A stretch of DNA of 64,000 nt, taken from positions 2,139,001 through 2,203,000 of the forward strand of contig NZ_CP097329.1 of NCBI RefSeq assembly GCF_030323025.1. Reading direction: 5' to 3'. Under the pieces are notes generated by a model. The model did not search any database. It was not told where the DNA came from and saw only the letters and a list, made by a program, of their open reading frames with translations. A program made the translations under genes and the position numbers. The stretch comes from Pseudanabaena mucicola str. Chao 1806. GTDB taxonomy: Bacteria > Cyanobacteriota > Cyanobacteriia > Pseudanabaenales > Pseudanabaenaceae. Every line of letters begins with the position of its first letter. Position 1 is the stretch's first letter. Below are positions 1 through 64,000 of this stretch, piece by piece.

Positions 1-621
1 TTAGTGATGCGCCAACATGAACCCTATCGAGATTGCTGGTGTCTGCCTGGGACCCTAGTGCGTCAAGGAGAATCCCTTGAAGAGGCTGCCTATCGAATTC
101 TTGCAGAGAAAATCCGTGCAAAAAATCTATATCTCGAACAGCTCTACACCTTTGGTGATATCGGACGCGATCCTCGCGAAGCCCCTGATAGTTATTATGT
201 CCGCTATCTTTCTGTCAGTTATTTTGCCCTTGTTCCATTCTCTCAAGCAGAACTGATCGCTGACGGCGTATGTGGAATTGCTTGGTATCCTGTGCATCAG
301 GTTCCCGATCTTGCATTTGACCACAATCGCATTCTCGAATATGGTCATCGCCGACTCTGCAATAAGCTGGAATATAGCCCAGTTGCCTTTGATGTTTTGC
401 CTGAAGCCTTTACACTCAGTGATCTTTACCAACTATATACAACGGTTCTTGGAGAGAACTTTTCGGACTATTCTAATTTTCGGACGAAATTATTAAAGCT
501 AGGATTTCTGAGTGATACGGGAATCAAATCTTCAAGGGGAGCTGGTCGTCCCGCTAGCCTATACCGTTTTGATGCCGAAGCGTTTGCTCCCTTTAAGGAT
601 AAACCGATGGTTTTTATTTAA
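1..621 (+). CDS. NrtR-like Nudix transcriptional regulator (5' end outside window)
   Basis: The reading frame is open to the first base of the window, so the N-terminus is probably missing; a GTG at 4 is the first visible start codon but would leave the Nudix fold incomplete. A Nudix box-like segment (G-E-S-L-E-E-A-A followed by R-I-L-A-E-K) lies at about nt 67-120. The RE and EE acidic residues are largely replaced, which is typical of NrtR regulators that bind but do not hydrolyse nucleotides. The last 70 residues look like the NrtR winged helix (segment from FTLSDLYQLY to a GRPASLYRF motif). NrtR proteins usually repress NAD-synthesis genes in response to ADP-ribose. No NAD gene is visible here, so the target is inferred from family only. 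Confidence 0.75.
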   Translation, partial: LVMRQHEPYRDCWCLPGTLVRQGESLEEAAYRILAEKIRAKNLYLEQLYTFGDIGRDPREAPDSYYVRYLSVSYFALVPFSQAELIADGVCGIAWYPVHQVPDLAFDHNRILEYGHRRLCNKLEYSPVAFDVLPEAFTLSDLYQLYTTVLGENFSDYSNFRTKLLKLGFLSDTGIKSSRGAGRPASLYRFDAEAFAPFKDKPMVFI

Positions 622-716
622 GCAAAATAGTAAGCAAAATAGCTAGTCTTCATGCAAAGTTAGAAATTTGAGCTGTAAATTAAGTAATTTACAGCAACAC
701 ACAACTCCAAAAATCA

Positions 717-1319
717 GTGTATGCTGACAGCTTAAACATCAAAAGTACCTTGCATTTTTGCATCATGCTTGATCGAGCAACGATAACCGTAGCCATTTCT
801 ATATGTCCCGAAGAGGCGGTTTGTTACTTAGCAAGGGTATACAGTACCCTAGTTATTTTTAATCCACCTGAATTTGTGAAAACCTCTATGGATAGTAGAG
901 TCTTGATTCATTCTTTGGGCTATCCAGATAATCCTGACTCAGCACATACCTGTCGGCAACTTATGGATGAGTTTGGCTTTGATACTGATACTTTTCCTGC
1001 TTTTGCGATTCAAGGGCTCGCAACGATCGCTTCGATATTTCCCTGTGATCGCAAAAATTTGGAAGTAGATTTTGAACTAGACCGTCATTTAGATATTGCA
1101 CCTACAAGCCTAATCGATATTCAATCAAAGGTACAGGATCAAGGCAAATCAGCTTGGTTAGTCCAATTGAAGGAAACCTACTTTTTACAGGAACCAATTT
1201 ATGATGTTTTGCCACCCATCCACATCACTTCAGGAGATGTTTGGCTTCCTCAGCATCAGTCACATATGGAAGATTTTCAAAATGCCCTCAGTCGTGACAT
1301 TCTCCGTAGTAAGGTTTAA
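717..1319 (+). CDS. hypothetical protein
   Basis: An open frame of 200 codons from GTG at 717; an in-frame ATG at 765 (residue 17) is an equally plausible start. I recognise no domain, signal peptide or membrane segment. The second half is acidic and soluble-looking, and a short hydrophobic stretch lies near residues 35-50. It sits alone between the NrtR-like gene and thrB and is followed by a strong hairpin at 1346-1380. It could be a lineage-specific gene. Base composition resembles its neighbours. Confidence 0.5.
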   Translation: MYADSLNIKSTLHFCIMLDRATITVAISICPEEAVCYLARVYSTLVIFNPPEFVKTSMDSRVLIHSLGYPDNPDSAHTCRQLMDEFGFDTDTFPAFAIQGLATIASIFPCDRKNLEVDFELDRHLDIAPTSLIDIQSKVQDQGKSAWLVQLKETYFLQEPIYDVLPPIHITSGDVWLPQHQSHMEDFQNALSRDILRSKV

Positions 1320-1345
1320 CTTGAGTTCGATAACATTTCGATAAC

Positions 1346-1380
1346 ATTATTTGTGCGGTGATTCGCGCCGCACAAATAAT
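1346..1380. terminator. hairpin downstream of the hypothetical gene
   Basis: Inverted repeat ATTATTTGTGCGG / CCGCACAAATAAT with a 9-nt loop, 26 bp after the stop codon at 1319. It may act as a terminator or be a small palindromic repeat. The rest of 1381-1564 shows nothing I can name. Confidence 0.5.
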
Positions 1381-1564
1381 GAAAAATGATAGAGAAATAC
1401 AAGTGCGCGAGACTGTGGTCGTCAACTTCTTGAAATCCTCACTGTAACCATCGATTCTCAAGCTAATCTGAATAAAAGTCGAAGCTAAGGATAAGCTATA
1501 TAATGTCCTACGTTGACGGAGACTACCAATAGTTCTTGGCTCCAGTGTATTTTAGATTTTCAAC

Positions 1565-2473
1565 ATGACCATTTTTGAAGTTTCCGTTCCTGCGACTACT
1601 GCTAATATTGGACCTGGGTTTGATTGCCTTGGTGCAGCCCTAAAGCTTTATAACCATTTTGAATTTTCCCTCGCCGATCTCTTAACGATTACCGCATCGG
1701 GTGAAGGTGCAGACAAGGTGGAACGGGACGAGACAAATTTGGTGTATCAGGCGATCGCAAAATTTTATCAGCACATTGATCGACCAATTCCGCCGATCGC
1801 TTTTCATACAAATACCATGATTCCCCTATCGCGTGGCTTAGGCAGTTCCGCAACCGCGATTGTGGGAGGTATTGTCGGCGCGAACTTGTTAGCAGGTTCA
1901 CCACTAGATCGATTGGAGTTGTTGGATTTAGCGATCGCTATGGAAGGACATCCTGATAACGTCGCGCCAGCAATGTTGGGCGGTTGTCAGTTGATGGCAT
2001 CCAATCAAGCAGGGGGCTGGGAATATTGCGATTTACATTGGCATGAGAGTATTGGGCTAGTTGTTGCAATTCCTGACTTTGAGCTGTCGACTGCTAAAGC
2101 AAGGGAAGTATTACCTAAGAAATTTTCGATGCATGATGCGGTTTTTAATGCTTCGCACTTAGCCCTGTTAAGTCATGGCATCCAGACAGGAAATGTGAGT
2201 TGGTTGAAGGCAGGCTTGCAGGATCGTCTCCATCAAAACTATCGCCAAAGCTTGATCACAGGTATGGCAGAGGTACAAGCTGCCGCGATCGCCGCAGGAG
2301 CTTATGGATTGGTAATTAGTGGCGCAGGTCCTACCCTCCTTTCTTTAGCACCAATGGGTACAATAGAGGTAGTTGCTCAAGCAATGAATCATGCATGGCA
2401 AGCCATCGGTGTCAATGCTATGACAAAATGTTTAGCGATCGCCAAAGATGGTACAACGTTTAAGACTCGGTAG
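1565..2473 (+). CDS. thrB: homoserine kinase
   Basis: Phosphorylates L-homoserine to O-phosphohomoserine in threonine synthesis (cytosol). The 302-residue length is normal for the family. The GHMP-kinase ATP loop is at about residues 87-97 (P-L-S-R-G-L-G-S-S-A-T), and the N-terminal V-P-A-T-T-A-N-I-G-P-G-F-D motif that holds the substrate is intact. A C-terminal glycine-rich S-G-A-G-P-T motif is also present. The ATG at 1565 places the conserved N-terminal motif correctly. Monocistronic by appearance; a palindromic repeat follows directly at 2480. Confidence 0.96.
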   Translation: MTIFEVSVPATTANIGPGFDCLGAALKLYNHFEFSLADLLTITASGEGADKVERDETNLVYQAIAKFYQHIDRPIPPIAFHTNTMIPLSRGLGSSATAIVGGIVGANLLAGSPLDRLELLDLAIAMEGHPDNVAPAMLGGCQLMASNQAGGWEYCDLHWHESIGLVVAIPDFELSTAKAREVLPKKFSMHDAVFNASHLALLSHGIQTGNVSWLKAGLQDRLHQNYRQSLITGMAEVQAAAIAAGAYGLVISGAGPTLLSLAPMGTIEVVAQAMNHAWQAIGVNAMTKCLAIAKDGTTFKTR

Positions 2474-2479
2474 GTTGAT

Positions 2480-2583
2480 TAAGTAGCTTAACTTAATTAA
2501 AACCCAAACCAGAGTTTTGTTCAGCCCGCTACGCGAACGGAACAAAACTCTCGGTTTTTAGTTTACTTATGTCTAGCTACTTA
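2480..2583. repeat. palindromic repeat, family A
   Basis: 104-nt element beginning TAAGTAGCT and ending AGCTACTTA. Its core is an inverted repeat built on GAGTTTTGTTC / GAACAAAACTC around a GC-rich centre. Near-identical copies lie at 13266-13369, 14538-14641 and 55770-55873. This copy has a slightly diverged centre. Downstream, 2650-2710 holds short direct repeats related to AAAGCTAATCGCCAAAAGCC. Confidence 0.9.
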
Positions 2584-2732
2584 GCTGTTAGCGATTAGCT
2601 GAGTATTCTCTTGTTCTCATCGAGACTCAGTTTGATAACCCTCAATAGTTGAACTACCAAAAGCTAAAGGCTAATCGCCAAAAGCCAAAAAGCTAATCGC
2701 CAAGAGCCTCAAAAACTATTTCAGGAATCCCT

Positions 2733-3020
2733 ATGTCTAAATTTCAATTTTTACTAATCTCGGCTCTAATTTCCTCAGTATTACTCTTATTTGTGGGCAG
2801 TCGTGATGGCAATCCCTTTGATATGGTATTTCCTATTGGCGTTGTCATTGGTTTAGTGATCGTTGCTCAAAAATACCTATCAGAAAAAGTCTGGAATCGC
2901 TTTGCCCGTTGGGTCAATGAAACTACAAGACGCAAAATCTTCTATGTGCGATCACCTCGTCCTAAAGTCGTCCAAGAGCGCAAACTACTGCCCCCTTCTA
3001 AGTTAAATCGCCTGAAATAA
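2733..3020 (+). CDS. small membrane protein, hypothetical
   Basis: A 95-residue protein with two predicted hydrophobic segments (about residues 5-22 and 31-46), followed by a basic tail rich in R, K and P. That arrangement suggests a small inner- or thylakoid-membrane protein with a cytoplasmic positively charged C-terminus. I do not recognise the family. It is 35 bp upstream of bvdR on the same strand and may be co-transcribed with it. Confidence 0.7.
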   Translation: MSKFQFLLISALISSVLLLFVGSRDGNPFDMVFPIGVVIGLVIVAQKYLSEKVWNRFARWVNETTRRKIFYVRSPRPKVVQERKLLPPSKLNRLK

Positions 3021-3054
3021 ATTACCAGCCATTAATTAAGAGAATTCTCACACC

Positions 3055-4044
3055 ATGACCTACGCATCATTAAACCAACCTATGCGAGTTGGTATTGTTG
3101 GTTCGGGCTTTGTTGCCAAGCTCCGCACTGAAATTTTGAGCCAAGATGCAAGGATTAAGCTAGTAGCGATCGCTGGTACTCCCGAAAAAGCACAGGCGAT
3201 CGCCCAAGAGTTTAATATTCCCGAGGTGCATCAATATTGGTCAGAGTTGGTGGTGCGTCCTGATGTGGATTTGGTGGTGATATGTAATGTCAATCGCGAT
3301 CATGGAGCCGTAGTTGGTCAATCTTTGCGATCGGGCAAGCACGTAATTGTAGAATATCCGCTTTCCTTCAATTTGGCTGAAGCTGAGGAATTAGTAAATC
3401 TTGCTAAGCAGAATAATCTATTGCTCCATGTCGAGCATATCGAACTATTAGGCGGTGTGCATCAATTGGTAATGGAACATTTATCAAAATTAGGAACTCC
3501 CTTCTATGCTCGATATTCCACCAAAAGCCCCCAACGTCCTGTACCTGATAAATGGACATATAAGCCTGATCTGTTTGGCTTCCCTCTAACTGCGGCAGTT
3601 TCTCGCCTCAATCGAATTATTGTTCTCTTTGGAAAAGTTAAAGCAGTTTCTTGTCAATTACGCTATAGTGGCGACAACTTACCATGGCAATTCACATCCT
3701 GTGTATGCAATGCTCAACTTCAGTTTGAGAATGGAGTACTTGCAGACATCAGCTATAGTAAGGGTGAAAACTTCTGGCAGCCAGAGAGAATTATGGAATT
3801 ACAAGGAAGTCAAGGTGCTTTAATTTTCTCTGCTGATAAAGGTAAGCTGATTACCGCCGATGGTGAAATGGAACTAGATGCGGGGACAACAAGAGGATTG
3901 TTTAAGAAAGATACGGAAAATGTCCTTGCCCATTTGTTTACAGGTACTCCACTTTATACCAATCACGAAAGTATTTTGCATTCTCTCGCTGTGGCAAATG
4001 CTGCCGAAAAAGCGGCAGCTACCCAGCAGGTTATCATGATTTAA
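3055..4044 (+). CDS. bvdR: biliverdin reductase (Gfo/Idh/MocA fold)
   Basis: Reduces biliverdin IX-alpha to bilirubin with NADPH, the activity described for cyanobacterial BvdR. The N-terminal Rossmann motif G-I-V-G-S-G-F is at residues 13-19. The Gfo/Idh/MocA fold is followed by segments typical of cyanobacterial BvdR: V-E-H-I-E-L-L-G-G-V-H-Q, then A-R-Y-S-T and W-T-Y, F-G-F-P-L. Length (329 aa) matches the Synechocystis enzyme. The assignment over a generic oxidoreductase rests on these remembered motif strings, not on an alignment. Confidence 0.85.
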   Translation: MTYASLNQPMRVGIVGSGFVAKLRTEILSQDARIKLVAIAGTPEKAQAIAQEFNIPEVHQYWSELVVRPDVDLVVICNVNRDHGAVVGQSLRSGKHVIVEYPLSFNLAEAEELVNLAKQNNLLLHVEHIELLGGVHQLVMEHLSKLGTPFYARYSTKSPQRPVPDKWTYKPDLFGFPLTAAVSRLNRIIVLFGKVKAVSCQLRYSGDNLPWQFTSCVCNAQLQFENGVLADISYSKGENFWQPERIMELQGSQGALIFSADKGKLITADGEMELDAGTTRGLFKKDTENVLAHLFTGTPLYTNHESILHSLAVANAAEKAAATQQVIMI

Positions 4045-4108
4045 GGTTTACTCATCTATAGGTGAACTTCGCCTATCCTTTGTAGTTTTTAACTAGGTTA
4101 AATTCGCG

Positions 4109-5524
4109 ATGTTTACGAAATTACGGATTCAAAATTTTAAGTCATGGGCTGATACGGGTGAGTTTCGGATGGCTCCTCTGACAGGATTTTTTGGTACGAA
4201 TAGTTCTGGGAAAACGGCGATTTTGCAGTTTTTGTTGATGCTGAAGCAAACTGTCGAATCAAGCGATCGCAATCGTATTTTGCATTTAGGTGGTGGTCAA
4301 TACAGCTATGTTGATTTAGGTACTAATTACGATATTAGTCACAGACATCAATTACCTGAAAAGATAAAATTCTCTTTTGAATGGATACCTAGAAATATGC
4401 CTGACCATATTGTATACATGATTATGGAGGTTGATTTCAAAGAAAATGGAAAAATTGAATTTACACCTAATAAATATACATCATCATTGAAGTTTGAATC
4501 TGAAATTAATGTTGACAACGATCAAATTAATCTTGAATATTTCAAATATTCCTTTAAGGCAAGTGATAATCAATGGAATCATATTGCAATTAATTCACAG
4601 ACAGAAAATGATGTTGAGACGATTTATAAATTGTCTATAGATGGTAGTTTCCTTGAAAATTGGTTGGCATTTGAATATTATAATTTTTCAAAGTTTATGT
4701 ACGTTTTTAATCAACTTGTTAACAACTATAGTGTTCAACAAGTCCCACGAATACCATCATCATCAGCAATTTCCAATCTAGGAAATTTAGTGTCTTCTTA
4801 TACAGGACTGTTTGTAAATACTTACTATCTTGCCCCTTTGAGAGAATACCCAAAAAGAACTTACCTTTGGTCTGGTGAACGTCCTCAAGACGTTGGTAAA
4901 TATGGAGAATTAACAGTTGCTGCGCTTCTTGCTTCACAGAAAAAAGATTTAGAAGTTGAATTGTCAGTAGCCAGAGCTTTACGACAATTGGAATTGATCC
5001 ACAACTTTCGAGTACATAGAATTACGCCTAATCGTGGCGATTATGAAATATTGGTACAAAAGTCGCCTAATTCCGCAGAAGTGCTAATTACTGATGTTGG
5101 CTTTGGAGTCTCGCAAGTATTACCAATCTTGGTTTTATGCTACTACGCACCCAAAGGCGCAACCCTTATATTTGAACAACCCGAAATCCATTTACATCCC
5201 TCAGTCCAAGCAGGACTAGCCGATATATTTATTGAAGTCATCAAAACCCGCAATATTCAAATCATTATCGAAAGCCATAGCGAACATTTATTAAGAAGAT
5301 TGCAAAGGCGTATGGCAGAAGAAAAAGATGGATTTACGAATGAAGATGCTGCCCTATATTTTTGCAAAATGGATAATCAGGGAGATTCTGAACTAGTACC
5401 GCTTGAGATTGACATCTACGGCAATATTTGCAACTATCCCGAAGGATTCTTTGGTGATGAAATGGGGGATATAGTTGCAATGAACAAAGCAGCTATCAAG
5501 CGCCAAATGAATATGGAAAGGTGA
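4109..5524 (+). CDS. AAA/OLD-type ATPase (DUF3696-like), paired with a PIN protein
   Basis: An SMC/OLD-like ATPase of 471 residues. Walker A is G-T-N-S-S-G-K-T (29-36). An ABC-signature-like G-F-G-V-S-Q-V-L-P lies near 331, Walker B with catalytic glutamate (L-I-F-E-Q-P-E) near 351-357, and a switch-histidine segment E-S-H-S-E-H near 388. The C-terminus (P-L-E-I-D through P-E-G-F-F-G-D) resembles DUF3696 proteins. The middle (about residues 90-220) is AT-rich and unlike known domains. The next gene begins at its stop codon and encodes a PIN-like nuclease, so the pair is translationally coupled. Likely an ATP-gated nuclease system of defence or toxin type. No TOPRIM domain is present, unlike true OLD proteins. 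Confidence 0.8.
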   Translation: MFTKLRIQNFKSWADTGEFRMAPLTGFFGTNSSGKTAILQFLLMLKQTVESSDRNRILHLGGGQYSYVDLGTNYDISHRHQLPEKIKFSFEWIPRNMPDHIVYMIMEVDFKENGKIEFTPNKYTSSLKFESEINVDNDQINLEYFKYSFKASDNQWNHIAINSQTENDVETIYKLSIDGSFLENWLAFEYYNFSKFMYVFNQLVNNYSVQQVPRIPSSSAISNLGNLVSSYTGLFVNTYYLAPLREYPKRTYLWSGERPQDVGKYGELTVAALLASQKKDLEVELSVARALRQLELIHNFRVHRITPNRGDYEILVQKSPNSAEVLITDVGFGVSQVLPILVLCYYAPKGATLIFEQPEIHLHPSVQAGLADIFIEVIKTRNIQIIIESHSEHLLRRLQRRMAEEKDGFTNEDAALYFCKMDNQGDSELVPLEIDIYGNICNYPEGFFGDEMGDIVAMNKAAIKRQMNMER

Positions 5525-6009
5525 GAATGCATCACATCGTAGATACCAATGTTCTACTTGTTGCTAGTAGAAAAGCACCTCAAGCATCTCTAACCTGCGT
5601 ACTCACTTGTATCGAATATCTCGAAACAATCCAAAAATCAGGGACTCTAGTAATTGATAGTCATCGACTTATTATTAGCGAATACATGAACAAAAACTCT
5701 ATGAGTGGTCAACCTAATAGTGGTGATGCTTTTTTAAAATGGGTTTGGGATCATCAAGCCACTAGCCGTTGTGAACAAGTGCCAATTACACAAATATCAG
5801 AAGATGAATTTGTAGAATTCCCAGATTCAGAATCACTTAAAAATTTTGACAAGTCCGATCGCAAATTTGTTGCCGTTGCCCTCACTCATCCTGCCAAACC
5901 CGCGATCGCTAATGCCGTTGACTCCGACTGGCGTAACTATGAACAAGCCCTTAAGGATCACGGTGTTAGCCTTCACTTTCTCTGTCCAGAACTCAGCACA
6001 AAATCATAA
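5521..6009 (+). CDS. PIN-domain-like nuclease
   Basis: A 162-residue protein with the acidic pattern of PIN RNases: D8 in I-V-D-T-N, E54, D113 in the S-D-R-K-F-V-A-V-A helix, and D136 (with D134) in V-D-S-D-W. PIN domains cleave RNA using Mg2+/Mn2+. The GTG at 5521 overlaps the ATPase stop (GTGA). An ATG at 5527, preceded by GGAAAGGTGAG, is the other possible start and keeps the D-T-N motif. The tight coupling to the ATPase implies one functional unit. The target is unknown, and no separate VapB-like antitoxin is seen. Confidence 0.75.
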   Translation: MRMHHIVDTNVLLVASRKAPQASLTCVLTCIEYLETIQKSGTLVIDSHRLIISEYMNKNSMSGQPNSGDAFLKWVWDHQATSRCEQVPITQISEDEFVEFPDSESLKNFDKSDRKFVAVALTHPAKPAIANAVDSDWRNYEQALKDHGVSLHFLCPELSTKS

Positions 6010-6081
6010 GTTCACACAGCGCTGTAAAAGCCTACCGCGATACTGCGATAAAATGCTTAATGAGCAAAAATAATAACCACT

Positions 6082-7179
6082 ATGCCAAAGCCTAAGACTA
6101 ATCTCATCCTGAATGCCAAACCCCAATCCCAAATTACCCTCAGCGAATACATCACCGCGATCGCATGGTCATCTAATAGTAAATATCTAGCGGCGGCGAC
6201 AGCCTCAGGGGAAATAATCCTAATCGATGATACCAAGGCAGGGAAAGATCTGGCTCTGAAACAAGTGGAATTACAAGCACCAACGGAAATTTCGGTAGAT
6301 TGTTTGGGCTTCTCCGCCGATGGGCGTTGGCTAGCGTCTGGGGGACAGGATGGGAAAGTGCGCGTCTGGGATTTGGCGGGAGCGCAACCTGAGATCGCCT
6401 TAACGATCAATCTTGGCAAAACATGGATCGAGCATCTGGTTTGGCATCCTACCCGTTCCGAATTTGCCTTTGGCTTAGGGAAATATGTGCAGGTCTGGAG
6501 TGCGGAAACCCTGAATATTGTGACTACTTTGCATTTTGAGCAATCAACAGTTTTAGCGATCGCATGGCATCCCAGAGGTGAATACCTCGCCGTTGGTGGT
6601 GATGGGGGTCTTAAAGTTTGGGCAGCACAAGACTGGTATGAAGACCCCATTCTCTTTGAGATGCCCACTGCTGCTGCCAAGATCGTTTGGAATCTCTCAG
6701 GGGAATATCTAGTGGCAAGTACTATTGATAACTTGGTATTGGTAATGCAATGGCTTGGCAAGGATTTTGATGCTTCTCCTTGGCGAATGCAGGGATTTCC
6801 TGGTAAGATTCGCGACTTTGACTGGACAACTAGTGAAATATCTCCTTTATTAGTATCCTCCAGTGGTTCCGATGTCGTGATATGGGAAAAACATGCTGAC
6901 TTAAATGTTGGCTGGGAAGGTGAGGTCATCAAGGGGCATAACAACATTGTCGGCTTTGTTGCCTTTAAACCTAAGACCGAAATCTTAGCATCCGCCGATG
7001 AAAATGGCAGAATCGCCATATGGAAAAATGCGAAGGACTGGGTTCAGGCGCTTGAAACTCCAATGGGCGAGATTACAGCTTTGCAATGGCAACCACAGGG
7101 CAAAAAGCTAGTTGCGGCGAATGCTGATGGTCAACTTATGCTCTGGACAGAATCATCACAGGGTAAAGGGTTTCGTTAA
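6082..7179 (+). CDS. WD40 repeat protein
   Basis: A 365-residue protein made almost entirely of WD40 blades; recurrent W-x-x-x-G/S-x-x-L-A and V-R-V-W-D / I-A-I-W motifs mark about seven repeats. No kinase, caspase or signal peptide is attached. Such proteins form beta-propellers that scaffold complexes; the partner cannot be inferred. ATG at 6082. A long reading frame on the opposite strand (6057-7019) is a shadow of this gene. Confidence 0.85.
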   Translation: MPKPKTNLILNAKPQSQITLSEYITAIAWSSNSKYLAAATASGEIILIDDTKAGKDLALKQVELQAPTEISVDCLGFSADGRWLASGGQDGKVRVWDLAGAQPEIALTINLGKTWIEHLVWHPTRSEFAFGLGKYVQVWSAETLNIVTTLHFEQSTVLAIAWHPRGEYLAVGGDGGLKVWAAQDWYEDPILFEMPTAAAKIVWNLSGEYLVASTIDNLVLVMQWLGKDFDASPWRMQGFPGKIRDFDWTTSEISPLLVSSSGSDVVIWEKHADLNVGWEGEVIKGHNNIVGFVAFKPKTEILASADENGRIAIWKNAKDWVQALETPMGEITALQWQPQGKKLVAANADGQLMLWTESSQGKGFR

Positions 7180-7227
7180 TCTATAATATTTATCGATTAG
7201 TCACTCTACAGATACCCTTGTACCAAG

Positions 7228-8418
7228 CTATGATCCTGTATTTGGACGGATCAATACAATCGGTGTTTGCTCCGATGCATTACCCGCAGGATTCATAATC
7301 AGGGCTTGATTGAGCAATTCTTCAGAAGCACCAGAAGTGGCGGCTAAAACCTTCACGCGACGTAAATCATTTACATCCACGATAGCAGCTTCGAGTCCAG
7401 TCCCAGCCTTGATTTCATCGACAACGGCTTGCGGATTTTTAGGACCCAGCACAATGAATTGATCATAGGGTGGCAAAGTACCAGTAACATCATCGATTAA
7501 TCTTGCCTGTTCTCCAGCCAACATATAAAATACTCCTGGAATACGGAAAATAGCCTTTGCAAGGGAACCGATAATGAAAGCAAAGGCAACGCGCCATGCC
7601 CCTGATTCATTAATTAAGGATTGCAGACCACAAGCTGTGGCAAGACTGGAAGTACTCTTGAAGTAATAACAGAGACGCTTTGCTAACCATTTGGGTTGAA
7701 TATCACTGGGATGATAGAAGTTACCCTGCATAATCGCGATTGGAGTTTCGGCGATCGTGACGATATCTCCTGCTTGAGCATGACTCATTACATAGCGTTG
7801 CATCACATCTACAGGTGTATCACCTGCGGAGAGAATGTGAGTACGAATCGGTAACACATCGGCATCAGGAGTAGGTCGCCAACGTTCCCTTTGATTAGCA
7901 TCGGGAAATTGTAATGGAATAATGCAATGCTTGACCTTCTCTTCACGTCCCGCAGGTCCATAGATAGTGTAATGGACACGTACCCATGCACTTTTTAAGT
8001 CTTCAAGATTTTTGCCACTGATATCAATTTGAATTTCTAACCCCGTGCTTGTTTTGGGAGTAACGATGTAGGATTCCCAATAGTTGTCGTTACGACTTGC
8101 CACATTGGGATGACGCGATCGTAAATACATTTGAGTATGAATGCCATCTAGACTATCGCTTGATAGCAGTGATAGCTGAGAATTAACTTCGACAAGGAAA
8201 ACATCAAGCTTGCGAGTTTTGTTGGTCGCAGTTAGCAGCAATTCCAGTCGGTAATGATCTGGCTCGTAGGTCAGAAATTGCCAAGCCCCGTTATCAAATT
8301 CGAGTAAGTTGCCTTGTCTTGTTTTATATTGCCACTCAAATAGTAGCCATAGTAATAAAACTAGGCCGCCAAGAATTGCGATCGCTATAGCCAAACCAAT
8401 CAAAATATTCATTAGCAT
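7228..8418 (-). CDS. F420-0:gamma-glutamyl ligase-like membrane-anchored protein
   Basis: 396 residues, with one N-terminal transmembrane helix (about 4-28) and then a beta-rich spacer. The C-terminal half carries motifs of the CofE/COG1478 fold: R-T-H-I-L-S-A-G-D, G-D-I-V-T-I-A-E-T, G-V-F-Y, P-P-Y-D, V-D-V-N-D-L and E-Q-T-P-I-V-L-I. CofE adds glutamates to coenzyme F420-0. Most cyanobacteria are not known to make full F420, so the true substrate may differ. Convergent with the WD40 gene upstream. Confidence 0.7.
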   Translation of the reverse strand: MLMNILIGLAIAIAILGGLVLLLWLLFEWQYKTRQGNLLEFDNGAWQFLTYEPDHYRLELLLTATNKTRKLDVFLVEVNSQLSLLSSDSLDGIHTQMYLRSRHPNVASRNDNYWESYIVTPKTSTGLEIQIDISGKNLEDLKSAWVRVHYTIYGPAGREEKVKHCIIPLQFPDANQRERWRPTPDADVLPIRTHILSAGDTPVDVMQRYVMSHAQAGDIVTIAETPIAIMQGNFYHPSDIQPKWLAKRLCYYFKSTSSLATACGLQSLINESGAWRVAFAFIIGSLAKAIFRIPGVFYMLAGEQARLIDDVTGTLPPYDQFIVLGPKNPQAVVDEIKAGTGLEAAIVDVNDLRRVKVLAATSGASEELLNQALIMNPAGNASEQTPIVLIRPNTGS

Positions 8419-8543
8419 TAATTGTTAATTCCTACTTTTTATACCAATTCACGAAGGTATGACAACAATTTTGCGAATTAAAAGCCAAACCTATTGAGTT
8501 TTTCTGAACTAAAAAATAGCTGAGCCATTTTTAGTTTTGGTGT

Positions 8544-9338
8544 TTAGTCTCTACGAATAGATTGTTTAAGGGTTTTGCAAAGCTCGGCGATTTCGTACAG
8601 ACCACCATCTGGCTCTGCTAATTTCTTCACCATTGCACTACCGACGATTGCACCATCTGCATTCCAGTCGATGACTTGCTTAGCATGTTCGGGTTGCGAG
8701 ATACCAAACCCAACAGCGATCGGTTTATCAGTGATTTCTTTGAGTTGATCGATCATCGTCTTTACCCCTTTTGCTACCTCAGTACGTACACCCGTTACAC
8801 CCGTCGCACTAACCACATAAATAAAGCCCTGTGACTTCTCGGCGATCGCCGCAAAACGTTCAGCAGGACTAGTCGGAGCAATTAATAAAATTACTTCAAT
8901 CCCTGCTTGAGTAGAAGGTTCTAGTAATACATGGGATTCTTCGAGGGGGAGGTCAGGGACGACTAAGCCGCGTACCCCTGCGTCATAAATTTTTTGGAGG
9001 AATTTTTTGACCCCAATATTTAAAATAGGGTTGTAATAGGTGAAAAGGATAATTGGCGATCGCAATTCGGGGGCAACTTCACGGACAATATCTAACACCT
9101 TGTCCAAGGTCGTCCCATTTTGCAAAGCCCTTGTTGCCGCCGCCTGAATTACAGGACCATCTGCCAAAGGATCGGAATAGGGTACACCTAACTCGATCAA
9201 ATCCGCGCCATTTTGATCTAAGATCCGCAAAGCTTTAGCCGTTGTCTCCAAGTTTGGATCACCAGCTGTAATAAAAGGTATTAGAGCAGCTTGTCCTCTA
9301 GCTCGCAGTTCTTCAAATCGAGCGGAAACGGATATCAT
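8544..9338 (-). CDS. trpA: tryptophan synthase alpha chain
   Basis: Cleaves indole-3-glycerol phosphate to indole and glyceraldehyde-3-phosphate in the TrpAB complex. Length 264 aa is standard. Catalytic E49 (in [12 protein letters not shown]) and D60 (L-A-D-G-P) are present. The phosphate-binding glycine segments V-S-A-T-G-V-T-G and G-F-G-I-S are also present. trpB is not adjacent, as is common in cyanobacteria where trp genes are scattered. Confidence 0.96.
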
Positions 9339-9442
9339 GACTTAAAAATTTCCAGAAAAAGTAATCCCGTATTATAGTAGCGCTTCACGGTGACTTGTTA
9401 CAGCTATTGGCAAAGCTAGAGTTTCTCCACAACAAACTAACG

Positions 9443-9670
9443 CTATAGTGGTTGACATTTGCCCGCACGAATTAGACCTACACGCCTAGCGATCGCCTCA
9501 CCTTGAGAGTTAAATGCGCCCCAAGTTTCCACAAAATCAGTGAGATCTTCTTGACTATTGACTTTGATAATTTCACAGACCCCTATCTCACCTCGCCTAC
9601 CTATGAACCAGATCCCAGTAGTAATCAATTCTTGTGAATCTCTAAGACTATTAAAACTATCAGATGTCAC
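9443..9670 (-). CDS. small conserved-looking cyanobacterial protein
   Basis: A 75-residue frame starting with GTG at 9670. It contains W-F-I-G-R-R-G, E-I-I-K-V and A-R-R-V-G-L-I-R-A-G-K-C blocks that look like a folded, constrained protein rather than a chance frame. Function unknown. It lies 104 bp upstream of trpA on the same strand. Confidence 0.6.
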   Translation of the reverse strand: MTSDSFNSLRDSQELITTGIWFIGRRGEIGVCEIIKVNSQEDLTDFVETWGAFNSQGEAIARRVGLIRAGKCQPL

Positions 9671-9972
9671 TTACAGCACCTTACACAACTAAAATCCAGA
9701 TAAATTTTTAAAATTCTTACCTCAAGAGACATTCAAAGATTTAGCTGGATTTTAAATATAGTGCTTTTCAAGTAAAAGTGGTAGTTTCCTCGCAGAAGAT
9801 TGGCAAATTGCCTAGATCGTAAAGCAATGTAAGTTCCATCTTGAGGATAGGTTGCATTGAGTCGCTAAGCACAGTAGAAGAAATCATAGATTTGTGGATT
9901 AATTATTTATTTACCATAATGTCCTGAAGCATCCTCATAACAATACAATATGAAAAATGGCGTTAAGTTAAT
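9671..9972. other. gene-free region, nothing recognised
   Basis: About 300 bp between two divergent genes. AT-rich, with no strong hairpin or repeat; it presumably holds both promoters. Confidence 0.5.
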
Positions 9973-10551
9973 ATGGCGCAAATTTTTGGAGAATTTACAG
10001 AAAATTTTGTAGATAGAAGCGAATATTTAGTCCTAGGATTTTCGCCTTCCTCTTTGCCAATTCAATCGCGTTGGAAGACTAATGGGCTTTCTGCTGATTT
10101 CCTTGGTGATTATGTCCGAAATTTTTTCCCTGGTAATACAAATGCTAACCTGACTAAACAAGCAGAAATCAGATCGGCAGTTAGCTTTATTGCTAATGAA
10201 CTCTTAGAAAATGCAATGAAATATAGTTATGAAAGTGCAAATCAAACAGTTAATCTAGAAGTACATTTGTTCAGCGATCATCTGATTTTCTTATCAAAAA
10301 ATAGTGTATCTCCAAAAGAAATTTCTGGTTTTCAATCTTATATCCAAGAAGTTATTACAGGTGATATTGGTCAGATGTATATTGATCAGGTTGAAAAAAA
10401 TGTCACTAATCAAGAAGAAGAAAAATCTGGACTTGGCTATTTCACAATGATTATGGACTATGACGCAGTTTTAGGATGGAAATTTGAAGAATCTGAAAAT
10501 GATAGCCATGTGACAATGGTAACAACGATGGTACATTTACCACTTTTGTAA
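9973..10551 (+). CDS. histidine-kinase-like ATP-binding (anti-sigma-type) protein
   Basis: A 192-residue protein with a GHKL-type ATPase signature: an N-box (N-E-L-L-E-N-A-M-K-Y-S, about residues 76-86) and a glycine segment S-G-L-G-Y-F near 154. There is no phospho-acceptor His domain. This matches serine-kinase/anti-sigma switch proteins or the DUF6272 group found in cyanobacteria. The next gene (36 bp on) encodes a STAS-like protein, so the two probably form a partner-switching pair. The controlled sigma factor or target is not apparent. Confidence 0.7.
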   Translation: MAQIFGEFTENFVDRSEYLVLGFSPSSLPIQSRWKTNGLSADFLGDYVRNFFPGNTNANLTKQAEIRSAVSFIANELLENAMKYSYESANQTVNLEVHLFSDHLIFLSKNSVSPKEISGFQSYIQEVITGDIGQMYIDQVEKNVTNQEEEKSGLGYFTMIMDYDAVLGWKFEESENDSHVTMVTTMVHLPLL

Positions 10552-10587
10552 ATTATGAATCAAAGTTTAATAGGGAGAATTTAAAGA

Positions 10588-10932
10588 ATGGAAGTTAAGG
10601 GTGATGATTATAAAGTCTGGTATGACCCGTCAGAATTTACTATTTATTGTCAAGGAGCTTTACGATTAGCAGGCTCGGAGGAATATGAGCCTATAGTACA
10701 GATTTTAGAATATGTGATTGATAAAGCACCACAAAATATCAATTTAGATCTGGTTCAGTTAGAGTTTTTAAATAGCTCAGGTATTAATGTTTTATCCAAA
10801 TTTGTGATTAAAGTACGCCATAAAGAGAAGATTAAAATCACTGTCAAAGGTTCTGAAATCGTTCCTTGGCAAGGCAAATCTCTCAAAAACTTACAGCGTT
10901 TAATGCCTAACTTAAAATTAAATTGGAGCTAA
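10588..10932 (+). CDS. STAS-domain-like anti-anti-sigma protein
   Basis: A 114-residue protein with the STAS pattern: an early beta-hairpin, then L-D-L-V-Q-L-E-F-L-N-S-S-G-I-N-V-L, in which the S-S-G segment corresponds to the usual phosphorylatable serine of SpoIIAA-like proteins. It follows the ATP-binding gene closely on the same strand, supporting a kinase/antagonist pair. A hairpin repeat follows. Substrate and partner are inferred from architecture only. Confidence 0.65.
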   Translation: MEVKGDDYKVWYDPSEFTIYCQGALRLAGSEEYEPIVQILEYVIDKAPQNINLDLVQLEFLNSSGINVLSKFVIKVRHKEKIKITVKGSEIVPWQGKSLKNLQRLMPNLKLNWS

Positions 10933-10959
10933 AAATTTAAAATTTTATCTTATACATTA

Positions 10960-11062
10960 GTAAGTACGTGTGCAAAATAAATTACCAAAACCCGTAAAGT
11001 TGCACCCTGTAGGGGTGCAGCTTTACGGGTTTTGGTTGTAATTAATTATGCCTAGCTACTTA
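10960..11062. repeat. palindromic repeat, diverged family A
   Basis: Shares the AGCTACTTA end with family A but has a different core: CCAAAACCCGTAAAG and its complement around CCCTGTAGGGG. It abuts a family B element with almost no spacer. Confidence 0.7.
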
Positions 11063-11167
11063 TTACAGTCTATTGAGGCAATGAGTAGTATGGAAATATT
11101 TTTAAAAGTGGCGTGAAGCGCCACTTTTAAAAATATTTCTTGATTTTAATTAAGTGAAAAACGCTAT
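11063..11167. repeat. palindromic repeat, family B
   Basis: Begins TTACAGTCTATTGAGGC and ends near AAGTGAAAAACGCT, with a core hairpin AAATATTTTTAAAAGTGGCG and its complement. Relatives: 15798-15903, 34652-34755 (reverse), and core-less copies at 56111-56154 and 60011-60085. Confidence 0.85.
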
Positions 11168-11169
11168 AT

Positions 11170-11655
11170 CTAAGCAATAGATTGCAATTTTTTAGACACT
11201 GAAACTCTAATATTTTCTAATAGGTAATTAATCTCCGCAGGTGAGATATGTCCACTATCTACTTCACGCCCAGCCGCTTTCGATAGAAAAGTCAAAATTT
11301 GCTTTGGTAACATTAAAGTCAAACCATTCTTTAGATGTAGCTCTAACTTGCGAATCCCTGTACCAAGAGGATAAATACTATACTGATCTAATCCTTTGAC
11401 GACCTGACCACCATAATCAAAATAACGCATTTGGACATTACGATCACTAGGTGGTTGACCAATGTATCCATCAAGCTCCTGTCTAATAAATTGTGCCAAC
11501 TCATGCAGGTTTTCTCTCTGGGCAAACAGTAGGCATTTTTCGAGGGCATGAGTCAGAGGTAATTTGGCAATCGCTTCTTCTGTTTCTAAGCGCACTTCCA
11601 AGTCTACTAAGACATTATCAAGACTAAGCACAGTACAAGATTCCGAAACTGACAT
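11170..11655 (-). CDS. hypothetical protein, possible AbiTii-like domain
   Basis: 161 residues, soluble. The segment H-E-L-A-Q-F-I-R-Q-E-L-D-G-Y followed by P-P-S-D-R resembles the helical AbiTii domain (elaeWi..EL.GY...P.YR), described from phage-resistance and other proteins. The C-terminal part is helical and unassigned. ATG at 11655 with GGAGC upstream. Resemblance is by eye only, and the neighbours are not defence genes. Confidence 0.55.
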   Translation of the reverse strand: MSVSESCTVLSLDNVLVDLEVRLETEEAIAKLPLTHALEKCLLFAQRENLHELAQFIRQELDGYIGQPPSDRNVQMRYFDYGGQVVKGLDQYSIYPLGTGIRKLELHLKNGLTLMLPKQILTFLSKAAGREVDSGHISPAEINYLLENIRVSVSKKLQSIA

Positions 11656-11734
11656 GATGCTCCGTACTAGGTTGTAATTTATAGCGTATGGTGACTGTTA
11701 AGATGAAAGTTAAAGTTATTTTTGCATAAAGTCC

Positions 11735-12829
11735 ATGCTCACTTCCGATCACAATGTTACAGAAGATCTTGACATTATTAATGTAGATGTACCCAAACGC
11801 GGGATGCCAGTCACTATCATCACAGGTTTTTTAGGTAGTGGTAAAACTACTCTGCTCAATTATATTTTGCAAAACCAGCAGAATCTCAAGGTTGCGGTTT
11901 TGGTTAATGAGTTTGGTGATATCAATATCGATAGCCAGCTATTGGTTGCTGTTGATGAAAATATGATGGAATTAAGTAATGGTTGTATCTGCTGCACGAT
12001 CAATGATGGCTTAGTTGACGCTGTTTACAATGTTCTTGAACGAAGCGATCGCATTGATTACATGATTGTCGAGACTACAGGGGTGGCGGATCCTCTACCC
12101 ATTGCTCTTACTTTTCTAGGTACAGAGCTACAGCATCTAACACGCCTTGACTCAATTTTAACTGTCGTTGATTCGGAAGCTTTTACCTCAGATCATTTCA
12201 ATAGTGATGCTGCCTATGCTCAAATCATGTATGGCGACATTATTATTCTCAACAAGACCGATCTCGTCACTGAAGAGAAATTACAAGAGCTAGAAACCTT
12301 CATTAATAAGACCAAAACCAAAGCGAGAATTTTGCGATCGCATTTGGGAATCGTGCCATTACCCTTAATCCTTGATGTGAAGATCGACCAATCAGCGATC
12401 TCGTCTAGTCAAAAAGATAAAGATCATACTCACCACGAACATGCACATCACGATCATGGCAGCCCACACTCCCATGAAAAATGCCACGATCCCGAATGTA
12501 ACCATGAGCATCACCACCATGAGCATCATCATTCTGATCACCTAGAAAACGACGGATTTGTATCTATATCATTTCAAAGCGGTCGTGCCTTTGATCTCGA
12601 TAAGTTTCAAAACTTTTTAGATAAAAAATTACCCATAGATGTGTTTAGAGCCAAAGGGATCTTGCGCTTTGCCAATATCGATAATAGTTATGTGTTCCAA
12701 CTTAGTGGCAAACGCTATGAACTCAAAAATGATGATCGCGGCCAACCACTGAATAATCAACTAGTGATTATTGGTCGCAATTTACACCGAGAAAAGATAC
12801 TTGCTGACCTCAACGATTGTCTTATCTAA
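11735..12829 (+). CDS. CobW/COG0523 GTPase, metallochaperone
   Basis: G3E-family GTPase of 364 residues. Walker A is G-F-L-G-S-G-K-T (31-38), the metal-binding C-I-C-C motif lies at 84-87, and an N-K-T-D-L guanine-recognition motif follows. A long His-rich linker (about 228-270, with two Cys) precedes the C-terminal CobW domain. Family members deliver zinc, cobalt or other metals to client enzymes; the exposed His tract favours Zn or Ni/Co binding. No Zur-like box was identified upstream. The metal cannot be told from sequence. Confidence 0.9.
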   Translation: MLTSDHNVTEDLDIINVDVPKRGMPVTIITGFLGSGKTTLLNYILQNQQNLKVAVLVNEFGDINIDSQLLVAVDENMMELSNGCICCTINDGLVDAVYNVLERSDRIDYMIVETTGVADPLPIALTFLGTELQHLTRLDSILTVVDSEAFTSDHFNSDAAYAQIMYGDIIILNKTDLVTEEKLQELETFINKTKTKARILRSHLGIVPLPLILDVKIDQSAISSSQKDKDHTHHEHAHHDHGSPHSHEKCHDPECNHEHHHHEHHHSDHLENDGFVSISFQSGRAFDLDKFQNFLDKKLPIDVFRAKGILRFANIDNSYVFQLSGKRYELKNDDRGQPLNNQLVIIGRNLHREKILADLNDCLI

Positions 12830-12837
12830 ATTAACAA

Positions 12838-12868
12838 CAGAGAAGCGGCGCAATGCGCCGCTTCTCTG
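12838..12868. terminator. bidirectional terminator hairpin
   Basis: Perfect stem CAGAGAAGCGGCGCA / TGCGCCGCTTCTCTG between the convergent GTPase gene and trxA. It ends 4 bp before the trxA stop codon. Confidence 0.75.
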
Positions 12869-12871
12869 AGT

Positions 12872-13189
12872 TTAAGCATGAACCGCTAAGCGATCGCATA
12901 ATTGATCAGCTTGAATTACTCCCTCAACTCGATCAACAGGTGCTCCGTCCTTAAATAAGACTAGAGTTGGCAAAGCATAAACCTTATATTGCGAGGCGAT
13001 TTCAGGATAATTGTCAGTATTGATCTTCACAATCTGAACCTTATCTTTCATTCTGTCGCTAACTTTGTCCAGAATCCCTGTCATGAGCTGACAAGGACCG
13101 CACCAAGGGGCATAAAAATCCACGAGAATGGGCAATTCTGAACTTTCTAATAACTCGTTAAAACTACCGAATTGCTTTGTGACTGACAT
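12872..13189 (-). CDS. trxA: thioredoxin
   Basis: A 105-residue thioredoxin with the canonical W-C-G-P-C active site (W29-C33) and the cis-Pro segment Y-A-L-P-T-L. It reduces protein disulfides and in cyanobacteria is supplied with electrons by ferredoxin- or NADPH-thioredoxin reductases. ATG at 13189. Confidence 0.95.
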   Translation of the reverse strand: MSVTKQFGSFNELLESSELPILVDFYAPWCGPCQLMTGILDKVSDRMKDKVQIVKINTDNYPEIASQYKVYALPTLVLFKDGAPVDRVEGVIQADQLCDRLAVHA

Positions 13190-13265
13190 TGGGCGATCAC
13201 TCCTTTAAAAATTTAATTCTATAGCAATTCCCAAAAAAGTAGGAGTACACCATCCAACCTTTGTT

Positions 13266-13369
13266 TAAGTAGCTCAACTTAATTAAAACCCAAACCAGAG
13301 TTTTGTTCCGCCCGCGTAGCGGGCGGAACAAAACTCGCGGTTTTTAGTTTACTTATGTCTAGCTACTTA
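13266..13369. repeat. palindromic repeat, family A
   Basis: Full-length copy of the element at 2480-2583, with perfect GTTCCGCCCGC / GCGGGCGGAAC core arms. It lies between divergent trxA and efp. Confidence 0.9.
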
Positions 13370-13448
13370 GTTTGAATAGGTTTAAATTTTTTGTCGTAAA
13401 GGTTACATCTCTAAGCTAAAATAAGCTCTGGCTATTACTCAATCCGCA

Positions 13449-14009
13449 ATGATCTCTAGTAACGATTTTCGACCTGGCGTAACAATCGAACTCGATGGCG
13501 AAGTCTGGCGTGTAGTTGAATTTTTACACGTGAAGCCTGGTAAAGGTTCAGCTTTTGTCCGCACTACACTAAAAAGCGCCATGACAGGTAAAAACCTAGA
13601 AAGAACCTTCAGGGCTGGGGAAATGGTTCCTCAAGCTGTGTTAGAAAAAAGTTCTATGCAGCATACCTATAAAGATGGTGAAGATTATGTCTTTATGGAC
13701 ATGCAAAGCTATGAAGAAGCAACTTTGACAACCACTCAAATTGGTAGTCGTGTCAAGTACATCAAAGAAGGTATGGAAGTCAACGTTGTACGTTGGGGTG
13801 ATCGGGTAATCGATGTGGAATTACCTAATACTGTCGTACTAGAAGTTATCGAAACCGATCCTGGATTAAAAGGTGATACGGCTACAGGTGGTAGTAAGTC
13901 CGCGAAAGTGGAAACAGGCGCATCGATCAACGTTCCGCTATTTGTGAATATTGGCGATCGCATCAAAATTGATACTCGTGAAGACACGTATTTGGGGCGT
14001 GAAAATTAG
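13449..14009 (+). CDS. efp: elongation factor P
   Basis: Relieves ribosome stalling at polyproline stretches. 186 residues with the three-domain EF-P pattern; the domain I loop tip is P-G-K-G with K32 as the candidate modified residue. The C-terminal signature (G-D-R-I-K-I-D-T-R) is intact. The stop codon touches the accB start, so the two are one transcript, the usual efp-accB order in cyanobacteria. Confidence 0.97.
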
Positions 14010-14495
14010 GTGGAATTTAGCTTAGAGCAATTACGTGAACTAGTCACGATTCTAAACAAGACCGACATCACCGAACTCACTCTAGAATCAGGTGATTTAC
14101 GTCTGAGTATCCGCAAAAGTGATACGAAGGTTGCGCCAACTGTAGTTCAATCTGCTCCTGTTGCCACTACCTTGCCATCGGTAGTGGTAGTCGATAATGC
14201 ACCGATTAGTCCTGTCGCCCATTCAACGATCGCTGATTCGATACCCGCCAAAAAGCTCATCGAAATCACATCACCAATGGTTGGGACATTTTATCGTTCG
14301 CCTGCACCCGATGAGCCTCCATTTGTGGAAATTGGCGATTCGATTAAGAAGGGTGGCACTGTCTGTATTATTGAGGCAATGAAACTGATGAATGAGATTG
14401 AGTCTGATGCTAGTGGCAAAATTGTCGAGATCTTGGTGGATAATGCCCAGCCAGTTGAATATGGTCAAGTATTAATGCGGGTTGAACCTAACTAA
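14010..14495 (+). CDS. accB: biotin carboxyl carrier protein of acetyl-CoA carboxylase
   Basis: Carries carboxybiotin for acetyl-CoA carboxylase, the first step of fatty acid synthesis. 161 residues: a helical N-terminal domain, an Ala/Val/Pro/Ser linker (about 40-80), and a C-terminal biotinyl domain with the E-A-M-K-L-M motif (biotin on K125). GTG start at 14010 directly after the efp TAG; GGGGCG upstream can serve as SD. A terminator follows. Confidence 0.96.
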
Positions 14496-14510
14496 ATTCT
14501 AATATCCCTG

Positions 14511-14536
14511 AAAGGAGCGCTTAGCGCTCTTTTTTA
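14511..14536 (+). terminator. intrinsic terminator after accB
   Basis: GAGCGC / GCGCTC stem with TTA loop followed by a run of T (14529-14534), ending two bases before a family A repeat. Confidence 0.85.
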
Positions 14537-14537
14537 T

Positions 14538-14641
14538 TAAGTAGCTCAACTTAATTAAAACCCAAACCAGAATTTTGTTCCGCCCGCGTAGCGGGCGGAA
14601 CAAAATTCTCGATTTTTAGTTTACTTATGTCTAGCTACTTA
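14538..14641. repeat. palindromic repeat, family A
   Basis: Third full-length copy of the element at 13266. It differs in the outer core (GAATTTTGTTC instead of GAGTTTTGTTC), and the change is compensated on the other arm. Confidence 0.9.
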
Positions 14642-14767
14642 CTATCACTTTGGGATTGTTTGGCGATCGCAAAAAACACCACTACAGAAAGATTGCGATT
14701 GATTGTAAACAATTGTTAAGCTAATAACATAAAATATCAAATAACTTCACATATTAAGGGGACAGCA

Positions 14768-15004
14768 ATGGAAACTAAATTTGATTTTAGCGGGCAAAAT
14801 CTTTTCACTCCTATAGTTTTTCGTGAAGATTTTAATCAGTTTGCCAAATTGAGTGAAACCCAAGCTTGGTCACTTTTTTTCACTGTTAGCCGCGAAGACA
14901 GTGCTTTAGGTTTTAGCAGAGCTGCAGGCAGATTCTGGACTGGTTTAGTAATTGCCACAGTAATTGAATCTATACTTGGCGTTGTTTTGTTTCACACTAT
15001 CTAA
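14768..15004 (+). CDS. small single-helix protein, possibly HLIP-like
   Basis: 78 residues with one C-terminal membrane helix (about 55-76). The helix reads A-A-G-R-F-W-T-G-L-V-I-A and later V-I-E-S-I-L-G. This recalls the chlorophyll-binding helix of high-light-inducible proteins, but the E-x-x-N chlorophyll ligands are not present. AAGGGG SD lies 6 bp before ATG 14768. It could instead be an unrelated thylakoid subunit. Confidence 0.55.
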   Translation: METKFDFSGQNLFTPIVFREDFNQFAKLSETQAWSLFFTVSREDSALGFSRAAGRFWTGLVIATVIESILGVVLFHTI

Positions 15005-15155
15005 CTGATGTTACGTGGAAGTTTCTAAGACCCTCACCTCTAGCCCCTCTCCCATTAAGGGAGAGGGGAACAAGAAATTAGTCTAGCTCCCCCTCTCCCT
15101 TGATGGGAGAGGGGGAAGGGGGGTGAGGGTGATATTTGTTCCACGTAACATCAGT
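15005..15155. repeat. palindromic element, family F
   Basis: Outer arms are CTGATGTTACGTGGAA and its complement (ending 15155). Inner arms are the pyrimidine-rich ACCCTCACCTCTAGCCCC and a purine-rich mate. It starts directly after the preceding stop codon. A related fragment is embedded in the coding sequence near 31498. Confidence 0.85.
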
Positions 15156-15157
15156 AT

Positions 15158-15193
15158 CTAAGAGAAAAGGGGATTCATCCCCTTTTCTCTTAG
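15158..15193. terminator. strong hairpin terminator
   Basis: Perfect CTAAGAGAAAAGGGGA / TCCCCTTTTCTCTTAG stem with TTCA loop, between convergent genes. Confidence 0.7.
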
Positions 15194-15208
15194 ATGGTAA
15201 GACTAAAT

Positions 15209-15748
15209 TCAATGCACATTTTTAATCAACCAATTAAGTTTTGCTTCAGATAGCTCTAGGTTGCTAATCATAGACTGACTAAATTCTGCTAAATGAGTTT
15301 CTACACTGTCATCGTCATCATTGCCATATCCTAGGCGCTTGACAGTTCCTCGTAAACGATCTGAAAGGCAAAGGCAAATTGCTCTATAAAAGCGTGACGC
15401 AAAGTTAATATCCTGCTGTAATTTTGCTAAAAGCTGTACTCTAGAAATAGATAGGACAACACTTTCTTCTAGCGATCGCACGCTAGCAAGTGGAGGACGA
15501 GTATCAATGAAGGAAACTTCTCCGACAACTTCTCCTTCAGCAATTTTAGCCAGTTCCTTGTGATCCTGTGATTCGATTGCCACACTAAATGATCCACTCA
15601 CAACAATATATAGTGAATCGCTCACCTGACCTTCGCGGATTAAGAGTCGATCAGGTGGAATTACTTCTTTTTTGCCTTTCTGGGCAAACCATTCAAGGTC
15701 GATATTATTAAGCTCACTAAAGAAAAGTAAAATTTTCTTCACTTTCAA
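15209..15748 (-). CDS. cyclic nucleotide-binding domain protein
   Basis: 179 residues. A CAP-ED beta-roll spans about 15-120 (V-V-S-G-S-F-S-V-A-I, G-E-V-V-G-E-V-S-F and a R-P-P-L-A-S-V-R phosphate cassette). The conserved G-E and R residues for the cyclic phosphate are present. No DNA-binding domain follows; the tail is helical. Such stand-alone domains act as cAMP/cGMP sensors or structural modules. Target unknown. Confidence 0.8.
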   Translation of the reverse strand: MKVKKILLFFSELNNIDLEWFAQKGKKEVIPPDRLLIREGQVSDSLYIVVSGSFSVAIESQDHKELAKIAEGEVVGEVSFIDTRPPLASVRSLEESVVLSISRVQLLAKLQQDINFASRFYRAICLCLSDRLRGTVKRLGYGNDDDDSVETHLAEFSQSMISNLELSEAKLNWLIKNVH

Positions 15749-15797
15749 CCTCTATAACTGGATTACACATAAGTAAACATAATTTTTGCAGATTCTC

Positions 15798-15903
15798 TTA
15801 CAGGCTATTCAGGCTTTGAGTAGTATGAAAATATTTTGAAAATTAGTGTTTTGGACTACTTTTCAAAATATTTTTGGGTTTTAAGTAACCGCAAAGCGCT
15901 GCA
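15798..15903. repeat. palindromic repeat, family B
   Basis: Diverged copy of the 11063 element, with hairpin AAAATATTTTGAAAA / TTTTCAAAATATTTT and ends CTTACAGGCTATT and CCGCAAAGCGCTGC. It is the main content of the 327-bp gap before pgi. Confidence 0.8.
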
Positions 15904-16030
15904 TGAAAACAATAATGCTAATTAAAAAATTTAAAAAACTGTAATTTAAAAATTTTAATTTTTGATGTAAATATTTGATGTAAACACTTGGTTATTGAGT
16001 ATCAATCATAACTAAAGTAACAAGCCTTTT

Positions 16031-16064
16031 AAAAAGCAAAGATGAAAGCCCACCTCTGCTTTTT
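16031..16064 (-). terminator. terminator-like hairpin after pgi
   Basis: Stem AAAAAGCA / TGCTTTTT with an inner imperfect GAGGTGGG/CATC region, just downstream of the pgi stop at 16076. Confidence 0.6.
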
Positions 16065-16075
16065 GTGATTACAAC

Positions 16076-17665
16076 TTATTCAAGAAACATTATTTTTAGA
16101 GAACTGGGTTGAGCAAGATCTCCTTCTAACAAAAGTTTACAGTTGGCATGAAGATGACGGGCAATATGATACAAAGACTCAATGTCGTCTGGAGCACCGA
16201 TTTTGTTAGCAATCTCATCCAGCGACAGAGATATAGTAGAAGTCTTTAATGCGCTCATCATTTTCTTTTGTAAATCTAAGATCTTGGCTCCAGCCTTTTT
16301 ACCTGCCTCAACTCCTGGCTGGTGGTAAGCATTAATATTCACGAGCGACGCATAGAAACTCACAGCACGTTCATACAGCGCAATTAATGCACCTATGGTG
16401 AGTTCTGAAACGATGGGAATTGTGACTGTAATCGAGTCGCGACCATTTTCGTAAAGGGCACTCCTTGTCCCTTGAAGGAAACCTAGTAAGTAATCTCCTG
16501 TGACCACCCCTTCTTCTACTTCGGGATGTGGTTTTGCTGAATCTTGCAGAACTTCGATAAAAGTAGCAAAGAAATTTGGAACGCCTTCGCGCAGTTGCTG
16601 GACATAGGCATGTTGGTCCGTTGAGCCTTTATTGCCATAAACAGCAATTCCCTGATAAACCAAATTGTCATTTAGGTCTTTTTCTTTACCTAGAGATTCC
16701 ATGACTAACTGTTGTAAATAGCGACTAAACAGTAAGAGGCGATCTTTATAGGGCAGGATGACCATATCTTTTTCGCCTTTGCCGTTGCTAGCAAAGTGCC
16801 ATGACATCGCGAGTAGTGCTGCAGGATTTTGGCGAAGATTTTCCACACGGGTTGCGGCATCCATCAAGTTTGCACCCCGCAACATTTCGCGAATATTAAT
16901 ACCTTGGAGCGCTGCTGGGACTAAGCCGACTGCAGATAGTTCTGAAGTTCTACCACCGATCCAGTCATACATGGGGAAGGTGTCGAGCCAGCCATTACCG
17001 ATCGCATATTTTTCTAAGGCACTACCAACACCCGTAATCGCGATCGCTTGTTTTGCAAAATCTAAACCTGCTTTTTGAAAGGCAAATTCCACTTCTTTCA
17101 TTCCATTAGCCGCTTCAGGCGTACCACCAGATTTAGAAATAACCAATACAAGGGTGGAGCTGAGACGATCACCTAATAGATCAAGTACTAGGTCAATGCC
17201 ATCGGGATCAGAGTTATCAATGAAGCTAATTTTGAGAGGAACGTCAGCTTTAGCAAGAGCCTGAGCGACAAATTGCGGGCCTAAAGCTGATCCCCCGATA
17301 CCAATCGACAAAATATCTGTAAATTTAGATGCTGTTGGCGGATGAATAGTTCCTGTATGAACTTTTTGGGTAAATTCCTCAATCCGATCTAGGGTTTCGG
17401 TAATGTCTTTACGCAATTCCTCAGTAGGAGCAATTTCTGGTGCTCTTAACCAATAATGACCAACCATGCGTTGTTCATCAGGATTGGCGATCGCACCTGA
17501 CTCCAAAGCCTTCATATCCGCGAAAGCTTTAACAAACTTAGGTTGGATCTTTGTTACAAAGTCTAGCGTAAACCTTACCCGACTGATATCCAAGTATATA
17601 CCTAGCTCTGAATGGTAATACAGCCAGTCTTGGTACCGTTGCCATAGATCCACAGCCGAATTCAT
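16076..17665 (-). CDS. pgi: glucose-6-phosphate isomerase
   Basis: Interconverts glucose-6-phosphate and fructose-6-phosphate in glycolysis, gluconeogenesis and the oxidative pentose phosphate pathway. 529 residues, the usual cyanobacterial length. Sugar-phosphate-binding segments: [10 protein letters not shown] (121-130), [10 protein letters not shown], and the G-G-R-T-S-E and Q-H-A-Y-V blocks. ATG at 17665. Single-gene unit. Confidence 0.97.
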
Positions 17666-17895
17666 ACGAACCTCACATGCTTAAAACAGACAATGCACAA
17701 TGCCAATCGTAAGCGATAAATAGCAACCTTGTTTGATCTTCTTCATACAAAAAATAGATGCCACATCAACTACATTTTTCAATTTTGGTAGCTTTAGCAC
17801 TCTCGCTATAACATTTCAAAAAATAATAGGACTATTTTTTGAGCCCAAAAACCTTACTGAGATTACCTTGTCAGCAATTCTCATTACAGTTAATT

Positions 17896-17976
17896 GGTAG
17901 TGCTGCAAAGTAATTTTTTTAGTAATTGTGTTGCGGGCGCTTCGCGCCCGCAACACAATTACATTACGTGACTACC
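17896..17976. repeat. palindromic repeat, family C
   Basis: 81-nt element GGTAGTGCTGCAAAGTAATT... ending ACTACC. The inner perfect arms are TAATTGTGTTGCGGGCGC and complement. Copies at 24955, 46139, 51980 (reverse) and 62453. Confidence 0.92.
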
Positions 17977-18177
17977 CAATTAATCAAAGATAGCCCAGTG
18001 ATGTGCCAAGAAAAATCTCCCACCAAGCTATAGTTAGCTAATCAATACATAAAGAAATAGACTTTACTCGACTGAAAGACCGAAAAATAGTGATTTACAT
18101 TACTTTTCCCCCTTCCTAGATACCTAAAGATGGTGATCGCTGTAAATCTACGTTAAGAAGTGCATCAAACCTTGCTT

Positions 18178-18242
18178 CATAACACCAGCAAAGTGTTATG
18201 GTGATCTCATAGCCAAATCAGCTATTTACCTCAGTGGGGTAA
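18178..18242 (+). promoter_or_regulatory. structured 5' leader of the hibernation factor gene
   Basis: Three consecutive perfect hairpins: CATAACAC/GTGTTATG (18178-18200), ATAGC/GCTAT (18209-18225) and TTACC/GGTAA (18226-18242). They lie 64 bp before the ATG at 18306. Cyanobacterial lrtA transcripts are known for long, light-responsive leaders; that this leader regulates is inference. Confidence 0.6.
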
Positions 18243-18305
18243 CAACAAGATTGCGCGTTTCCTTTTTTATTAGCTGGTTTGGAGGTTAAAAGCGAGGTCA
18301 TTGAG

Positions 18306-18884
18306 ATGAAACTTGTAATTCAAGGCAAGAATATTGAAGTCACTGAAGCTATCCGCGAGTATGTCGAGCAAAAAATTGACAAAGCGGTTAGCCATTTCCA
18401 ATCGTTAACCACGGAGGTAGATGTGCATCTATCTGTGGCTCGTAATCCTCGCATTGCGTCAAGTCAATCTGCGGAAGTCACAGTCTATGCCAATGGATCC
18501 GTAATCCGTGCCGAGGAAAAGACTGAGAATTTGTATGCCAGTATTGACCTAGTTGCTGACAAGATTTCACGCAAGTTGCGGAAATTTAAGGAACGCAAGA
18601 CTGATCGCGCTGCTGCAAAGACTAGTGTTGCCGTTGTTGAGCAACCTCCTGTACCACTTCCCAATGGTAATCGTGTGGTTGAACTTCCCAATCAAGTTGT
18701 GCGAAATAAGTACTTCACAATGCCTGCGATGTCAGTGGATGAAGCTTTGGAACATTTGGAGTTGATCGATCATGATTTTTATGTTTTTCGCAATGCAGAG
18801 ACAGGGGATATCAACGTTGTGTATGAACGCAATCATGGTGGCTATGGTGTAATTCAACCCCATGATGTCAATAGGAAACATTAA
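18306..18884 (+). CDS. hpf: ribosome hibernation promoting factor (long HPF / LrtA)
   Basis: Binds the 30S decoding centre and dimerises or silences ribosomes in the dark or stress. It has an N-terminal sigma54-modulation fold (I-Q-G-K-N-I-E-V-T through F-K-E-R-K), a variable linker, and a C-terminal dimerisation domain ([11 protein letters not shown] through H-D-F-Y-V-F-R-N). This is the long form. The frame extends upstream to a TTG at 18279, but ATG 18306 fits the family start and has an AGCGAGG SD. Synonym in cyanobacteria: lrtA. Confidence 0.95.
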
Positions 18885-18891
18885 CATCTCA

Positions 18892-18984
18892 TAGGGCTTG
18901 CTCAAACCGAACGAATTTATTAGGTTAGATGGAGTTGTAGCGCGGGCAAAGCCCAAACAACATTTCCCCAATGCGTAAGTCCTA
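18892..18984. repeat. palindromic repeat, family E (degenerate)
   Basis: Ends TAGGGCTTGC and GCGTAAGTCCTA with internal CAAACCGAACGAATTTATTAG. The full version is at 38338-38430; here the central GC arms no longer match. Confidence 0.75.
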
Positions 18985-18988
18985 ATCT

Positions 18989-19029
18989 CATAAAAAAGAA
19001 GGGGTGCTTTTGGTCCCTTCTTTTTTATG
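18989..19029. terminator. terminator hairpin
   Basis: CATAAAAAAGAAGGG / CCCTTCTTTTTTATG with an 11-nt loop, between hpf and queF. Confidence 0.8.
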
Positions 19030-19133
19030 CAGTAAATTTTGCCCTATTTGAGTCTGGATTTGCTACGCTAGGAGCCTAGACCCCATCTGGCACTCAACTT
19101 AAATCAATTTTATCTTTTATTTGTAGAGCAGAT

Positions 19134-19517
19134 ATGACCGTTAAGTATGGCGAACAAGCGATCGCAGAAGCAACTCTGACAACTTTCCCAAATCCTAGAA
19201 TTGGCAGAGACTATAGCGTTCAGATTACCTTACCTGAATTCACTTGTAAATGCCCATTTTCGGGCTATCCCGACTTTGCCACTATTTACATTACCTATAC
19301 CCCCAACCTAGTACTGGTTGAACTGAAAGCAATTAAGCTTTACATCAATGGCTATCGTGATCGCTTTATTTCCCATGAGGAATCAGTTAACCAAATTTTG
19401 GACGATTTTGTGAAAGCAGGCGATCCACTTAGAATAAATATCAAAGGTGACTTTAGCCCTCGTGGTAATGTGCATACAGTAGTTGAAGTCAATTATACAA
19501 AGCCAATTACTGACTAA
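19134..19517 (+). CDS. queF: NADPH-dependent preQ0 reductase
   Basis: Reduces 7-cyano-7-deazaguanine to preQ1 for queuosine in tRNA. It is the short unimodular type (127 aa). Catalytic C40 (C-K-C-P-F-S-G-Y-P-D-F) and D47 are present, followed by the NADPH/substrate segment V-E-L-K-A-I-K-L-Y and the H-E-E-S motif. No preQ1 riboswitch was recognised upstream. Confidence 0.95.
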   Translation: MTVKYGEQAIAEATLTTFPNPRIGRDYSVQITLPEFTCKCPFSGYPDFATIYITYTPNLVLVELKAIKLYINGYRDRFISHEESVNQILDDFVKAGDPLRINIKGDFSPRGNVHTVVEVNYTKPITD

Positions 19518-19666
19518 TTAATCTTAATCTACAACGATTACCAAAAATTATCAGTTACAGTCTATTTGGGCTGAATTAAAATTGCACTAAATTGCACTAA
19601 ATTCTTTGATCACAGGGAACCATCATAGATGTAAATACGTCACACAAATCTAGATGTAGTTAAATT

Positions 19667-20104
19667 ATGAGACTTCTCAAGAAATATCAATCGTCTGCTA
19701 GTGCAGAAATTAACCTAACAGCTTTGTTGGATGTGGTGTTCTCGATTTTGGCATTTTTTATTTTGCTATCATCAGCACTAATTGTCCCTAGTCGCCTCGG
19801 TGTCGATCTGCCAATTAGCGATCGCAATAGTAATGCTAATCAAAACACATCTGATCTTAAATCTGAAGATATTTTTTTAATCACCCTAGATCCCAATGGT
19901 CAAATGCTCTCTAATGGAAAACTTGTCGGCTCTCAAAAGCTGGAACAGGATATTCGTAATTTCTTAGCAACATCTTCCAAGGGATTCGTTGTCCTAAGTG
20001 CAGATAATACAAATGTATCTTACCAACTGGTCATTAATCGTCTTGCTGAGCTTAGAGGCATCGCAGGCAATCGTGTGGCGATCGCCACCTCTAAATCTTC
20101 ATAA
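19667..20104 (+). CDS. exbD: ExbD/TolR-type biopolymer transport protein
   Basis: 145 residues: a short cytoplasmic N-terminus, one transmembrane helix (about 22-42) preceded by L-T-A-L-L-D-V-V-F whose Asp is the proton-motive residue of ExbD, and a periplasmic domain. It couples the proton gradient to TonB-like proteins. exbB is not adjacent here; the following gene is TonB-like, 49 bp downstream, so they probably form an operon. Confidence 0.85.
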   Translation: MRLLKKYQSSASAEINLTALLDVVFSILAFFILLSSALIVPSRLGVDLPISDRNSNANQNTSDLKSEDIFLITLDPNGQMLSNGKLVGSQKLEQDIRNFLATSSKGFVVLSADNTNVSYQLVINRLAELRGIAGNRVAIATSKSS

Positions 20105-20153
20105 TTAGTTAAGTCGTAAAATGAAAATCAATTAAAAACTTACTAATAAAACT

Positions 20154-21233
20154 ATGTTGCCGACCGAACCTGAAAGCCAACTAACTGTAAGTCCATCAAA
20201 GCAACCCATGAATTTTGTGCATAAAACTTTGAACAGGGAAGCCATGAGTCAGGTGGCTAGTAAAGTAAGCACTTTCGTTATCGAAAATCCCTTTTGGATG
20301 CTAGTGATAGGATCTATTGGTTTGCATACAGCATTTGTCCTCCTCACTCCTAACCCTATTAAAAAAGCAGAAATCCCTCCTGAAGTGATTGTGCCAACTG
20401 TGAAGTTGCCACCAACGCAAATAACGACTCTCCCCAGAACTAATAAATCTATTTTCGATAACTTATTTGTTAAATCAGCAAATAATAAGTTTAATGTAGC
20501 AAATAATGCATCACCGAATTCGTCAAATCCTCTAGCTCGTATAGAAAATTTTCCGCTAGCAGACAATAGTGCTACCTTCGATGATTCACTATTTCTAAAT
20601 CCTCAGTCCCCCACAACACCTACTGAAGTTATCAAAACCCAATCTCCTGTAACTAAACTATCCCCCCCATCACGGTTTTCTGAATCTGGTCAAATCGATA
20701 ACACGACTAAAAAAACTGCCACTAACAATATCAAGCCAGAGCTACAAGGGAATAGCTTAAAAAAAGATCCTAACCCTGACTTTAAGAATAATGAAAATTG
20801 GAAACTAGCACTTGGTAATGGTAAAACAACCTCTCAAGAAACAACTAGGTTTCCAGAGAAACAGTTTAAAGATGTTGCAACTTTAATGTTCAGTGATCCT
20901 GATATTATCGAGTATAGAAAGCAAGGTATTCTCAAAGACACAGTCATCGCCCCTAAAGATAAGTTGATTTCTCTCTCAGATGAGAAGAGAGAAAAAGGTG
21001 TTGAATGGATTCCTCCCAAAACTACAAAGGTTGAAGGTAAACGCGGAACTATCACTTATGCCTGGCTATTAGAACCTGACGGTAAGATTGCCAAAACATT
21101 TGTTGAGGCAAGTGCTGATCAAGACTTACTGAAAATTGTCAAAGAGACTGTTAAAGAATATAAATTCAAGCCTATCGATAATCTTACTAGTGGTAAACGT
21201 CGGTTTGTCTATGTTCAGTATGTTTTTCAGTAG
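20154..21233 (+). CDS. TonB-like energy transducer
   Basis: 359 residues. One membrane anchor lies at about 47-64, followed by a long low-complexity Asn/Pro/Ser/Thr/Lys region. The C-terminal domain (about 290-359) resembles TonB_C, with the pattern Y-A-W-L-L-E-P-D-G-K-I and Y-K-F-K-P-I-D then a final Y-V-Q-Y-V-F. Paired with ExbD, it would energise outer-membrane receptors. In-frame ATG codons downstream (20208, 20244) could also start translation. Confidence 0.7.
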   Translation: MLPTEPESQLTVSPSKQPMNFVHKTLNREAMSQVASKVSTFVIENPFWMLVIGSIGLHTAFVLLTPNPIKKAEIPPEVIVPTVKLPPTQITTLPRTNKSIFDNLFVKSANNKFNVANNASPNSSNPLARIENFPLADNSATFDDSLFLNPQSPTTPTEVIKTQSPVTKLSPPSRFSESGQIDNTTKKTATNNIKPELQGNSLKKDPNPDFKNNENWKLALGNGKTTSQETTRFPEKQFKDVATLMFSDPDIIEYRKQGILKDTVIAPKDKLISLSDEKREKGVEWIPPKTTKVEGKRGTITYAWLLEPDGKIAKTFVEASADQDLLKIVKETVKEYKFKPIDNLTSGKRRFVYVQYVFQ

Positions 21234-21246
21234 AAATTAGTTTAAA

Positions 21247-21396
21247 TAACGTGAGTTCGGGATAATTTTATATGGGCTTTTAGAGGGGGTTTGCGTAGCA
21301 AACCCCCTCTAAAAGCCCAAAAGTAAAAGCCTTGCTTAGCAAGGCTTTTACTTTTGGGCTTTTAAAAATTTGCCAGCTTAACCCGAACTCACGTTA
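21247..21396. repeat. double-hairpin repeat, family D
   Basis: 150-nt element: outer arms TAACGTGAGTTCGGG and CCCGAACTCACGTTA, then two inner hairpins, one GC-rich-loop (GCTTTTAGAGGGGGTTTGC) and one built on CTTTTAC...AGCAAGGC. Others: 22282-22418, 50142-50286, 51869-51979 (truncated), 57605-57752. Confidence 0.92.
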
Positions 21397-21858
21397 AATA
21401 CTGTGCTCATTTTGCCGTTGAATAAGCTTTTCTTCTAGCTAGTTTCACTGGAAAGCCTAACAGCTTAGAATTGAGGTTAATATATTGATTGAATTTTTCT
21501 ATTAAAACCTAATCTATAAATTAGGAACACATATAAGTTAACAAAAAGTTATCGAATATTTTTAAATACAAACGAAATCTCATCATTTTATAGCTTTATC
21601 AAAATCCTTAAAATCGTTTACTAGATAAGAATTTAACTAATTTAGATGTCCCAAAAGCATTCTATAACTATCACCTATAACCAATGGTAGAAATAAAAAC
21701 CTAACTGTTCGCAGTGTTGCTAGGAGCGATATGATGCGTCTTAGCACCTCCGTGGGTGATAGAGATAAACAGAACTTGTCTGAGTGCCTATACTTGGGTA
21801 CAACTTCAAGCCCTCGTTTATTAATTTGGTTGCAATCTTTAAGAGGTTTATTACATTC

Positions 21859-22158
21859 ATGGCTACTACCTACAAAGTAAAACTTATTGATAACGAAGGT
21901 AACTCTCAAACTATTGATGTTCCTTCGGATGAGTACATTCTGGATGTCGCAGAATCTCAAGGCATTGACCTTCCTTACTCATGCCGTGCTGGAGCTTGCT
22001 CTTCCTGTGCTGGTAAGATTCTCAATGGTGATATTGATCAAGGCGACCAGTCCTTCTTGGATGATGAGCAAATTGAAGCTGGATATGCCCTACTTTGTGT
22101 AACCTATGCTCAATCCGACCTCGAAGTATTGACCCACCAAGAAGAAGCTCTATACTAA
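21859..22158 (+). CDS. petF: 2Fe-2S ferredoxin, plant type
   Basis: 99-residue soluble electron carrier taking electrons from photosystem I to FNR, FTR and other acceptors. Cluster ligands C42, C47, C50 and C80 follow the C-x4-C-x2-C...C pattern ([10 protein letters not shown]). ATG 21859 gives the family start; an in-frame upstream start at 21784 would add an unlikely 25 residues. A second ferredoxin gene with a similar leader lies 520 bp downstream, pointing to duplication. Confidence 0.95.
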
Positions 22159-22187
22159 CCTCTTCTTAAAAAAATTAGAAATATTCT

Positions 22188-22234
22188 AAAAGCTCCTTGC
22201 ACTAACTGATGCGTTAGGCGCACGGAGCTTTTTT
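22188..22234 (+). terminator. terminator after the first ferredoxin
   Basis: AAAAGCTCC / GGAGCTTTT arms with a T-run, 30 bp beyond the stop. Confidence 0.8.
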
Positions 22235-22281
22235 GAGCTATAGAATGTAACGAGGTATTTGTAGCAAAAATTTTTCTAATT

Positions 22282-22418
22282 TAACATGAGTTCGGGATAA
22301 TTTGAAACAGGTTTTGCTACGCAAACCCTCTCTCAAAACTCAAAAGGAAAAGCCTTGCTAAGCAAGGCTTTTCCTTTTGAGTTTTAAAAATTTGCCAGCT
22401 TAACCCGAACTGACGTTA
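22282..22418. repeat. double-hairpin repeat, family D
   Basis: Copy with a shortened 5' hairpin arm and intact 3' hairpin (AAAGCCTTGC / GCAAGGCTTT); it lies between the two ferredoxin genes. Confidence 0.88.
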
Positions 22419-22677
22419 ATTTATAGTTTGAATGCCAAGATAACTTGCTACACGTCCTTTCAGATGACAATCACCGATACTAAGCATTATTAATATTCGC
22501 GTTTGCTTAAGATCAAAAAATATCAAGGTAATAGTTTGCTGTAATTCTTACCTAATTGGATTTGGGCGAGACTTTGACAAGATAAATGTAGCTCAATTCA
22601 TTGTTTCTCTCTTGTTTAGGGCTCGGATATCACTTATGATTGGGGCTGCAATCCTTAATAGGTTTATTACAGAAAAC

Positions 22678-22971
22678 ATGGCTACATACAAAGTAACGCT
22701 TATTACCGACGGTGATTCTAAAACCATCAATGTATCTGATGACGATTACATTCTTGACGTTGCCGAAGCTGAAGGTTTAGATCTTCCTTACTCCTGTCGT
22801 GCTGGTGCTTGCTCTTCCTGTGCAGGTAAAGTCATCAGCGGCACTGTTAATCAAGAAGATCAGTCTTTCTTGGATGATGATCAGATCGAAGCTGGATATG
22901 TGTTGACCTGTGTCGCTAAGCCAACCTCTGATGTCACCATTGAGACCCACAAAGAAGAAGAGCTTTACTAA
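22678..22971 (+). CDS. petF: 2Fe-2S ferredoxin, plant type (second copy)
   Basis: 97 residues, closely similar to the gene at 21859 and sharing [17 protein letters not shown] and Q-S-F-L-D-D. Ligands C40, C45, C48, C78. The frame reaches upstream to 22612, but ATG 22678 is the family start. The leader sequence GCAATC-TTAA-AGGTTTATTACA is shared with the first copy. It may differ in expression or partner. Confidence 0.95.
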
Positions 22972-23018
22972 GTGAATTCTTTGCGTAAATTATCTGTGTA
23001 AATTTTCGTAGATATTAC

Positions 23019-23062
23019 GAAAGCGCTGATCGCTAACTTAACTTAGTGTTCGGCGCTTTTTT
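23019..23062 (+). terminator. terminator after the second ferredoxin
   Basis: AAAGCGC...GCGCTTTTTT stem-loop about 50 bp after the stop. Confidence 0.7.
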
Positions 23063-23161
23063 GATGATACACAGCCAAAATTTTAATTCAGTGCAACACT
23101 GTAACGTTGTAATTTGGTGTTACATTTTTCAGAATCCAAATTGTAAGGGGCAGCACCAATT

Positions 23162-24877
23162 TTGTCTGGCAACGAAGAAGAAGATATCGGCATCGAAACC
23201 CAACCACCACAACCTACTAAGCGATCGCTTCTCAATATCGCAACGACTGTGGCAGTTGCCACTTTATTGAGCAAAATATTTGGTTTACTGCGACAAGTGG
23301 CGATCGCGGCTGCCTTTGGTAATGGCACGGCATATGGTGCATATAACTTTGCCTATGTAATTCCTGGCTTTCTGTTGATTTTGCTTGGCGGTATTAATGG
23401 ACCTTTTCACAGCGCGATCGTCAGTGTCCTTGCCAAACGCGATCGCCGCGAAGTTGCCACGATCATCGACAGCATCACTACGATCGTTACAGGTTTTTTG
23501 TTATTAATGACGATCGCTTTAGTGATTTTTGCGGAACCATTAATGCATCTAGTTGCCCCAGGGCTATTTGTCCCAGAGTCTGACTTACTAGCTAAAGGGA
23601 TTACCCCTGAAGCAATTCAAAATCTCAAGATTACTAAAGACATTGCCATCCAACAGTTTCAGATCATGGCTCCGATGGCAGTCTTAGCAGGATTAGTGGG
23701 GATTGGCTTTGGCGCGCTTAATGCCTCGGATACCTACTGGTTGCCTTCGGTGAGTCCCATCTTTTCTAGCTTAACTGTGCTAATTGGTATTGGCGGTTTA
23801 GTGTGGACGATGGGCAACAAAATCCTGCTGCCAGAAAATGCGATGTTAGGCGGCGCAGTCCTCGCTTGGTCAACGCTAGCAGGTGCAGTGATGCAATGGC
23901 TAGTGCAATTACCCGTGCAGATTAAATCGGGCATGGGGGGGTTTAAGCTCAGGTTTGACTTTCAGCGTCCCGAAGTCAAAGAAGTGATGAAAATAATGGT
24001 TCCTGCGACTTTTTCATCGGGGATGTTGCAAATTAATGTCTGGACTGACTTATTTTTCGCGTCCTTCATCCCTAATGCGGCGGCGGAGGTTTCGGCAATG
24101 GGCTATGCAGGTTTGCTAGTGCAAACGCCTTTAGGGATTTTGTCGAATGTGATCCTTGTCCCACTATTTCCCGTTTTATCGAAACTAACCGATCCCGAAA
24201 ATTTAGATGAACTAAAACAGCGTATTCGTCAAGGCTTGATGCTGACAGCTTTGACGATGTTGCCCTTGAGTGCCTTAATGGTAGCTTTAGCATTGCCCAT
24301 CTCTCAGGTGGTTTACGAACGTTATGCTTTTGATACAGAGGCTTCACAACTGACCGCTACCGTATTGATGGCTTACTCTGTAGGTATGTTCGTGTATTTG
24401 GGTCGCGATGTGTTGGTACGGGTGTTTTATGCACTTGGAGATGGCGATACTCCTTTTAAAATTAGCATTGTTAATATTTTTCTGAATGGTCTATTTGATT
24501 ACCTCCTAGTCCAAAAATTTGGCGCATCGGGACTAGTCCTCGCAACGGTAGCCGTAAACGTTATTTCTATGATTGTGATGATGTATGTCCTTGATCGCCG
24601 TCTGAATGGAATGCCACTCAAAAGCTGGAGTATCACGATTTTGGGACTGGTCATTGCCAGTGTGATCGCAGGTGGAATAAGTTGGGGGCTTTACTATGTC
24701 ATGAGCCAAAACTTTGCCAATATGAGTGTGATAATGAGGTTTGGGGCAGAGGTCAGTGGTTTATTGATCGCCAGTGCAGTTGGTCTAATAATATTCGGGG
24801 CGCTCGCATTACAAATGAAAATCCCAGAGATTAACACACTTACCAATCAAATTAAACGCCGCTTTTCACGTAAATAG
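23162..24877 (+). CDS. murJ: lipid II flippase MurJ
   Basis: Flips lipid-linked peptidoglycan precursors across the inner membrane. 571 residues with about 14 hydrophobic helices and MurJ/MviN motifs (F-G-N-G-T-A-Y-G-A-Y-N-F-A, N-A-S-D-T-Y-W-L-P-S). TTG start at 23162: an in-frame stop at 23144-23146 leaves no ATG or GTG upstream, and TAAGGGG sits 11 bp before it. Confidence 0.93.
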   Translation: MSGNEEEDIGIETQPPQPTKRSLLNIATTVAVATLLSKIFGLLRQVAIAAAFGNGTAYGAYNFAYVIPGFLLILLGGINGPFHSAIVSVLAKRDRREVATIIDSITTIVTGFLLLMTIALVIFAEPLMHLVAPGLFVPESDLLAKGITPEAIQNLKITKDIAIQQFQIMAPMAVLAGLVGIGFGALNASDTYWLPSVSPIFSSLTVLIGIGGLVWTMGNKILLPENAMLGGAVLAWSTLAGAVMQWLVQLPVQIKSGMGGFKLRFDFQRPEVKEVMKIMVPATFSSGMLQINVWTDLFFASFIPNAAAEVSAMGYAGLLVQTPLGILSNVILVPLFPVLSKLTDPENLDELKQRIRQGLMLTALTMLPLSALMVALALPISQVVYERYAFDTEASQLTATVLMAYSVGMFVYLGRDVLVRVFYALGDGDTPFKISIVNIFLNGLFDYLLVQKFGASGLVLATVAVNVISMIVMMYVLDRRLNGMPLKSWSITILGLVIASVIAGGISWGLYYVMSQNFANMSVIMRFGAEVSGLLIASAVGLIIFGALALQMKIPEINTLTNQIKRRFSRK

Positions 24878-24954
24878 CTCAAATCTTATGAAACTGAGAT
24901 TTGCCCCGCATTATAAGATTGTTCTAACAAAATTGTCGACAACTATAAAATTAA

Positions 24955-25035
24955 GGTAGTGCTGCAAAGTAATTTTTTTAGTAATTGTGTTGCGGGCGCG
25001 AAGCGCCCGCAACACAATTACATTGCATGACTACC
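24955..25035. repeat. palindromic repeat, family C
   Basis: Full copy of the 17896 element, with the central loop inverted (GCGCGAAGCGC). Confidence 0.92.
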
Positions 25036-25107
25036 AAAATTAATTATCAATATGTCAAGATGATTAGCAAATCTGAGATCTTCTTAGAAATAACTTAACA
25101 ATAGCTT

Positions 25108-27141
25108 ATGAGTCTTATAGCAGGGCAGCTAGTCGGCGGACATTACGAAGTTATGACACTTTTAGGTGGTGGCGGATTTGGTGAGACCTATCTTGCGCGG
25201 GACTTACATTTGCCTGGTCATCCATCAAGGGTCATCAAAAGACTATGTCCACGCAATCAAGACCCAAATATGTTGCAGATCTCACGGCGACTATTTGACA
25301 CTGAAGCTCAGGTACTGTATCGACTAGGGGCATATCCTCAGATTCCACAACTATTTGCTCATTTTGAAGAATTATCAGAATTTTATCTAGTTCAAGAATA
25401 TATTGACGGCAAAGACCTCAGCCATGAATTGATTGGAGGCAAAATTTGGGATCAGTTTGCAGTTGTCGATCTATTGCAAAATCTACTCACGGTGTTGAGC
25501 TTTGTGCATCACCATAATGTCATTCATCGTGATATTAAACCTGAAAATATTATTAGGCGGAGTGATGGACAGCTTTTTCTTATTGATTTTGGCATAGTTA
25601 AGCAAATTGCTACGCCGACGATGGTCTTGAATGGACAGGATGATCAGACGACCTATACAGTGGGCATTGGTACTCCTGGATATATGCCCAGTGAGCAAGC
25701 ACATGGAGAACCAAAGTTTGCAAGCGATCTCTATGCGATCGGCATGATTGGTATCCAAGCTTTGACAGGGATTTCGCCTAGTCACTTAGGAAAGGATGAC
25801 AATCTCGAAATTGTGTGGCGACCCTATGCCCCTAATGTCTATCCCGAATTTGCGGATATTCTCTCGCAGATGGTGCGGTTCGATTTTCGCCAGCGTTATG
25901 CTAATGCTCATATCGCCTACGAAGCGCTCAAGGAATTTCGCGATCGCTATCCAATTCCGATTCTGAATCACTGTTTGACAACAATTCGACTCAGCGAAGG
26001 GCTGACGAGTGATGATCTGCATGATCGCCACTTAGCGCAACAATCCAAATCCAAGAATTTAGCCATTTGGCAGCATCTTCAGGCTTGGCATTGGGTGGTG
26101 GGTTTGACAACGCTCGGTGCGATCGCCTTAACAACTATCGTCTTGCTATTAGCCGTTCCACCGAAGCCAAGCCGTACTAACGGAGTTGGAGAAACCAATA
26201 TCATTAGTCCGAATCCTCAAGCTTTAACCACATCTACCAATGACTCTGTTAGCACTGGCTCCATTACTCTATTTAAAGAATTTGCAACTAGTGATGCGAT
26301 TTATGGTGTAGCACTTAGTTCTGATGGTAAAACCCTTGCGGCTGGGAGTTCGGAGCGCGTCATTGACTTCTGGGATATAGTTGCAGGGCAGAAACTCCAA
26401 AGCTTAAATGGTAATACGGGGCGAGTTTATGACATTTACTTTAGTCCCGATGGCAAAAAAATCGTGAGTGGCAGTGATGATCGTAAAGTGATCATTTGGG
26501 ATGTGAAAACCAGCAAAATTTTGCGTACTCTCGAAGGGCATCAAGAACGGGTATACACAACTATTTTTAGTCCCGATGGCAAAATGATTGCCAGTTCTGG
26601 AGCCGATCGCACGATTCGTCTATGGAATGCTGATACAGGTAAACCCATTAATATTTTCCAAGAAAAATCTTGGGTATATGATGTCTCTTTTACTCCTGAT
26701 GGCAAACTGTTAGCCAGTGCCTGCCAAGATGGTGCAATTCATCTTTGGAATGTGGAAACGGGCAAAATTGTCAAAACCCTATCGGAAAGCGGTAGTTCCG
26801 TCCGTTCCATTGCCTATAGCAATAGTGGCAAACTGATTGCTGCTGCCATGGAAGACAATACCGTGCGTCTATGGGATGCAGCTACAGGACAACTCAAGGA
26901 AGTACTGACTGGACATACTGGAGAAGTCCATACCCTCGATTTTAGTAAAGACGATCGCTTACTGGCGACTGGTAGTGCAGATAAAACTGTGCGAGTTTGG
27001 CATTTAAAGGAGAAGCGATCGCCACAAGTATTAGCAGATCATGAACGTGGTGTCGCCTCCGTAGAATTTAGCAATGATCAGAAGTTTTTAGTTAGTGGCA
27101 GTCTCGATGGCAAAATCAAAATTTGGAAATTAGGTTCATAA
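25108..27141 (+). CDS. Ser/Thr protein kinase with WD40 propeller
   Basis: 677 residues. The Hanks-type kinase domain (about 13-285) has a glycine loop L-G-G-G-G-F-G-E-T-Y (19-28), catalytic lysine K44, catalytic loop H-R-D-I-K-P-E-N (140-147) and D-F-G (160-162), so it is predicted active. One transmembrane helix (about 328-350) follows, then about seven WD40 repeats (390-677). This kinase-TM-WD40 layout is common in filamentous cyanobacteria. The propeller probably faces the periplasm and acts as sensor or docking platform. Confidence 0.92.
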   Translation: MSLIAGQLVGGHYEVMTLLGGGGFGETYLARDLHLPGHPSRVIKRLCPRNQDPNMLQISRRLFDTEAQVLYRLGAYPQIPQLFAHFEELSEFYLVQEYIDGKDLSHELIGGKIWDQFAVVDLLQNLLTVLSFVHHHNVIHRDIKPENIIRRSDGQLFLIDFGIVKQIATPTMVLNGQDDQTTYTVGIGTPGYMPSEQAHGEPKFASDLYAIGMIGIQALTGISPSHLGKDDNLEIVWRPYAPNVYPEFADILSQMVRFDFRQRYANAHIAYEALKEFRDRYPIPILNHCLTTIRLSEGLTSDDLHDRHLAQQSKSKNLAIWQHLQAWHWVVGLTTLGAIALTTIVLLLAVPPKPSRTNGVGETNIISPNPQALTTSTNDSVSTGSITLFKEFATSDAIYGVALSSDGKTLAAGSSERVIDFWDIVAGQKLQSLNGNTGRVYDIYFSPDGKKIVSGSDDRKVIIWDVKTSKILRTLEGHQERVYTTIFSPDGKMIASSGADRTIRLWNADTGKPINIFQEKSWVYDVSFTPDGKLLASACQDGAIHLWNVETGKIVKTLSESGSSVRSIAYSNSGKLIAAAMEDNTVRLWDAATGQLKEVLTGHTGEVHTLDFSKDDRLLATGSADKTVRVWHLKEKRSPQVLADHERGVASVEFSNDQKFLVSGSLDGKIKIWKLGS

Positions 27142-27159
27142 AATTCTCAGGGAAAATCA

Positions 27160-27196
27160 ATTTTTTATGGCGCGGCGAAGCCGCGCCATAAAAAAT
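27160..27196. terminator. bidirectional terminator hairpin
   Basis: ATTTTTTATGGCGCGGC and its complement around GAA, between the convergent kinase and ligase genes; T-runs on both sides. Confidence 0.8.
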
Positions 27197-27207
27197 ATCT
27201 AACCAGC

Positions 27208-29733
27208 TTACGAAAATAGATCTTTTAAAAAGAGTGAGATCTCAGCGCGATCGCTAACATTGAAAAAGTCCATCGGTACTACGCCATCCAAATGACGACT
27301 CACTACATTAAAACCTAATCTAGCACGACGATAGTTAATGACTAGAGGACTATTCGGTGGTATTGGTTGTCGTAACCACGCATCGAAATTGGGGGCTTGC
27401 TTCATGCGATCACTCATGGCACTTACAAGGGCGGCTGAGCGTTCATCAGGCAAACTACTAGAGGCAAATACATAGGCGCGTTCCAGTAATTTATCGCGCA
27501 AATTCGGATTGAGCCAAGCTGAAACTACCATCTCTAGAGGAGTCTGGGGGTTTTGCTTCACGGCTTGCAAAGCATCTGCATCATTAGCGATCGCCTTGGC
27601 AAGGAGTATTGCAGTGGAATGACCACTTTGTTGAAGTTCCGTAAAAGCATTAGGCTGACCTGTCCACCATCTGAGAGCCATTAGACGCACTGCTTGATTG
27701 GGATTATTGCGATAGGTGCGTTCCAGATTTGCCACCACCTGTGGATAGATCGATTGTAAAGCTGAGTCTGTCCAAATTGGGCTAGTGATGAACATTGGAT
27801 CATTGACGATTTCCGTGGTGATCGCTGAGATCGCCTCCATCGTTTTACCTTGCCACAATAAACTGACACCTAACCCAAAATGAAGTGATTTTTTTGTGGA
27901 AACCAGCTCTAGTCCTCGACGAAAATAGGTTTCGGCATCCTGAGCCGCTTTAGTTCCTTCCTGTTGCAGACTCAGCCATGCTGCGGCATTGTAGGTAGCT
28001 TCGTTGTAGGGATTTGTAGCGATCGCCGTTTTAATCCAACCTAATCCCTCGGTTTGCCAAGTTTTCGCCTGCGGTAAATTTGGATAATTAATCGCAAGGT
28101 CAGCTAAATTCCAGCCTAATTGATAGGGATAGTAAGGTTCCCAAGGTGTCAGTTGATTGGCTAGTTTTAGACGATCTTGGAATTTATCAACAGTAGCGAT
28201 CACTTCAGGCAGATCTTCCTGTTTCGCATTGGCTAATTCGGACTTGGCTTTGGCTAAATAAATAAATCCCACACTTGATGCTTGCCAAGCCGTATTCACA
28301 GGCACTAGCCAAGCGATCGCCGCACCTAGATAAACCGTCGCAATTAGTGCTAACCATTGACGCGGCTGCCTATAGCCAAGGGTAATCAATTCACGGTTAT
28401 GTACTTGTCCTAGATAAGCCAAACTCGCAAAGATAATGACTAAGCTGCCACTAATTGCAGGTACATCAAGCTGATAGTCTGTAATTGCCAACATGCCATA
28501 GCCCAGCACACTCGCCAATAATCCATAGGTGAGTACCTGATCCTGCGAATGTGCTTGCCAACTGGGAGATTGGTGCAACCGAACGACAAAACTGGTGATC
28601 GCCACTAATAAAAAGATAAAGGTAATAACTGCGCCAATCCCCAATTCAGCCCAGAGATGCACAGGTGTACTATGCAGTTGAAATAAAAGCTCTGCTTCGC
28701 GACCTGCCCACTGAGGACGATATTGCTGATACAACATCACTGCAGAGCCAGCCCCTGCTCCAAATAGCCAATGATCCAAACCTATGCGCCAACCCACATC
28801 GGCAGCAATCGTTCTAAATAGTAATTCGCCCGATCCTTGGGTCGGATTTGTAAAACTCGTCGATAATCCTGATATAAGCGATCGCAAACGATTATTTGCA
28901 GCAATTAGAACTGCTAATAAAGTGATCGCCCCACTCCCCGCGAAGATTACGAGCCAGCGACTAAGTTTGCTACGAAAGATTGCCACGATTATGCCATAGA
29001 CCACAATTACGCCTAGCCCTAAAAAACCTCCCCGTGAGCTAGTGGTATATAAATCAATTAGCCCTAACCCAATTCCTGTTAACCAGAACGATCGCCATAT
29101 CCCCTTTTGAGCGATCGCTAAACTCACAAAAATCGGTAAAACTAACATCAAAAATCCTGCTACATAATTTTGATGTCCCATTGGAGCCCAATTGCGGGAT
29201 TGTAAATCGGAAAAATCGTAGGTGAGGTTTAATCCCCATTGATTGAGCTTACCAAGTTTAGTCAATTGGGGCAGCCATGTTTGTGTAGTCCATAACCATA
29301 GACTTTCCACAATTACGGCTATTCCCAATAAGCCCTGAAATCTCAAAACTGATAAAATCCCAGATTGGGAGCTATTAGATCTATCTTCATAATTGTTATG
29401 CAAAAAATTATTGGTCACATACAGCGCAATTAAATAGCCAAATGCAGTCAAGCTATACCACATAGACTGATTGGGAAACTGAGCCAACATCGTTGAGATG
29501 CACAGTGTCACAAATCCAGAGCCAACCACCCAATCAAAGCCATTGCCCAATAAGTAAAATGGTTTATCCTTGCGCCATAGATTTAACAAACCTGCGATCG
29601 CTAAGCAGAGCAATCCTACTTGCCATAGCAGTACCCAAGGGAAAGCGACCATCTGCGTACTACTATCAGGTAGTAAAGTAAATAAAATATAGGCGGCAAT
29701 GCCTAGCTGGATGATTAACCGACCTGTACTCAT
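27208..29733 (-). CDS. O-antigen ligase/polymerase-like membrane protein with TPR-like tail
   Basis: 841 residues: about 11-12 hydrophobic helices in the first 500, including a Wzy/WaaL-type segment T-S-S-R-G-G-F-L-G-L-G, then a soluble helical half with tetratricopeptide-like repeats. The family joins glycan chains to lipid A or other acceptors; related cyanobacterial proteins have also been called IctB-like. Substrate not inferable. ATG 29733. Confidence 0.8.
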   Translation of the reverse strand: MSTGRLIIQLGIAAYILFTLLPDSSTQMVAFPWVLLWQVGLLCLAIAGLLNLWRKDKPFYLLGNGFDWVVGSGFVTLCISTMLAQFPNQSMWYSLTAFGYLIALYVTNNFLHNNYEDRSNSSQSGILSVLRFQGLLGIAVIVESLWLWTTQTWLPQLTKLGKLNQWGLNLTYDFSDLQSRNWAPMGHQNYVAGFLMLVLPIFVSLAIAQKGIWRSFWLTGIGLGLIDLYTTSSRGGFLGLGVIVVYGIIVAIFRSKLSRWLVIFAGSGAITLLAVLIAANNRLRSLISGLSTSFTNPTQGSGELLFRTIAADVGWRIGLDHWLFGAGAGSAVMLYQQYRPQWAGREAELLFQLHSTPVHLWAELGIGAVITFIFLLVAITSFVVRLHQSPSWQAHSQDQVLTYGLLASVLGYGMLAITDYQLDVPAISGSLVIIFASLAYLGQVHNRELITLGYRQPRQWLALIATVYLGAAIAWLVPVNTAWQASSVGFIYLAKAKSELANAKQEDLPEVIATVDKFQDRLKLANQLTPWEPYYPYQLGWNLADLAINYPNLPQAKTWQTEGLGWIKTAIATNPYNEATYNAAAWLSLQQEGTKAAQDAETYFRRGLELVSTKKSLHFGLGVSLLWQGKTMEAISAITTEIVNDPMFITSPIWTDSALQSIYPQVVANLERTYRNNPNQAVRLMALRWWTGQPNAFTELQQSGHSTAILLAKAIANDADALQAVKQNPQTPLEMVVSAWLNPNLRDKLLERAYVFASSSLPDERSAALVSAMSDRMKQAPNFDAWLRQPIPPNSPLVINYRRARLGFNVVSRHLDGVVPMDFFNVSDRAEISLFLKDLFS

Positions 29734-29900
29734 AAAACCTGAAAACCAAAATTTAGCAATATAATTAGTAATTTACGCAAAAGAGGACACCTTATCATTT
29801 CTCTCTAGTAAATCAACAAGCTAAACTTAATTATGTCAGTAATTCTCATATCAAAACCAGTGCAGGGCTGTCAGCGCTTATAACTTCAAACTAGAAATTC

Positions 29901-29957
29901 GGTAGTGCTAAATATGTAAGGATGGGCGACGCGAAGCGCCACGCATCCTTACATACT
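29901..29957. repeat. hairpin related to family C
   Basis: Starts GGTAGTGCTA like family C but has a different stem, TATGTAAGGATG / CATCCTTACATA around GCGACGCGAAGCGCC. It lies in the gap upstream of the ligase gene. Confidence 0.6.
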
Positions 29958-30021
29958 ATTCTGTTAGATTTTTCTCAAATCACCGAAACTTTGGCTGTGC
30001 TTGCAATATTGGCAATAATGT

Positions 30022-30294
30022 TTGCGGTCACTAGCTTTTTCTAAGTTATTTTTTGCAGATGAGCAATATTTAGGCAATGACAATCTAGATGATCAAGAAG
30101 AATCTGAAGAGATTTTGACAGAAGTTGCGATGTCGGGTAATTTTTTGTTATCTGAAGTGAAAATGCTTCAGCAACAGATTCGAGAGCTAACGAGTTCACA
30201 ACAGAAATTTCGGCAAATACTGATCGCAAATCGATCAGTATATCTTTCCCAGAAGAGCAAAGAGACCACTATGCAAATATATCGTTTCCTCTGA
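30022..30294 (+). CDS. doubtful small ORF
   Basis: 90 codons from TTG at 30022, acidic with a possible short coiled coil (about 48-65: M-L-Q-Q-Q-I-R-E-L). No family recognised. An ATG at 30130 would give a 54-residue version. Just upstream in another frame lies a hydrophobic stretch (29991-30050) ending at TAA, so this could be the remains of a frameshifted membrane gene. Ends at a strong hairpin. Confidence 0.35.
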   Translation: MRSLAFSKLFFADEQYLGNDNLDDQEESEEILTEVAMSGNFLLSEVKMLQQQIRELTSSQQKFRQILIANRSVYLSQKSKETTMQIYRFL

Positions 30295-30332
30295 CCCATA
30301 GATTTTGTCCCTTTGGGACAAAATCTATGGGT
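30294..30332. terminator. bidirectional terminator hairpin
   Basis: Perfect 18-bp stem ACCCATAGATTTTGTCCC with TTT loop between convergent ORFs. Confidence 0.75.
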
Positions 30333-30529
30333 TATTTCCGAGTGACTACTGCTTCAACGTGAGCGGTCTGAGTTTTAATATTTGTGTCATTGTCAACTTT
30401 GCTCTCCACCGCAGCGATCGCCCAACGCAATGGTTCCCCATGTTTGGTTAGCTCCTGTTCAACGGTTTTGGTGATCGATTCTTGGTGTTCATTAATCTCA
30501 ATTTCCGCAGTAATAAAATGCGTGGTCAT
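30332..30529 (-). CDS. small conserved-looking protein
   Basis: 65 residues with I-T-A-E-I-E-I near the start and A-H-V-E-A-V-V-T-R-K at the end. The alternating beta pattern resembles a compact alpha-beta fold. ATG at 30529. Function unknown. Confidence 0.6.
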   Translation of the reverse strand: MTTHFITAEIEINEHQESITKTVEQELTKHGEPLRWAIAAVESKVDNDTNIKTQTAHVEAVVTRK

Positions 30530-30767
30530 TTTGGTTGATTTTGGCTTAAGTTACTTGTTTGATTAATTAGGATTGTATAGTGATTTGCTGTTTATTTGGA
30601 TATAACTTTCGCCGCGATCACCTATTGTCAAAAAAATATAGTGTTAGACAAAATATGTTAGGACAAACGAAAAAACGAAATGAGATTTGCGCTGCAAATC
30701 TCTGTAACTCTCGTTTCAGTTTTGCATAGCTATAGTTATAACATTCACCTAACTAACTTCATTTGCC

Positions 30768-33700
30768 ATGAGTTCTAATTCGGAAAAGGTTAGCAAAATT
30801 AACACAAATTCTAAATGGCAGTTTTGGATTGATCGCGGTGGCACATTTACTGATATCGTCGCCCAGACCCCTGACGGTGAAATTATGCTGCATAAATTGC
30901 TTTCAGAGAATCCTGATCGCTATACCGATGCACCGATTCAAGGGATTCGCGATATTTTAGGACTTTCACCCGATGCAGCAATTCCCATTGAGCAAATTTC
31001 CTCAATTAAAATGGGAACGACGGTGGCGACTAATGCCTTGTTAGAACGAAAGGGTGATCGCACAGTTTTATTGATTACTAAAGGCTTTCGAGATGCTTTA
31101 CGCATAGGCTATCAGCATCGTCCCAATATTTTTGCCAGACATATTGAGTTACCAGAAATGCTCTATGAGCACGTAATTGAAATCGAAGAACGTTATAGTG
31201 CTCATGGGGAAGTTCTTATGTCTTTGAATGAGAACTTAGCGATTAAAGAATTACAAAAAGCTTATAATTTGGGAATTAGGGCTTGTGCGATCGCCTTAAT
31301 GCATAGTTATCGCTATCCGCATCATGAGCAGAGATTAGCCGCAATTTCCAAGCAAATTGGTTTCACACAGGTTTCCGTATCCCATGAAATTAGTTCCTTA
31401 ATCAAATTTGTCAGTCGTGGTGATACGACAGTTGTTGATGCCTATCTATCACCAATTCTCAAGCGCTATATTGATCGCGTTAGTGCTGAACTTAATCATA
31501 ACCTTACCCCTAGCCCCTCTTCTACGAGAGAGTTAAATCAGACTACGAAATTAATGTTTATGCAGTCCAATGGGGGATTGACGGAAGCGAAAAGTTTTCA
31601 AGGCAAAAACAGTATTCTTTCGGGACCCGCAGGGGGAATTGTGGGGGCTGTACAAACCTGTTTGCAAGAAGGTTTTGAGAAAATCATTAGCTTTGATATG
31701 GGTGGAACTTCCACTGATGTGGCACATTATGCGGGAAGTTATGAGCGATCGCTATCGACAGAAGTTGCTGGCGTGAGGCTGAGTACCCCGATGATGGCAA
31801 TCCATACGGTAGCAGCAGGTGGTGGTTCCTTACTATTTTTTGATGGTGCAAGGTATCGCGTAGGACCTGAATCGGCAGGAGCATTTCCAGGTCCTGCTTG
31901 TTATCGCAATGGCGGTAATTTAGCTGTAACCGATTGCAATGTGATGTTAGGGAAATTACAACCCGATTTCTTTCCGAAAGTATTTGGTAGAGATGGAAAC
32001 TTACCTTTTGATGGCGAAGTTGTGGTTGAGAAGTTTACACAATTAGCGCAAACCATCAACCAAAACACAGGTCAAGCAGTTACCCCTGAAGCGGTCGCCC
32101 AAGGTTTCCTAGAAATTGCGGTCGAAAAAATGGCGATGGCAATCAAAAAAATATCCATACAACGTGGATATGACGTTTCTGAATATGTGCTCTGTTGTTT
32201 TGGTGGTGCGGGTGGTCAGCATGCCTGCGCGATCGCCGATGTGTTAGGCATGACACAGGTATTCATCCATCCTTACGCAGGGGTGCTATCTGCCTACGGC
32301 ATTGGTTTAGCGGATATTCGCACAATTCGCGATCGCTCGGTTGAGTCAGAGCTAAATTTAGAACTACTTGCGGAACTCGAAACGATGGCAGAAAATCTCA
32401 GTGAAGAAGGCAAAACTGAGATTTTGCAAGGGAATGAGGATGGCAATTTACAAATCGAAACTAGCTTGCGAATGCGTTATAAAGGCACAGATTCATCGCT
32501 AGCAGTAGTCATTCCTAATTCTCTTAAAATCTTTTCTCAAGAAACATCTGATTATTTACGAGCTAATTTTGAATCTTTGCACAAGGATCGTTATGGATTC
32601 ATCTTTGAAAATAAGGTTCTGATTGTAGAAGCGATTGCCGTGGAAACTATCATTTCAAGGAAGAAGGAGAAAGTAAAAAGGAAAAAAGCTAATAGCCAAC
32701 AGCTAACAGCTAACAGACAAACAGCCCAAGTCTATATGGCAGGTGCATGGCGTGAAACTCCTATATTACGGCGGGAGGATTTGCGGGTGGGAGATCGCAT
32801 TCAGGGGGCAGCGTTAATTATTGATGCCACGGGTACTAATGTGCTCGAGCCTCATTGGGAAGCAGAGTTAAATGAGGATGATTGTTTGATATTGAGGCGA
32901 TCGCCTCAATATCAAAATCAAATGTCTGAGGGAGAAGAAATTAAAGTTCCCCCTATTAAGATGGATTTAGTGGCGACTTATCCTGATCCGATTAAACTAG
33001 AAATCTTTAATAATCTTTTTCAATCTATTGCTGAACAGATGGGATTTACTCTGCAAAATACGAGTGTCAGTGTGAATATCCGTGAGCGTTTGGATTTTTC
33101 TTGTGCGATTTTCGATCTCGAAGGCGAATTGGTTGCCAATGCGCCGCATATCCCTGTCCATCTTGGATCGATGGGCGAAAGTGTCAAGGCTTTAATCGAA
33201 GAGAAGGGAACTGCAAATATCCGTTTTGGTGATGTGTTTGCCACTAATAATCCCTATAACGGGGGAACGCATTTACCTGATATCACGGTAATTACGCCCG
33301 TATTTATTGATTCTGAACAGCCGATTTTTTATGTTGCTTCTCGTGGACATCATGCAGATATTGGGGGAATTACTCCTGGTTCCATGCCTTCAAATAGTAC
33401 TAGCATCGAAGAAGAAGGCATTCTATTTGATAATTTCCAACTTGTGAAAAATGGTAGGTTTTGCGAAGCAGAAACCCTCGCTTTATTAACTTCTAGTGCA
33501 TATCCAGCCCGTAATCCTGCTCAAAATATTGCTGATTTACAAGCCCAGATCGCCGCTAATGAATGCGGTGCAAAGGAACTTCAGCGCATGGTGAATCACT
33601 ATGGCACATCCACAGTCCAAGCTTATATGGGTTTTGTACGCGACAATGCTGAGGCTGCTATTCGCAAGGTGATCGCCAATTTGGCAAAGGGAAAAGGAAA

Positions 33701-34538
33701 GGGGAAAAAGGAAAAAGATAAACGTAGGTTTGTTTATCCGATTGATAATGGCAGTCAAATAGTTGTTTCCGTAAGCTTAGAACCCATTGACAGAACTGCA
33801 AAAATTGACTTTACGGGAACTTCGGTACAGTTAGGGAATAACTTTAATGCACCGCTTGCAGTTTGCAAAGCCGTTGTCTTGTATGTATTTCGTACTCTCG
33901 TTGATGATGATATCCCACTCAATGCAGGATGTTTAGAACCTTTGGAAATTATTATCCCTGAAGGCTCAATGCTCAATCCCGTTTATCCCGCGGCGGTAGT
34001 GGCGGGAAATGTAGAGACTTCTCAGGCGATCGCGAATGCTTTGTATGGTGCGCTCGGAGTAATGGCAGCCTCACAGGGAACGATGAATAATTTTACCTTT
34101 GGTAGCGATCACTATCAATATTACGAAACTATTTGCGGTGGATCGGGTGCGGGGAATGATTTTGATGGCACTGATGCGATTCAAACTCACATGACTAATT
34201 CACGACTCACCGATCCTGAAATTCTGGAATGGCGATTTCCTGTACTTTTAGAAGAATTTTCCATCAGAGCAAATAGTGGCGGTATGGGGAAACACAAGGG
34301 GGGGAACGGAGTGACACGGCGGATCAAGTTTCTGGAACCCATGACTGCATCGATTTTGGCAAGTAGTCGGGTTATTCCTCCCTTTGGCTTAAACGGTGGT
34401 GAGTCGGGTTCAACTGGTCGTAATTATGTAATTAGGAATGATGGAGAGATTCTCGACTTACCAAGCACAGCCACAGTTCAAATGGACTCTGGAGATACAT
34501 TTGTTATTGAAACTCCTGCTGGAGGAGGTTATGGTTAG
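30768..34538 (+). CDS. oplAH: 5-oxoprolinase, HyuA-HyuB fusion
   Basis: ATP-dependent hydrolysis of 5-oxo-L-proline to glutamate. 1256 residues with HyuA (about 1-690; G-G-T-F-T-D-I-V near the start, G-P-A-G-G, D-M-G-G-T-S-T-D) fused to HyuB (about 720-1256; R-G-H-H-A-D-I-G-G and the G-G-G-Y-G end), as in single-chain oxoprolinases. Three low-complexity insertions interrupt it without frameshift: residues about 243-256 (Pro/Ser/Thr), 632-655 (Lys-rich then Q-Q-L-T-A-N) and 972-985 (Gly/Lys). Each coincides with repetitive DNA. Hydantoinase activity is the alternative. Confidence 0.92.
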   Translation: MSSNSEKVSKINTNSKWQFWIDRGGTFTDIVAQTPDGEIMLHKLLSENPDRYTDAPIQGIRDILGLSPDAAIPIEQISSIKMGTTVATNALLERKGDRTVLLITKGFRDALRIGYQHRPNIFARHIELPEMLYEHVIEIEERYSAHGEVLMSLNENLAIKELQKAYNLGIRACAIALMHSYRYPHHEQRLAAISKQIGFTQVSVSHEISSLIKFVSRGDTTVVDAYLSPILKRYIDRVSAELNHNLTPSPSSTRELNQTTKLMFMQSNGGLTEAKSFQGKNSILSGPAGGIVGAVQTCLQEGFEKIISFDMGGTSTDVAHYAGSYERSLSTEVAGVRLSTPMMAIHTVAAGGGSLLFFDGARYRVGPESAGAFPGPACYRNGGNLAVTDCNVMLGKLQPDFFPKVFGRDGNLPFDGEVVVEKFTQLAQTINQNTGQAVTPEAVAQGFLEIAVEKMAMAIKKISIQRGYDVSEYVLCCFGGAGGQHACAIADVLGMTQVFIHPYAGVLSAYGIGLADIRTIRDRSVESELNLELLAELETMAENLSEEGKTEILQGNEDGNLQIETSLRMRYKGTDSSLAVVIPNSLKIFSQETSDYLRANFESLHKDRYGFIFENKVLIVEAIAVETIISRKKEKVKRKKANSQQLTANRQTAQVYMAGAWRETPILRREDLRVGDRIQGAALIIDATGTNVLEPHWEAELNEDDCLILRRSPQYQNQMSEGEEIKVPPIKMDLVATYPDPIKLEIFNNLFQSIAEQMGFTLQNTSVSVNIRERLDFSCAIFDLEGELVANAPHIPVHLGSMGESVKALIEEKGTANIRFGDVFATNNPYNGGTHLPDITVITPVFIDSEQPIFYVASRGHHADIGGITPGSMPSNSTSIEEEGILFDNFQLVKNGRFCEAETLALLTSSAYPARNPAQNIADLQAQIAANECGAKELQRMVNHYGTSTVQAYMGFVRDNAEAAIRKVIANLAKGKGKGKKEKDKRRFVYPIDNGSQIVVSVSLEPIDRTAKIDFTGTSVQLGNNFNAPLAVCKAVVLYVFRTLVDDDIPLNAGCLEPLEIIIPEGSMLNPVYPAAVVAGNVETSQAIANALYGALGVMAASQGTMNNFTFGSDHYQYYETICGGSGAGNDFDGTDAIQTHMTNSRLTDPEILEWRFPVLLEEFSIRANSGGMGKHKGGNGVTRRIKFLEPMTASILASSRVIPPFGLNGGESGSTGRNYVIRNDGEILDLPSTATVQMDSGDTFVIETPAGGGYG

Positions 34539-34651
34539 TTATGCAAATATTTCCCTATTAAATTCAGACCTTGCTTTGGCTAAATCTCAGCTTGGTTTTC
34601 ATAAGCTTTGCTCCCATCGGTTTATCTCTGCACAGATTTGTCATTTTACAT

Positions 34652-34755
34652 CGGTTTGCGCTTACTCAAAACCCAGAAATATTTTTGAAAGTGGGGCAAA
34701 GCAACACTTTCAAAAATATTTCCGTACTACTCAAAGCCTCAATCGGCTATATTAT
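34652..34755. repeat. palindromic repeat, family B (reverse)
   Basis: Reverse-oriented copy of the 11063 element (hairpin AAATATTTTTGAAAGTG and complement), filling most of the gap between oplAH and dnaX. Confidence 0.85.
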
Positions 34756-34855
34756 GCGGTTGTCTTGAATTTCTCTTGATCGATCGCTCTCATCGATAGT
34801 TCTAATGCTATACTCGCATACTTGATCAGTAGCACTTAAGCCTCATTGTGTTCCT

Positions 34856-37228
34856 ATGGGCTATGAGCCACTCCACCACAAATATCGTCCGCAAATTTTT
34901 GCCGACCTCGTTGGGCAAGAAGCGATCGCGCATACCCTGACCAATGCCTTAAATACTAAGCGCATTGCTCCAGCTTACCTATTTACAGGCGCAAGGGGGA
35001 CTGGCAAAACATCGAGTGCACGGATCATGGCAAAGTCTCTCAATTGCCTCAGTTCTGACAGTCCGACTCCTCACCCCTGTGGCAAGTGTGAGCTATGCCA
35101 TAGTATCGCCAACGGCAATGCCCTAGATATTACTGAAATTGACGCAGCAAGTAATACAGGTGTCGATAACATTCGAGAATTAATCGAACGCGCCCAGTTT
35201 GCGCCTGTAAAAGCTCGATTTAAGGTTTATATAATTGACGAATGTTTGACAGGCGATACCCTTGTTCAGACAGACTCAGGATTAATGCGTATTGACAATC
35301 AGGATTTGTTAGGAAAGCAGGTACTTAGCTATAACGAATCTTTAGCAACATGGGAATACAAAAAGGTTGTACGTTGGCTAGAGCGCGATGTAAAGCCTAC
35401 GTTAATTATTAAAACTAATCAGCGATCGCTACAATGTACAGGTAATCATTTAATCAGAACAGGATCAGGATGGACAGCAGCAAGCAATATCAAAGTTGGG
35501 ATGAACATATTGTCACCTGTGCCTGTGGATGTGGAGAAAAGATGGAAATGGCATACAAGTTTGGAGAAGTTCAAATCTGTAACTGTCGTTGGTAATGAGC
35601 CAGTTTATGACATTGAAGTAGAAGATAATCATAACTTTGTCGCTAATGGTCTACTAGTTCATAACTGTCATATGCTGAGTACCGCAGCATTTAATGCGCT
35701 ACTCAAAACCCTAGAAGAACCGCCCGATCGCGTTACTTTTATCCTTGCGACAACCGACCCGCAGCGCGTATTACCGACAATTATTTCGCGTTGTCAGCGT
35801 TTTGACTTTCGGCGGATTCCCCTTGAATCAATGGTCAAGCATTTAGGAAAGATCGCCGCTAATGAGAACATTAATATTCATATGGAAGCTCTCACTCTTG
35901 TTGCCCAAATCGCGCAAGGAGGATTACGGGATGCGGAGTCTCTGCTTGATCAGTTGAGTCTATTAGATGGAGAGATTACCGTTGAAGCAGTTTGGGATTT
36001 AGTTGGTTCTGTACCCGAACAAGATTTGCTTTCATTAATCGAAGCGATCGCCACAGATCATTCCACGCAGCTAATTGACTATGTGCGGCGAATTATGGAT
36101 CGGGGACGCGAACCCTTGATCGTGTTGCAGAATTTAGCGAATATGTATCGCGATTTATTGATTGCGAAAACCGCTAGCGATCGTAGTGATCTCGTAGCCA
36201 TGACAAGCTCAGGTTGGGAGCGTTTAGTACAACTTGCTCAGACCTTACCAACTCCTAGTATTTTGCTTGGTCAACAGCATTTACGATCGGCGGAACTACA
36301 AATTCGCAACTCCACACAACCTCGTTTGTGGTTGGAAGTAACTTTAATGGGTTTATTACCTTCAGCCCAAGGAGCGATCGCGCCATCGCATCCACAATCA
36401 TCAAACACATTCCCACCTCAGGCTAATCCTCCCCGCAATATTAGCGCACAACCTATCGCTCAACCACCCAAACAGAATCCCATTCTACAGGTATCATCCA
36501 CCCCAAAACAAAATTTGTCATCTGTTGCGCCAGAGCCGATTTCCCATCCACCTATTGAACAACCTGTTACAAAAACTAGTCCTGAAACATCTATCCCTAC
36601 TTCTATCTCTTTGCCAAATGGCGAAACTCCAATTTCTTCTCAAAATGATGACCTAAATGATTTTGCTTCAGTGGGATATGACCTTGATCAACTATGGCAA
36701 AACCTTTTGCAAATGTTGCCATCACCAACGAGAGCGATCTTTGTGCAAATGGAATCTCGCTTTTTAGAAGTTGATACCAATAGCGTCAAAATAGGCTTAG
36801 GCGGTAAACGTGATGAAACCACAAAAAATATTGCTGTTCAGAAGCGCCCTGAACTAGAAAATGCTTGCTCTCAATTGCTGCAACGCCCGATTAAAGTGAT
36901 GTTTAAGTTTGTTGCATCTTCTCAATCTGGGGCAACACAGGTACAAGTTCCTACACCTTTACCTCACTCACCTTCGATCGCACCTCCCTCACCAAACCTG
37001 AATTCACAAGTACCATCACCCAATTCAGTAATTCAACCTGCTGCAGGGATCACGCCACCAGTGCCATCGGTAAGTTCGCATTCAAATCAAGAGGATCCCC
37101 CTGCGCCAAAACAATCTAGGGGATACGTTGTTTTATCTGAAGAAGAGAGGATTGTGAGGAATATGGCAGAATTCTTTAATGGACAAATTATTGATCTCGA
37201 TGAAGAAACAAGTGATCAAGGTACTTAA
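34856..37228 (+). CDS. dnaX: DNA polymerase III tau/gamma subunit with intein
   Basis: Clamp-loader ATPase of the replisome. Walker A G-A-R-G-T-G-K-T (45-52), zinc cysteines C64, C75, C78 and C81, and the SRC motif (I-I-S-R-C-Q-R-F-D) are present. The frame is interrupted after I-I-D-E (Walker B) by a 141-residue intein (130-270). The spliced protein would be 649 residues. The tail is Pro/Ser/Gln-rich, as in cyanobacterial tau. Without splicing the Walker B motif stays disrupted. Confidence 0.95.
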   Translation: MGYEPLHHKYRPQIFADLVGQEAIAHTLTNALNTKRIAPAYLFTGARGTGKTSSARIMAKSLNCLSSDSPTPHPCGKCELCHSIANGNALDITEIDAASNTGVDNIRELIERAQFAPVKARFKVYIIDECLTGDTLVQTDSGLMRIDNQDLLGKQVLSYNESLATWEYKKVVRWLERDVKPTLIIKTNQRSLQCTGNHLIRTGSGWTAASNIKVGMNILSPVPVDVEKRWKWHTSLEKFKSVTVVGNEPVYDIEVEDNHNFVANGLLVHNCHMLSTAAFNALLKTLEEPPDRVTFILATTDPQRVLPTIISRCQRFDFRRIPLESMVKHLGKIAANENINIHMEALTLVAQIAQGGLRDAESLLDQLSLLDGEITVEAVWDLVGSVPEQDLLSLIEAIATDHSTQLIDYVRRIMDRGREPLIVLQNLANMYRDLLIAKTASDRSDLVAMTSSGWERLVQLAQTLPTPSILLGQQHLRSAELQIRNSTQPRLWLEVTLMGLLPSAQGAIAPSHPQSSNTFPPQANPPRNISAQPIAQPPKQNPILQVSSTPKQNLSSVAPEPISHPPIEQPVTKTSPETSIPTSISLPNGETPISSQNDDLNDFASVGYDLDQLWQNLLQMLPSPTRAIFVQMESRFLEVDTNSVKIGLGGKRDETTKNIAVQKRPELENACSQLLQRPIKVMFKFVASSQSGATQVQVPTPLPHSPSIAPPSPNLNSQVPSPNSVIQPAAGITPPVPSVSSHSNQEDPPAPKQSRGYVVLSEEERIVRNMAEFFNGQIIDLDEETSDQGT
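35243..35665 (+). other. mini-intein in dnaX
   Basis: 141 residues from C (C-L-T-G-D-T-L-V, block A) to terminal H-N, followed by Cys as +1 residue (block G V-H-N|C). Block B-like C-T-G-N-H-L-I-R-T and block F V-Y-D-I-E-V-E-D-N-H-N-F are present. There is no LAGLIDADG or HNH endonuclease, so it is a splicing-only mini-intein. It sits exactly between the Walker B acid and the H-M-L segment. Confidence 0.93.
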
Positions 37229-37261
37229 TTAATGAATTGCTGCACAGAGTGTAGTAATTCT

Positions 37262-38269
37262 TTACCCCAAAGCAGTAGGGATTTTAATGTTTTCTTCCCA
37301 TTTGCGAGGTGGACTAGCGCGACGAATGTTCCGCCAGATCTGCGTTGCCGCTAAAGTGCCATCAGCCACAGCGATAGAAACTTGATTCAAACCTTTCTTC
37401 AAATCACCAAGGGCAAAAATGCGATCATGACTAGTCTTGCACATATCATTAGTCACAAGATTCTGTCCATCGTATTCCAGTCCTGCAATGCCTTTGAGGT
37501 ATTGATTGTGGTAAACAGAACCCATGCCAACTAAGCCAGTGGTCGCCTCGACGATTGTACCGTCAGTAAGCTCCACACCACTAAGTTGATGATTTTCACC
37601 GTGGAATTTAGCAATTGGGGCTTCGTACAGTGGATAGCCATGCTCTGCCAGCTTTTGTTTTGTCTTATCGCTAACTTCACATAGTCCGTGAGTCAAAACG
37701 GAAATATAGGGAGTAAACCAGTTCAATACAAAAGCAGCACCAATTTGTCCTTCTGTATTCGCAATCAAAATTGCCTTCTGATCCCACATATCAAAACCAT
37801 CGCAGATCATGCAGACATGAAGCGTATAGCCTGCATAATCATAGACATTTTGCATATTTCCCAACTGAGGTAGATTGTCGATAATTCCTGAAGCAGCAAT
37901 TAAGTACTTACTATGAAATACAGGATAAATGCTGTTAGTTTTGCCAACTTTTACTTTTACCGCAAAGGTTTCACCTTCATCGACAACATCTTCGACATAG
38001 CCACGCAAATGATCGGCTCCCCAATCAATAGCTGTCTTTGTACCATGATTCAAAATGTCGCGCCCAGGGGTGGTGGGGTCAAGTCCGACATAATTACGCA
38101 AATCTTGCATCCATAGCGATCGCCCTTTGCCTTTTTCAACAATTAGGCACTTCAGACCATAGCGAGCAAGGTAGATCGCTGCCGATAGTCCACCCATGCC
38201 ACCGCCAACCACGATCGCATCGTAGACAGTATCAAGGCGTTCATTTAGATTTTTGCTAGAGAGTTTCAT
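37262..38269 (-). CDS. thioredoxin reductase-like FAD/NAD(P) disulfide oxidoreductase
   Basis: About 335 residues. FAD-binding G-G-G-M-G-G lies near the start, a redox C-M-I-C-D-G motif (codons at 37802-37813) stands where TrxB has CATC, and there is a C-terminal G-D segment (F-A-L-G-D-L-K-K-G). It may belong to the cyanobacterial low-molecular-weight TrxR-like group that uses an unusual donor; the NADPH-binding G-x-G-x-x-A is weak (A-N-T-E-G-Q-I-G). GTG 38275 is an alternative start. Same orientation as the peroxiredoxin gene upstream. Confidence 0.8.
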   Translation of the reverse strand: MKLSSKNLNERLDTVYDAIVVGGGMGGLSAAIYLARYGLKCLIVEKGKGRSLWMQDLRNYVGLDPTTPGRDILNHGTKTAIDWGADHLRGYVEDVVDEGETFAVKVKVGKTNSIYPVFHSKYLIAASGIIDNLPQLGNMQNVYDYAGYTLHVCMICDGFDMWDQKAILIANTEGQIGAAFVLNWFTPYISVLTHGLCEVSDKTKQKLAEHGYPLYEAPIAKFHGENHQLSGVELTDGTIVEATTGLVGMGSVYHNQYLKGIAGLEYDGQNLVTNDMCKTSHDRIFALGDLKKGLNQVSIAVADGTLAATQIWRNIRRASPPRKWEENIKIPTALG

Positions 38270-38303
38270 AGCCACCCCACTTTAAAAGTTACGTTAAAGA
38301 GAA

Positions 38304-38332
38304 TAAGAAAGTGCGCGAAGTGCACTTTCTTA
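38304..38332. repeat. short hairpin
   Basis: TAAGAAAGTGC / GCACTTTCTTA, immediately before a family E repeat. Confidence 0.55.
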
Positions 38333-38337
38333 CTTGA

Positions 38338-38430
38338 TAGGACTTACGCACTGGGTAGATGTGGTGCGGGCAAAGCCCGCACCACATCTATCTCAAGTCT
38401 AATAAATTCGTTCGGTTTGCGTAAGTCCTA
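38338..38430. repeat. palindromic repeat, family E
   Basis: Outer arms TAGGACTTACGCA...GCGTAAGTCCTA with an inner perfect hairpin GATGTGGTGCGGGC / GCCCGCACCACATC. Relatives at 18892 and 55882. Confidence 0.88.
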
Positions 38431-38440
38431 ATTGAAAGAA

Positions 38441-39013
38441 TTAGCCTTCAAAAGCTAAGCGAGGAGCAGATACGCCAGCAGGTGCACTACCCTTTAAGTA
38501 AGCTAGCATAGTGTCAGCATCAGATACTTCAAAAGGGTCGGTTTGGCAATTATCAGAGAAACCAGGCTCAACGAAGATTTTCTCAATCTTGAGATCATTT
38601 ACGAACATGGAATAGCGCCAAGAGCGAAGACCGAAGCCAATGTTGGATTTGTCAACCAACATACCCATCTTACGGGTAAATTCGCCAGCACCATCGGGTA
38701 GCAAGAATACATTCTTAGCACCGATTTCTTTACCCCACTTGAACATTACAAAAGCATCGTTAACAGATACACAGATAACTGCATCAACACCTAATGCTTT
38801 GAATTCATCATAAAGCTCTTCATAGCGAGGTAGGTGGTTAGACGAGCAAGTAGGAGTAAATGCACCAGGAAGAGAGAAAACTACTACTTTTTTCCCTGCA
38901 AAAAGATCTTCAGTGGTTTTATCTTCCCAACGATAAGGATTAGGTCCACCCACGGACTCATCGCGTACACGAGTCTTAAATACAACGCTTGGTACGGTGT
39001 CGATAACTGCCAT
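38441..39013 (-). CDS. type II peroxiredoxin (PRX5-like)
   Basis: 190 residues. Peroxidatic C56 is in [10 protein letters not shown], the PRX5/PrxII signature, and further cysteines (near C83 and in D-N-C-Q-T-D) could resolve. It reduces H2O2 and alkyl hydroperoxides with Trx or glutathione. Divergent from perR with a perfect 17-bp Fur/PerR-type palindrome 39 bp upstream of its ATG. The arrangement matches Synechocystis perR/sll1621. Confidence 0.93.
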
Positions 39014-39051
39014 ATTTTTTTAATCTACAATGAACGCTTATATGAACAAAG

Positions 39052-39068
39052 ATAAGAATAATTCTTAT
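39052..39068. promoter_or_regulatory. PerR/Fur-type operator
   Basis: Perfect 8-1-8 palindrome ATAAGAAT-A-ATTCTTAT in the peroxiredoxin-perR intergenic region, nearer the peroxiredoxin start. The TTATTCT-type half sites resemble PerR boxes. The rest of this 313-bp gap is AT-rich with no other clear element. Confidence 0.75.
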
Positions 39069-39326
39069 TTAGAAATTAGTCAATAGCCATAGTTAGTTAA
39101 TTCTTTGAAAAATATTAATAAATTTGTAGTTCTTAGATAGAGATGATATATTGTTTAGACAAAATGCCAAGCTTTGGCTAAAAAATCTAAAAAATGTAAC
39201 TAGACTAACTATTCATTTGGGATATTTTAAGGACTGATCACTAAATTTCTCTAATTTGTCAGAACAGCAAATTGAGTCAGTAGGGACTTAACTAGAGAAT
39301 TTAGCGAACCTCAGGAGGAAGTTTAT

Positions 39327-39746
39327 ATGCAAAAGCAAGCGGATCGGGTTGTACAAATTTTGAAATCTAAAGGATTGCGGGTTACGCCACAGCGTTTTGC
39401 CGTATATGCAAACTTACTCGATCGCCAAGATCACCCTACTGCTGAGCAAATCTTGAACGATCTCAATCAAAATGCGCCCACTTCTTCACAAGCAACCGTT
39501 TATCTCTCACTGCAAACTTTGCGTGATGCAGGACTTGTGCGTGAAGTTCTATTAGAACAAGGTGTATGTCGCTATGATGCCAATGTCGAACCACATCATC
39601 ACTTCCGATGCAAATGCTGTGGAGAAATCGAAGATATTGCGTGGAATGCTTTTGCAGGGTTGGGTTTCCAACAAATTCGCGCAGGCTTAAAAGTTGATAA
39701 CTACGAAGTAACTGTTACTGGAATATGTGATCGCTGCGATCTATAA
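39327..39746 (+). CDS. perR: Fur-family peroxide regulator
   Basis: 139 residues: winged-helix DNA-binding domain (1-80) and metal domain with H90-H92, zinc cysteines C95, C98, C134 and C137. PerR senses H2O2 by metal-catalysed oxidation and derepresses peroxide-defence genes; the divergent peroxiredoxin is the expected target. AGGAGG SD precedes ATG 39327. Zur or Fur is the alternative, but context favours PerR. Confidence 0.9.
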   Translation: MQKQADRVVQILKSKGLRVTPQRFAVYANLLDRQDHPTAEQILNDLNQNAPTSSQATVYLSLQTLRDAGLVREVLLEQGVCRYDANVEPHHHFRCKCCGEIEDIAWNAFAGLGFQQIRAGLKVDNYEVTVTGICDRCDL

Positions 39747-39753
39747 GCATCAT

Positions 39754-39783
39754 AAAAGAAGAGTCTTTACACACTCTTCTTTT
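39754..39783. terminator. bidirectional terminator
   Basis: AAAAGAAGAGT / ACTCTTCTTTT stem-loop between convergent perR and the next gene. Confidence 0.8.
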
Positions 39784-40300
39784 AATCATCTGGATTTAAA
39801 TCACCCATAAACCCCTCAGAACGGATGTCATCAGGCGTAATTAATCTTGCTTTATCACTAGAGCCATCTAAATCACGAATCGATAGGTCATTACTACGGA
39901 TTTTTTCTTGATATTTCTCTGAGGATCTTTGACGGCGGGGGCGACCCAAAGATTTTAAGCCAGCTTTAATTCCAGCAAATGCGCTTTTAGTCGCGATCGT
40001 AGCGCTAGAAGCACTTTGACGTACACCTTTAATGCCATCATTAACTTGCTTAACCGCCTCACCCGCACTTTTTGCGCCTTGATTTAGCTCATCACTTAAT
40101 TCACTTAGCTCCAAACCAGTCATCCGAATGGCTTCAAGAGTAGCAGGTAGCTCCCTAGTCAAAGTATCTGCTAAACGCACAACACTATTTGCGGCTTTCC
40201 CTAGCTCTTGGAATGCAGGAATTGCCGTGAGCAAAAGAATTGTCAGGCAAACGACTACTAATAAAAATGATAGACCTAGTAGGAAGATAGCTTCTGACAT
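39782..40300 (-). CDS. DUF948-like single-pass membrane protein
   Basis: 172 residues: one N-terminal membrane helix (4-27), a long amphipathic helix or coiled coil (about 30-105), then a basic Gly/Arg patch and acidic tail. It is the last gene of a three-gene leftward cluster with a YtxH-like and another single-pass protein (overall 41085-39782). Function unknown; possibly envelope stress or structural. Confidence 0.7.
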   Translation of the reverse strand: MSEAIFLLGLSFLLVVVCLTILLLTAIPAFQELGKAANSVVRLADTLTRELPATLEAIRMTGLELSELSDELNQGAKSAGEAVKQVNDGIKGVRQSASSATIATKSAFAGIKAGLKSLGRPRRQRSSEKYQEKIRSNDLSIRDLDGSSDKARLITPDDIRSEGFMGDLNPDD

Positions 40301-40343
40301 AATTTCTTATAAGTGCTTGACTAAGTACTTGCTCTTTAATTGT

Positions 40344-40706
40344 CTAATCTTCATCTTCAACGGGAATATCGTCTATTTCTATGGATGAGTCATTAGATGT
40401 ATTTACCATCGATAGAATTAACTCATCTTGGAGTTTGCGGCTAGCCTCTTGTCCAGTTGCGATCGCTTCTTGCAATCTAATCAATGCCTCATCAATAGTA
40501 CGCTGAGCCTGCACAGTCAATCGATCAGCTTGATATTGCACATTAGCACTGACTTCCTCCGCTAGTTTGGGTAGGGCTTTGGCAGATCGCTTTAAATCCT
40601 GACGAGTTTCTTTACCTGAGCGAGGCGCAAACAAAATACCCAATGCAGTACCGATTACAGTACCCACAATTACTCCACCAAAGAATTTACCTGCGCCGTT
40701 TGACAT
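40344..40706 (-). CDS. YtxH-domain small membrane protein
   Basis: 120 residues. A glycine-rich membrane helix G-V-I-V-G-T-V-I-G-T-A-L-G-I-L-F-A-P with following R-S-G-K-E-T-R is the YtxH signature. A helical tail follows. The start overlaps the preceding gene by 20 bp, implying coupling. YtxH proteins are general-stress linked in Bacillus; role here unknown. Confidence 0.75.
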   Translation of the reverse strand: MSNGAGKFFGGVIVGTVIGTALGILFAPRSGKETRQDLKRSAKALPKLAEEVSANVQYQADRLTVQAQRTIDEALIRLQEAIATGQEASRKLQDELILSMVNTSNDSSIEIDDIPVEDED

Positions 40707-41085
40707 TATGCTTGCTCCCTGACGACCTGCTGCCTGACGACCTATTACTTGATTTGTGATTTAAGGAGTTTGGCGTACCTTTACCAGACTTTTGCCAACG
40801 ACTCCCTAAAAAGGATACACCACGTCCAAGCACAGACAATAATTTCTGAATTCTTTCCAATTGCATTTGTAGCTTTTGATACTGATCCCGCAATGCTCCT
40901 ACATTGTCACGAGCAATCTCAAGACTTGGCGAAGATACTTGCAACCCATTTTGACAGGCTTTTGTCCAGCCATCTACAGTTTTGACTGTAGCTATAAGTG
41001 CTTTTTTAAACATCCAGACCTGCCATGCTGCCCATAGCAATCCCGCACTAAGTGTTAATTGTATGGCGATCACAATCCAAATCAT
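40687..41085 (-). CDS. single-pass membrane protein, hypothetical
   Basis: 132 residues: a membrane helix at about 2-24, a helical middle, and a Ser/Arg/Lys-rich C-terminus. It is the first gene of the leftward three-gene cluster, overlapping the YtxH gene. Not recognised. Confidence 0.7.
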   Translation of the reverse strand: MIWIVIAIQLTLSAGLLWAAWQVWMFKKALIATVKTVDGWTKACQNGLQVSSPSLEIARDNVGALRDQYQKLQMQLERIQKLLSVLGRGVSFLGSRWQKSGKGTPNSLNHKSSNRSSGSRSSGSKHNVKRRR

Positions 41086-41502
41086 TGCTTTTCAAAAAGA
41101 CCTCATAGAATTTTTAAGATTTGTAATATAGGAGAAAGATTTGATTAGGTTAATTTTTTTTAAATTGATCTATTTTTACTGATTTTCTAACTGATTTCTT
41201 TAACTAACTTTATTTATAACAATTTTTAACTTTATGAGGAGTATATAGTAATCCTATGTAAGTAGCGATAAATGATTGGCTTATCATAAGAATACTAAGT
41301 CTTTAAGCCGCCAATTCGCCAGTGATTATGCTACCCAATTGCGATAAAAAGGGTAGAATACTGTTAGATTTTGCTTAATCTAAATTCAGTTTCAGCAAGT
41401 GACAGAATATGTCAGCAAAAGCCATGAATCTGAAAAAGGAACTCAAAATTTATTAAACAAGTCTCACAATATATAAATAGATTATATTGGCAATTGATTG
41501 AG
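41086..41502. other. AT-rich gene-free region
   Basis: About 417 bp between divergent genes. No clear hairpin or repeat family; presumably promoters for both sides. Confidence 0.5.
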
Positions 41503-42225
41503 ATGCATACAACAAAGTTGTCTAACAGTTCAGTGACTCTTCTACACCCACACCCCTATCTAATCGTTCATGCAGATGAGGGGCAGCAAATGATCCCACT
41601 TATCAATGCAGATTTTTGGACAATTGGGAGGGGCTATGATAACTCAATTGTATTAACAGATAAATGGGTATCACGCTATCACGCCACATTACAAATTGTT
41701 GGCGCGTCCAAAAATGATGGTTTCGACTCATCGATAAGGGGAGAATCTAAACCTCGCAATACTAATACTAATAATGAGTCGGGTAGCTTTTACTTGGTAG
41801 ATTTTGGTAGTCGTAATGGCTCTTTCATGCGTGGACAGAGAATTACCTTTCCAATTTTGCTAAAAAGCGGCGATCGCATGACTATTGGCAAAACTGATAT
41901 CGATTTCTTTTCACCTCACAAACGTGAGCCTCACCGAACTCCTAGTGAGCATATGAGATTATTCCATCAACCAACTGCTCCTGTGTCTCGTACTTCCCTA
42001 ACCCCTTCCGAGGAGCGTGTATTCTGGCAGGTAGTCCAAGGCTTTACTAACAAAGAAATTGGTAAGCGTTTGCAAATTAGTCCACGTACAGTCCAAACTC
42101 ACCTCAGCAGTATCATGACTAAGCTGAATTTAGAAAATCGTTCCCAGATTGTGCGCTACGCCTTTGAGCAAAGCTATAGACCTAACCCAGACAGCACCGC
42201 CGATAATAAAGATTTAAACAATTAA
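41503..42225 (+). CDS. FHA domain - LuxR-type HTH regulator
   Basis: About 240 residues. The FHA phospho-threonine-binding domain (about 15-145) shows W-T-I-G-R-G, V-S-R-Y-H-A and F-G-S-R-N-G motifs. The LuxR/GerE HTH (about 165-230) shows L-T-P-S-E, N-K-E-I-G, and T-V-Q-T-H-L. This would tie DNA binding to Ser/Thr phosphorylation, and a Hanks kinase lies elsewhere in the window (25108). ATG 41503 chosen over TTG 41494. Confidence 0.88.
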   Translation: MHTTKLSNSSVTLLHPHPYLIVHADEGQQMIPLINADFWTIGRGYDNSIVLTDKWVSRYHATLQIVGASKNDGFDSSIRGESKPRNTNTNNESGSFYLVDFGSRNGSFMRGQRITFPILLKSGDRMTIGKTDIDFFSPHKREPHRTPSEHMRLFHQPTAPVSRTSLTPSEERVFWQVVQGFTNKEIGKRLQISPRTVQTHLSSIMTKLNLENRSQIVRYAFEQSYRPNPDSTADNKDLNN

Positions 42226-42262
42226 TAAAGATGAAGAGTGCAATGCACTCTTCATCTTTATT
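42224..42262. terminator. perfect hairpin after the FHA-HTH gene
   Basis: AATAAAGATGAAGAGTGC and its complement with a very short loop, starting within the stop codon. Confidence 0.75.
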
Positions 42263-42269
42263 TTAGTCT

Positions 42270-42326
42270 ATCCAGATGAACAGCCAAAAAGATTGCAAAG
42301 CAATCTTTTTGGCTGTTCATCTGGAT
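42270..42326. repeat. long perfect hairpin
   Basis: 26-bp stem beginning ATCCAGATGAACAGCC with loop CAAAG; directly after the previous hairpin. Confidence 0.75.
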
Positions 42327-42438
42327 TGCAAGAAAGTGCAAAGCGTTTTAATTGTTAAGAAAGCACCTATAAGCTACTTTCAGATTCTTGAGTTCAGACT
42401 AAAATATATAGGTCATTATTATTTCGGATATTGAAACT

Positions 42439-42564
42439 ATGCTCGATCTCAAAGTTATTCTACCTATCCTAACTATCGTCTTTACCATTAGCTGTTTATT
42501 TTTTGGAACTCGTAATGGCTTTTACGACACCGACAAATATCACGGCAATGGTTCTGCCCATTAA
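42439..42564 (+). CDS. 41-residue single-helix membrane protein
   Basis: Small gene from ATG 42439 to TAA 42562-42564. A hydrophobic helix (about 5-22) is followed by F-F-G-T-R-N-G-F-Y-D-T-D and a G-N-G-S-A-H end. The polar tail looks highly constrained, so this is likely a conserved cyanobacterial thylakoid micropeptide, possibly a photosystem or NDH accessory. I cannot name it. A terminator follows at once. Confidence 0.7.
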   Translation: MLDLKVILPILTIVFTISCLFFGTRNGFYDTDKYHGNGSAH

Positions 42565-42599
42565 AAAATAGGGTGGTGATTTGCACCACCCTATTTTTT
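42563..42599 (+). terminator. terminator of the 41-residue gene
   Basis: AATAGGGTGGTG / CACCACCCTATT stem ending in a run of six T. Confidence 0.85.
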
Positions 42600-42689
42600 G
42601 CTTATGAATAAAAATATGTGGTCAACATGCTAAGCTGATCTACCTGAAAGCTAATATATATTTTAAGAATTAGCGATCGCTATAGATCC

Positions 42690-42850
42690 TACTCAGAGAC
42701 TACTGAGAAACGGAAACCGCCTATGCAGCCGAACTGTCGTAGACGCAGCTAAAAAGCTGAATCTTGATAAGTGGCGCAACCCCAGAGATGGGAATAACTA
42801 GGAATGCCCAATCGTGAGGTTGGGTACTCGCTCTCTAACTCCTAAGTGCG
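42690..42850 (+). ncRNA. structured RNA, possible HEARO/omega RNA, upstream of rpsO
   Basis: A series of perfect hairpins: CUCAG/CUGAG (42692-42707), CGG-AAA-CCG (42711-42719), CAGCU-AAAA-AGCUG (42746-42759), CCCA-GAGA-UGGG with a GNRA loop (42781-42792), and a 9-bp stem closed by a GUGA tetraloop (42805-42826). The layout recalls cyanobacterial HEARO RNAs that accompany IscB/HNH proteins, but no such protein is near; rpsO begins 54 bp on. It could alternatively be an rpsO leader. Exact boundaries are uncertain. Confidence 0.55.
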
Positions 42851-42903
42851 TTGATTGCCGAGTTTAGTCACGTCCACCTCAAAACACGTTCAAGTTTTTT
42901 ATC

Positions 42904-43173
42904 ATGGCACTTTTGCAAGAACGCAAGCTCGAAATTTTCGCTGAATACCAAAAGCATCCTACTGATACTGGATCATCTGATGTTCAGGTTGCATTACTCA
43001 CCGAGCGTGTTAACCAGTTGACCGCTCACTTGAAGTTACATCCTAAAGATTTCTCATCTCGCCGCAGTTTGCTCAAGATCATTGGTCAACGTAAGCGTTT
43101 ACTAGCCTATGTCCGTAACCAAGATCGCACTCATTACAAACAACTAATCCAAAGCTTGGGTGTAAGAGGCTAG
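42904..43173 (+). CDS. rpsO: 30S ribosomal protein S15
   Basis: 89 residues with the S15 signature G-S-S-D-V-Q-V-A-L-L-T-E-R and the R-R-S-L-L-K-I / R-K-R-L-L-A-Y block that contacts 16S rRNA h20-22. S15 nucleates the 30S platform. Followed 86 bp later by the Pam68-like gene, a linkage known in cyanobacteria. Confidence 0.97.
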   Translation: MALLQERKLEIFAEYQKHPTDTGSSDVQVALLTERVNQLTAHLKLHPKDFSSRRSLLKIIGQRKRLLAYVRNQDRTHYKQLIQSLGVRG

Positions 43174-43178
43174 TTTTT

Positions 43179-43228
43179 AAATAGTATTTGTAGTATTTGT
43201 GGTTTATATGAATACACAAATACTATTA
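43179..43228 (+). promoter_or_regulatory. stem-loop between rpsO and pam68
   Basis: AATAGTATTTGT / ACAAATACTATT arms about 24 nt apart. No terminal T-run on a GC-rich stem, so more likely a processing or stability element than a full terminator. Confidence 0.5.
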
Positions 43229-43259
43229 CAACTTTTTTAGCGCTAGTGAGGAATATAAA

Positions 43260-43769
43260 GTGAGCAAGCCAACTGAACGTATCCCTTTCGAGCCAAATAG
43301 TCGTAGTAAGAAAGCAAAAGCCAAGGAAACCCAAAAGCCGCCCATTGCTCCTATTACTAAAAATATAAATAGCTCGAAACCCAGCTTAGGTAACAGCACA
43401 AGTACAAAACCTTCCCCTAAACGAAATGATCCTTTAGGAATTCCTGATGAAGTCAATCGTCGTATTGTTCGACGAGCTGCTTTATTTTGTGGTATTCCGA
43501 CAAGTCTAGGGCTTACTACTTTTATAGTGAGTTACATTGTTGTAAGCAAACACATATTTGAGCTACCAACTTCGGTAGTAGTGTTGCTAAGTATGTTGTT
43601 TTTAGGACTAGGAGTAGTTGGTCTAAGCTACGGTGCTATTTCTGCTTCTTGGGATGAAGGTCGTGTTGGTAGCTGGTGGGGTGGTCAAGAATTCCAAAAA
43701 AACTTTGGTTACTTACGAGAAGCATGGAAGTCTCAAAAGCAAACTCCTCAACAATCTAACAATAAATAA
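43260..43769 (+). CDS. Pam68 homologue (DUF3464)
   Basis: 169 residues: a long basic/polar N-terminus (1-70), two transmembrane helices (about 85-105 and 112-132), then D-E-G-R-V-G-S-W-W-G and F-x-x-N-F-G-Y-L-R-E-A-W, typical of Pam68/Sll0933. It assists photosystem II assembly, notably CP47 chlorophyll insertion in Synechocystis. GTG start with GAGGAA SD. Confidence 0.9.
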   Translation: MSKPTERIPFEPNSRSKKAKAKETQKPPIAPITKNINSSKPSLGNSTSTKPSPKRNDPLGIPDEVNRRIVRRAALFCGIPTSLGLTTFIVSYIVVSKHIFELPTSVVVLLSMLFLGLGVVGLSYGAISASWDEGRVGSWWGGQEFQKNFGYLREAWKSQKQTPQQSNNK

Positions 43770-43804
43770 ACAAAAAGCCGCATCAGTCGGCTTTTTGTTT
43801 ATTT
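43764..43804 (+). terminator. terminator after pam68
   Basis: AAATAAACAAAAAGCCG / CGGCTTTTTGTTTATTT, overlapping the stop codon. Confidence 0.85.
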
Positions 43805-43818
43805 GACTTACGCAGTTT

Positions 43819-43861
43819 CAATTGAGTGTGGCGTTGGCTTCGCCAACGCCACACTCAATTG
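43819..43861. repeat. perfect hairpin
   Basis: 20-bp stem CAATTGAGTGTGGCGTTGGC with TTC loop, preceded by GACTTACGCA as in family E. Confidence 0.75.
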
Positions 43862-43867
43862 ATTAAT

Positions 43868-44524
43868 TTATTTAAGAAGCTTTTGTATGATTGTCTCGTG
43901 ATCTAAACCGTCGGAAAGGAAAGAGTCAACAATTTGGAGCCTTTCAGGTAAACCAATGATGTAAGTATTGTTACTAGCAGCTAGAGATTCACATGTTGTT
44001 TGGACTGCTAATAGTTCGCGTCCTGCAAGACAGCTAAAGAATGAAGTGAGAATACCTGCTTCTAAATATCCCGTTGGCAACTTATTTCCTTCGATTTTAC
44101 GAACATATGGGGAGTTGTAGATCCTAACAAAAATGAATCCTTGAGCTTGATATTGAGGATCGAATTCAAAGGTTCCCCACCCGTGAGTTTTCCAACATTC
44201 TTTTAAACTTTGAATGAAGGTGATCATATCCATTTCAGCTAATGTCTGACAGTAGTATTCTTCAAGGGATTCAGTAAACCTTGTATAAAAATTCTTACCC
44301 CACCATTTACCACAATTAAATAGAACTAGTCTAGATGCTTGTCCTGTTTCCTTCGCTAGTACTGAATATAACGAAGCAATTAAGGTGTCTGGAACCGCTA
44401 ATAGGCGATCGCCTCGACGGTTTTTTAGGATGCCAATTTCTAAATCACCCTTGATATAGGTTTTATAGTCAAAAAAATTGGCAGGTATGCGATTTTCTTT
44501 GATGAGATCGGCAACAGAAATCAT
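43868..44524 (-). CDS. V4R-domain-like protein (slr0144-slr0152-type cluster)
   Basis: 218 residues, soluble, with a V4R-like C-terminal half (A-G-I-L-T-S-F-F-S-C-L-A-G-R-E-L-L-A and a Cys-containing segment). It is the last gene of a leftward cluster (46819 to 43868) whose makeup (2Fe-2S protein, V4R protein, two small proteins, V4R protein) matches the Synechocystis slr0144-slr0152 region linked to photosystem II assembly. Assignment by synteny and motif memory. Confidence 0.75.
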   Translation of the reverse strand: MISVADLIKENRIPANFFDYKTYIKGDLEIGILKNRRGDRLLAVPDTLIASLYSVLAKETGQASRLVLFNCGKWWGKNFYTRFTESLEEYYCQTLAEMDMITFIQSLKECWKTHGWGTFEFDPQYQAQGFIFVRIYNSPYVRKIEGNKLPTGYLEAGILTSFFSCLAGRELLAVQTTCESLAASNNTYIIGLPERLQIVDSFLSDGLDHETIIQKLLK

Positions 44525-44534
44525 AGGTAGTCTC

Positions 44535-44993
44535 CTAGTAAATTAGTGTGACTTGGGCAGTAGTAATCAAAGGTTGAATTAAAGCAAGTTGTGAGCGGCT
44601 GAACTGTTGCTTCAAGGCTTGATTGAGCAATTTATAGAGGGTATCGTTGAGCCGACGGAGATCGCGCATGGACATAATTCCTGCTAGCCAATTGAGCAAT
44701 CTTTCCTTTAAAAAATTTTCATCATTCAACAACATTGCCATTGAGCTATATCGCAGAACGAGGACAAGATTTTTAATACCTAGCTCTAGATCTTCTAAGG
44801 TTACATTAGGTAGTTCCGTTGGTACTTGATCAGCAACACTTTGCAAAATATCAATTTCGCGATCGCGGATGAGTTTATAGAGATTGAGGCGATCAGGTAA
44901 TGAGCTCACGTAGCTTTCTATGAGTCTAAGCTCATCCAATGCAAGATATCGATCCTGCGCTTGGTTAATTAGTTCTTGAATCTTTGGAATCAT
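44535..44993 (-). CDS. small helical protein of the slr0144-type cluster
   Basis: 152 residues, alpha-helical, no membrane segment or catalytic motif seen. Ten bp upstream of the V4R gene, so co-transcribed. In position it corresponds to slr0146-like genes; function unknown. Confidence 0.65.
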   Translation of the reverse strand: MIPKIQELINQAQDRYLALDELRLIESYVSSLPDRLNLYKLIRDREIDILQSVADQVPTELPNVTLEDLELGIKNLVLVLRYSSMAMLLNDENFLKERLLNWLAGIMSMRDLRRLNDTLYKLLNQALKQQFSRSQLALIQPLITTAQVTLIY

Positions 44994-45133
44994 AGTTTTT
45001 ACAAAGAGAATTTAAGTATTTCATTCTTGAATTGGCGCAACTTATAAATTTGCAGTGTTTAGCTGACATTAGTTATTCACTATTTATCCAAATTAACGGC
45101 CTTAAATTGCCTTAATTTCTTCAATCTTCATAT

Positions 45134-45409
45134 TTAAAAGAATTTGGAAATATCGTCCAGAAAACTTTCAAGGGTTTCGCTATTCTCATCAATAGTGTTG
45201 CTAGTTTCATGTTGATGGACTGTTGCCGCAATTTTAGGCACACCATTCCAAGCGATCGCTCGGAAATATTGTCGAACGGGCATTAGGAAGCTCAAGGTTG
45301 GATAGCTGCCATTAAGAACATTGACACCCACTGGGGCTACTTGATTTTCCCAATTTACACCCTGCCAAAAGATCCGTAATGGCTGTAAGCGCCAATCTGA
45401 AGTACTCAT
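45134..45409 (-). CDS. small protein of the slr0144-type cluster
   Basis: 91 residues, Trp-rich N-terminus (D-W-R-L-Q-P-L-R, W-Q-G-V-N-W-E-N) and acidic tail. Its ATG overlaps the stop of the preceding V4R gene (ATGA), indicating translational coupling. Not otherwise recognised. Confidence 0.7.
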   Translation of the reverse strand: MSTSDWRLQPLRIFWQGVNWENQVAPVGVNVLNGSYPTLSFLMPVRQYFRAIAWNGVPKIAATVHQHETSNTIDENSETLESFLDDISKFF

Positions 45410-46089
45410 TTGAGGAATTCTCCATTGCGTAAACGAACTTCGATGTCACGAGTATTAGCACCTTCGTTTAGCCAGAATGATGCAGCATCAATGCGATTTT
45501 TACCGCCAAGGAGAAATTTGCAATAGCTTTCACCCATGGAATAGCATTGAATCTCGATACAATCTAGTTCTTTGCTGACTAGATGCGTAAAAAATCCTGA
45601 AAACAAACCTGCGTACAAGTGGCAAACTGGTTTGCCGACATCACCCAGACTACGGGCGACGGCAGAGTCAAACACACTGATAAACATGAAGCCCTGCTTG
45701 CGATCGCTCATATCTACTTGCCAACGCCCCCATCCCTTAGAGGTGAATGGCCACCACCATGTTTCTAACAAGAAATGTAGATTAGTTTGACGAATGCTGC
45801 GACCAAAATCCTTTTCAAACCATTTTGTAAAAAATAGTGCATCTTGCAAGCCCCATTCACAGCCAATCGAGTACATAACTGCTGCTGAAGCATCGCCCAC
45901 CTCATCTTCTAGCCCTTCTTGAAGCCCAATGATAAAGTCTTCACTCGTGAATATATTTCTGAGTCCATTCCAATCCTCAATGATGCCTTTTCCCAGATTA
46001 GGCTGAAAAAAATCCTGTAAACTGTAATGATTATTTTTTCTTTTATGTTTGGATACAGCACTACTCGACTGATCTACAGCAGCAGTCAT
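45406..46089 (-). CDS. V4R-domain protein (slr0144-like)
   Basis: 227 residues. The C-terminal V4R region carries G-L-F-S-G-F-F-T-H-L-V-S-K-E-L and E-I-Q-C-Y-S-M-G-E-S-Y-C-K-F. V4R domains bind small molecules or tetrapyrroles in related bacteriochlorophyll proteins (BchJ). In Synechocystis the homologue belongs to a redox-responsive operon needed for full PSII activity. Confidence 0.8.
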   Translation of the reverse strand: MTAAVDQSSSAVSKHKRKNNHYSLQDFFQPNLGKGIIEDWNGLRNIFTSEDFIIGLQEGLEDEVGDASAAVMYSIGCEWGLQDALFFTKWFEKDFGRSIRQTNLHFLLETWWWPFTSKGWGRWQVDMSDRKQGFMFISVFDSAVARSLGDVGKPVCHLYAGLFSGFFTHLVSKELDCIEIQCYSMGESYCKFLLGGKNRIDAASFWLNEGANTRDIEVRLRNGEFLK

Positions 46090-46138
46090 AAATTTAATAC
46101 TCCTAATCCAAAAAAATTATTGAGACATTTAAGATGTC

Positions 46139-46219
46139 GGTAGTGCTGCAAAGTAATTTTTTTAGTAATTGTGTTGCGGGTGCTTCGCGCCCGCAACACA
46201 ATTACATTGCATGACTACC
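46139..46219. repeat. palindromic repeat, family C
   Basis: Copy of 17896 with one mismatch in the arm (GCGGGTGC versus GCGCCCGC), inserted between the V4R gene and the 2Fe-2S gene of the same cluster. Confidence 0.9.
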
Positions 46220-46324
46220 AAGATGCCGTCGGTAACTAGCAAATTAATTAGTGGCTTAGTTAGCATCTGTTGTTGGGGAAGTTTGGGACATTATTTGACC
46301 AATAAAACTTTTTTATTCAAAGTT

Positions 46325-46819
46325 TTACTCAAAAATATCAGTGCGTTTAGTGTTTGCCAATTGTTCGCCAACACTAAAGTTAGTATTTTCTAATTGACGT
46401 ACAACTGAGCGCGTAATTAGTTGTCCAACTTCTACTAACGTCTGACCTGTGATTGGACTAAGTAGTGCTTTTTCACAGCGTCGTCCAATTAGTGCCTTAA
46501 TATCTTGAATCGATTGAACATACGTACCTACAGGCAGTTCAACGACAACTCCCTCACCCATAACCTTTGCTTGGCAAGCAAGTCGTGAGTTCGGCTTACA
46601 AGTGGTAATAATTTCTAAAGTACGTTGCTCGTGTTTACCCATTAGGCTAAGTGAAGACATACCCTCTTGGATATAAACATGACAGGTTGCACACATGCCA
46701 CGCCCACCACATTCTTTTAAAATATTTAGCTCATCCCCCATTAATCCAGAAAGTAATGCACCATTTGTTGCAACATCTGCTGTCTGAGCAATAGGCTCGA
46801 TTCTTATGCGCTTAGCCAT
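46325..46819 (-). CDS. 2Fe-2S ferredoxin-like protein (slr0148-like)
   Basis: 164 residues. Cluster ligands C37, C43, C46 and C82 follow the C-x5-C-x2-C spacing of adrenodoxin-like or Isc-type ferredoxins rather than plant-type. The extra C-terminal 60 residues have no cysteines. It heads the V4R cluster; family C lies between it and the rest. Probable electron-transfer role in PSII assembly or repair by synteny. Confidence 0.82.
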   Translation of the reverse strand: MAKRIRIEPIAQTADVATNGALLSGLMGDELNILKECGGRGMCATCHVYIQEGMSSLSLMGKHEQRTLEIITTCKPNSRLACQAKVMGEGVVVELPVGTYVQSIQDIKALIGRRCEKALLSPITGQTLVEVGQLITRSVVRQLENTNFSVGEQLANTKRTDIFE

Positions 46820-47123
46820 TTTTTAGCTTGCCTCTGCAATGGTTCCCCTTAATACTAAAAGTTAGTTTAACCCATTTGAGGTGTTTAGCTTAGGGTACAT
46901 GCCGTTAAATAGCTTGAAATTGTTAAGAAATATAAAGTTTGCTTTTTTAGTCAGCGATATCATTTTACTAGATTACATTGTCTGATAAAACTACACCCAT
47001 TTCTGAATCTGAAGAAACTGCTCAGGGTGACAAGTGATTACATTTTGCTTAGGGTGAGATACAAGTCCATTGTGATCGACCTCAAATTCCTTCAGCCAAG
47101 TTGACTCTGGACAACGTGATTTC
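46820..47123. other. gene-free region
   Basis: About 300 bp with no repeat family or clear hairpin; contains the promoter of the leftward 2Fe-2S cluster and the 3' end of the next leftward gene. Confidence 0.5.
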
Positions 47124-47594
47124 CTAATTTGTTAGAACGACTTTGCCTTGATATTGGGCAGTAAAGCGAATGAGTTTGTTTGAGACGGATAAAAGTTCAT
47201 CTAACTTATACTCTTGTGTGTCAGTTTTCGCTGATACTTGCTTAGTATGGTTATCAGTAACTTTTACATGGTTGTTGGTAGCAGTTTCGTTATTTGGTAA
47301 TGATACAGATGGTGTAGGAGGTGTGTGGGGCTTAGTTGTGCTCGGCTTAGTTGCATTTGCCTGAGTTTGTGCACTTGTGCTTGAAGTTGAATTGGATATT
47401 GTATTGGTTTGTTTCCGACTTAAGTTTCTTAAATCAGATGCTGAATTACTAGATAAATTTGCAAATTTTCTTGGTCGAAAATTTGCAATGGGATTAGTAA
47501 AACTGCAGTTTTTGGATTGATCTGTTAATGAGGCTTTTGCTTTCGCTAGATTGGCATCCCAGTCCGAATTGGGAAAAGAATGCTGGGTTACCAA
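47124..47594 (-). CDS. probable secreted Ser/Thr-rich protein
   Basis: 156 residues from TTG at 47594, low-complexity Asn/Ser/Thr/Gln/Pro (about 50-115) with a more ordered end (Y-K-L-D-E-L-L through G-K-V-V-L-T-N). The frame is open to 47630, and the extra codons encode a hydrophobic signal-like stretch (I-V-C-F-S-L-L-L-G-L-V) but contain no ATG, GTG or TTG; only ATT or ATA could start it. Divergent from rbcR. Confidence 0.55.
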   Translation of the reverse strand: MVTQHSFPNSDWDANLAKAKASLTDQSKNCSFTNPIANFRPRKFANLSSNSASDLRNLSRKQTNTISNSTSSTSAQTQANATKPSTTKPHTPPTPSVSLPNNETATNNHVKVTDNHTKQVSAKTDTQEYKLDELLSVSNKLIRFTAQYQGKVVLTN

Positions 47595-47883
47595 ACCTAA
47601 TAGAAGCGAAAAGCATACAATGTGCTGTATTTATCTGTCTCGAGCAAATACTTGATTTTGGTGATGCCCCGTCTATAGCCAACTCAATCTATCGCTATCT
47701 GGTACATTTTCGACAACTTGCAGCACTCCTTGACCTAATGCTTGCTTTGTCCTACCTAATACGGAGTCTAATCCGTGAAATATGGGCATATACGGCAGTT
47801 TGTGAGGGCAAATTCCCACAAAATCCTGCCAAGTTAAAAAATCTTGAATTACCTCCCGACTCATCTTTTCTCACGCTGCTTCT

Positions 47884-48810
47884 ATGATCGACATACCGTT
47901 CACCCTAGACCAATTACGCATTCTCAAGGCGATCGCTGCTGAAGGTAGCTTTAAACGCGCCGCCGATAGTCTTTATGTGTCCCAGCCCGCTGTTAGCTTG
48001 CAAGTTCAACATCTAGAGCGACAGCTAGATGTACCTTTGTTTGATCGTGGGGGGCGAAGAGCACAGTTGACAGAGGCAGGACAGTTGCTACTTTCCTATG
48101 GCGATCGCATTTTAAGCCTTTGTCAGGAGACTTGCCGAGCCATTGATGATTTACAAAATCTCAATGGGGGCACACTTATTATAGGTGCTAGTCAAACGAC
48201 TGGAACCTATCTAATGCCACAGATGATTGGCTTATTTCGCAAGAAATACCCTGAAGTCTCGGTACAACTACATGTTCATTCGACAAGGCGAACAGCCTGG
48301 AGTGTTGCGAACGGACAGGTAGACTTGGCAATTATTGGTGGTGAAATTCCTGCGGATTTGCTAGATTCTTTAGAGGTTACACCCTATGCTGAGGATGAGC
48401 TGGCTCTCATTCTTCCAACTTCTCACCCATTGGCTCAGTTGGCAGCTTTACCCATAGATGAGCTATATAAAATGCAATTTATTACCCTCGATTCACAATC
48501 GACTATTCGTAAAGCAATTGATCGTGTCTTACTAGATAGTGGGGTTGATCCAAGACAACTAGAGATCGTGATGGAGTTAAATTCGATTGAGGCAATTAAA
48601 AACGCCGTGCAGGCTGGGTTAGGAGCAGCATTTTTGTCGGTAACAGCGATTGAAAAAGAGTTGCAAATGGGGGCTTTAAAGCAAATGCGGATTGATGGGG
48701 TGGTGATCAATCGGATGCTCTTACAAATTCGGAATCCAAATCGTTATCGCTCTAAGGCAACGGAAGCGTTTTGTAACGAAGTCTTACCAATATTCCGAGA
48801 CAAAGCATAA
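47884..48810 (+). CDS. rbcR: LysR-type regulator RbcR
   Basis: 308 residues: HTH ([13 protein letters not shown], residues about 24-40) and effector domain with [13 protein letters not shown], typical of RbcR/CbbR/NdhR. Regulates Calvin-cycle and carbon-acquisition genes in response to C3/C2 metabolites. No rbc operon lies in this window, but CP12, a Calvin-cycle brake, is 2.8 kb downstream. Confidence 0.88.
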
Positions 48811-48911
48811 GTCAAAGCAGTGAAACGCTTCTTTGGCTTAATAGCGCTTACATTAAAATAGTAATCCCAACATAGTTTTTCATTTTTACTTTTTATTTTT
48901 TACTTGTCACC

Positions 48912-49961
48912 ATGAGCTACTTCCGCCCCGCTATTGATGCAATGACTGGCTATATTCCTGGGGAACAGCCCAAGTCGGGGATCAAAGTTATCAAACTGAA
49001 TACTAACGAGAATCCCTATCCGCCATCGCCTAAAGCGATCGCTGCTTTGCAAACTATTGATGGAGACTCTTTACGACGCTATCCCGATCCGTTTGCCCAT
49101 GAATTTTGTCAAGCGGTAAGTGAAGCTCTTGGTGTACCTAAGGATTGGATAATCGTTGGTAATGGCAGCGATGATGTTTTAAATATTTTGATCAGGGCTT
49201 GTGCCGAAGGACGCGATCGCAAAGTGGTTTATCCAATGCCAACCTATGTGCTTTACCGTACCCTCGCCGCAATGCAACCATCGGAGACTGTAGAAGTGCC
49301 CTATGGAGAGAATTTTGAATTACCTATTGAGCAACTCGTCGCTGCCAATGGTGCGGTGACTTTTATTGCATCTCCCAACAGTCCATCAGGTCATGCCGTA
49401 CCTCTTGAAGATTTACGCAAATTGGCGCAGCAGGTCTCAGGAATTGTGGCGATCGACGAAGCCTATGTTGATTTTGCAGAATATTCAGCTTTGCCACTGG
49501 TGCAGGAATTTGACAACGTGATCATATTACGCACCTTATCGAAAGGCTATTCCTTAGCAGGTTTGCGTTTAGGCTTTGGTATCGCTAATCCCCAACTTTT
49601 GTCAGGACTCTTTAAGGTTAAAGATAGCTATAACATCGATGCAGTAGCGATCGCTGTGGGCACTGCGGCAATGCGCGACCAAGAATACAAAGATGCAAAT
49701 GCCAATAAGGTCAAAACTTCGCGATCGCGTCTCATCGACGACCTCAAAAATATTGGCTACACAGTCCCAAGGTCTTACGGTAATTTTGTCATCGCTACTC
49801 CTCCTAGGAGTAATGCCGAAGAGATTTATTTAAAACTAAAAGAATCTGGCATTTTAGTACGCTATTTCAATCAAGCAGGGCTAGCTGATAAATTGCGAAT
49901 TACAGTGGGTACTGACGAGCAAAATCAAGCCCTGTACGATCAACTGACTTTAATTGGCTAA
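48912..49961 (+). CDS. hisC: histidinol-phosphate aminotransferase
   Basis: PLP enzyme of histidine synthesis. 349 residues. Schiff-base lysine K211 in T-L-S-K-G-Y-S, I-D-E-A-Y-V-D-F and the N-E-N-P-Y-P-P-S start are present. ATG 48912. Other aromatic aminotransferase activity is possible, but length and motifs suit HisC. Confidence 0.93.
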   Translation: MSYFRPAIDAMTGYIPGEQPKSGIKVIKLNTNENPYPPSPKAIAALQTIDGDSLRRYPDPFAHEFCQAVSEALGVPKDWIIVGNGSDDVLNILIRACAEGRDRKVVYPMPTYVLYRTLAAMQPSETVEVPYGENFELPIEQLVAANGAVTFIASPNSPSGHAVPLEDLRKLAQQVSGIVAIDEAYVDFAEYSALPLVQEFDNVIILRTLSKGYSLAGLRLGFGIANPQLLSGLFKVKDSYNIDAVAIAVGTAAMRDQEYKDANANKVKTSRSRLIDDLKNIGYTVPRSYGNFVIATPPRSNAEEIYLKLKESGILVRYFNQAGLADKLRITVGTDEQNQALYDQLTLIG

Positions 49962-49965
49962 AAGA

Positions 49966-50038
49966 TGGAGAATAGGAGGCTCGAACCCCTGACCTCTGCG
50001 GTGCGATCGCAGCACTCTACCAACTGAGCTAATTCCCC
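49966..50038 (-). tRNA. tRNA-Ala (CGC)
   Basis: 73-nt cloverleaf on the minus strand: acceptor GGGGAAT/ATTCTCC, D-arm GCTCAGTTGGTAGAGT, anticodon arm CTGCG-ATCGCAC-CGCAG with anticodon CGC at 34-36 and T33, T-arm AGGGG-TTCGAGC-CTCCT. No encoded CCA. A HIP1 octamer (GCGATCGC) overlaps the anticodon arm. Confidence 0.93.
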
Positions 50039-50141
50039 AATAAGCTATATATAGCATATTTTCAACAACAAGGTCGTACTCAGAGCACCTTGTTACTTGC
50101 TGACAGAAACAGGCGATCGTGACTCACTAAGCATTAAAAAC

Positions 50142-50286
50142 AAGCGAGTTTGGGATAATTTGAAACAGGCTTTGAGAGGGGGGCGTAGCAATCCTCCTCT
50201 CAAATCCCAAAAGTAAAAGCATTGCTAAGCAATGCTTTTACTTTTGGGATTTTTAAATTTGCCAGCTTAACCCGAACTGACGTTAA
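50142..50286. repeat. double-hairpin repeat, family D
   Basis: Copy with partly decayed 5' end (CAAGCGAGTTTGGGA) and intact 3' hairpin and ACGTTA end. The flanking 50287-50604 has no gene or clear element. Confidence 0.88.
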
Positions 50287-50604
50287 CTAGAAATGGCAAA
50301 AACCCAAACAATAAGGAAGTCAAATGCTTTTGAAAAATATATTTCAAAGTAAGCTTAGAAATATATCAATGAAATATGTCGATTAATTACTCGCATCTCA
50401 AATCTCCATGACTTTGTCGTTTCTTTGATTACTTTTCGAGATGATCGTAGCTCAAATATTTAGCTTAACAATAGTGAAAAATTTTGCGATCAGCAACTTT
50501 GTCTAAAATATGAAATAGCTCATGCTATTGAGATTAGGTTGATTGGCACGAAGCGCTCACCGACCACTAAAATTATCATCTAGTCAACTTGGCAAGCATT
50601 TACT

Positions 50605-51504
50605 ATGAACTCAGGCACCACCAGTAATGAATCAACATTTCAGAAAATCATTCGTCTCTTGCGCTGGCATAAACCTGCAGGCAGACTGATTTTGATGTTG
50701 CCTGCGCTATGGGCAACGGTAGCGGCTGCTAAATCAATTCATCAATTACCTCCCTTCGATCTATTAGTCGTAGTCATCCTTGGCAGCTTGGCAACCAGCG
50801 CCGCAGGTTGTGTCATAAATGACCTCTGGGATCGAGATATTGATCCACAGGTTGATCGCACTAAAAGTCGTCCCCTTGCCGAGCGATCGCTATCGATTCA
50901 AGTGGGGATTGCTATCCTGTTCGTCTCAGGACTATGTGCATTTTTACTATCAACTTATTTAAATCCCCTCAGTTTTGGACTTTGCTTTGCTGCCGTACCT
51001 GTAATTGCAATCTATCCTGCCTGCAAGCGCTTTTTCCCTGTACCTCAATTAGTGCTGTCGATCGCTTGGGGATTTAGCGTACTAATCCCCTGGAGCGCTG
51101 TTACAGGTGGTCTTGATCGCTATGCTTGGGAATTATGGTTAGCAGTTATTACATGGACGATGGGCTTTGATACGATCTATGCCATGAGCGATCGCGAAGA
51201 TGACCTCAAGGTTGGAGTTAATTCTAGTGCGCTCTTTTTTGGAAGATATGTAACATTTGCGATCGCCATATTTTTGTCAATTACTCTCGGAAGCTTGCTT
51301 TGGCTAGGATGGGACGTGCAACTGGGTCACACACATTACTTAGCTTGCTTGATGGCAGGAGTAATATGGATATGGCAATATAAAAGACTAAGCCAAGCTG
51401 AAATTCCTACTGAGTTATACCAAAAAGCGTTTGGTCAAAACGTATGGATCGGCTTTATCATATTAGCGGGAATGATTCCATCCACTCTAAGGATTATTGG
51501 CTAA
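50605..51504 (+). CDS. UbiA-family 4-hydroxybenzoate prenyltransferase
   Basis: 299 residues, about eight membrane helices. Both aspartate motifs are present: N-D-L-W-D-R-D-I-D (72-80) and D-T-I-Y-A-M-S-D-R-E-D-D (188-199). In cyanobacteria the Slr0926-type enzyme prenylates 4-hydroxybenzoate for plastoquinone. Homogentisate or chlorophyll prenyl transfer are the alternatives. Confidence 0.88.
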   Translation: MNSGTTSNESTFQKIIRLLRWHKPAGRLILMLPALWATVAAAKSIHQLPPFDLLVVVILGSLATSAAGCVINDLWDRDIDPQVDRTKSRPLAERSLSIQVGIAILFVSGLCAFLLSTYLNPLSFGLCFAAVPVIAIYPACKRFFPVPQLVLSIAWGFSVLIPWSAVTGGLDRYAWELWLAVITWTMGFDTIYAMSDREDDLKVGVNSSALFFGRYVTFAIAIFLSITLGSLLWLGWDVQLGHTHYLACLMAGVIWIWQYKRLSQAEIPTELYQKAFGQNVWIGFIILAGMIPSTLRIIG

Positions 51505-51620
51505 CTCTCTAAACTATGGTAGAGCTATTGCGGTGTAATTTTCCTACTCCTGACGTATGATGGCTAGCAAGCCTTAAGTCTGTTAGGATCTAGATTATAA
51601 ATAGTTAGAGTAAAAAATAA

Positions 51621-51842
51621 ATGAGCAATATTAAAGAAAAAATTCTAGAAGAAGTCCAACAAGCCAGAGAAACCTGCGAAATTAGCGGTGCTGGTTCTCA
51701 GGAATGTGCTGCTGCTTGGGATGCAGTAGAAGAGTTACAAGCTGAAGCATCGCACCAAAAGCAAGACAAGCCTAAAAACTCCCTTGAAATTTATTGCGAT
51801 GACAATCCTGATGCTGTCGAGTGTCGTTTGTACGAAGACTAA
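51621..51842 (+). CDS. CP12 regulatory protein
   Basis: 73 residues. Cysteine pairs C19/C29 and C59/C68 and the conserved A-W-D-A-V-E-E-L (32-39) are intact. CP12 links GAPDH and phosphoribulokinase into an inactive complex in the dark through disulfides reduced by thioredoxin. Standard cyanobacterial length. Confidence 0.95.
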   Translation: MSNIKEKILEEVQQARETCEISGAGSQECAAAWDAVEELQAEASHQKQDKPKNSLEIYCDDNPDAVECRLYED

Positions 51843-51868
51843 TCATCTCAGCATATCTCTTTTTTTAC

Positions 51869-51979
51869 ATCCGTTTGAGTAAAGCTTGCAAACCCTCTCT
51901 CAAAGTCCAAAAATAAAAGCATTGCTAAGCAATGCTTTTATTTTTGGACTTTTTAAATTTGCCCGCTTAACCCGAACTG
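51869..51979. repeat. truncated repeat, family D
   Basis: Only the 3' hairpin and CCCGAACTG end survive; its 3' end touches the next family C element. Confidence 0.85.
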
Positions 51980-52060
51980 GGTAGTCGTGCAATGTAATTG
52001 TGTTGCGGGCGCGAAGCGCCCGCAACACAATTACTAAAAAAATTACTTTGCAGAACTACC
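51980..52060. repeat. palindromic repeat, family C (reverse)
   Basis: GGTAGTCGTGCAATG... to ...CAGAACTACC, joined end-to-end to the truncated family D copy. Confidence 0.9.
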
Positions 52061-52116
52061 CAAAATTTAAATTAAATGGAGTGCTTTATATGGCATTTAC
52101 CAATCTGGTGAAGTAC

Positions 52117-52151
52117 AGGTTTGTTTCCCCGCCAAAGGCGAAAACAAACCT
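52117..52151. terminator. hairpin downstream of sppA
   Basis: AGGTTTGTTT / AAACAAACCT with an inner CGCC/GGCG; possible leftward terminator. Confidence 0.5.
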
Positions 52152-52194
52152 ATAACTCGCTTGCTTGAAAAACGCGATACTCCTTTTAATTAAT

Positions 52195-53001
52195 TTATTG
52201 CCACATCCAAAGGGGCATTCCACTTGTTTCTGTCTCAAATTGCAAACGGGCGATCGCACTTTCTGAGCCGTTAGGCAAAAATTTACTAGCAAAGGTTTTA
52301 GGAGGCTTGATTGTAAATACCTTGGTGTTTTTAGGATCAAGTCCAGCTAGTTCCGATACCCAGACTCTAGCATCTTCTTCAGTGCCAAGGCGATCGACTA
52401 AGCCAAGGCTAAGAGCCTGCTCACCTGTAAATACTCGCCCATCGGCAAAGGAACGCACGGTAGCAGGGCTAAGTTTGCGACCTTCAGCAACGGTTTCCAC
52501 AAATTGGAGATAGCTAGAATCAATTAGTGATTGGAGGATTTCTCTCTCTTCTTCAGTGATATCTCGATCAAAGGAGAGAATATCTTTATAAGCTCCTGAT
52601 TTAATTACTTTAAAGGAAATGCCAATTTTATCGAGTAACTTTTCGATGTTATTACCACGCAAAATTACGCCAATACTGCCCGTAATTGTTCCAGGATTAG
52701 ACACAATGTAATCTGCACCAACACCGATATATACGCCACCACTAGCAGAAATATTACCAAAACTGGCGACTACTTTGATATTAGCCCTTTCTCTGAGGCG
52801 TTTGAGAGCTATATAGATTTCTTGAGAATCGCCGACGGTTCCTCCAGGGCTATCAATGCGAAGTAGGAGCGCAGGAAATTTGTTTTCTTCAACAAATTCA
52901 ATGGCTTCAAGTACACGAGTTCGGGTACTTGCACCGATCGCTCCCGTAATTTCAATGCGTGCAATTTTTTTACGAAATTTGCGTTTGAGAAAGCCGAACA
53001 T
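52195..53001 (-). CDS. sppA: signal peptide peptidase SppA (short type)
   Basis: 268 residues. Ser nucleophile S87 in N-I-S-A-S-G-G and general base K139 in S-G-A-Y-K-D fit the Ser/Lys dyad of SppA36-type peptidases. D-S-P-G-G-T oxyanion motif near 50. No obvious N-terminal membrane helix, so it may be peripheral. In cyanobacteria SppA homologues have been tied to phycobilisome or light acclimation. Confidence 0.92.
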   Translation of the reverse strand: MFGFLKRKFRKKIARIEITGAIGASTRTRVLEAIEFVEENKFPALLLRIDSPGGTVGDSQEIYIALKRLRERANIKVVASFGNISASGGVYIGVGADYIVSNPGTITGSIGVILRGNNIEKLLDKIGISFKVIKSGAYKDILSFDRDITEEEREILQSLIDSSYLQFVETVAEGRKLSPATVRSFADGRVFTGEQALSLGLVDRLGTEEDARVWVSELAGLDPKNTKVFTIKPPKTFASKFLPNGSESAIARLQFETETSGMPLWMWQ

Positions 53002-53246
53002 TCAGTTATGGATCTTAAAATTATTATTTGTGTAAAGGGACGATGCCAAGCATTATCCCTTCACACTATATTAGCGATTTAACGCGAATGGTTGATTACC
53101 CTTGATTTCAGTCATTAAATGTAGTTGAAGCTACAAAATTATTCTTTTTGGGGACATTTGGGTTTTGATAATTGTGAAAACCTTTGATGATAAAGCGGTA
53201 TCCTGAGTATATCCATCTAAACATTTCGTAACATAATAAACCGCAA

Positions 53247-54608
53247 ATGCACGAGACCGACTTGCATAGCAGCCTTCTGTCAGGAGGCAATTACCGTAGA
53301 CTCAAGACAATCCTAGTACTCATCACTGTTTATGGATTGACAATTGGTTTGCATTTTGCCCCTTGGTGGCGTTGGGTGCTACTAGGCTTTTTTGGGATTC
53401 ATGCATTACGGTTAATTTTTGCGCCCCCTTTACCTGCGATCGCTCCTAATCCTGAAATTAATTATCAAAATGAGCGATCCGCCGAACTGCCATTTTTCTC
53501 TCTATTAGCTTCGGCAAAAAATGAGGAAGCAGTAATTGGTAATTTAGTAAAAAATCTTTGTCAGATTGACTATCCCAGCGATCGCTTTGAAGTATGGATC
53601 GTTGATGATAATAGTAGTGACCGCACTTCCGAAGTACTCGCCCTACTCAAAACTAAATATCCACAACTCAAAACCCTCCGTCGTGGTGATGAGGCGCAGG
53701 GGGGTAAATCAGGGGCTTTAAATCAAGTGTTAGCTCTGACTAAAGGCGATATTATTGGTGTTTTTGATGCCGACGCTCAAGTACCGACGGATGTGTTGCG
53801 ATCACTCATACCAGTATTCCAACAGTCAAAAATTGGGGCAGTGCAATTAAGAAAGGCGATCGCTAATGCAAAGGATAACTGGTGGACAGCAGGACAATCG
53901 GCGGAAATGGCGCTAGATTTGTGCTTACAGGACTTGCGCGTACGTGTTGGCGGCATCGGTGAGCTGCGCGGGAATGGTCAATTTGTGCGTCGTAATGCCC
54001 TCGATGATTGTGGCGGTTGGAATGAGCAGACTATTACCGATGATCTTGATCTCACTATCCGTCTGCATCTATGCCAATGGGACATCGCCTGTTTATATTT
54101 TCCTGCGGTGCAAGAAGAAGGAGTCTTAACCTTGAAACAACTCTGGCATCAGCGCAACCGTTGGGCAGAAGGAGGATTTCAGCGCTATCTTGACTATGGA
54201 AATCTCTTGCTCAGTGGCAAAATGGGATTCTGGAAAACTTTTGATGGTTCTCTATTTTATATAAATCAATATTTACTGACTGTTGCCTTCATTCCCGATA
54301 CAATCGCGGCGATCGCCCTAAAGCATAATCCGATGTTACCCCCTATTGCAGGATTCTCGCTTGTCCTCACTGCTGTGACAATGTCGGTCGGATTACGTCG
54401 TTCCTATCATGTTTCATGGATTAAAGCGTTCGTGCAAACGGCTTCGGCAATGATCTATATGTTGCACTGGATTCCTGTGATTGCTAGCGTCACCTTGCGG
54501 ATGTGCGTCCAGCCAAAGCTTCTCAAATGGGTAAAAACTCAACATCAAGGTGCTGGCAATACTTTACTCGAGGACATCGAATTGCAAGAGGTAAATAATA
54601 ATGCCTGA
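53247..54608 (+). CDS. processive family 2 glycosyltransferase
   Basis: 453 residues. Two N-terminal membrane helices (about 20-58), catalytic domain with V-D-D-N-S-S-D (119-125), D-A-D (174-176), D-D-L-D and the Q-R-N-R-W (about 300) of processive GT2 enzymes, then C-terminal helices. Could make an exopolysaccharide or transfer sugar to a lipid. The stop overlaps the next start by 8 bp, so the oxidoreductase is co-translated. Confidence 0.87.
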   Translation: MHETDLHSSLLSGGNYRRLKTILVLITVYGLTIGLHFAPWWRWVLLGFFGIHALRLIFAPPLPAIAPNPEINYQNERSAELPFFSLLASAKNEEAVIGNLVKNLCQIDYPSDRFEVWIVDDNSSDRTSEVLALLKTKYPQLKTLRRGDEAQGGKSGALNQVLALTKGDIIGVFDADAQVPTDVLRSLIPVFQQSKIGAVQLRKAIANAKDNWWTAGQSAEMALDLCLQDLRVRVGGIGELRGNGQFVRRNALDDCGGWNEQTITDDLDLTIRLHLCQWDIACLYFPAVQEEGVLTLKQLWHQRNRWAEGGFQRYLDYGNLLLSGKMGFWKTFDGSLFYINQYLLTVAFIPDTIAAIALKHNPMLPPIAGFSLVLTAVTMSVGLRRSYHVSWIKAFVQTASAMIYMLHWIPVIASVTLRMCVQPKLLKWVKTQHQGAGNTLLEDIELQEVNNNA

Positions 54609-55776
54609 TTGGATTGTTATTGGTGGTGGAATTACGGGGATAGCACTGAGTTATGAACTGCAAAAAATAGGATGTTCAGTGTTGCTCATCGAGCAGCATC
54701 AGAAACTCCAAGGATCTAGCAGTATTAGCTATAGCGGTATTTCCTACTGGGGTGCAACCACAGCGATCACCCGTATTCTCAGTGAAGAAGGAATTTCCCG
54801 ACAACGCAATTTATCTAATGAATTAGGAATGGATACTGAGTTTCGTGAGTTAGACCTCCTCTTAACTCTCGAACCTGAAGCTGATTTGCAAGCAATTATT
54901 AATCAATACAATCATTGCGCGATCGCTCCCACTTTACTTGATGCTCAAGAAGCTCATGAACGTGAACCCCTTCTCAATACTCAAGGAATTAGTGGTGCAT
55001 TACTACTTCCCCATGCTCATTGTAATCTCGATTTCTTTGTGCGTGGTTGTACCGATGCTTTCCAAGGATTAGGTGGCAAAGTTGTCTATGCAAAAGTTGA
55101 GAATTTATTAATTTTAGGTGATCGCGTTACTGGGGTATGTACGCCTGAAGGCGATTTTCAGGCTGCTCAGGTATGTGTATGTGCAGGCGGTATGTCTCGT
55201 GCTTTACTCAAAAAATCTGGGATTAACGCCAGAATTTATTTCACCCATGCCGAAGTAATCGTGACCGAGCCTGTCGATCTGGAATTGCGAACAATGGTTA
55301 TGCCTGCTTCGACAAAGCGTTATGCCCTAGAAGCATCTACAACTGATGCGGAAAAGGAGAAGCTTTGGGATGCGATAGGTCAAGAACTTTTGCCACCTTC
55401 AATTGATGCAGGTGCAATTCAATTTCGCGATCGCCGAATCAGATTTGGACAATTAAGTCGCGTTCTGACCGATCCCGACGCAGCGATCGATCCTGTTGCC
55501 AGTGAAGTCAATATTCGTGCTTCCGTCAGTCAGATTTTGCCGAAAGTAGCAGAACTAAAAGGTCAATGGCAACATTGTTTAGTTGCATTCAGTAATGACA
55601 GCTTACCTCTCATTGGTGCAGTCAATGAATATGAGAACCTCCATTTGTTCTCAGGGTTCACTAGTCCTACTGTCTATGCTTTACCCCTAGCAAGAAGGTT
55701 TGCTGCCCATGTCACTGGTAAAACCGATGAGATTATCCAACAACTTTCTCCCAATCGCTTTTGGAATAATAAGTAG
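54601..55776 (+). CDS. FAD-dependent DAO-type oxidoreductase
   Basis: 391 residues. N-terminal dinucleotide motif G-G-G-I-T-G-I-A and E34-type acidic end, DAO fold, C-terminal F-S-G-F-T-S-P-T. Substrate unknown; family includes glycine or D-amino acid oxidases. Overlaps the glycosyltransferase. Its stop codon TAG lies inside a family A repeat (TAAGTAG), so the last residue is fixed by the repeat insertion. Confidence 0.82.
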   Translation: MPDWIVIGGGITGIALSYELQKIGCSVLLIEQHQKLQGSSSISYSGISYWGATTAITRILSEEGISRQRNLSNELGMDTEFRELDLLLTLEPEADLQAIINQYNHCAIAPTLLDAQEAHEREPLLNTQGISGALLLPHAHCNLDFFVRGCTDAFQGLGGKVVYAKVENLLILGDRVTGVCTPEGDFQAAQVCVCAGGMSRALLKKSGINARIYFTHAEVIVTEPVDLELRTMVMPASTKRYALEASTTDAEKEKLWDAIGQELLPPSIDAGAIQFRDRRIRFGQLSRVLTDPDAAIDPVASEVNIRASVSQILPKVAELKGQWQHCLVAFSNDSLPLIGAVNEYENLHLFSGFTSPTVYALPLARRFAAHVTGKTDEIIQQLSPNRFWNNK

Positions 55777-55873
55777 CTCAACTTAATTAAAACCCAGACC
55801 AGAGTTTTGTTCCGCCCGCTAAGCGGGCGGAACAAAACTCTCGGTTTTTAGTTTACTTATATCTATCTACTTA
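55770..55873. repeat. palindromic repeat, family A
   Basis: Copy of the 13266 element whose first bases form the end of the preceding gene. Confidence 0.9.
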
Positions 55874-55881
55874 GATGAATG

Positions 55882-56079
55882 AGAACTTATGCAAACCGAA
55901 CGAATTTATTAGGTTTGAGGTAGATTTGGTAGGAATTACGCAAAATAACCAACAACTCAAGTTCTTGGCTGAAAGCTAAAGTCAGCTAAAGCAGACTAAG
56001 GAAATTCTATGATCAACCCGTTGAAACGGGTTTAAGCTTTTAGCCCGTAATTTATTACAGGGCTATTGCGTAAGTCCTA
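55882..56079. repeat. composite repeat region with family E ends
   Basis: GCAAACCGAACGAATTTATTAG near the left and GCGTAAGTCCTAA at the right bracket 100+ bp that also contains the hairpin AACCCGTT-GAA-ACGGGTT. Looks like one element inserted into another. Confidence 0.6.
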
Positions 56080-56110
56080 AAATCTAGGATTACAAACTTA
56101 AATGTTCAAT

Positions 56111-56154
56111 AATTACGGACTATTGAGGCTTTAAGTAAGCGCAAAGTGCTGTAT
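56111..56154. repeat. core-less family B copy
   Basis: Left end GGACTATTGAGGC joined directly to the right end AAGTAAGCGCAAAG, as if the central hairpin was excised. Confidence 0.7.
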
Positions 56155-56350
56155 TGGTAATCTGACGGTACTGAAGACGGTATAAGTGATGAACTATTTG
56201 CAGAAGGCATTCCCAAGTAAAGATATTGTAAGTAGCTCGGCATAATTACAACCCCGAAAAATGTGGGGGAATAACTCTGCATTTCAATTACTTGAAAAGC
56301 GCTATATTTAGCCAAAGTAGAACTGCAACCTCATCCAGCAAAAACAATTT

Positions 56351-57169
56351 ATGACCAATACACAAATTCCTGTTGTTGTCTCTGGTGCGACAGGTAAAAT
56401 GGGGCGCGAAATTATCAAAGCAATCGCCCAAGCGCCTGATATGTATCTTGTAGGTGCGCTCGGGCGAAAGCATCTTGGCGAAGATATAGGCGAAGTCATT
56501 GGTATTGGTGAATTAGAAATACCTATAACCGATAATCTCGAAGTTGTCCTTGCTCAAGCTGCCCAAGAATCACAACTACCCGTCATGATTGATGTTACTC
56601 ATCCCAGCATTATCTATGAAAATATTCGATCTGCGATCGCCTATGGTGTGCGTCCTATTGTCGGCACAACGGGCTTAAATGAAAAACAAATTGATGATCT
56701 TGCCATTTTTGCGGACAAGGCAAGTACAGGATGTATTATTGCCCCCAATTTCTCCGTTGGCGTAATTTTAATGCAACAAGCCGCGATTGCTGCTGCCAAA
56801 TATTTCCAGCATGTGGAAATCATTGAATTACACCACAATCAAAAAGCCGATGCCCCTAGTGGCACAGCAATTAAAACCGCACAGATGCTCTCAGAACTAG
56901 GTCAATCATTTAATACAGCGATTGTCGAAGAAAAAGAACATCTCACAGGCGCAAGAGGTGCGTCCTATGGCGAAAATATTCGCATTCACAGTGTCCGTGT
57001 GCCAGGATTAGTTGCTCGGCAAGAAGTGATCTTTGGTGCAATTGGTGAAACTTTAAAAATTGAACATAATGCCAGCGATCGCACTTGCTATATGGCAGGA
57101 GTTTTGATCTGTGTCCGCAAAGTGCTTGCCCTCAAGTCATTAGTTTATGGACTAGAAAAATTACTTTAA
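56351..57169 (+). CDS. dapB: 4-hydroxy-tetrahydrodipicolinate reductase
   Basis: Lysine/diaminopimelate pathway, NAD(P)H-dependent. 272 residues: G-A-T-G-K-M-G (12-18), the G-T-T-G segment near 110, P-N-F-S-V-G and catalytic [15 protein letters not shown] (about 158-172). ATG 56351. Confidence 0.96.
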
Positions 57170-57195
57170 ATAGCTCATATCACCCAAGCCTAACT

Positions 57196-57228
57196 TGAAG
57201 TGTTGCCCGCATAGCGGACAACACTTCA
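57196..57228. terminator. hairpin after dapB
   Basis: TGAAGTGTTGCCCGC / GCGGACAACACTTCA, 27 bp beyond the stop. Confidence 0.55.
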
Positions 57229-57252
57229 GCAGGAATCTATCGTTGTGAGTAA

Positions 57253-57326
57253 TACCCCTAAGGAAATTTGAAGCTCCGTCCTATCCGCAAAAGCCATGTT
57301 TTCCTAGATCTCTAGACGATGGGGGT
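57253..57326 (-). pseudogene. decayed tRNA-Glu copy with UUU anticodon
   Basis: 74 nt aligned throughout to the intact tRNA-Glu at 57422-57494: the CCCCCATCGTCTAGAG start and CTAGGA D-arm match, but the anticodon stem no longer pairs and the anticodon triplet is TTT. T-stem pairs are also broken. Reads as a tandem duplicate under decay. Confidence 0.8.
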
Positions 57327-57370
57327 GTATTGTTTGAGGTTGTTTTTTAGCTGATTTAGACAAGTTTCTT

Positions 57371-57416
57371 TTCCGACAAAAAAGCCTTTGCAATGCAAAG
57401 GCTTTTTTTGTCGGAA
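57371..57416 (-). terminator. terminator hairpin of tRNA-Glu
   Basis: TTCCGACAAAAAAGCC... and its complement; long stem just downstream of the tRNA on the minus strand. Confidence 0.65.
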
Positions 57417-57421
57417 AAGAA

Positions 57422-57494
57422 TACCCCCAGGGGAATTCGAATCCCCGTCGCATCCGTGAAAGGGATGTGTCCTAGGCCTCTAGACGATGGGGGC
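57422..57494 (-). tRNA. tRNA-Glu (UUC)
   Basis: 73-nt cloverleaf: GCCCCCA acceptor with G1-U72 wobble, anticodon arm CATCC-CTTTCAC-GGATG, T-arm CGGGG-ATTCGAA-TCCCC-like pairing. This tRNA also feeds tetrapyrrole synthesis (C5 pathway) in cyanobacteria. No encoded CCA. Confidence 0.95.
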
Positions 57495-57560
57495 GTGTTC
57501 TTGACCTTTACTAAGATACCTAGCCAGTTGCGAGTTTGTCAACACTTCAAGAAAACTTTA

Positions 57561-57601
57561 TTAAATTTGGTGATGACGCTTTGCCTCACCACCAAATTTA
57601 A
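57561..57601. repeat. hairpin
   Basis: TTAAATTTGGTG / CACCAAATTTAA, directly before a family D element. Confidence 0.55.
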
Positions 57602-57604
57602 ACC

Positions 57605-57752
57605 AACGCGAGTTCGGGATAGTTTGAAACAGGCTTTGAGAGAGGGTTTGCTACGCAAACCCTCTCTCAAAGCCAAAAAGTAAAAACCTTGCTAGGCAAA
57701 GCTTTTACTTTTTGGCTTTTAAAATTTACCAGCTTAAACTGAACTGACGTTA
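57605..57752. repeat. double-hairpin repeat, family D
   Basis: Near full-length copy (GCGAGTTCGGG... to ...GAACTGACGTTA). Confidence 0.9.
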
Positions 57753-57783
57753 AACCAAATTTAATCTGATTCATGTTTTGGGA

Positions 57784-58227
57784 TTAAGTGATTGCGGGGC
57801 GAATCCCATAGTTACGGTAACGCCAGTAGTCTTGCAAAATTTGGGCATGATCAAAACATAATTGGCTGGGCATTTCCCCTGCTGCAAAGATACCTACAGA
57901 CTTAGCATCATCATCGGCTTTCGGTTCCCCCACTGCCTCTGCTATATATACAGTGCTAATCGTATGTAAACGTTCATCACGACGAGGATCGGAATAAATA
58001 CCAAGTAAATCGATTAACTCAACCTTTAAGCCTGTTTCTTCTGCAGCCTCACGCCTAGCCGCATCTTCTAAACGTTCACCATAGTCCACAAATCCCCCTG
58101 CGATTGCCCACCCATAGGGCGGATTCAGCCGTTCAATTAACACGATTGGATGATGTTGGTGATCACGCAGGGCAATGATGATATCAACTGTAGGAATAGG
58201 GTTTCGATATGTCACTTGATTAGTCAT
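57784..58227 (-). CDS. Nudix hydrolase
   Basis: 147 residues from ATG 58227 (the frame runs on to 58311, but that extension is poorly conserved-looking). Complete Nudix box from G45: G-F-V-D-Y-G-E-R then R-R-E-A-A-E-E-T-G, with W-A-I-A-G-G before it. Likely ADP-ribose pyrophosphatase-type by the S-D-P-R-R-D-E-R loop. Catalytically competent, unlike the NrtR-like gene at the window start. Confidence 0.88.
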
Positions 58228-58419
58228 GTGGGTAAAATAAAATCCCGCAAAAATCGCAATATTCAAAAGCTCAACATTATTGTGAACTATATGGTTCACC
58301 GCAAAGTGCAATGCACTCCAAGAGAGTAATTACAGCTACAAAATGCAGCTTTACACTAAGTTATCATTCAGATCCATAATCCGAGAGCTACAAGCATTAC
58401 TCGGCAGGAGAGTATTTCT

Positions 58420-59208
58420 TTGATTCCGATCAGTATAGAAATTGTAGAAGGTAATCCGAATCTTGCCTCTCTCTTGGGTTGGCATTTACAGCAAATTGGC
58501 TATTCGGTATTTCAAGCAGTCAGTGGTCAGCAAGCAAAGTTGGTATTTCAAAAGCAACAGCCAAGTTTGGTGATTTTGAGTACGGATTTACCTGACGGGG
58601 ATGGGATTGAGCTATGTCGTTGGTTGCATAAGCAAAGAAGTTCTTTGATTTTTGTGATTTCATCGCAAACCAGTGAGCCTGACATCGTAGAAGGATTGAA
58701 AGCTGGCGCAGACGATTATTTGACGAAACCTTTCGGAATGCAAGAGTTTTTAGCAAGGGTAGAGGCGTTAACTCGCAGATTACGCACCTCAGCGCCACCT
58801 GCTAGCCTTGACTATGGTGCATTAAAAATTGATTTAGTGCAGCGACAGGTCAGACTCAAAGGCAGTGCAATCGATCTCACGCCGCAGGAGTTTAGCTTGC
58901 TCTATGTTCTTGCTCAATCGGAGGGTTTAGCCCTAAGTCGTGCAGAGCTTTTACAAAGAGCTTGGCCAGATGAAATTAATAATCCGCGCACTGTGGATAC
59001 CCATGTTTTATCACTGCGGAAAAAATTAGAGGTTGATCCTCAGCAGCCCAATTTAATTCAAACAGTGCGAAATATTGGTTATCGCTTTAATCCAGAAGCG
59101 TTATCGCGCCAGCCGATACGCCAAAATCCACAAAATACAAATAACACCAATAGCGATCGCCCGCCACAGTTCACTGCGCCCCCTAGTCGCTCCTTTGCCA
59201 AGTATTAG
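58420..59208 (+). CDS. OmpR-type response regulator with non-canonical receiver
   Basis: 262 residues. The receiver domain (1-120) lacks the usual acidic pocket: E10-G11 replaces D-D, and S54 stands where the phosphorylated Asp should be (V-I-L-S-T-D-L-P); K103 remains. The DNA-binding winged helix (about 128-225; L-T-P-Q-E-F, R-T-V-D-T-H-V) is intact. Likely works without phosphorylation. TTG start with AGGAG SD 9 bp before it. A short Asn/Pro-rich tail follows. Confidence 0.9.
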   Translation: MIPISIEIVEGNPNLASLLGWHLQQIGYSVFQAVSGQQAKLVFQKQQPSLVILSTDLPDGDGIELCRWLHKQRSSLIFVISSQTSEPDIVEGLKAGADDYLTKPFGMQEFLARVEALTRRLRTSAPPASLDYGALKIDLVQRQVRLKGSAIDLTPQEFSLLYVLAQSEGLALSRAELLQRAWPDEINNPRTVDTHVLSLRKKLEVDPQQPNLIQTVRNIGYRFNPEALSRQPIRQNPQNTNNTNSDRPPQFTAPPSRSFAKY

Positions 59209-59228
59209 GAATTTGAGATTGATTTGCA

Positions 59229-59777
59229 TCAGTTACAGCCTTCGATATATTCTACCTCTGGTAACTTACCCGCTCTATAACGTAAAACCTTTTGTCCATC
59301 TGTCTCAAAAATTACTCGATAATTGCTATCTTCTTGATCCCTAGGAATGAAGACTAGGTAATGTCCCCCAAACCTGATGTAAGGGTGCTTTTGAACATGG
59401 ATTTGTCCTTGATAGAGATATTTAACTCGTTCTTCCGAATCACCGATTTTTGCACCACGAAAAGTTGTAACTCTAGGGTTATCTATATCAACTCTTACAA
59501 TGCGATAGTTAGACACCATAAAACTAACTCCATCTAACCCGCCGACAGGTTTGAAGTAAGTACAATATTTAGGATCACCTCCATAGACTTTCTTCATGTT
59601 TAGCCCTGAAGCTTTCACAGCCTCAGAAATTGTCTGTCCTATTAAAACTGACCCTATACCATTTGTGCCCACTTGAGATTCTTCAGTTAAAGTTACTTGA
59701 GCAAAACTTGGCAAAGCTCCTGTAATGATTGAAACGTAAACAATGACTAAACTAATCCAAGGGATAGAATTTTTCAT
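59229..59777 (-). CDS. secreted or periplasmic hypothetical protein
   Basis: 182 residues. Signal peptide (about 1-27: hydrophobic then A-L-P-S-F-A-Q). Mature part beta-rich with three cysteines (one in K-Y-C-T-Y-F, one at the C-terminal E-G-C-N). No known domain recognised. Convergent with the response regulator. Confidence 0.7.
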   Translation of the reverse strand: MKNSIPWISLVIVYVSIITGALPSFAQVTLTEESQVGTNGIGSVLIGQTISEAVKASGLNMKKVYGGDPKYCTYFKPVGGLDGVSFMVSNYRIVRVDIDNPRVTTFRGAKIGDSEERVKYLYQGQIHVQKHPYIRFGGHYLVFIPRDQEDSNYRVIFETDGQKVLRYRAGKLPEVEYIEGCN

Positions 59778-60010
59778 ACTTCATTGAGTCCAGTAAGGTT
59801 TTGATAATTTTGATAAATGAGTTGTACTAAACCCGTATCAAAAGTCTGGTAACTCTCCAAACTTAAGGTCAAAGTAGGCAATTGTGGCGCAAATTAAAGT
59901 AAAACTCGTGCCTGAAATAATCGGGTATATTAACAGAATCAATTTAACCATCAGATGCGTCTCTAAAGTTAAATTCTCATCTTGTATCTGCTCATAGGTA
60001 TTGCATTCGA

Positions 60011-60085
60011 TAATTACAGCCTACTGATGCTTTGAGTAGTACAAAAATATTTCTGAGTTTTTAAGTGAGCGCAAAGCGCCTTAAT
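60011..60085. repeat. core-less family B copy
   Basis: TTACAGCCTACTGATGC joined through a single AAATATTT to AAGTGAGCGCAAAGCGCC, lacking the paired core. It sits in the 673-bp gap upstream of atpD. Confidence 0.7.
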
Positions 60086-60310
60086 AAACAAACGATCAAA
60101 CTATAAAAGTCCTCATAGCCATAATATTTAGATCGGTAAAAGTCAATCTAACTAACCAGAACTACGCGCAACATAGCCATCTAAGCTAGTAGCAATGTAC
60201 AAAATTAGTTGTCCCATTGCAGAAAATCTAATCGTTTTCAGGAAACCAGCGATCTTTAGATCCCCATTAAATGATATTTTGAGAAGCAGTTAGCTTTATA
60301 TGTGAGCGCA

Positions 60311-60346
60311 AAAAGTTAAACCAAAAGTTAAACAAAAAGTTAAGCT
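60311..60346. repeat. 12-bp triple tandem repeat in the atpD leader
   Basis: Three 12-nt units related to AAAAGTTAAACA at 60311, 60323 and 60335, about 105 bp before the atpD ATG. No other structure is evident in 60087-60450. Confidence 0.7.
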
Positions 60347-60441
60347 TTTATAGTTTGATGTATTGCATTTTCTTGCATATATCTATTTGCACGTCATTTC
60401 ATTGCAAATTTTTTAGATTCTGAGTTAAGAGGCTGGAGTAA

Positions 60442-61884
<1,443 letters not shown>

Positions 61885-61889
61885 TTTAG

Positions 61890-62020
61890 GTGATTGGGAA
61901 TTGGTGATTGGTGATTGGAAATTAATTTTTTGCTCAAGTTGGCAAAAGATTGATTAGTTAATAATTTTGCAATTACCAATCACCTATTACCCATTACCCA
62001 TTACCCATCACCCATTACCA
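61890..62020. repeat. short tandem and inverted repeats between atpD and atpC
   Basis: GATTGGGAATTGGTGATTGG tracts on the left and ACCCATTACCCATTACCCATC on the right form an imperfect inverted repeat within the operon. Resembles STRR-type heptamer repeats of cyanobacteria. Confidence 0.8.
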
Positions 62021-62033
62021 AATATTTTAAAAA

Positions 62034-62438
62034 ATGACCCTAACTGTAAAAGTAATCTCCCCAGATCACACGATTCTGGATACTGTCGCAGAGGAAGTGA
62101 TCTTACCGAGTTCCACGGGACAACTTGGTATTTTAACTGGTCACGCTCCTCTGATTTCCGCACTAGAAACAGGCGTATTACGTTTTCGGAAAGACAAAGC
62201 TTGGGCAGCCGTCGCTCTTACAGGTGGTTTTGCTGAAGTTGAAGAAAATGAAGTAACCGTTTTGGTGCGTAATGGCGAACTTGGCAGTGAAATCAATGCT
62301 GAAGAAGCTCGTCAAGAATTGGCAAAAGCTGAGCAAGATCTGGCTAATATCAAGCCTGATGATAAGCAAGGCAAAATTCAAGCTGAACAACATTTGCGTA
62401 CTGCTCGCGCTAGAGTGCAAGCAACTACTCCGATTTAA
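62034..62438 (+). CDS. atpC: ATP synthase F1 epsilon subunit
   Basis: 134 residues. N-terminal beta-sandwich (L-P-S-S-T-G-Q-L-G-I-L-T-G-H-A-P) and C-terminal helical hairpin that can inhibit rotation. Plant-style name atpE. Followed by a family C repeat and a terminator. Confidence 0.96.
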   Translation: MTLTVKVISPDHTILDTVAEEVILPSSTGQLGILTGHAPLISALETGVLRFRKDKAWAAVALTGGFAEVEENEVTVLVRNGELGSEINAEEARQELAKAEQDLANIKPDDKQGKIQAEQHLRTARARVQATTPI

Positions 62439-62452
62439 GTCATTTAATTATT

Positions 62453-62533
62453 GGTAGTGCTGCAAAGTAATTTTTTTAGTAATTGTGTTGCGGGCGCTTC
62501 GCGCCCGCAACACAATTACATTGCATAACTACC
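62453..62533. repeat. palindromic repeat, family C
   Basis: Nearly identical to 17896-17976. Confidence 0.92.
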
Positions 62534-62540
62534 CAATTAT

Positions 62541-62585
62541 TTGACTAAAAAAGCACTCATCTTAAACGAGTGCTTTTTTAGTCAA
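62541..62585. terminator. bidirectional terminator
   Basis: TTGACTAAAAAAGCACTC stem and its complement, overlapping the stop codon of the convergent sigma gene. Confidence 0.85.
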
Positions 62586-63783
62586 TGGGTGTAGCCAAAA
62601 TCTTTTTGAGGGCAGTGATGCCTTTTTTGAGTTGTCGTGAAACTGTGATGGCACTAATGCCTAGAGTTTCCGCAACTTCACGATGCGTAAATTCTTTTAA
62701 AAATACAAACTCGACGACTTCGCGGGTACGATCTTCTAATAGATCAAGAGCTTGTTGTAAACGAATACTATCTTCTTGGGCAAGTTGAAAGCTTTGATAT
62801 TTATGATCTGTGACGAGATCGCCGATGGATGTTGAGCTATCTTCACTCTGCTCGACTGGAGTATCGAGACTAATGGGCGAACGGTTTTGGCAAGCGAGTT
62901 TGATGTCGTACCACTCGCTGACGCTAATACCTAGCTCATCTGCAACTTCTTGGCTGGAAGGCTCATGACCAGTTTCGGTACGCTTGTTGCGAATGAACTT
63001 ACAGCCTTGATTGTAGGTAGTGAGCCAAGCACGCGGCATTCTTAACGTTGGACTCTTATCGCGTAAATAATGTTGTATTTCTCCTTTGATATAAGGTACG
63101 GCAAATGAACTAAAAGCATTGCCTTTGCTGACATCAAAGCGCTCGATCGCATTAATCAAGCCAATAGAACCAACCTGCATCAAGTCTTCAAAACTTTCTT
63201 GACATTGATTTTTCCAGTGATAGGCTTCACGTCTTACCAAGCCAATATTGAGGTTAACGAGTTGATTACGAAGTTCAGTTGTGGGATTCATACGGTAATC
63301 TTGCAAAATTTCGAGAGTTTCCTGCTTGCGTGTAGCCGTTGGGGTAATATCAATTTCCCGTTCATTCTGTGGTTCATTACGGCTATCTAGGTTTTGACTC
63401 TGTAAAAAATTCACTAAGTGTTGATAGATCTGTGATCGCGCAAATTCTGAAAAATCAATATCTTTTTCTAGATTAAATTGGGATAAAGCCTTTTTAAATC
63501 CTAATTTACCAATTTCTAGTAATTCACGATCACTTAACCGACGCTCTGCAGTTCGACGATTAGATACACGACGCTCAGAAGTAACTGGTCGATCACGTGA
63601 TCGTTGATTGCCAATCCTTGTTTGATTGATTAGAGAGATGGGTAAAGTAGCGATCGTTTCCCGAATCAAGCCCATATAAATTTCGACAATTTGCTCTTGC
63701 AAGTTTTCCGATGATGAAACTCGATAGGCTCTTAACAGAAGCAATATATTCTCATTTTTTGAAGAATTTGAATCTAATCGCAT
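62578..63783 (-). CDS. sigma-70 family factor with duplicated region 2
   Basis: 401 residues. The active core has region 2 at about 157-250 (D-L-M-Q-V-G-S-I-G-L-I-N-A-I-E-R-F, F-S-S-F-A-V-P-Y-I), region 3 and region 4 (T-H-R-E-V-A-E-T-L-G-I-S) at 350-395, close to group 3 SigF-type factors. Residues about 13-128 look like a degenerate second region 2 (L-L-L-L-R-A-Y-R, L-G-F-K-K-A-L-S-Q-F, F-S-E-F-A-R-S-Q-I-Y-Q-H-L) with a charged insert at about 60-85. Longer than ordinary SigF (about 260 aa). ATG 63783. Confidence 0.88.
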   Translation of the reverse strand: MRLDSNSSKNENILLLLRAYRVSSSENLQEQIVEIYMGLIRETIATLPISLINQTRIGNQRSRDRPVTSERRVSNRRTAERRLSDRELLEIGKLGFKKALSQFNLEKDIDFSEFARSQIYQHLVNFLQSQNLDSRNEPQNEREIDITPTATRKQETLEILQDYRMNPTTELRNQLVNLNIGLVRREAYHWKNQCQESFEDLMQVGSIGLINAIERFDVSKGNAFSSFAVPYIKGEIQHYLRDKSPTLRMPRAWLTTYNQGCKFIRNKRTETGHEPSSQEVADELGISVSEWYDIKLACQNRSPISLDTPVEQSEDSSTSIGDLVTDHKYQSFQLAQEDSIRLQQALDLLEDRTREVVEFVFLKEFTHREVAETLGISAITVSRQLKKGITALKKILATPID

Positions 63784-64000
63784 AGGGCAGCCATCCTCAA
63801 AGACGTATGCGGCTAGAAGATACGCCTAACATGTAACAAGAGAGTTTTGCATACATGTGCTTGATACCTATGATTGTCCCTTGCTCATAGACATGTAGAA
63901 AGATTTGATTCCCTGAAATTTTTATCAACCCCAATTCTGATTTAGTGTAAGACTACACAAAGATATAAGCAATATAAAACGTGAATCTTATACTATCTAA

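Follow-up and report, generated by a model that had tools for sequence, protein, structure and literature searches.

The known cases of TnpB domestication concern the protein, as in Cas12 and TldR. HEARO, a guide RNA of the same transposon superfamily, differs from the TnpB type in that its guide lies at the other end of the RNA. In TnpB elements, the 3' transposon end is the end of the omegaRNA (reRNA) scaffold and the guide lies outside the element (PMC10278001, partial text). RAGATH-18, the reRNA of IS607 TnpB, is another TnpB reRNA family (PMC11061315, partial text), and it gave no match to the leader RNA of Pseudanabaena mucicola Chao 1806 described here. TnpB has also been domesticated together with its gRNA, as TldR (PMC13418256, partial text). 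S15 leaders, of which E. coli, Geobacillus, Thermus and Rhizobium types are described, are structured, lineage-specific RNAs directly 5' of rpsO; they are diverse and likely independently derived (PMC4137082, partial text), and S15 recognises a three-way junction and a GU/GC step (PMC4684408, partial text). Cyanobacteria are not mentioned in the main text of PMC7247131, PMC4137082 and PMC4684408, the excerpts of the S15-leader literature that we examined hold no precedent for a transposon origin, and no report of an omegaRNA as a host mRNA leader appears among the titles and abstract openings that searches of the open-licence PMC literature listed.

The Chao 1806 leader joins two of these known kinds, the TnpB omegaRNA and the rpsO leader. 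It shares with the TnpB omegaRNA homology over the whole length, the P1-P2-P3-P5 fold, the right-end position and the order of GTCAC followed by the guide position, but it has no tnpB, no recognisable left end and a remodelled terminal hairpin, and it occupies one fixed place as the leader of a host gene. Like the described S15 leaders, it is a structured and lineage-specific RNA directly 5' of rpsO, and a multi-stem junction is possible in 22 of its 24 Pseudanabaena members; unlike them, it matches no Rfam S15-type family, almost certainly has a transposon origin, and its binding of S15 is putative. The TldR systems, in which a nuclease-dead TnpB was exapted, are comparable as a host-level domestication of a TnpB-type system, although there the protein is retained and works with the gRNA, whereas here the RNA is retained without need of the protein.

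The window analysed, 64,000 nucleotides of the Chao 1806 genome, contains rpsO (ribosomal protein S15) as an open reading frame at 42904..43173 on the + strand, and the protein search matches it in 26 of 26 genomes. Upstream and on the same strand lies the omegaRNA-homologous core (42690..42831), which comprises helices P1 to P5. P1 is a CUCAG/CUGAG hairpin (42692..42707) with pairs that are invariant in 24 leaders, and P2 (42720..42802) is a junction helix of CCUA (42720-42723) with UAGG (42799-42802) that encloses P3 and P4. P3 (42728..42775) is formed by the stem GCCG (42728-42731)/UGGC (42772-42775), by CUGUC/GAUAAG and by a variable apical hairpin. P4, the hairpin CCCA-GAGA-UGGG (42781..42792), is not universal, being missing from 2 of the 24 leaders and from several TnpB RNAs, and P5, CCCAAUC-GUGA-GGUUGGG (42807..42824), has a GNRA loop in all 24. 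Further hairpins in the leader are CGG-AAA-CCG and CAGCU-AAAA-AGCUG. An earlier note on this DNA had placed at least five hairpins, two with GNRA loops, at 42690-42850 and 54 bp before rpsO. Both sequence and folding confirmed the hairpins at this place, and the spacing agrees with an ATG at 42904; the second GNRA loop is conserved (22 leaders have GUGA, 1 has GCGA and 1 has GAAA) but the GAGA loop is not. The start of the element was kept, but its extent had to be lengthened to about 42871, where it ends in the transposon-end motif GTCAC. Comparison of the leaders with TnpB ends suggests that this remodelled right-end region (42825..42871, +), which is variable in length, would be the counterpart of the terminal hairpin and the (GAT)GTCAC end of TnpB elements. 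The guide position of the ancestral omegaRNA follows at 42872..42903 (+), now directly 5' of the rpsO ATG, and is the most conserved segment.

The relationship to TnpB was established with two covariance models. The first, R1, built from the 24 rpsO leaders, matched 33 of 386 phylum genomes, 4 in the genus and 29 outside it; its score at the core is 145 bits, a value obtained with a model that was itself built from the window leader and its relatives. Among the 30 R1 loci that were fetched, 4 are genus leaders, and in 18 of the 26 others the RNA overlaps, in same-strand orientation, the 3' portion of a tnpB ORF or of its remnant. Two partial R1 matches at contig ends, L025 and L028 (G029), were set aside. 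Pfam searches on 10 of these 18 loci gave TnpB families above the cut-offs in 8 and a PF07282 remnant below the cut-off in 2. The second model, R2, was built from 16 of the 18 TnpB-adjacent RNAs, L086 and L097 being dropped as they have no P5; the stretches were picked by R1, but their alignment and structure are independent of it, and 19 of the 29 pairs show double changes. R2 matched the window at 42690-42832 with 86 bits and an E-value of 5.1e-17, the sole match in 64 kb at E<=10. All 24 rpsO leaders were matched, the other 23 with scores of 51.7-101.8 bits, and the 26 rpsO loci of element-free genomes gave no match. When 26 genus genomes were scanned, the best R2 match was the leader in 25 (the rpsO neighbourhood of G429 was not read). 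The transposon end is GTCAC in 23 of the 24 leaders and ATCAC in L010, the sequence to its right resembles the apparently unoccupied site in the same-genus genome G001, and there is no tnpB-like ORF among those listed around rpsO. The reciprocal matches of R1 and R2, the shared fold and the transposon end therefore make it near certain that the leader descends from the omegaRNA (reRNA) of TnpB in IS200/IS605-type elements. Since no tnpB-like ORF is listed around it and a PF01385 match is absent from 13 of 26 genus genomes, we class it as omegaRNA-derived and not as a working omegaRNA.

Some of the R1 loci outside the genus probably carry the RNA without tnpB. Eight of them (L078, L079, L085, L091, L092, L096, L100 and L104) showed no TnpB match by tblastn in the fetched flanks; most of these terminate GATGTCAC-like and thus are probably mobile copies without tnpB, and some might be other leaders. 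In G028, two 304-bp repeats (1258-1561 in both L027 and L029) are 99% identical, have no evident ORF, end in a hairpin followed by GGATGTCAC and contain little beyond an omegaRNA. Ends of this type are typical of IS200/IS605 right ends. Both copies have TTTAAT at the left, a candidate target-adjacent motif that is not seen at the G001 site. It is possible that the G028 repeats are RNA-only mobile elements and a model for the insertion at rpsO.

The stability of the fold was compared with that of shuffled sequences. Folded alone, 42690-42870 has a z of −2.39, with 2 of 200 shuffles equally stable, whereas with flanks (42680-42904) z drops to −1.13, with 23 of 200 equally stable, and the thermodynamic support by itself is thus weak; the comparative evidence is stronger. 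Across the 24 homologues from the genus, pairing is kept in 98.1% of cells, and double changes occupy 20 cells where shuffles give 6.1 (none of 500 shuffles scores as high). Any double change is found in just 3 of 29 pairs, a figure attained by 13 of 500 shuffles, and further pair types are no more numerous than expected (209 of 500 shuffles); as most helix pairs barely vary, covariation at genus level rests mainly on one apical P3 pair. In P3, columns 50/86 of alignment A1 show a double change in 15 of 24 leaders. The mixed alignment A5, with 13 of the 24 leaders, 1 of the 2 G028 elements and 12 of the 16 TnpB RNAs, has 97.1% of cells paired and double changes in 14 of 24 pairs (0 of 500 shuffles as high), and its covariation of 0.487 exceeds both the 0.181 of shuffles and the values after sliding, none of which is above 0.113. 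Double changes affect 4 of the 5 pairs of P1 and 6 of the 7 pairs of P5 in the mixed set with TnpB RNAs, and P2 is paired in all 26 rows of the mixed alignment, its fourth pair being A-U in 18 and G-C in 8. These data support one common fold for the leaders, the G028 element and the TnpB RNAs. RNAalifold obtained P2 and P3 from the core alignment A1 and from the TnpB RNAs alone, and in the longer alignment A4 favoured an alternative helix, GUGGC/GUCAC, over P2 and the lower P3. Leaders L023 and L024 are without P4 and have one or two P3 pairs broken, so the three-way junction is not universal. Two further helices showed no covariation and are not claimed, the right-end hairpin CUCG/CGAG (93.8% of cells compatible) and the alternative helix GUGGC/GUCAC (96.7%).

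When 58 genomes were searched at the DNA level, 24 of the 25 from the same genus (G000-G024) proved to have the leader, G001 being the exception; in G007 and G011 the DNA match covers just the 3' part. Genomes of other genera gave short pieces only, in G028, G029 and G038, those of G028 being parts of the 304-bp repeat. The leader lies directly upstream of rpsO in all 24 genomes that have it. A pattern derived from the genus leaders was also scanned against the named genome collection and gave 19 stretches, from Pseudanabaena, from MAGs named just cyanobacterium or Oscillatoriales and from one 'Phormidium tenue FACHB-1050'; rpsO or its first part follows in 18 of them, and the fetched piece of L172 ends earlier. 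R1 gave no match at the rpsO loci of G001, of 10 other family genomes and of 15 genomes of other families. The presence of rpsO without the element in G001 and in these 25 genomes of other genera means that the element is not needed generally. G001 has no such RNA upstream of rpsO, and its sequence on either side aligns with that of the leader genomes, on the left with a GTTA..CTAG..CTGAAAG stretch and GATCGCCAT and on the right with GTACAC.TCAA; the place looks like an unoccupied site. A FastTree phylogeny of 30 genomes, built from five proteins (those of rpsO, of three neighbouring genes and of murJ), placed G001 as sister to the rest of the genus with a support of 0.81, and a four-protein tree without murJ placed it inside the genus with a support of 40; the basal placement of G001 is accordingly not firm. 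A single insertion after the G001 split would be the simplest account. We also noted a small ORF of ~41 aa (MLDLKVILP...FFGTRNGFYDTDKYHGNGSAH) upstream of rpsO, at 42439-42563 of the window, which was left out of the trees and is visible also ahead of rpsO in further genera of the family; a perfect hairpin follows it at about 42565-42601.

We propose that an IS200/IS605-type TnpB element inserted, in same-strand orientation, just upstream of rpsO in a Pseudanabaena ancestor after the split of the G001 lineage. The tnpB gene and the left end would then have been lost, or the insertion may already have been ORF-less like the G028 derivatives, and the right end, that is the omegaRNA scaffold, would have remained in place, with the former upstream region on one side and the rpsO start codon on the other. 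The scaffold would have been exapted as a cis-acting leader, with its fold kept by selection to set rpsO expression. We consider this course of TnpB insertion, loss of tnpB and exaptation as a cis-acting leader to be likely. From the position of the element we infer that transcription passes through it and that the region is transcribed as an rpsO leader, which would be regulatory; a simple scan found no sigma-70-like promoter in 42530-43260. Most plausibly, S15 itself would bind the leader in autogenous control, which is favoured since S15 leaders are thought to be independent and to imitate the three-way junction and/or the GU/GC step. A three-helix junction of P2, P3 and P4 is possible in 22 of the 24 leaders, and P3 has G.U pairs beside G-C pairs, a candidate GU/GC step whose orientation may differ from that in the rRNA. 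S15 as the ligand is a guess, at somewhat less than even odds, although it is the most likely single mechanism, and the conversion of an omegaRNA scaffold, without TnpB, into an S15-sensing riboregulator of a core ribosomal gene across the genus is put forward with the same reserve. If true, a guide RNA would have been exapted alone, without its nuclease, before a housekeeping gene and almost genus-wide, nuclease guide scaffolds would be a source of new mRNA leaders, and one S15-type leader candidate would have a concrete origin. A comparison can draw on the ancestor-like RNAs (the TnpB right ends and the ORF-less G028 elements), on the G001 site and on the derived leader.

The leader could also act in cis without S15 as its ligand, through the stability or processing of the mRNA or through the start of translation. 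In favour of this, constraint is strongest in the segment from GTCAC to the start codon, and nothing specific speaks against it; we regard it as a real alternative, although at clearly less than even odds. As it is a sub-case of the cis-leader reading, its odds overlap with those of the preferred explanation. In none of 23 leaders (L010 was unparsed) did base pairing between the core and the UTR ahead of the ATG rank among the best 5% of 200 shuffles.

An action in trans is improbable. Here the rpsO transcript would be processed to an omegaRNA for a TnpB or nuclease-dead TnpB encoded elsewhere, with the sequence after GTCAC as the guide. The well-preserved scaffold and the guide position as the most conserved segment are compatible with this, as are the 13 PF01385 matches in Chao 1806 and the weaker, extra R2 matches in G006 (7), G013 (6) and G016 (1); one weak R2 match elsewhere was also seen in G001. 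However, 13 of 26 genus genomes are without a PF01385 match, the same 13 without PF07282, a count that may include genes missed in drafts, and all 13 keep the leader RNA, which makes TnpB dispensable for the RNA. The leader is moreover the sole R2 match in 22 of the 26 genomes, Chao 1806 included, and any TnpBs resident in those genomes would thus rely on other RNAs; the region adjoining the guide is remodelled. Chao 1806 has 16 PF07282 matches, and twelve full-length TnpB ORFs (409-410 aa) were observed in it, with right ends unmatched by R2. The 16-mer CGTMCACYTCAAAACA, searched in 26 genomes with up to 2 mismatches, showed no excess over its reversed control among the matches listed: per genome, 1-8 forward and 0-6 reverse matches (rpsO site counted) were among those listed for the 16-mer, and 2-9 forward and 2-13 reverse for the control. 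A 1-mismatch site recurs in at least 8 genomes, but the 6 sites that were fetched all fall in a conserved coding motif (CFEVEDTGxGI-like) of a large ORF. A role as a TldR-type repressor fared no better, with no PF01385 partner in 13 of 26 genomes, all 13 of which keep the RNA, and no target excess among the matches listed. The constraint on the leader, the dispensability of TnpB and the lack of a guide-match excess point to a cis role at rpsO.

The extent of that constraint also bears on whether the RNA is a neutral relic of a dead transposon end, as the variable length of the right-end part might suggest. The mean pairwise distance in the 24 leaders is 0.183 for the core, 0.227 for the right-end region, 0.253 for the upstream flank, which is thus also rather conserved, and 0.07 from GTCAC to the ATG, compared with 0.41-0.55 for the fourfold sites of four genes, rpsO and three of its neighbours. 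The slower evolution of the core than of fourfold sites points to selection, the helices are kept via double changes, and the element is found at the same place genus-wide; a neutral relic is, by a little, even less probable than a guide acting in trans. Homology alone carries no direction, and TnpB elements might instead have taken up an old S15 leader. This is next to impossible, since the TnpB RNA family is phylum-wide (29 genomes outside the genus), the leader was found in one genus only, with no match at the rpsO loci of G001, of 10 other family genomes and of 15 genomes of other families, and the leader bears the transposon-end motif.

The earlier note had suggested that the RNA is possibly an orphan HEARO RNA, the omegaRNA of IscB, and IscB and TnpB elements are indeed related through IS200/IS605 (PMC10278001, partial text). 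The Rfam HEARO model, RF02033, was not among the 20 matches at E<=10 in 42540-43000 and never matched the rpsO leader in 26 genus genomes, and IscB (PF14239) was not found in Chao 1806 or, overall, in 25 of the 26. The model does work in the genus: it matched 2 of the 26 genomes, with 6 copies in G013, 5 of them beside IscB matches, and 1 copy below the cut-off in G004. With no match at the leader although the model works in G013, HEARO/IscB identity was ruled out, and we give it practically no weight. The idea of an orphan guide RNA that was taken over as the leader of a ribosomal gene fits in kind, but the family is TnpB and not IscB. The note had also reasoned that a lack of HEARO matches together with conservation in all relatives would favour an S15 leader; within the genus both are seen, 24 of 25 genomes keeping the structure ahead of rpsO, but to conclude that it is just an S15 leader misses the origin of the RNA. 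At the gathering score no Rfam family matches the leader, and the S15-type leader families gave no match at the Chao 1806 leader. The 20 sub-threshold matches are headed by STnc390, and most fall on the hairpin at ~42559-42624, with a few others that are weak. G013 is a genome in which IscB-type genes with HEARO RNAs and many TnpBs were observed together. Elsewhere in the window, an ORF at 34856-37228, which we presume to be dnaX-like from motifs only, seems to carry a mini-intein, again named from motifs (CLTGDTLV...VHN-C, between IIDE and HMLS).
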